Of a DNA stretch of 13,932 bases, positions 1 through 13,932 are shown one piece after another. The notes under the pieces were generated by a model. It was not told the origin of the DNA. It saw nothing but the letters and a program-made list of their open reading frames with translations, and did not search any database. Position 1 is the stretch's first letter; each line of letters begins with the position of its first letter. Position numbers and translations under genes: made by a program. This stretch comes from Oribacterium sp. (lineage in GTDB: Bacteria; Bacillota_A; Clostridia; Lachnospirales; Lachnospiraceae): NCBI GenBank assembly GCA_017940955.1, contig JAGAXP010000122.1, positions 1 to 13,932 of the forward strand, given 5' to 3'.

Positions 1-15
1 GTCTTTTCTTTTCAT
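1..15 (-). CDS. N-terminal fragment of a leftward gene running off the window
   Basis: Only the first five codons (MKRKD) are inside the window, so no function can be given. The start is well supported: an ATG at 15-13 (minus) is preceded by a perfect AAAGGAG ribosome binding site (24-30) with an 8-nt spacer, and about 30 nt further upstream lies a near-consensus promoter. The gene is separated from the recombinase operon to its right by two terminators, so it is a separate transcription unit. Confidence 0.6.
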
Positions 16-46
16 TGCTTTCGCTCCTTTGTTATTTATTAATATT

Positions 47-75
47 ATTATACGCATTTTATACGCCTTAGTCAA
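47..75 (-). promoter_or_regulatory. Strong sigma-A-type promoter for the leftward edge gene
   Basis: Read on the minus strand, a -35 TTGACT (70-75) and a perfect -10 TATAAT (47-52) are separated by exactly 17 nt. The start codon it would serve is at position 15 with a strong ribosome binding site. Direct repeats overlap the spacer and -10, which suggests a tightly repressed promoter; that part is inference. Confidence 0.75.
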
Positions 76-101
76 TGGTTGTTATGCGTACAGTGTGCGT
101 A
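49..101. repeat. Phased TATACGC / TGCGTA repeats over the leftward promoter (candidate operator)
   Basis: TATACGC occurs at 49-55 and 60-66, exactly 11 bp apart. TGCGTA, carrying the inverse core GCGTA, occurs at 85-90 and 96-101, again 11 bp apart. The first pair covers the -10 and spacer of the promoter and the second pair lies just upstream of its -35. Helical-turn spacing and the opposed orientation of the pairs fit cooperative binding of a dimeric regulator. The binding protein is unknown. Confidence 0.45.
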
Positions 102-130
102 TTATTGTCAACTTACTCTGAATGTACTTT

Positions 131-223
131 TCAATATTTATTGAATCGCAAATCAACAAATCCGCATGCTTTACCATTAGCCGCTCTGACTCTTTCCAAT
201 ATTTCCTTATTGGAGCAGACCAT
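131..223 (-). CDS. Possible 30-residue small protein
   Basis: A short minus-strand ORF begins MVCSNKEILERV and ends DLRFNKY. An ATG at 223 follows a GAGGG sequence at a rather close 4-nt spacing; an in-frame GTG at 238 would add five residues. A promoter-like TTGACA-18-TAAAAT lies about 60 nt upstream. The residue composition (mixed charged and hydrophobic, not low-complexity) is more protein-like than the other ORFs in this stretch. I do not recognise a family. It could be a chance ORF or a remnant of a longer gene. Confidence 0.3.
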   Translation of the reverse strand: MVCSNKEILERVRAANGKACGFVDLRFNKY

Positions 224-500
224 TTTGCCCTCTTCCACTCGTGACCCTCGGATGTCAAGAGTAAAACAAAAATTTCTCAAAAAAATTTTAACAGAACTGT
301 CAATCAGGTGTCAAAAAGCCCGTATTTATGCGATTTCTCCCAAAATCATAGATTCTTACGGACATAAACCATCCCAACACCCCCGGATCAAAATTTGCCC
401 TCTACCGCCCTCATACCCCCTCCTTTTGTCCTTATTATTTCACATGCCCTTTGCCCTTATTTATGAGAAATGACAGGTACAACCGCTTCAAAAGGGCAAA
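224..500. repeat. Scattered TTTGCCC repeats
   Basis: TTTGCCCTC occurs at 224-232 and 394-402, TTTGCCCTT at 450-458, and the inverse AAGGGCAAA at 492-500. A variant, TTTTGTCCTTATT, lies at 424-436 and resembles the 450-458 copy and its flank. Spacing is irregular. The stretch has no convincing gene, so these could be protein binding sites near an element end or simply compositional bias. Confidence 0.3.
285..314 (-). promoter_or_regulatory. Promoter-like sequence in the left intergenic region
   Basis: On the minus strand, TTGACA (309-314) is followed after 18 nt by TAAAAT (285-290, five of six to consensus). It would transcribe the possible 30-residue ORF at 131-223 and could also read into the edge gene. 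A second TTGACA lies within its spacer, so the exact -35 is uncertain. Confidence 0.4.
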
Positions 501-544
501 AAATAAGGCAGGAGTGCTGCCATTTTGGCTTTTGCACTCCCGCC
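498..544 (-). terminator. Rho-independent terminator (second of two)
   Basis: On the minus strand an 11-bp stem (GGCGGGAGTGC with GCACTCCTGCC, 534-544 and 507-517, one G-U pair) encloses a smaller GCCA/TGGC hairpin. It is followed by TTATTTTTT (506-498). It acts as a back-up to the terminator at 596-634 and insulates the leftward genes. Confidence 0.75.
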
Positions 545-595
545 TATAAATCGGATCCATATAATATACACCTGGTGCACGAAACATCCAGACAT

Positions 596-634
596 AAAAA
601 AAGAAAGACATAAGATTTGAACCTTACGCCTTTC
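596..634 (-). terminator. Rho-independent terminator of the ATPase/recombinase operon
   Basis: On the minus strand a 12-bp stem (623-634 with 603-614, two G-U wobbles) has an 8-nt loop, GTTCAAAT, and is followed by seven T residues (602-596). It lies about 105 nt past the stop codon of the last gene of module 1. The loop resembles a tRNA T-loop by chance, but the rest of a tRNA is absent. Confidence 0.85.
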
Positions 635-738
635 ATAAAATTGAACCATCTGAACTATCTGACGACTCAATCCAACCGTTGACATTCTATCACAACCTGA
701 CAGAAACGTCTATATCTTTTCACGCTCCTTCGGACTCT

Positions 739-1122
739 CTAGAGGCTGACTGCTTCCTGATCAACAAAATCATCATCCGTAATAACTTCTGCGGATTTAA
801 GGAGAAATTCGACTAAATGATTCTCCCCGTAAAAAGATCCCTCCACACGGTAAGTCTTATCCTCATCCCATCCTGCAAGACTGTAAATCACCTTAAGAAA
901 GCTAATACTCGTAATCTCATAGGTCTCAGAAGGCTTAAGATCCGGAACGATAAAGTTGTCCCTATCAATTGCCTCACAGGACTGGACTGCCACTCTGCAT
1001 TTCTTTTTATTCATTAAAAACCTTATGTTTTGGGGATGTTCCAATGCCTTAAGAGTACTCCGGTGAATCAGAACCCTGCGTCTTTTAAGAGAAAAAGACA
1101 GTTTGCATACATCATCTGCCAT
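739..1122 (-). CDS. Small protein with the recombinase-associated C-terminal domain (third copy)
   Basis: A 127-residue protein of unknown biochemical function and the last gene of module 1. From about residue 12 to 110 it shows the same pattern as the C-terminal domain of the upstream recombinase and the central domain of the preceding gene: a beta-rich start (VLIHRSTLKALEHP), a conserved short strand ending AVQSCE, then YEITSISFLKVIYSLAGW, YRVEG and a final VEFLL strand. It is the most divergent copy and lacks the RWC/RWG motif. An upstream in-frame ATG at 1140 exists, but GGAGG at 1131-1135 with 8-nt spacing favours ATG 1122. Its start lies 14 nt past the stop of the preceding gene, so translation is probably coupled. 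It may be a DNA-binding or recombinase-partner protein; that is inference. Confidence 0.7.
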   Translation of the reverse strand: MADDVCKLSFSLKRRRVLIHRSTLKALEHPQNIRFLMNKKKCRVAVQSCEAIDRDNFIVPDLKPSETYEITSISFLKVIYSLAGWDEDKTYRVEGSFYGENHLVEFLLKSAEVITDDDFVDQEAVSL

Positions 1123-1136
1123 AACAGCTTCCTCCA

Positions 1137-2015
1137 TCATGTTACCGCTACATATCCTGCCGGCGCGGTCTCCCTATTCCCAGAACCAGGCTCCTCCTGC
1201 TTTGAATCAAAGCCAGCACTGTGATCCGGATCATCATCGGCTTCATCATTCAATCCAAAATCCACATTTTCACTATGCCCATAGATTGCATCTTCAACAA
1301 GCCTTACAGACGGAGAGCAAGGCATTCCGGTGGCATTCTTTTGTGACTTGTTCCTTGTCGGAACATCCACTTTCTCGTAACTGCTCAAAGATCCGATGTC
1401 AATCGTCCTGCTATACTGATCTACAGGCAGTCCGAAGGTATTTTCAGCATCCAAAGGAGAGAAGGGAATCATGGACTCCCTTCTTTCTCTCTTGTCCTCT
1501 TCCGCTATCGCCTCAGGAGTCATCGTCTTCTTACGTTCTTCCTTTTCTTCCTTCGTGCGCTTTCGGCGTTCTTTGAATTTTTCATAACGTTCGAGCTCAA
1601 ACACATACAGAGTATCGCCCTCATAGCTGATTCTATGCCCAAGAACCTTATATCTGCATCCTTCGGTCCATTCCATCAGCTCATAGATGCCCTTTGAGAA
1701 CTCTCCCTTGATGTTCCTGCTCTTTCTTTTATCCGCCTTCGCAACACACCATCTGACAGATTCCATATCGTTTTCTTCACATTTACGGATCACTATGCGC
1801 TTTTCATCATCGCTCACCATAATGTTGATATAAACAGCATCTTCAAGCCCTTCTATGCAGGCAGTATTAAAAGTAATGCTGTCTTTCTTTATTGTGATTG
1901 CAGGTTCCCGCAGATGGGCGAACATCTCCCTTCTGACAATCTGATAGCCGTCATAACTGAAATTCTTTTCAATTTCTGCCGCCCTTTCGTCATAGGACTC
2001 GATGTAACCCTGCAT
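1137..2015 (-). CDS. Recombinase-associated domain protein with charged tail
   Basis: A 292-residue protein without an assigned activity. Residues 20-143 match the C-terminal domain of the adjacent recombinase almost motif for motif: GYQIVRREMF against GYRIVRSCYF, FNTACIEGLEDAVYI against FSTYCLKKFEDVEYV, IVIRKCE against IAVRPCE, VRWC against IRWG, and a closing RYKVLG...YVFEL against GYKLFG...IVFEL. Residues 145-180 are a highly charged Lys/Glu/Arg stretch, probably helical, and the last third is acidic and probably disordered. Its ATG overlaps the recombinase stop codon by one base (TAATG) with GAGGTG upstream, so the two are translated together. No catalytic motif is visible. A role as accessory or directionality factor for the recombinase is plausible but unproven. 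Confidence 0.75.
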   Translation of the reverse strand: MQGYIESYDERAAEIEKNFSYDGYQIVRREMFAHLREPAITIKKDSITFNTACIEGLEDAVYINIMVSDDEKRIVIRKCEENDMESVRWCVAKADKRKSRNIKGEFSKGIYELMEWTEGCRYKVLGHRISYEGDTLYVFELERYEKFKERRKRTKEEKEERKKTMTPEAIAEEDKRERRESMIPFSPLDAENTFGLPVDQYSRTIDIGSLSSYEKVDVPTRNKSQKNATGMPCSPSVRLVEDAIYGHSENVDFGLNDEADDDPDHSAGFDSKQEEPGSGNRETAPAGYVAVT

Positions 2016-3925
2016 TAATCCACCTCTCCGTTCTGATTCTTAAAATTGGCAGACTCCTCTGCCTGGTTCTTTAACTTTTCCCATAATTCCATGGCGCCAT
2101 CCCTGACCTGCTGCATCGTAGCTTCTGAAATATTACCACTCATGCGATAAAACGAGGCCGGTGACATAATCATCCAATCCCCGTCATACTTCTTTGCCTT
2201 CAGGCTGATGACATTCCATGATCCGTTCTTCCCGACACGATCTCCAAATATCCCCGGAAGAATAACCTTTTTGGTCATTTTCACTTTCTTTTTAGCAGCA
2301 ACAGTTTCCCCGGCAGCATTTTGGTCGGTCGCATCACACGTATCCTGCTGCTCTGTATTCTGCTCATATTCAATAACCGCAGGATCCGATAACTCAAAAA
2401 CAATAAGCCTCTCTCCATCATTTTCAAGGTACTGCCCGAACAGCTTGTAACCACAGTCAGCACTCCAGGACATGATGTGACATAATGGAGAAATAAATCC
2501 CGAACAGCTTTTAGGCTGCACTATCCATCTGCTGTCTTTCAGCCTTCCCCATCGTATCGCATTCGGGCTGTCTTTTTCGCAAGGCCTTACCGCAATGCAC
2601 TTTTCCACTGAATTAAACAGAAGTTCTACATATTCCACATCCTCAAACTTTTTAAGGCAGTATGTGCTGAAACGCACCTGCCCCCTGGAAATGCTCATAG
2701 TAGGCTTCTGAGTTGATGAAAAGTAACAGCTTCTTACAATCCTGTAGCCTTCCGGAAGTCGTCCATCATTATTTCCTTCATCTTCTTCCGGCTCACATAG
2801 ATCGCTGATACTTTTACTTGCATCAATATAATCCTCCACCGTGAATCCTTTCCAAAGGAGGTTCACGGGGACAAAGCCCTTAAGGACTCCTTCTTCAACG
2901 ACTTCCAGTGCCGGCATCGGTATGGATTTCTTCATATTTTTCTCAGCCGCCATCTTACTCTGGGCTGCATCGAATATTTCATGGCTCACGATAGCCTCAT
3001 GGTGATCCACTTTCAGCACCTGTGGCATATCCTGATTGTTTTTTCTCTTCTTGTGCTCCCAAAAATCATAGGTAAAGGTCTTCCAGCTTAATACGTTACC
3101 GCAGTGCCTTTCATTCTGCATCACGGCACGCACCGTACTGTCATACCACCGGGTATTGCCAAGCTTTGTCTTTCGCTTTAGCTGTGTCAGTATTTCCGCA
3201 ATCTCTGATATAGGAAATCCAGATAGGTAAAGGTAGTATATGAGCTTCACGGTCTGGGATTCCTCCTCATTGATGACAAGGTTCCCGTCTTCATCATGAT
3301 CATAACCAAGCAGCACAGGAGTTAGGAATCGCCCCTTTTCAAAGCGTTTTTCTAATGACCATATCATGGCATTGCTCTTTGTTTTTGACTCTTCCTGGGC
3401 GGCTGCCGCCATGACAGCCAGGATCATCTCTGAAGTCGAGTCCAGCGTGTTTATCCCTTCTGTCTCAAATTTGACGGCAACAGGCGGATTCAAAGTCGCG
3501 AGATGCCTTGCCACGGTCAGGCAGTCCACAACATTTCTTGCAAACCTTGATACGGACTTCGTTACAATGACATCTATTTTCCCCGCTTCGCAGTCAGCGA
3601 TCAGACGGTTAAAATTATCCCTGTGTTTCATTGAAGTGGCACTTATACCCTCATCAGCATAAATGCCCGCGAATACCCACTCCGGGTTCTTGTTTATCTC
3701 TTCCTCATAATGTTCTTTCTGAAGCTCATAAGATGTGGTCTGGGCGGGATCGTCCGTGCTGACGCGGCAATATGCCGCTGTCCTTTTCTTTGGCGTATCC
3801 TCAGTAACAGGAAGGCTTTTTTTCGCAGGAATATAGATCAGGTCCTCCGATGACAGCTTCCTCATGTCCTCTTTGATTCTGTCTCTTTGCTCTTTACGGG
3901 TAACCGTCTTTCCTGCTGTTTCCAT
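2015..3925 (-). CDS. Large serine recombinase with atypical C-terminal domain
   Basis: A 636-residue site-specific recombinase of the resolvase/invertase superfamily. The catalytic N-terminal domain carries YCRVSTDD (nucleophile Ser near residue 56) and SRFAR (126-130). A Recombinase domain follows (about 200-330). The usual zinc ribbon is missing: no CxxC is seen where one is expected. Instead there is a KGFVPVNLLWKGFTVEDY linker and, at about 393-516, the domain shared with the two downstream genes, then a C-terminal basic/aromatic stretch. An ATG at 3961 is possible, but GGAGG with a 9-nt spacer favours ATG 3925, which begins 1 nt after the ATPase stop. Its position in the operon ties it to the ATPase and the two domain-sharing proteins. 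Active-site residues are complete, so it should be active. Its target site is unknown. Confidence 0.85.
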   Translation of the reverse strand: METAGKTVTRKEQRDRIKEDMRKLSSEDLIYIPAKKSLPVTEDTPKKRTAAYCRVSTDDPAQTTSYELQKEHYEEEINKNPEWVFAGIYADEGISATSMKHRDNFNRLIADCEAGKIDVIVTKSVSRFARNVVDCLTVARHLATLNPPVAVKFETEGINTLDSTSEMILAVMAAAAQEESKTKSNAMIWSLEKRFEKGRFLTPVLLGYDHDEDGNLVINEEESQTVKLIYYLYLSGFPISEIAEILTQLKRKTKLGNTRWYDSTVRAVMQNERHCGNVLSWKTFTYDFWEHKKRKNNQDMPQVLKVDHHEAIVSHEIFDAAQSKMAAEKNMKKSIPMPALEVVEEGVLKGFVPVNLLWKGFTVEDYIDASKSISDLCEPEEDEGNNDGRLPEGYRIVRSCYFSSTQKPTMSISRGQVRFSTYCLKKFEDVEYVELLFNSVEKCIAVRPCEKDSPNAIRWGRLKDSRWIVQPKSCSGFISPLCHIMSWSADCGYKLFGQYLENDGERLIVFELSDPAVIEYEQNTEQQDTCDATDQNAAGETVAAKKKVKMTKKVILPGIFGDRVGKNGSWNVISLKAKKYDGDWMIMSPASFYRMSGNISEATMQQVRDGAMELWEKLKNQAEESANFKNQNGEVD

Positions 3926-3926
3926 A

Positions 3927-4922
3927 TCAGTCTGCCTCCATTCCTTCTGGTTTTCCTTCATCCGGAAGCATCCAATGCCACCTTCCGCCTTTCCTGTAAG
4001 CCCGGATGTTCATCTCTTTTCCTGCGTTTCTGGCAGTCTTTTCACTTATCCCGATCATTTTCACCCTTAAAATGATATCCTTCGTCGGAACTCCGCCGAG
4101 CGACAGGATCGTCCTAAGGCATTCCTTCACCAGATCCTGCTTCCTCCTTCCGGGATCAGACTGCTCTACCCCCGTAAATGTCGGGCAGCATGGACCTATC
4201 CAGTGAAAAACGCCTTTTCCGTCAATATAGAACGCCATTGCATCCCCTTCTGGAGCCAGGTTTGACTTTATCTGACACATATACCGTATGCCCGGAACTC
4301 TCTCGTTTCTCTTAACCATAAGGACGCTTCTCGCAATAGCAGCAATATCTATGCTTCCAAGTCCCCTGTAAAGATTTTTCCCGCCCCGAGATTTATTCAT
4401 ATGTCCGATCAGGATCACTGCACATCCATACTTCTGTGCCACAGAAGCAAGATTTCGCATGATTCCCCGCATATAGGCCGCGCTCTGCATATCCCCGTCC
4501 GATGGGATAAACGCCTGTATGGGATCAAGGATGACGAGCCTTGCCCCGCTCATCCTTATGGATTCCTCGATTTCCCTGTCCTCAAGAGTCAGATTCCTGT
4601 CCTCTTCCGTAATGAAATATACCCTGTCAAGATCAGCACCTGCCGCTTTCAGCCTTGAAAGAACCGTATCCTCAGGATCGTCTTCCGCGCATTGGTAAAT
4701 TACATTTTCAGGCTTTTTTCTTTCTTCGCTTAAAGGAAATGCTTCTCCCTTTGTCATCATCGCAGCTATCTGGATGGCAAGGGTGGACTTTCCCTCGCCG
4801 GGATCTCCCTGCAGGATCGTAAGCTTCCCGTAACTCAAATATGGATACCAAAGCCATTCCACCTGCTTCTCCTTAACAGCGGCATATGGCATGTATGGTC
4901 TATCGTGATTTTCCGGATCCAT
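3927..4922 (-). CDS. RepA-like AAA/RecA-fold ATPase
   Basis: A 331-residue P-loop ATPase of the RSF1010 RepA / DnaB-like hexameric helicase type (AAA_25). The Walker A motif GDPGEGKST is at 39-47, Walker B LVILDP at 129-134, and the sensor-like GHMNKSRGGKNLYRGLGS at 173-190. The last 75 residues (TKDIILRVKMIGISEKTARN and following) look like a winged-helix DNA-binding tail. The family supplies replicative helicases of mobilizable plasmids, and related ATPases are common in integrative elements. The start is well placed, with AAGGAG and a 7-nt spacer. It overlaps the upstream XRE gene by 23 nt and ends 1 nt before the recombinase. With the iteron-like array about 500 bp upstream, a role in element replication is a reasonable inference, but no primase or Rep initiator is visible here. 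Confidence 0.85.
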   Translation of the reverse strand: MDPENHDRPYMPYAAVKEKQVEWLWYPYLSYGKLTILQGDPGEGKSTLAIQIAAMMTKGEAFPLSEERKKPENVIYQCAEDDPEDTVLSRLKAAGADLDRVYFITEEDRNLTLEDREIEESIRMSGARLVILDPIQAFIPSDGDMQSAAYMRGIMRNLASVAQKYGCAVILIGHMNKSRGGKNLYRGLGSIDIAAIARSVLMVKRNERVPGIRYMCQIKSNLAPEGDAMAFYIDGKGVFHWIGPCCPTFTGVEQSDPGRRKQDLVKECLRTILSLGGVPTKDIILRVKMIGISEKTARNAGKEMNIRAYRKGGRWHWMLPDEGKPEGMEAD

Positions 4923-5226
4923 TACCCTTCTCCTTCATAACCTTAACGAGTGCCGTTACAGCCATGATTTCCCTGTTTGACAGCCCCGTGACATCAATGT
5001 ACCTGTCATCCTCCTGGTGGTTTCCCGTAATACCCAAAATATAGTCCGTGCTCACTCCATAGATCTCGGCAAGCCTCGCTATTATGTCCGAAGGCGGCAC
5101 CCTGGTGCCTGTTTCATACTGGCTAAGGGCATGCCTTTCAACCCCAAGCATGGAGGCGACATCCTCCTGCCGGTACTCCGTAAGATGGCGGAGCTGCTTA
5201 AGGCGACTTCCTATAGACTCCTCCAT
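4900..5226 (-). CDS. XRE-family transcriptional regulator
   Basis: A 108-residue protein with an N-terminal Cro/CI-type helix-turn-helix at about residues 8-62 (SRLKQLRHL, then EDVASMLGVERHALSQYETG). The remaining ~45 residues (SNREIMAVTALVKVMKEKG) probably form a dimerization helix. A GAGGGAG ribosome binding site lies 4 nt before the ATG. It is the first gene of module 1 and its end overlaps the ATPase start. It most likely regulates its own operon through the palindromes directly upstream; that is inference from position. Confidence 0.9.
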   Translation of the reverse strand: MEESIGSRLKQLRHLTEYRQEDVASMLGVERHALSQYETGTRVPPSDIIARLAEIYGVSTDYILGITGNHQEDDRYIDVTGLSNREIMAVTALVKVMKEKGNGSGKSR

Positions 5227-5265
5227 CTTTCTCCCTCAATTCTTTCTTCCATCTGCATCTTATGA

Positions 5266-5296
5266 TTTATAACCTCCTCTGTAAACGGGATGTCAC
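5266..5296 (-). promoter_or_regulatory. Candidate promoter of the XRE-ATPase-recombinase operon
   Basis: On the minus strand, GTGACA (5291-5296) and TATAAA (5266-5271) are each five of six to consensus but 19 nt apart, longer than ideal. They are about 40 nt upstream of the XRE start codon. The GTCAC palindrome lies 15 bp upstream of this -35, so an activator could compensate for the long spacer. Confidence 0.35.
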
Positions 5297-5311
5297 AGCT
5301 ATGTTCCACGG

Positions 5312-5330
5312 AAGTCACGGATTGTGACTT
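5312..5330. promoter_or_regulatory. Palindrome AAGTCAC-N5-GTGACTT, candidate operator
   Basis: A perfect 7-bp inverted repeat with a 5-bp centre, typical in size for an XRE-family dimer site. The half-site core recurs as TGTCAC at 5291-5296, within the candidate -35. It lies just upstream of the XRE-ATPase operon and is the likeliest autoregulatory site for the 108-residue XRE protein. Confidence 0.45.
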
Positions 5331-5430
5331 TTATGATCCGAGGCTTAAGATTCCCTGCTTTGTCCTTTTCATTACCGCCTTGGATTATTGACGAAAAAAC
5401 GTCATAAAGCCTTATTCCACCTGCATTTTC

Positions 5431-5504
5431 CAAGATGGCAAAAGACCTGAAGCATTGCCATCTTAGAAATGTTTTTGCCATCTTGAGGGCATTTTAGCCA
5501 TCTT
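5431..5504. repeat. Iteron-like array of GCCATCTT motifs
   Basis: GCCATCTT starts at 5457, 5477 and 5497, exactly 20 bp apart. An inverted copy (AAGATGGC) is at 5432-5439. The inverted copy and the second direct copy extend to a perfect 13-bp inverted repeat, CAAGATGGCAAAA (5431-5443) with TTTTGCCATCTTG (5473-5485). A GCATT/GTTTT-type AT-rich lead precedes the direct copies. Helically phased direct repeats are typical of initiator or regulator arrays. RSF1010-type origins, which use a RepA-class helicase, are known to carry 20-bp iterons, so an origin role is worth considering. Confidence 0.6.
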
Positions 5505-5544
5505 AAGCCTCTGAAGTTGTCCCTGATTTTACATGTTAGCATAG

Positions 5545-5566
5545 TATGGTGGGATTTTCCACCATA
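5545..5566. promoter_or_regulatory. Palindromic operator at the small xre promoter
   Basis: A perfect inverted repeat, TATGGTGG-GATTTT-CCACCATA. Its right edge reaches the -35 position for the TATAAT at 5588-5593. A related 22-bp element (18 of 22 identical) stands before the recombinase operon at 12587-12608. The likeliest ligand is the small XRE protein encoded immediately downstream. Confidence 0.65.
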
Positions 5567-5593
5567 TTTGAAAAAGCGACAATCCCATATAAT
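5565..5593 (+). promoter_or_regulatory. Promoter of the small xre gene
   Basis: A perfect -10 TATAAT (5588-5593) stands 34 nt before the TTG start. With a 17-nt spacer the -35 would be TATTTG, a poor match; a better hexamer, TTGAAA (5568-5573), is only 14 nt away. The poor -35 next to the palindrome suggests regulation by a protein bound there, by repression or by class II-type activation. Confidence 0.5.
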
Positions 5594-5627
5594 TGGAAGA
5601 AGATTCACGTGCATGGAGGTGACTAAT

Positions 5628-5831
5628 TTGATTGATTACAGCCCTCTGTGGGAAACGATGAAGCAGCGAAGCATTTCACAGTATGATCTCATTAACATGG
5701 GAGTTGACAAGCACACCATGGACAGTCTCCGAAATAACCGCAGCATTACGATGTTGACATTGGAAAAACTGTGCATCCTTCTGGAATGTGGACCTGACGG
5801 AATCGTTGCTTTTCCCCAACCCAAAGAATAA
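5628..5831 (+). CDS. Small XRE-family regulator
   Basis: A 67-residue protein that is essentially a single helix-turn-helix domain of the short Cro/CI-like type found in Firmicute mobile elements. Visible hallmarks are the N-terminal YSPLWETMKQRSISQYDL, the recognition region GVDKHTMDSLRNN, and TLEKLCILLECGPDGIV. The start is taken as TTG 5628 because GGAGGTGA (5615-5622) lies 5 nt before it and the protein then begins IDYSPLW, as usual for this family. The ATG at 5613 sits just before the ribosome binding site and is unlikely. It is transcribed toward module 2 and ends at a terminator. A palindrome at its own promoter recurs upstream of the recombinase operon, so it probably controls both. 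Confidence 0.85.
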   Translation: MIDYSPLWETMKQRSISQYDLINMGVDKHTMDSLRNNRSITMLTLEKLCILLECGPDGIVAFPQPKE

Positions 5832-5870
5832 CGCCCCTTTCAAGTATCCCTACCTGAAAGAGGCGTTTTT
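5830..5870 (+). terminator. Terminator between convergent xre and recombinase genes
   Basis: ACGCCCCTTTCA (5831-5842) pairs with TGAAAGAGGCGT (5855-5866) with a single mismatch, followed by a run of T to 5871. On the opposite strand the stem is followed by TTATTCTTT, so it may also terminate the recombinase operon, whose stop codon is at 5888. Confidence 0.85.
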
Positions 5871-5887
5871 TATGTCTTATTCACTTC

Positions 5888-7555
5888 TTATGCTTTATCT
5901 TTCTGATGCTTCAATACAAAACCGTCCATTTCCGGCTTATATCCGTATCTTCTCGCCGCTTCACTGATCAGATCTGTAAACCGGAATACGATCTCCACGT
6001 TCTTATTTTCGTGGATATACACGTTGTCGATAAACACCGCCACCATGGTGTCCGTAAGTGTTGTCTCTCCCATCAGCTTTTCCGCTTCCGAAAGTAGTGC
6101 CTTTAATTCTGCAGGTCTTGCCTGTTTCAATCCTTTTTCTTCGCCTTCTACACGGCTTCCGTCTTTTTCCAGCTTCTCCGTAAGCTCCCTGATCTTGTTA
6201 TCTGTCTCGAATTTTCTGATCTTATACTCTTCAACAGTCATCTTCCCGTCAACATATTCCTCATAAAACCGGATCTTATCCGTTTTCAGGCGCTGAATGT
6301 CCGTATCTATACGGCTCCTGTCTTTATCCAGCTCTTTTTTCAGATCTTTGATTTCCTTTTCTTTTTCCGAGAACCTTCCATTTATCTTAAGCAAAAGCTC
6401 TATCTGTTTTTTGATTGCGAGATATACAACAGACTCGATATCCCCAAGAGAATAAAAGTTTGCACTGCAGCCGGAGTGCTTTGGCTGTGTCATGGCAGAA
6501 CGGCAGTAACATTTTGGATTGGCCTCTTTAAGGTTTACTGAAAGGGTCCTCCTGCAATGTCCGCACCTGAGTTTTTTCCTTAGCGGCATTTTGCCCGCTT
6601 TCCTCGGTCCGCGTCCCCTTTCCGTCCGTATCACCTGATGTGCCTTCTCCCATTCTTCCTTCGTGACTATGGCCTCATGGCAGCCTTCTACTACTATCCG
6701 CTGGCTTTTTGGCACGACCCTCTGCACATAGGATCCTGATACAATAATCTCGCACTTGTGCCTTACCATCGCTCCGGTATATTCATAAAAATTCAGGACT
6801 CTCCATACTTTTCCACTGTCCCATATTTTTTCCGGAGTGAGAACCCGCTGGTTCATCTTGCCCTTGTATTTCTTTATTCTGGCGTATTCTGACGGGATGG
6901 GCAGCTTCTCATCATTAAGCTGCTCCGCAATTTGTCCCGTGCTAAACCCAAGGAGCGCAAGATCATACACTCTCCTCACGATCTTTGCCGCGTCCGGATC
7001 AAGTTTGTACGTGTTCGGTCTGTCCGGATCAAAAACATATCCGAACAGGGCATATCCACCCGTACAGCGTCCCTGCTTCCACTTTACCCTGTTTGCAGAT
7101 TTAAGTTTCTTCCCGACATCACGGCTGTAAAGTGTATTCACCAGGTTTGCCACAGCTATGTCAAGCCCCATAGCCGTGCCTTTGTAATTAACACTGTCAT
7201 ATGTATTGTTTATGGCTATGAACCTGACACCAAGCACCGGGAATATCTTCTCAAGGTATTCCCCCACCGCAACATAATCTCTTCCGAAACGGGACAGGTC
7301 TTTCACGACCACGGTGTCTATTTCCCCGCATTTAATATCAAGCATCATTTTCTTGAATCCCGGACGGTCAAAGTTGAGCCCTGTAAATCCGTCATCCGTG
7401 TATTCCCTGTAGGGCAGACTCTTAAGGTCATCCCTTGACAGCAGGTACTCCTGTATCAGCATTCCCTGATTCTCTATGCTGTTGCTTTCATCCTTCCCAT
7501 CCTTTCCCAGGTCTCCGTCCGCAATGGACAGCCTCTTATAAACCGCTATCATCAT
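5888..7555 (-). CDS. Large serine recombinase (fourth gene of the recombinase operon)
   Basis: A 555-residue recombinase. The catalytic domain begins at once (MMIAVYKRLS) with Tyr6, Arg8 and Ser10 at the same numbers as in classical resolvases, then GFTG (56-59), DRPGF (63-67) and KDLSRFGRD (85-93, Arg89 and Arg92). A Recombinase domain follows, then a zinc ribbon (CGHC, later CYC and a Cys near SGCSANFY), then a long Lys/Glu-rich coiled coil (KEKEIKDLKKELDKD). The reading frame extends upstream to 7663, but AAGGTG just before ATG 7555/7552 marks the start. It overlaps the preceding recombinase gene by 20 nt. All active-site residues are present. It should act in integration, excision or both; its att sites are not identifiable from this window. 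Confidence 0.88.
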   Translation of the reverse strand: MMIAVYKRLSIADGDLGKDGKDESNSIENQGMLIQEYLLSRDDLKSLPYREYTDDGFTGLNFDRPGFKKMMLDIKCGEIDTVVVKDLSRFGRDYVAVGEYLEKIFPVLGVRFIAINNTYDSVNYKGTAMGLDIAVANLVNTLYSRDVGKKLKSANRVKWKQGRCTGGYALFGYVFDPDRPNTYKLDPDAAKIVRRVYDLALLGFSTGQIAEQLNDEKLPIPSEYARIKKYKGKMNQRVLTPEKIWDSGKVWRVLNFYEYTGAMVRHKCEIIVSGSYVQRVVPKSQRIVVEGCHEAIVTKEEWEKAHQVIRTERGRGPRKAGKMPLRKKLRCGHCRRTLSVNLKEANPKCYCRSAMTQPKHSGCSANFYSLGDIESVVYLAIKKQIELLLKINGRFSEKEKEIKDLKKELDKDRSRIDTDIQRLKTDKIRFYEEYVDGKMTVEEYKIRKFETDNKIRELTEKLEKDGSRVEGEEKGLKQARPAELKALLSEAEKLMGETTLTDTMVAVFIDNVYIHENKNVEIVFRFTDLISEAARRYGYKPEMDGFVLKHQKDKA

Positions 7556-9281
7556 GATCACCTTCTTCCGCAAAAGGATTCTTAAAGCGGAACGTAATAT
7601 GGACATGCTTGTCCGTGAAAACATCAACCCGCTCCACAAGCTCTCTGACCTTGTCCTCGTCAAATGCTGTCATGCCCGCAAATTGCTTCATCTTTTCTGC
7701 CGACTGAAAGTATTCCTTTGAGATTTCTTCCGTTTTTTTGAGTTTTTCTTCAAGCGTTTTAAGCGCCTCTTCCTCTTCTTCATGCTGCTTTTTGTAGATA
7801 TCCTGCAAAAGCCTGAACTCCTCCTTATCAATTATGCCTGCGGACAGGTTTTCATAAAGGAGTGTCCGTTTTTCCGCAATGCTTCCTAATCGGGCATTAG
7901 CCTTTTGAATCTCAGATTTTATTTTGTTTGTGGGACTTCCGCTCCCATTCAGATTATTGGTCTTCTTCCAGAGCTCTTCTTCATCACAAAACGCAAGGAC
8001 AGCTTCACTGATCTTTCTCATGATAAGCATCTTAAGAAGGTTCTCCGTTATTGTATGACCCTGGCATTCCGCCTGCCCCTTTCTGTGTCTGCAACAGTAT
8101 ACGACAGTCTTTACACTGCTCTCAGCACCATGCGGATACCTGTCTATACACATGCGTCTCCCGCATTCCCCGCAATATAACAGTCCCTTTAGCTGGTCAG
8201 GGTACTTCTCATTGATCTTGGCGGCAGCGCTCCTGCGTTCCATCCTGACAGCCGCTTCACGTTCCTGCTTTTCACGGATCTTTTCAAAATCATCCCTAGC
8301 TATGATCGGCGCATGGGTGTTTTCCGTGATTATCCACTCCTCCTTTTCCGTGCGCCTCTTTTCCTGCCCGGCAAATATTTTGGCGGAGGTTTTATTTGTC
8401 ACCGTGTTGCCGATATAGCATTCGTTCATAAGAATTGCTGACACGCTTGATGACTCCCATTTTTTACCAGCGTCCTTCTTCAGTATTCCCAGTTCCTTCT
8501 GCCTCTGTCTCGGCGTCGGCGCTCCCATCAGGTTAAGGTTATCTGCGATTCTGTTAGTAGAAAGCCCCATAAGCCTCCACTGAAAGATCATCTGTACTGT
8601 CGGGGCTGTTGCCGGATCAATATCAAATCTACCGGTCTCCTGATTCAGGATATATCCGTAAACACATCCGTTCCCCAAAACCACCCCGGCCTTTTTCTTT
8701 CGCTGTGCCGTAGTCCATATCTTCTTGGACAAATCTTTTGAGTACATCGTATTTACGAGGTTCTTAACCGGAATCAGCAGGCTGTTCATATCCTCCGGTC
8801 GAAGAGAATCAAAATTATCGGTGACCGCCAGGAGTCTTGCTCCAAGAAACGGCAGGATGGTTTCGATATAATAATCTGCTTCGAGATAGTTTCTCCCAAA
8901 GCGCGAAAGATCCTTTACGACTATGCACTGTATCTTTCCCTTCCGCAGGTCCTGCATCATCCTGTTGAACGCAGGACGGTTAAAATTCGTTCCGCTATAA
9001 CCATTGTCAAAATATGTTTCCTCATAAACAATGTCATCCCTGCAGTCAATGAAATCACGTATCAGTTTGATCTGAGTGTCCAGAGAATCCATCGTGATAT
9101 CGTCTTCTACGGAAAGCCTTGCATAAACCGCTGCCTTCATGGCATTCTTCTTTTGGGCTGTCACAGGTTGAGCTGCAGGCACATTTTCTGAATGCTCCTC
9201 TAAAACTTCAATCGTTAGTTCATTTTGTCCTGCCCTCTCAAAGGTATCGGTCTGTATATTTTTTCTGCTCTTTCTTGCCAA
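7536..9281 (-). CDS. Large serine recombinase (third gene of the recombinase operon)
   Basis: A 581-residue recombinase with a ~45-residue basic/acidic N-terminal extension before the catalytic domain. AAVYARLSVEDD puts the nucleophile Ser at about 57; GYSGTNFNRPAF and KDLSRFGRN (catalytic Arg near 127 and 130) follow. The Recombinase domain, a zinc ribbon (CGECG with later CCRH and C) and an extended coiled coil (HEEEEEALKTLEEKLKK) come next. An in-frame GTG at 9314 has no ribosome binding site. TTG 9281 lies 9 nt after a GGAGG embedded in the end of the previous gene and just 2 nt after that gene's TAA, so TTG is preferred. Translation is probably coupled to the preceding catalytically dead recombinase. 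Active site complete. Confidence 0.87.
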   Translation of the reverse strand: MARKSRKNIQTDTFERAGQNELTIEVLEEHSENVPAAQPVTAQKKNAMKAAVYARLSVEDDITMDSLDTQIKLIRDFIDCRDDIVYEETYFDNGYSGTNFNRPAFNRMMQDLRKGKIQCIVVKDLSRFGRNYLEADYYIETILPFLGARLLAVTDNFDSLRPEDMNSLLIPVKNLVNTMYSKDLSKKIWTTAQRKKKAGVVLGNGCVYGYILNQETGRFDIDPATAPTVQMIFQWRLMGLSTNRIADNLNLMGAPTPRQRQKELGILKKDAGKKWESSSVSAILMNECYIGNTVTNKTSAKIFAGQEKRRTEKEEWIITENTHAPIIARDDFEKIREKQEREAAVRMERRSAAAKINEKYPDQLKGLLYCGECGRRMCIDRYPHGAESSVKTVVYCCRHRKGQAECQGHTITENLLKMLIMRKISEAVLAFCDEEELWKKTNNLNGSGSPTNKIKSEIQKANARLGSIAEKRTLLYENLSAGIIDKEEFRLLQDIYKKQHEEEEEALKTLEEKLKKTEEISKEYFQSAEKMKQFAGMTAFDEDKVRELVERVDVFTDKHVHITFRFKNPFAEEGDHDDSGL

Positions 9282-9283
9282 CT

Positions 9284-10813
9284 TTATCTGCCTCCTTCCA
9301 GATATCTCTTCCACTCAGGTTTTGAAAACTGCACGCTCATGGAAAAGTCATTTCCTTCCCTGTTGTATGGACGGTTCATAATAAGCTCTATCCTGTCTGT
9401 TACCTTTTCGATAAATACGTGGTCTGCTTCATCGGGAACAAGTAATTTACTGAAAAGCATCAGCCACGGATTCCTTACACTAAATGCAGTTTTAATATCC
9501 TTTACCTTTTCAGCGGTCTCATTGTAAAAGTCTGTCTCGTCTTTCATCCTCTTTTGAAAATCCTCAAGCCGTTTTTCATATTCCTCAGCGGAAATCATTC
9601 CGGCTTTATAGCTGTCATAAAGAGGAAGCCGGTCTGACATGCTTACCTTAAGTTCCGCAACAGCCCTCTTGAATCGTGCCGAGACACGATCCAGTTCTTC
9701 ATCGCACTTTTTTTCATAAGCACCCGCCTGCATCTCCTTCATCAGAAGCTGCGCCTGCTCTTTTTCTTTATGGAGCATTTGCCTGAATCGGCTGTATACT
9801 TCCTCTTCCGGGATTGTCCATCTGTCGAGGTCTCCGCCTCCCCAGCACCCGGCGCCGCATCTGTATCCTGTCACGCCTGTATCTTCTCTTGTCGTAAGGG
9901 ATAATGACCTTCCACACCTTGAGCAGAAAAGCTTCCCATGATATGGTCTTATGGCATACGGCTTTCTTTTTACTTTTCCATCCTCCCCTCTCGGGGCATA
10001 TACATATTTTGCAAGTTTAATTGTCCTGAACCTGTCAATGGAGATATAAGGCTCATGGCAATCCTCAGCCAGCACCTCTGACTTATTGTTGATAACGGCA
10101 CCGGTATAAACAGGGCTTCTGATTATGCGTTTCACTTTATCATCATCCCAATACTCCATATCCTTCGGGAGCTCTTTCCCAAACATCTTTAGGCGGTGTA
10201 TTTTGGGACAGTCTACATGATGAAAATTCAGCCATCCGGCAATATCATGGAATGACTTTCCTTCAAAATACTGTCTGAACATCTCATCCACGATTTCTGA
10301 AATGCTCTCGTCCTTTGCCAGATTGTTCCCTTCCGGAGACCTTTTATATCCGAATGGGATGGAATTGCTAATCACATAGGAATCGCCCTTCTCGGAAAGG
10401 AAGTTACGGAAGATTTCGCCATGTTCTTCGTTTCCCTTTGCCTCAAAGTAACGGATAACATCCAGGCGCTCGGTCTTAGAAGAATCGAATTTGTCATCGA
10501 CCACCACAAAATGTATCCCGCCTTCATACATGGTATCCAGAATATGATGCCTGGCCGATTTCATGTCGTGGCCAAAGTAGGAAAAATCCTTGACCACGAT
10601 ACAGTCAAATTTTCCTTCCATGGCGTCCTTGATCATTTCAAGGAATCCGCTCTCCGCCATGACATCAACCTTTTTGTCGATGTATTTTTTCTGAAGGTTA
10701 ATGTCCCCGTTCTCCTTGAGCCAGGAAGCAATAACATCATTCTGTTTTGAAATGGAGCATTCTATGTTCTTCCTGCTCCACGATACTGCCTTCGTATAAC
10801 TCACATATCTCAT
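9284..10813 (-). CDS. Catalytically degenerate large serine recombinase (second gene of the operon)
   Basis: A 509-residue protein that keeps the recombinase layout but has lost the active site. Against the neighbours' YxRxS, it reads Tyr6-x-Lys8-x-Val10 (MRYVSYTKAVSW), so Val replaces the nucleophile, with a Ser only next door at 11. The catalytic KDLSRFGRD is KDFSYFGHD here, with Tyr79 and His82 in place of both Arg residues. GYTG is also lost. The Recombinase domain (IPFGYK, then the VYTGAVINNKSEVLAEDCHEP region), the zinc ribbon (CSRCG, CGAGC) and the coiled coil are intact, and the frame has no stops. It overlaps the previous gene by ATGA (10810-10813) with AAGGAGG upstream. Intact length and coupled translation argue for a kept non-catalytic role, such as a DNA-binding or hetero-oligomer subunit; that is inference. 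Confidence 0.85.
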   Translation of the reverse strand: MRYVSYTKAVSWSRKNIECSISKQNDVIASWLKENGDINLQKKYIDKKVDVMAESGFLEMIKDAMEGKFDCIVVKDFSYFGHDMKSARHHILDTMYEGGIHFVVVDDKFDSSKTERLDVIRYFEAKGNEEHGEIFRNFLSEKGDSYVISNSIPFGYKRSPEGNNLAKDESISEIVDEMFRQYFEGKSFHDIAGWLNFHHVDCPKIHRLKMFGKELPKDMEYWDDDKVKRIIRSPVYTGAVINNKSEVLAEDCHEPYISIDRFRTIKLAKYVYAPRGEDGKVKRKPYAIRPYHGKLFCSRCGRSLSLTTREDTGVTGYRCGAGCWGGGDLDRWTIPEEEVYSRFRQMLHKEKEQAQLLMKEMQAGAYEKKCDEELDRVSARFKRAVAELKVSMSDRLPLYDSYKAGMISAEEYEKRLEDFQKRMKDETDFYNETAEKVKDIKTAFSVRNPWLMLFSKLLVPDEADHVFIEKVTDRIELIMNRPYNREGNDFSMSVQFSKPEWKRYLEGGR

Positions 10814-12459
10814 AAAGCTGCTGCCTCCTTCATATTTTCATCATCTGTTCCAACCGCATCACTCAGTTTCTCAAACTCATCCGAGAACCTGTAACGGATC
10901 TTAATGTGTTCCTTGTCATAGACAGTTATACATTCAACAAGTTCCACAAGAAGACGCCTTGTAAGTTTTTTGATTCCCTTGTACTTTTTTATGTCCCTTA
11001 CCCAGCCGATATCCTCAACATTTACTTTTTTAAGCTCCTCCATGTTTTTCTGTATCGACTCCTTGGCTTTCTGTGCATTTTCGATATGGGATTCAAAATT
11101 TCGGCTGAACTCTTCATACTCTTCCTTCGTAACGACATGATCTGCCATATCCCGGTAGAGCTGGGCGCGTAGTTCTGTATATTTATTGATCTCTGCCTGC
11201 AGCATCTCCTGCTGTTCCAAAAGCCTTTTGCTTAAAATCGTTTCCCTCGGCTCCTGTGAGATCTGTGACAGCTTTTCCTCAAGGTCTTCCACCTGTCCGA
11301 TCTTTTCATTGATTGAACTGATCACCGCACTGCGGAGTTTATCCTCATTGATGAGATGAGAGGTGCATCCGTTTCCTTTATGGTAAGTCCCGCAGTTCAG
11401 ATAAAAATATTTCCTTCCATTCTTAGTCGTCACTCTTCTTGTCATGGTCTGTCCACAGTCACAGCATCTGACGATTCCAGAAAAAAGGTTCACCTGCTCC
11501 TCTCCGGGAGATGCACAGGTATCAAGTTGCAGTGTCTCCTGCACCAAGTCAAAAACTTTTTTGGGGATGATGGCCTTATGTACGTTCTCTGCCCGGATCC
11601 ATTCTTCTTCAGGTCTCTCCACTATCTTTTTTACCTTGTAGTTGACCCTCGACCTTTTTCCCTGGATGAGGCTTCCTATGTATACCTCGTTCTTTAATAT
11701 CCTGAAAACCTGTATTGCCTGCCATTTCGGATTTCCCGTGCTCTTAAATCCGCTGTGATAATCAATGCCGCAAATCCTCTTATAACTGCTGGGACAAGGA
11801 ACACCGTTCTCATTCAGTTTTTCAGCTATCCTCTGTGCGCTACAGCCGTCCAGCTTCCAGTTAAAGATATCCTTCACGATACCGGCGGCGTATTCATCAA
11901 TTTCGAGCCTTCCTTTGGTTTCTTCGGATTTCTTATATCCGAACGGAGCATAGTTTCCAACAAATGCCCCATTCTTCCTTTTCACGTCCAGCTGGCTTCT
12001 CACCTTTATGGAAATATCCCTGCAATAGGAATCGTTCAAAAGGTTCTTGAAAGGAATGATGAAAGAATCCGATTCGCTGTTTTCTGATGCGCTGTCATAA
12101 TGGTCATTGATAGCAATGAACCTGATTCCGATTGTCGGGAAAACCCGCTCAAGGAATTTTCCGACTCCGATGTGGTCCCTTCCGAATCTGGAAAGGTCCT
12201 TTACGATGACGCCGTTGATCTTTCCTTCTTCAATATCCCCGATCATCTTCTTAAATCCGGGGCGGTCAAAGTTGGTTCCCGTGTAGCCATCATCGACATA
12301 CTCTTCTACGATATGGATTTCCGGATGATTCTCCGTATAAGATTTGACCAGCAGACGCTGGTTCGAGATACTGTTGCTCTCCACCTTGTCCCCGTCCTCA
12401 ATGGACAGACGAAGGTAGGAAGCAAACTTTTCTGATGTTCTTAGATTACTTTTGAGCAT
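10810..12459 (-). CDS. Large serine recombinase (first gene of the operon)
   Basis: A 549-residue recombinase with a full active site: SYLRLSIEDG (Tyr15, Arg17, Ser19), GYTG, FDRPGF and KDLSRFGRD (Arg91, Arg94). The Recombinase domain (NYAPFGYK to VYIGSLIQGK), a zinc ribbon (CCDCG, then NCGTYHKGNGC) and a coiled coil (SKRLLEQQEMLQAEINKY) follow. The open frame extends to 12582, but AGGAGGT about 10 nt before ATG 12459 fixes the start, and the promoter at 12542-12570 lies between the two. Its TGA overlaps the next gene's ATG (ATGA). With an active site and first position in the operon, it is the best candidate for the main integrase, though the other two intact recombinases cannot be ranked by sequence alone. 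Confidence 0.88.
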   Translation of the reverse strand: MLKSNLRTSEKFASYLRLSIEDGDKVESNSISNQRLLVKSYTENHPEIHIVEEYVDDGYTGTNFDRPGFKKMIGDIEEGKINGVIVKDLSRFGRDHIGVGKFLERVFPTIGIRFIAINDHYDSASENSESDSFIIPFKNLLNDSYCRDISIKVRSQLDVKRKNGAFVGNYAPFGYKKSEETKGRLEIDEYAAGIVKDIFNWKLDGCSAQRIAEKLNENGVPCPSSYKRICGIDYHSGFKSTGNPKWQAIQVFRILKNEVYIGSLIQGKRSRVNYKVKKIVERPEEEWIRAENVHKAIIPKKVFDLVQETLQLDTCASPGEEQVNLFSGIVRCCDCGQTMTRRVTTKNGRKYFYLNCGTYHKGNGCTSHLINEDKLRSAVISSINEKIGQVEDLEEKLSQISQEPRETILSKRLLEQQEMLQAEINKYTELRAQLYRDMADHVVTKEEYEEFSRNFESHIENAQKAKESIQKNMEELKKVNVEDIGWVRDIKKYKGIKKLTRRLLVELVECITVYDKEHIKIRYRFSDEFEKLSDAVGTDDENMKEAAAL

Positions 12460-12541
12460 AAAAACACTGACCTCCTCTTGCTGAATTGACAGCCAGAGAA
12501 AAGCCAGCGCCTTAAGAAAACTCTGTTTTCTACCCAAGGGC

Positions 12542-12570
12542 ATTGTAACAGTTGCCGGAACCAATTTCAA
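12542..12570 (-). promoter_or_regulatory. Promoter of the four-recombinase operon
   Basis: On the minus strand, TTGAAA (12565-12570) and TACAAT (12542-12547) are separated by exactly 17 nt, each five of six to consensus. The expected transcription start is about 75 nt before the ATG at 12459. The 22-bp palindrome sits 16 bp upstream of the -35, centred near -62, a position typical of class I activation rather than simple repression. Confidence 0.75.
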
Positions 12571-12586
12571 GTGGTCTGCCAAAATT

Positions 12587-12608
12587 TATGGTGTAATTTT
12601 TCACCACA
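12587..12608. promoter_or_regulatory. Second copy of the xre-type operator, upstream of the recombinase operon
   Basis: TATGGTG, a central AATTTTT and CACCA match the palindrome at 5545-5566 at 18 of 22 positions, with both half-site cores (GGTG and CACC) conserved at the same spacing. It overlaps the stop codon of the 72-residue gene and lies upstream of the recombinase promoter. Confidence 0.65.
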
Positions 12609-12819
12609 TCCAAAAAATTCCCATTGCCGACTTGAGACACTCCCACAGGGATCGGGAATTGTTTCCATATTCCTCCGTCACGTAAATCACTCCAGGCGCT
12701 TTTCCGGGTACTGTCTGATTGACAGGAATCTTCTCTTTTGACTCCGGATCATATTCTCTTGTTTTTCCATTCATCCCGGGTATGGACTCATGATCTTTCC
12801 TCGGATTTTTATCACTCAT
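12601..12819 (-). CDS. Small protein of unknown function upstream of the recombinases
   Basis: A 72-residue protein that I do not recognise. The N-terminal half is hydrophilic and charged (MSDKNPRKDHESIPGMNG); the C-terminal half ends in a Trp-rich, possibly membrane- or protein-facing tail (SLWECLKSAMGIFWMW). ATG 12819 is preceded by GGAGGG with a 9-nt spacer; the longer frame from 13002 reads through the oriT-like hairpins and is rejected. The gene is separated from the first recombinase by 141 nt containing a promoter, so it may be co-transcribed by readthrough or be a unit of its own. No clear promoter was found upstream of it. Its fixed place between oriT and the recombinases suggests a role in element biology. 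Confidence 0.6.
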   Translation of the reverse strand: MSDKNPRKDHESIPGMNGKTREYDPESKEKIPVNQTVPGKAPGVIYVTEEYGNNSRSLWECLKSAMGIFWMW

Positions 12820-12965
12820 GTTTTTAATCCCTCCACTTAACCTGCGTTTTTTCCTGTGGAAGTCAAGCCTTAAATCTGTTTTTTCAAGATCAGCTTGTCT
12901 TTGTGGGAGCAAAAAGCTGGATAAGTGAAGCAGCATATGTGGGTAGAGCAAGTTTCGCCTTGTCC

Positions 12966-13002
12966 GACAATAACCCCTTTCGGGACATTGTCTCCAAGAC
13001 AA
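12966..13002. repeat. Two mutually exclusive hairpins
   Basis: GACAAT (12966-12971) pairs with ATTGTC (12987-12992) around an inner CCC/GGG stem. TTGTCT (12988-12993) pairs with AGACAA (12997-13002) across a 3-nt loop. The two share 12988-12992 and cannot form together. This fits an oriT recognition repeat, or an attenuator-like switch in the mobC leader if transcription starts upstream. Confidence 0.45.
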
Positions 13003-13006
13003 CTTG

Positions 13007-13028
13007 TTAGGGTACTGCGTAACCCTAA
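13007..13028. repeat. Inverted repeat TTAGGGT-N8-ACCCTAA, probable relaxosome site
   Basis: A perfect 7-bp inverted repeat with loop ACTGCGTA, located 119 bp before mobC. Size, spacing and position match the repeat that flanks the nick site in many mobilizable elements. The exact assignment is inferred. Confidence 0.5.
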
Positions 13029-13146
13029 GACCTCGCTGGAGCGGATGCTAAAGCACCCATGCTCCGGTTCCATCTGCGATGAAACAGTCTCCTGCCCTGC
13101 GGGCATGAGGGGCTAACAGCAAATATACGAAAGAAGGGAGATTTTT

Positions 13147-13524
13147 ATGGGAAGACCAAAGAAAGAAATGCCGCCAAGCAAAGGCAGGAAATTTACCATC
13201 CGGCTGACTGATGTGATGTATGAGTCCTTGGAGCAGGACGCGATGAAAGCAGGGCTATCCGTATCCGAATATGCCAGGGAGCTTCTGCTTGACCATAAGC
13301 CGGTCGTTAAACAGGAGATAGTGTTTGATTCCGAAGAACTGCTGCATGTGCTTGGGGACATGGGAAAGATCGGGAGCAATTTGAACCAGATCGCTCATCA
13401 CTTAAACGGCGGAGGCGGATGGAGCGGCGAACTGAAAAATGAAGTGCTGCAGGGAGTAATCGCCATCTATAAGATCAGGGATATGGTCAGGGAAATGTCA
13501 GGAGAATACCGTGGCCGTCATTAA
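13147..13524 (+). CDS. mobC: MobC-type relaxosome accessory protein
   Basis: A 125-residue protein that assists the relaxase at oriT. The N-terminal part (GRPKKEMPPSKGRKFTIRLT) is a basic ribbon-helix-helix-like DNA-binding segment, followed by SVSEYARELLLDHKPV and the family hallmark IGSNLNQIAHHLN at about 75-90. A GAAGGGAG ribosome binding site precedes the ATG. Its last 14 nt overlap the GTG start of the relaxase gene, the standard arrangement for this pair. Confidence 0.88.
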   Translation: MGRPKKEMPPSKGRKFTIRLTDVMYESLEQDAMKAGLSVSEYARELLLDHKPVVKQEIVFDSEELLHVLGDMGKIGSNLNQIAHHLNGGGGWSGELKNEVLQGVIAIYKIRDMVREMSGEYRGRH

Positions 13525-13932
13525 ACATATCTCCATAAAGAACTCAAACTATGATGCAGCCGTTGACTACCTCACGCTGAAGCACGATGAGTTTACCAAT
13601 AAACCCATCCTCAATGAAAATGGGAATAAAATACCCCGTGACGAATTTCTGATCGAGGGCATAGGCTGTGACCCCTTCACTTTAGGAAGGGAGTGAGAAG
13701 CCACCAATGCCCTTTTCCACAAAAATCAGAATCGGGAAGATATCAAAGCCCACCATTACATCATCAGCTTCGACCCTCGGGACAGGGGCGAAAACGGACT
13801 GACCTCTGAACGGGCTCAGGCGCTTGCCATGAGTTTTGCCCGGAAGAATTTTCCCGGACATCAGATAATCGTCTGCACCCACCCGGACGGTCATAACTCC
13901 GCAGGCAACATCCATGTGCATATCGTTTTCAA
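13511..13932 (+). pseudogene. MOBP-type relaxase, 5' part, interrupted by one in-frame TGA
   Basis: The relaxase nicks oriT and leads the strand into the recipient. It starts at GTG 13511 with AGGAG 6-7 nt upstream and runs to the window edge. Residues 1-61 match the family N-terminus (MAVIKHISIKNSNYDAAVDYL, with a candidate catalytic Tyr in NYDAAVDYL). A TGA at 13694-13696 then interrupts GRE-stop-EATN, where relatives are expected to have Cys. The same frame stays open afterwards (HKNQNREDIKAHHYIISFDPRD) up to the metal-binding motif THPDGHNSAGNIHVH. Because there is no frameshift, this is one nonsense change, a sequencing error or readthrough. Genes here use TGA as an ordinary stop (ATPase, first recombinase, 72-residue protein), so a changed genetic code is unlikely. 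Confidence 0.8.

Follow-up and report, generated by a model that had tools for sequence, protein, structure and literature searches.

A large serine recombinase homologue without a catalytic site is maintained in an operon of canonical recombinases in Clostridia

Systems with several recombinases and homologues without catalysis

In serine recombinases, DNA is cleaved by Ser10 within a tetramer, and cleavage is followed by rotation. The large serine recombinases (LSRs) are usually treated as self-sufficient homo-oligomers which are accompanied by a small recombination directionality factor (RDF). Several LSR genes can nevertheless occur on one element: in streptococcal integrative elements (ICEs), serine integrase genes form triplets with an external, a middle and an internal member, and the accessible part of that study assigns a domain with the conserved serine to all 42 integrases (Ambroset et al. 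2016, PMC4701971). The DNA analysed here, a contig of 13,932 nt from Oribacterium sp. (JAGAXP010000122.1, hereafter the window), carries four tightly packed LSR-like genes, designated A, X, C and D. Like the streptococcal triplets, as far as these are described in the accessible text, A, C and D are canonical LSRs whose three genes share one orientation within an operon of a conjugative or mobilizable element and cluster by position; the difference is that a fourth, inactive LSR homologue, X, is located here between genes 1 and 2. It thus combines a 'serine integrase triplet' of the known type with a dedicated pseudo-recombinase.

The CcrA/CcrB pair of the SCC elements likewise represents more than one LSR per element and, according to the available sections of the source, is always found together as an operon; however, both gene products are credited there with the reaction (PMC5595907), whereas X has no active site. 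A contribution of subunits that do not cut is described for Tn3 resolvase in the accessible part of PMC9943657, where recombination is reported to be efficient when S10A domains are targeted to half-sites of site II or of site III, but not when they are targeted to site I. As proposed for X, the accessory-site subunits of this system require no catalytic serine and yet help to build the synapse. On the other hand, Tn3 resolvase is a small recombinase, the DNA-binding domains of which differ from those of X, and one protein does both jobs, while here a separate gene would take the non-catalytic one. Vaccinia F16L, like X, is a serine recombinase homologue and was named a 'predicted inactive serine recombinase', but it is a poxvirus protein said to target nucleoli, and the available text mentions no operon of active recombinases (PMC11980589). 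Some recombinase domains devoid of active-site residues have also been reported beside catalytic ones, with the suggestion that their function may have diverged; the example is an rve_3 domain within one protein, and the accessible part of the source describes neither an LSR module nor a conserved dead LSR subunit (PMC8989519). We found no earlier description of a conserved inactive LSR subunit in the open-access literature, subscription journals being mostly outside this coverage.

Operon layout, active site and predicted fold of X

The four genes are arranged in the order A-X-C-D on the minus strand (Table 1). The stop codon of A and the start codon of X overlap in the sequence ATGA, and C, with a TTG start, follows X after a gap of 2 nt. 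The earlier note, made from the window alone, had described X as translationally coupled on both sides; the 4-nt overlap with A agrees with this, but there is no overlap at the junction with C. If the conserved ATG is taken as the start of X, the A/X overlap is exactly 4 nt in 18 of 23 loci. The N-terminus of C is of the ARKSRKN type, which is common to many relatives of C.

Table 1. Position of the recombinase genes, active-site motifs and adjoining features (window coordinates unless a locus is named).
Feature	Position	Strand	Remarks
X, full-length dead LSR homologue, 509 aa	9284..10813	(-)	intact ORF, ATG start
X motif Y6-T7-K8-A9-V10 where YxRxS is expected	10784..10798	(-)	nucleophile Ser10 lost, Arg8 replaced by Lys
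X residues 50-57, DVMAESGF, shortened loop	10643..10666	(-)	Arg45 motif NFDRPGF in neighbours
X motif K75-D-F-S-Y79-F-G-H82 where KDLSRFGR is expected	10568..10591	(-)	Arg68 and Arg71 lost, Asp67 retained
A, canonical LSR, 549 aa	10810..12459	(-)	ATG 12459 likely start; frame open from TTG 12582
C, canonical LSR, 581 aa from TTG 9281	7536..9281	(-)	ORF open from GTG 9314
D, canonical LSR, 554 aa	5888..7552	(-)	17-nt overlap with C
Small ORF, 72 aa, immediately upstream of A	12601..12819	(-)	no Pfam match
NikA/MobC-like relaxosome protein adjoining the operon	13147..13524	(+)	
Y	L074:6000-7649	(+)	
Y	L075:6722-8491	(-)	
Y	L123:7736-8966		
Y, two genes	L171:718-2349 and 5646-7225		
Y	L172:4005-5636		
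LSR homologue next to Y	L123:6383-7732		recombinase and zinc-ribbon parts, no catalytic domain in ORF
LSR homologue next to Y	L172:2697-3968		recombinase and zinc-ribbon parts, no catalytic domain in ORF

The earlier note took X for a full-length serine recombinase with an intact frame and an erased active site, and both statements were borne out by comparison with the canonical neighbours. The ORF is uninterrupted over its 509 aa, and Y6-T-K8-A-V10 and K75-D-F-S-Y79-F-G-H82 of X correspond to the motifs YLRLS, YARLS or YKRLS and KDLSRFGR of A, C and D. In the alignment with these three proteins, and with residue numbers which we take to be those of gamma-delta/Tn3 resolvase, X has Val in place of Ser10, Lys in place of Arg8, Glu in place of Arg45, Tyr in place of Arg68 and His in place of Arg71, so that the serine and all four catalytic arginines are gone, while Tyr6, Asp36 and Asp67 are retained. 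The change at Arg45, which had been overlooked, affects a whole loop: NFDRPGF or NFNRPAF in the neighbours, it is shortened and reads VMAESGF in X.

Pfam assigned the Recombinase domain (PF07508) to X with an E-value of 1.9e-12, and the Resolvase domain (PF00239) weakly, at 2.7e-6. These results, the CxxC motif and the coiled coil of the structural model agree with the domain content that had been read from the sequence, except that the zinc ribbon PF13408 was not called in the window copy although CxxC is present. A CxxCG-type motif was found in nine of 23 X (the window copy and eight others) and is absent in the other 14, versus CxxC in all rows of A, C and D, for which a slightly looser pattern was used. 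The AlphaFold2 model of the window X (mean pLDDT 83.9) comprises a resolvase fold, helix E (residues 116-149), a recombinase domain and a coiled coil, and that of a clade-2 X (pLDDT 87.6) shows a resolvase fold, a long helix E, a recombinase domain and a coiled coil; the pTM values of the X models are low (0.42-0.44), and the models are read for domain content, with no claim about the arrangement. In Foldseek and VIA-align comparisons, the window model was closest in structure to serine recombinases and integrases, among them the TP901-1, PhiC31, Bxb1 and SPbeta integrases. The NCBIfam CcrB model scored 26.7 bits against X, with a cut-off of 900.

The C-terminus of the small ORF upstream of A resembles by eye that of an ORF of 53-56 aa located in the same place in loci L004, L006, L007, L008 and L001, and the same sequence pattern was not picked up in other loci tried. 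This ORF is a candidate RDF and, in that function, an alternative to X.

Several other features of the window and of related loci were recorded. A relaxase-like frame starting at the end of the NikA/MobC gene (13511-13696, plus strand) runs into an in-frame TGA at 13694-13696, which may reflect either an interruption or a wrong base call. A fifth serine recombinase (2015-3961, minus strand), in which YCRVS is present, Ser replaces Asp67 and the C-terminal part is unusual and long, adjoins genes of an AAA_25 ATPase (3927-4922) and an XRE regulator (4900-5226), and the ORFs at 1137-2015 and 739-1140 apparently have, judged by eye, a domain in common with its C-terminus. Megablast returned no match for positions 5500-13900 against plasmids or for the whole window against phages. 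BLASTN among L004, L006, L007 and L008 did not identify an att core; conservation ends about 400-1800 bp beyond D, and inside D in L008, and the genes past the conserved part differ. In serine integrase triplet modules, the ends of the element are marked by very short direct repeats (2-8 bp). In L004, HTH and AAA_25-like genes to the right of D resemble the window genes to the left of D, and the AAA gene runs by eye into a phage tape-measure-like reading frame, a possible element junction. In the complete Faecalibacterium chromosome L008, D is truncated at about 85 residues (11202-11516) where the homology to L007 ends, which is possibly a recombination junction inside D.

Distribution, conservation and selection of the X family

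Relatives of X with identities of 22-99% were found in Faecalibacterium, Lachnospiraceae and other Clostridia, which include gut bacteria. A protein search with X yielded three relatives at identities of 68-99% and a further seven at 22-24%; the four of these seven that were inspected are canonical recombinases. Profile searches detected X in assemblies of Faecalibacterium, Lachnospiraceae and other Clostridia (L005-L014), in contigs of viral collections and in further genomes; a phage-collection contig from human faeces (L001) has the same gene order, and its X, 31% identical, is equally dead. Altogether 33 copies were collected, a few of them near-identical, and 31 are uninterrupted, the exceptions being L014, in which X is split, and L017 with one in-frame TGA. 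X stands behind A in every locus whose upstream DNA is present, and almost all loci in which both flanks are available have it between A and C. Some quartets are incomplete: L070 has A-X without recognisable C-D, L015 has only a fragment of C, and D is truncated in L008. The active genes are interrupted as well: besides the truncated D of L008, A is split in L013 and D in L010.

A protein search with a clade-2 profile, in which 7996 candidates were scored, gave 95 proteins among the matches listed, the first 52 of which form the X group by score (E-values up to 9.7e-88, the next being 3.9e-31); 50 of these have a readable N-terminus. Four of the 52 clusters are identical to locus copies, which leaves 77 different X sequences, some of them close variants. 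As profile E-values below about 1e-60 do not separate X from ordinary LSRs, classification was by motif and position. In this way 20, 30 and 12 loci, mostly canonical LSRs, were inspected in three surveys of genomes: X was recognised in at least three of 297 genomes of one family and in at least three of 397 genomes of another, the seed genome included in both, a second dead family, Y (see below), in at least two of the latter, and among 391 genomes of the class X was recognised only in the seed, all of these counts being lower bounds, since only returned loci were inspected and 3-5 candidates scored per genome. Where a name is given in the annotation, X is a 'recombinase family protein', a 'DNA invertase Pin-like site-specific DNA recombinase' or a 'hypothetical protein'.

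In a common alignment, Ser10 is absent from 31 of 31 X and five of five Y, while the set of Tyr6, Arg8, Ser10, Asp36, Arg45, Asp67, Arg68 and Arg71 is complete in all 75 active rows. By gene, canonical sites were found in 18/18 A, 19/19 C and 15/15 D, broken or cut neighbours being left out: A of L009, L010, L011, L013 and L017 (contig-cut, split, or with an ORF starting within the gene), D of L001 (cut), L008 (truncated) and L010 (split), as well as the interrupted X of L014 and L017. The near-copies L001, L004, L008 and L014 were omitted from some tree or conservation runs. The 50 further clusters with a readable N-terminus have no Ser10 either, so that it is missing from every one of the 77 different X sequences, and the search for relatives with a normal active site that the earlier note had called for returned none (0/31 and 0/50).

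The replacing residues vary. Residue 10 is V, I, T, L, M, A, Y or K in the 31 loci, and V (22), T (10), I (8), L (3), M (3), A (2) or F (2) in the 50 clusters, in which residues 10 and 11 were counted from Tyr6. Arg8 is R or K in 30/31 X, Asp36 is retained in 30/31, and Asp67 is replaced by Ser in 27/31 X and 51/52 clusters. Arg68 is R in nine and Y in 14 of the 31, Arg71 is R in five, and Arg45 is aligned in three of the 31 and in none of the 52 clusters; R45, R68 and R71 do not occur together in any of the 31. The particular residues Val10, Tyr79 and His82, the fixation of which had been raised, are thus not fixed, His at the Arg71 position being confined to the window copy (1/31). Outside the X family, an otherwise canonical LSR with YMRLA (L036:1393-3054, plus strand) has Ala for Ser10, which looks like an isolated loss, unlike X.

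Selection was estimated by the Nei-Gojobori method for Faecalibacterium-type pairs at dS 0.2-1.2, the window copy not being among them. Pairwise dN/dS was 0.08-0.20 for X, compared to 0.02-0.15 for A, 0.07-0.13 for C and 0.05-0.08 for D; three clade-2 pairs of X gave 0.12-0.19 at dS 1.4-2.3, and pairs with L005, being saturated, yielded no ratio. The pooled value for X, 0.110 over ten pairs, comprises 0.109 for the N-terminal domain, 0.035 for helix E, 0.077 for the recombinase domain and 0.146 for the C-terminal half. Between distant loci, X diverges faster than its neighbours, with N-terminal identities of 0.40-0.44 versus 0.64-0.66; the identity of the C-terminal half is 0.21-0.31 in X and is also low, 0.26-0.36, in C and D. 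Relaxed constraint on helix E, which might be suspected from its identity of 0.23 between loci, was rejected, since this helix has the lowest omega in the close set (0.035); helix E of X is co-diverging, not relaxed.

X has also gained residues of its own. V4, S5, T7, N25, K43, K48, V104 and Y122, and further G64 (Ala in the window), E350, S445, N448 and W501, are among the residues that at least 85% of 23 X have in common and that are rare in 56 active rows. Next to Asp36, the active rows mostly have Glu at position 43, against Lys in 27/31 X; at position 47, most of them have Asp or Asn, and 26/31 X have Arg or Lys; the counterpart of K48 in the active rows depends on the alignment, being Gly in one and Thr/Ser in another. 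A C-terminal N[PQSL]W motif is present in 24/25 X and 2/2 Y, in 0/52 A, C and D, and in two of 12 other rows, both of them C-like neighbours of Y genes. On these sequence comparisons, X is an old family under purifying selection with conserved residues of its own, and not a recent casualty. The view of X as a decaying gene being lost, already doubted in the earlier note, is the weakest of the alternatives and can be set aside: two of 33 copies are interrupted and X diverges faster than its three neighbours, but interruptions strike active genes too, and a pooled dN/dS of about 0.11, 31 uninterrupted copies, gained conserved residues, a deep clade of its own and the lack of Ser10 in all 77 sequences point to a selected non-catalytic homologue kept among active recombinase genes.

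The second dead LSR family, Y, has YxRR[K/I/R]F for YxRxS, with no Ser10, and Ser for Asp67. Y genes occur beside C-like ones, in arrays made up of several LSR genes. In quick IQ-TREE runs with SH-aLRT support, X and Y fall on one side of a branch with a support of 99, and of 82 after more rows were added; the grouping of Y with its own C-like neighbours was rejected by the AU test (p 0.001). X and Y possibly share an origin, although their grouping may come from long branches, and one origin is therefore not established.

In the trees, the copies of each of the four genes fall into a clade of their own, and the two subclades within it match between the genes. The distance correlations of X are 0.92 with A (15 loci), 0.95 with C (15) and 0.90 with D (12), and those between active genes are 0.97 for A-C (9 loci), 0.89 for A-D (8) and 0.88 for C-D (13). 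As all four genes correlate about equally, no partner of X is singled out, and co-inheritance of neighbours explains correlated trees with no contact required.

Among the best 80 of 587 A-type loci obtained from a viral collection with an A profile, A is followed by X in nine, 61 have three consecutive canonical genes, and seven have two canonical genes, the third not being seen; the remaining loci are L132 (two, then an ORF without the motif), L139 (split A) and L098 (next gene off the contig). The presence of 61 plain triplets versus nine loci with X in this set argues that X was added to a triplet and is not its dead member. In a tree with the triplets fetched here, the streptococcal ones not being included, A and D of the quartets group with genes 1 and 3, respectively, whereas C does not group with gene 2; this topology gives a hint that C may have changed together with the arrival of X. 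Extra recombinase ORFs without a readable N-terminal motif were noticed behind the triplet in 11 of the 61 loci, one of which is L123; L117, L129, L135, L144, L146, L148, L159, L163 and others have recombinase ORFs without a readable YxRxS start there.

Possible role of X

We propose, with a probability of about 0.6, that X is a dedicated non-catalytic subunit, or pseudo-recombinase, of a four-gene module A-X-C-D in mobilizable elements of Clostridia. Its likeliest role would be that of an architectural or regulatory subunit in a mixed recombinase complex. X would be co-translated with A, would assemble with A and/or C (and D) through the N-terminal domain and helix E, and would place its recombinase and C-terminal domains on DNA. 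Strand breakage and rejoining in such a mixed complex would be left to A, C and D, with X making no cuts. In the manner of accessory-site subunits in Tn3-type resolvases, or of a built-in directionality factor, X could give the synapse a form in which recombination is confined to the right pair of sites or to the right direction. The fixed position of the gene, the translational overlap with A and the co-diverging trees are indirect indications of a partnership of X with its neighbours. It is doubtful that clade-2 X binds DNA specifically, because CxxC is found in only nine of 23 X and the C-terminal half is poorly conserved. More tentatively, at somewhat less than even odds, the labour could be split genetically, with catalysis by A, C and D, control of synapsis or directionality by X (and by Y in related multi-recombinase elements), and integration carried out by an obligate four-protein hetero-oligomer.

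The main alternative, at a clearly lower probability, is that X itself serves as the RDF: derived from an integrase, it would bind the integrase complex and turn the reaction towards excision. An RDF is needed for attL x attR recombination, but not for attP x attB. Most known RDFs are small proteins without resemblance to integrases, which counts against this assignment, as does the small ORF upstream of A, an alternative candidate. The matches of the X model do include integrase-RDF complexes of SPbeta (9dxd, 9dxf) and PhiC31 (9tep), and a protein tied to recombinases and selected though inactive would fit such a function; however, the plain triplets, 61 of the best 80 loci, must excise somehow without X. 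The accessible parts of PMC9943657 and PMC5595907 state that serine integrases require an extra protein for excision; the former describes the RDF as a small phage-encoded protein, and according to the latter CcrA/CcrB require no RDF.

It is rather unlikely that X is a DNA-binding regulator, which would dampen recombination either by repressing the operon or by contesting the att sites with A, C and D, and would enter no joint synaptic complex. The predicted fold still includes the DNA-binding domains, the active site would be dispensable for such a protein, and co-transcription would permit autoregulation. However, the former catalytic domain is the best conserved part of X (identity 0.44 versus 0.22-0.31 for the DNA-binding half) and carries X-specific residues, 14 of 23 X have no CxxC, and a pure repressor needs neither a resolvase domain nor helix E.

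Still more improbable is an active X in which the nucleophile is Ser11, one residue further on (YTRxVS). Ser is found at position 11 in 22/31 loci and 43/50 clusters, one alignment placed Ser11 in the Ser10 column, and a subset of clade 2 retains R68 and R71. However, residue 11 is Pro in 9/31 loci and A, P, G or T in 7/50 clusters, Arg45 and Asp67 are lost in nearly all copies, as reported above, and the window copy is without all four arginines. Faecalibacterium-type X, with L, I or M at position 10 and Pro at position 11, has no candidate nucleophile there, and since these Pro11 copies are among those in which purifying selection was measured, a shifted nucleophile is not what selection keeps in them. 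For clade 2 itself, a Ser11 nucleophile appears unlikely from the pattern of retained residues.

If the proposal of a dedicated non-catalytic subunit is true, a conserved dead LSR would offer a natural and genetically separable handle on the role of subunits that do not cut, directionality and site choice would be testable by deleting one gene, and X would represent a natural regulator for genome-engineering integrases. Moreover, if X and Y share one origin, a design in which the labour is split between cutting and non-cutting homologues would have been stable for a long time.
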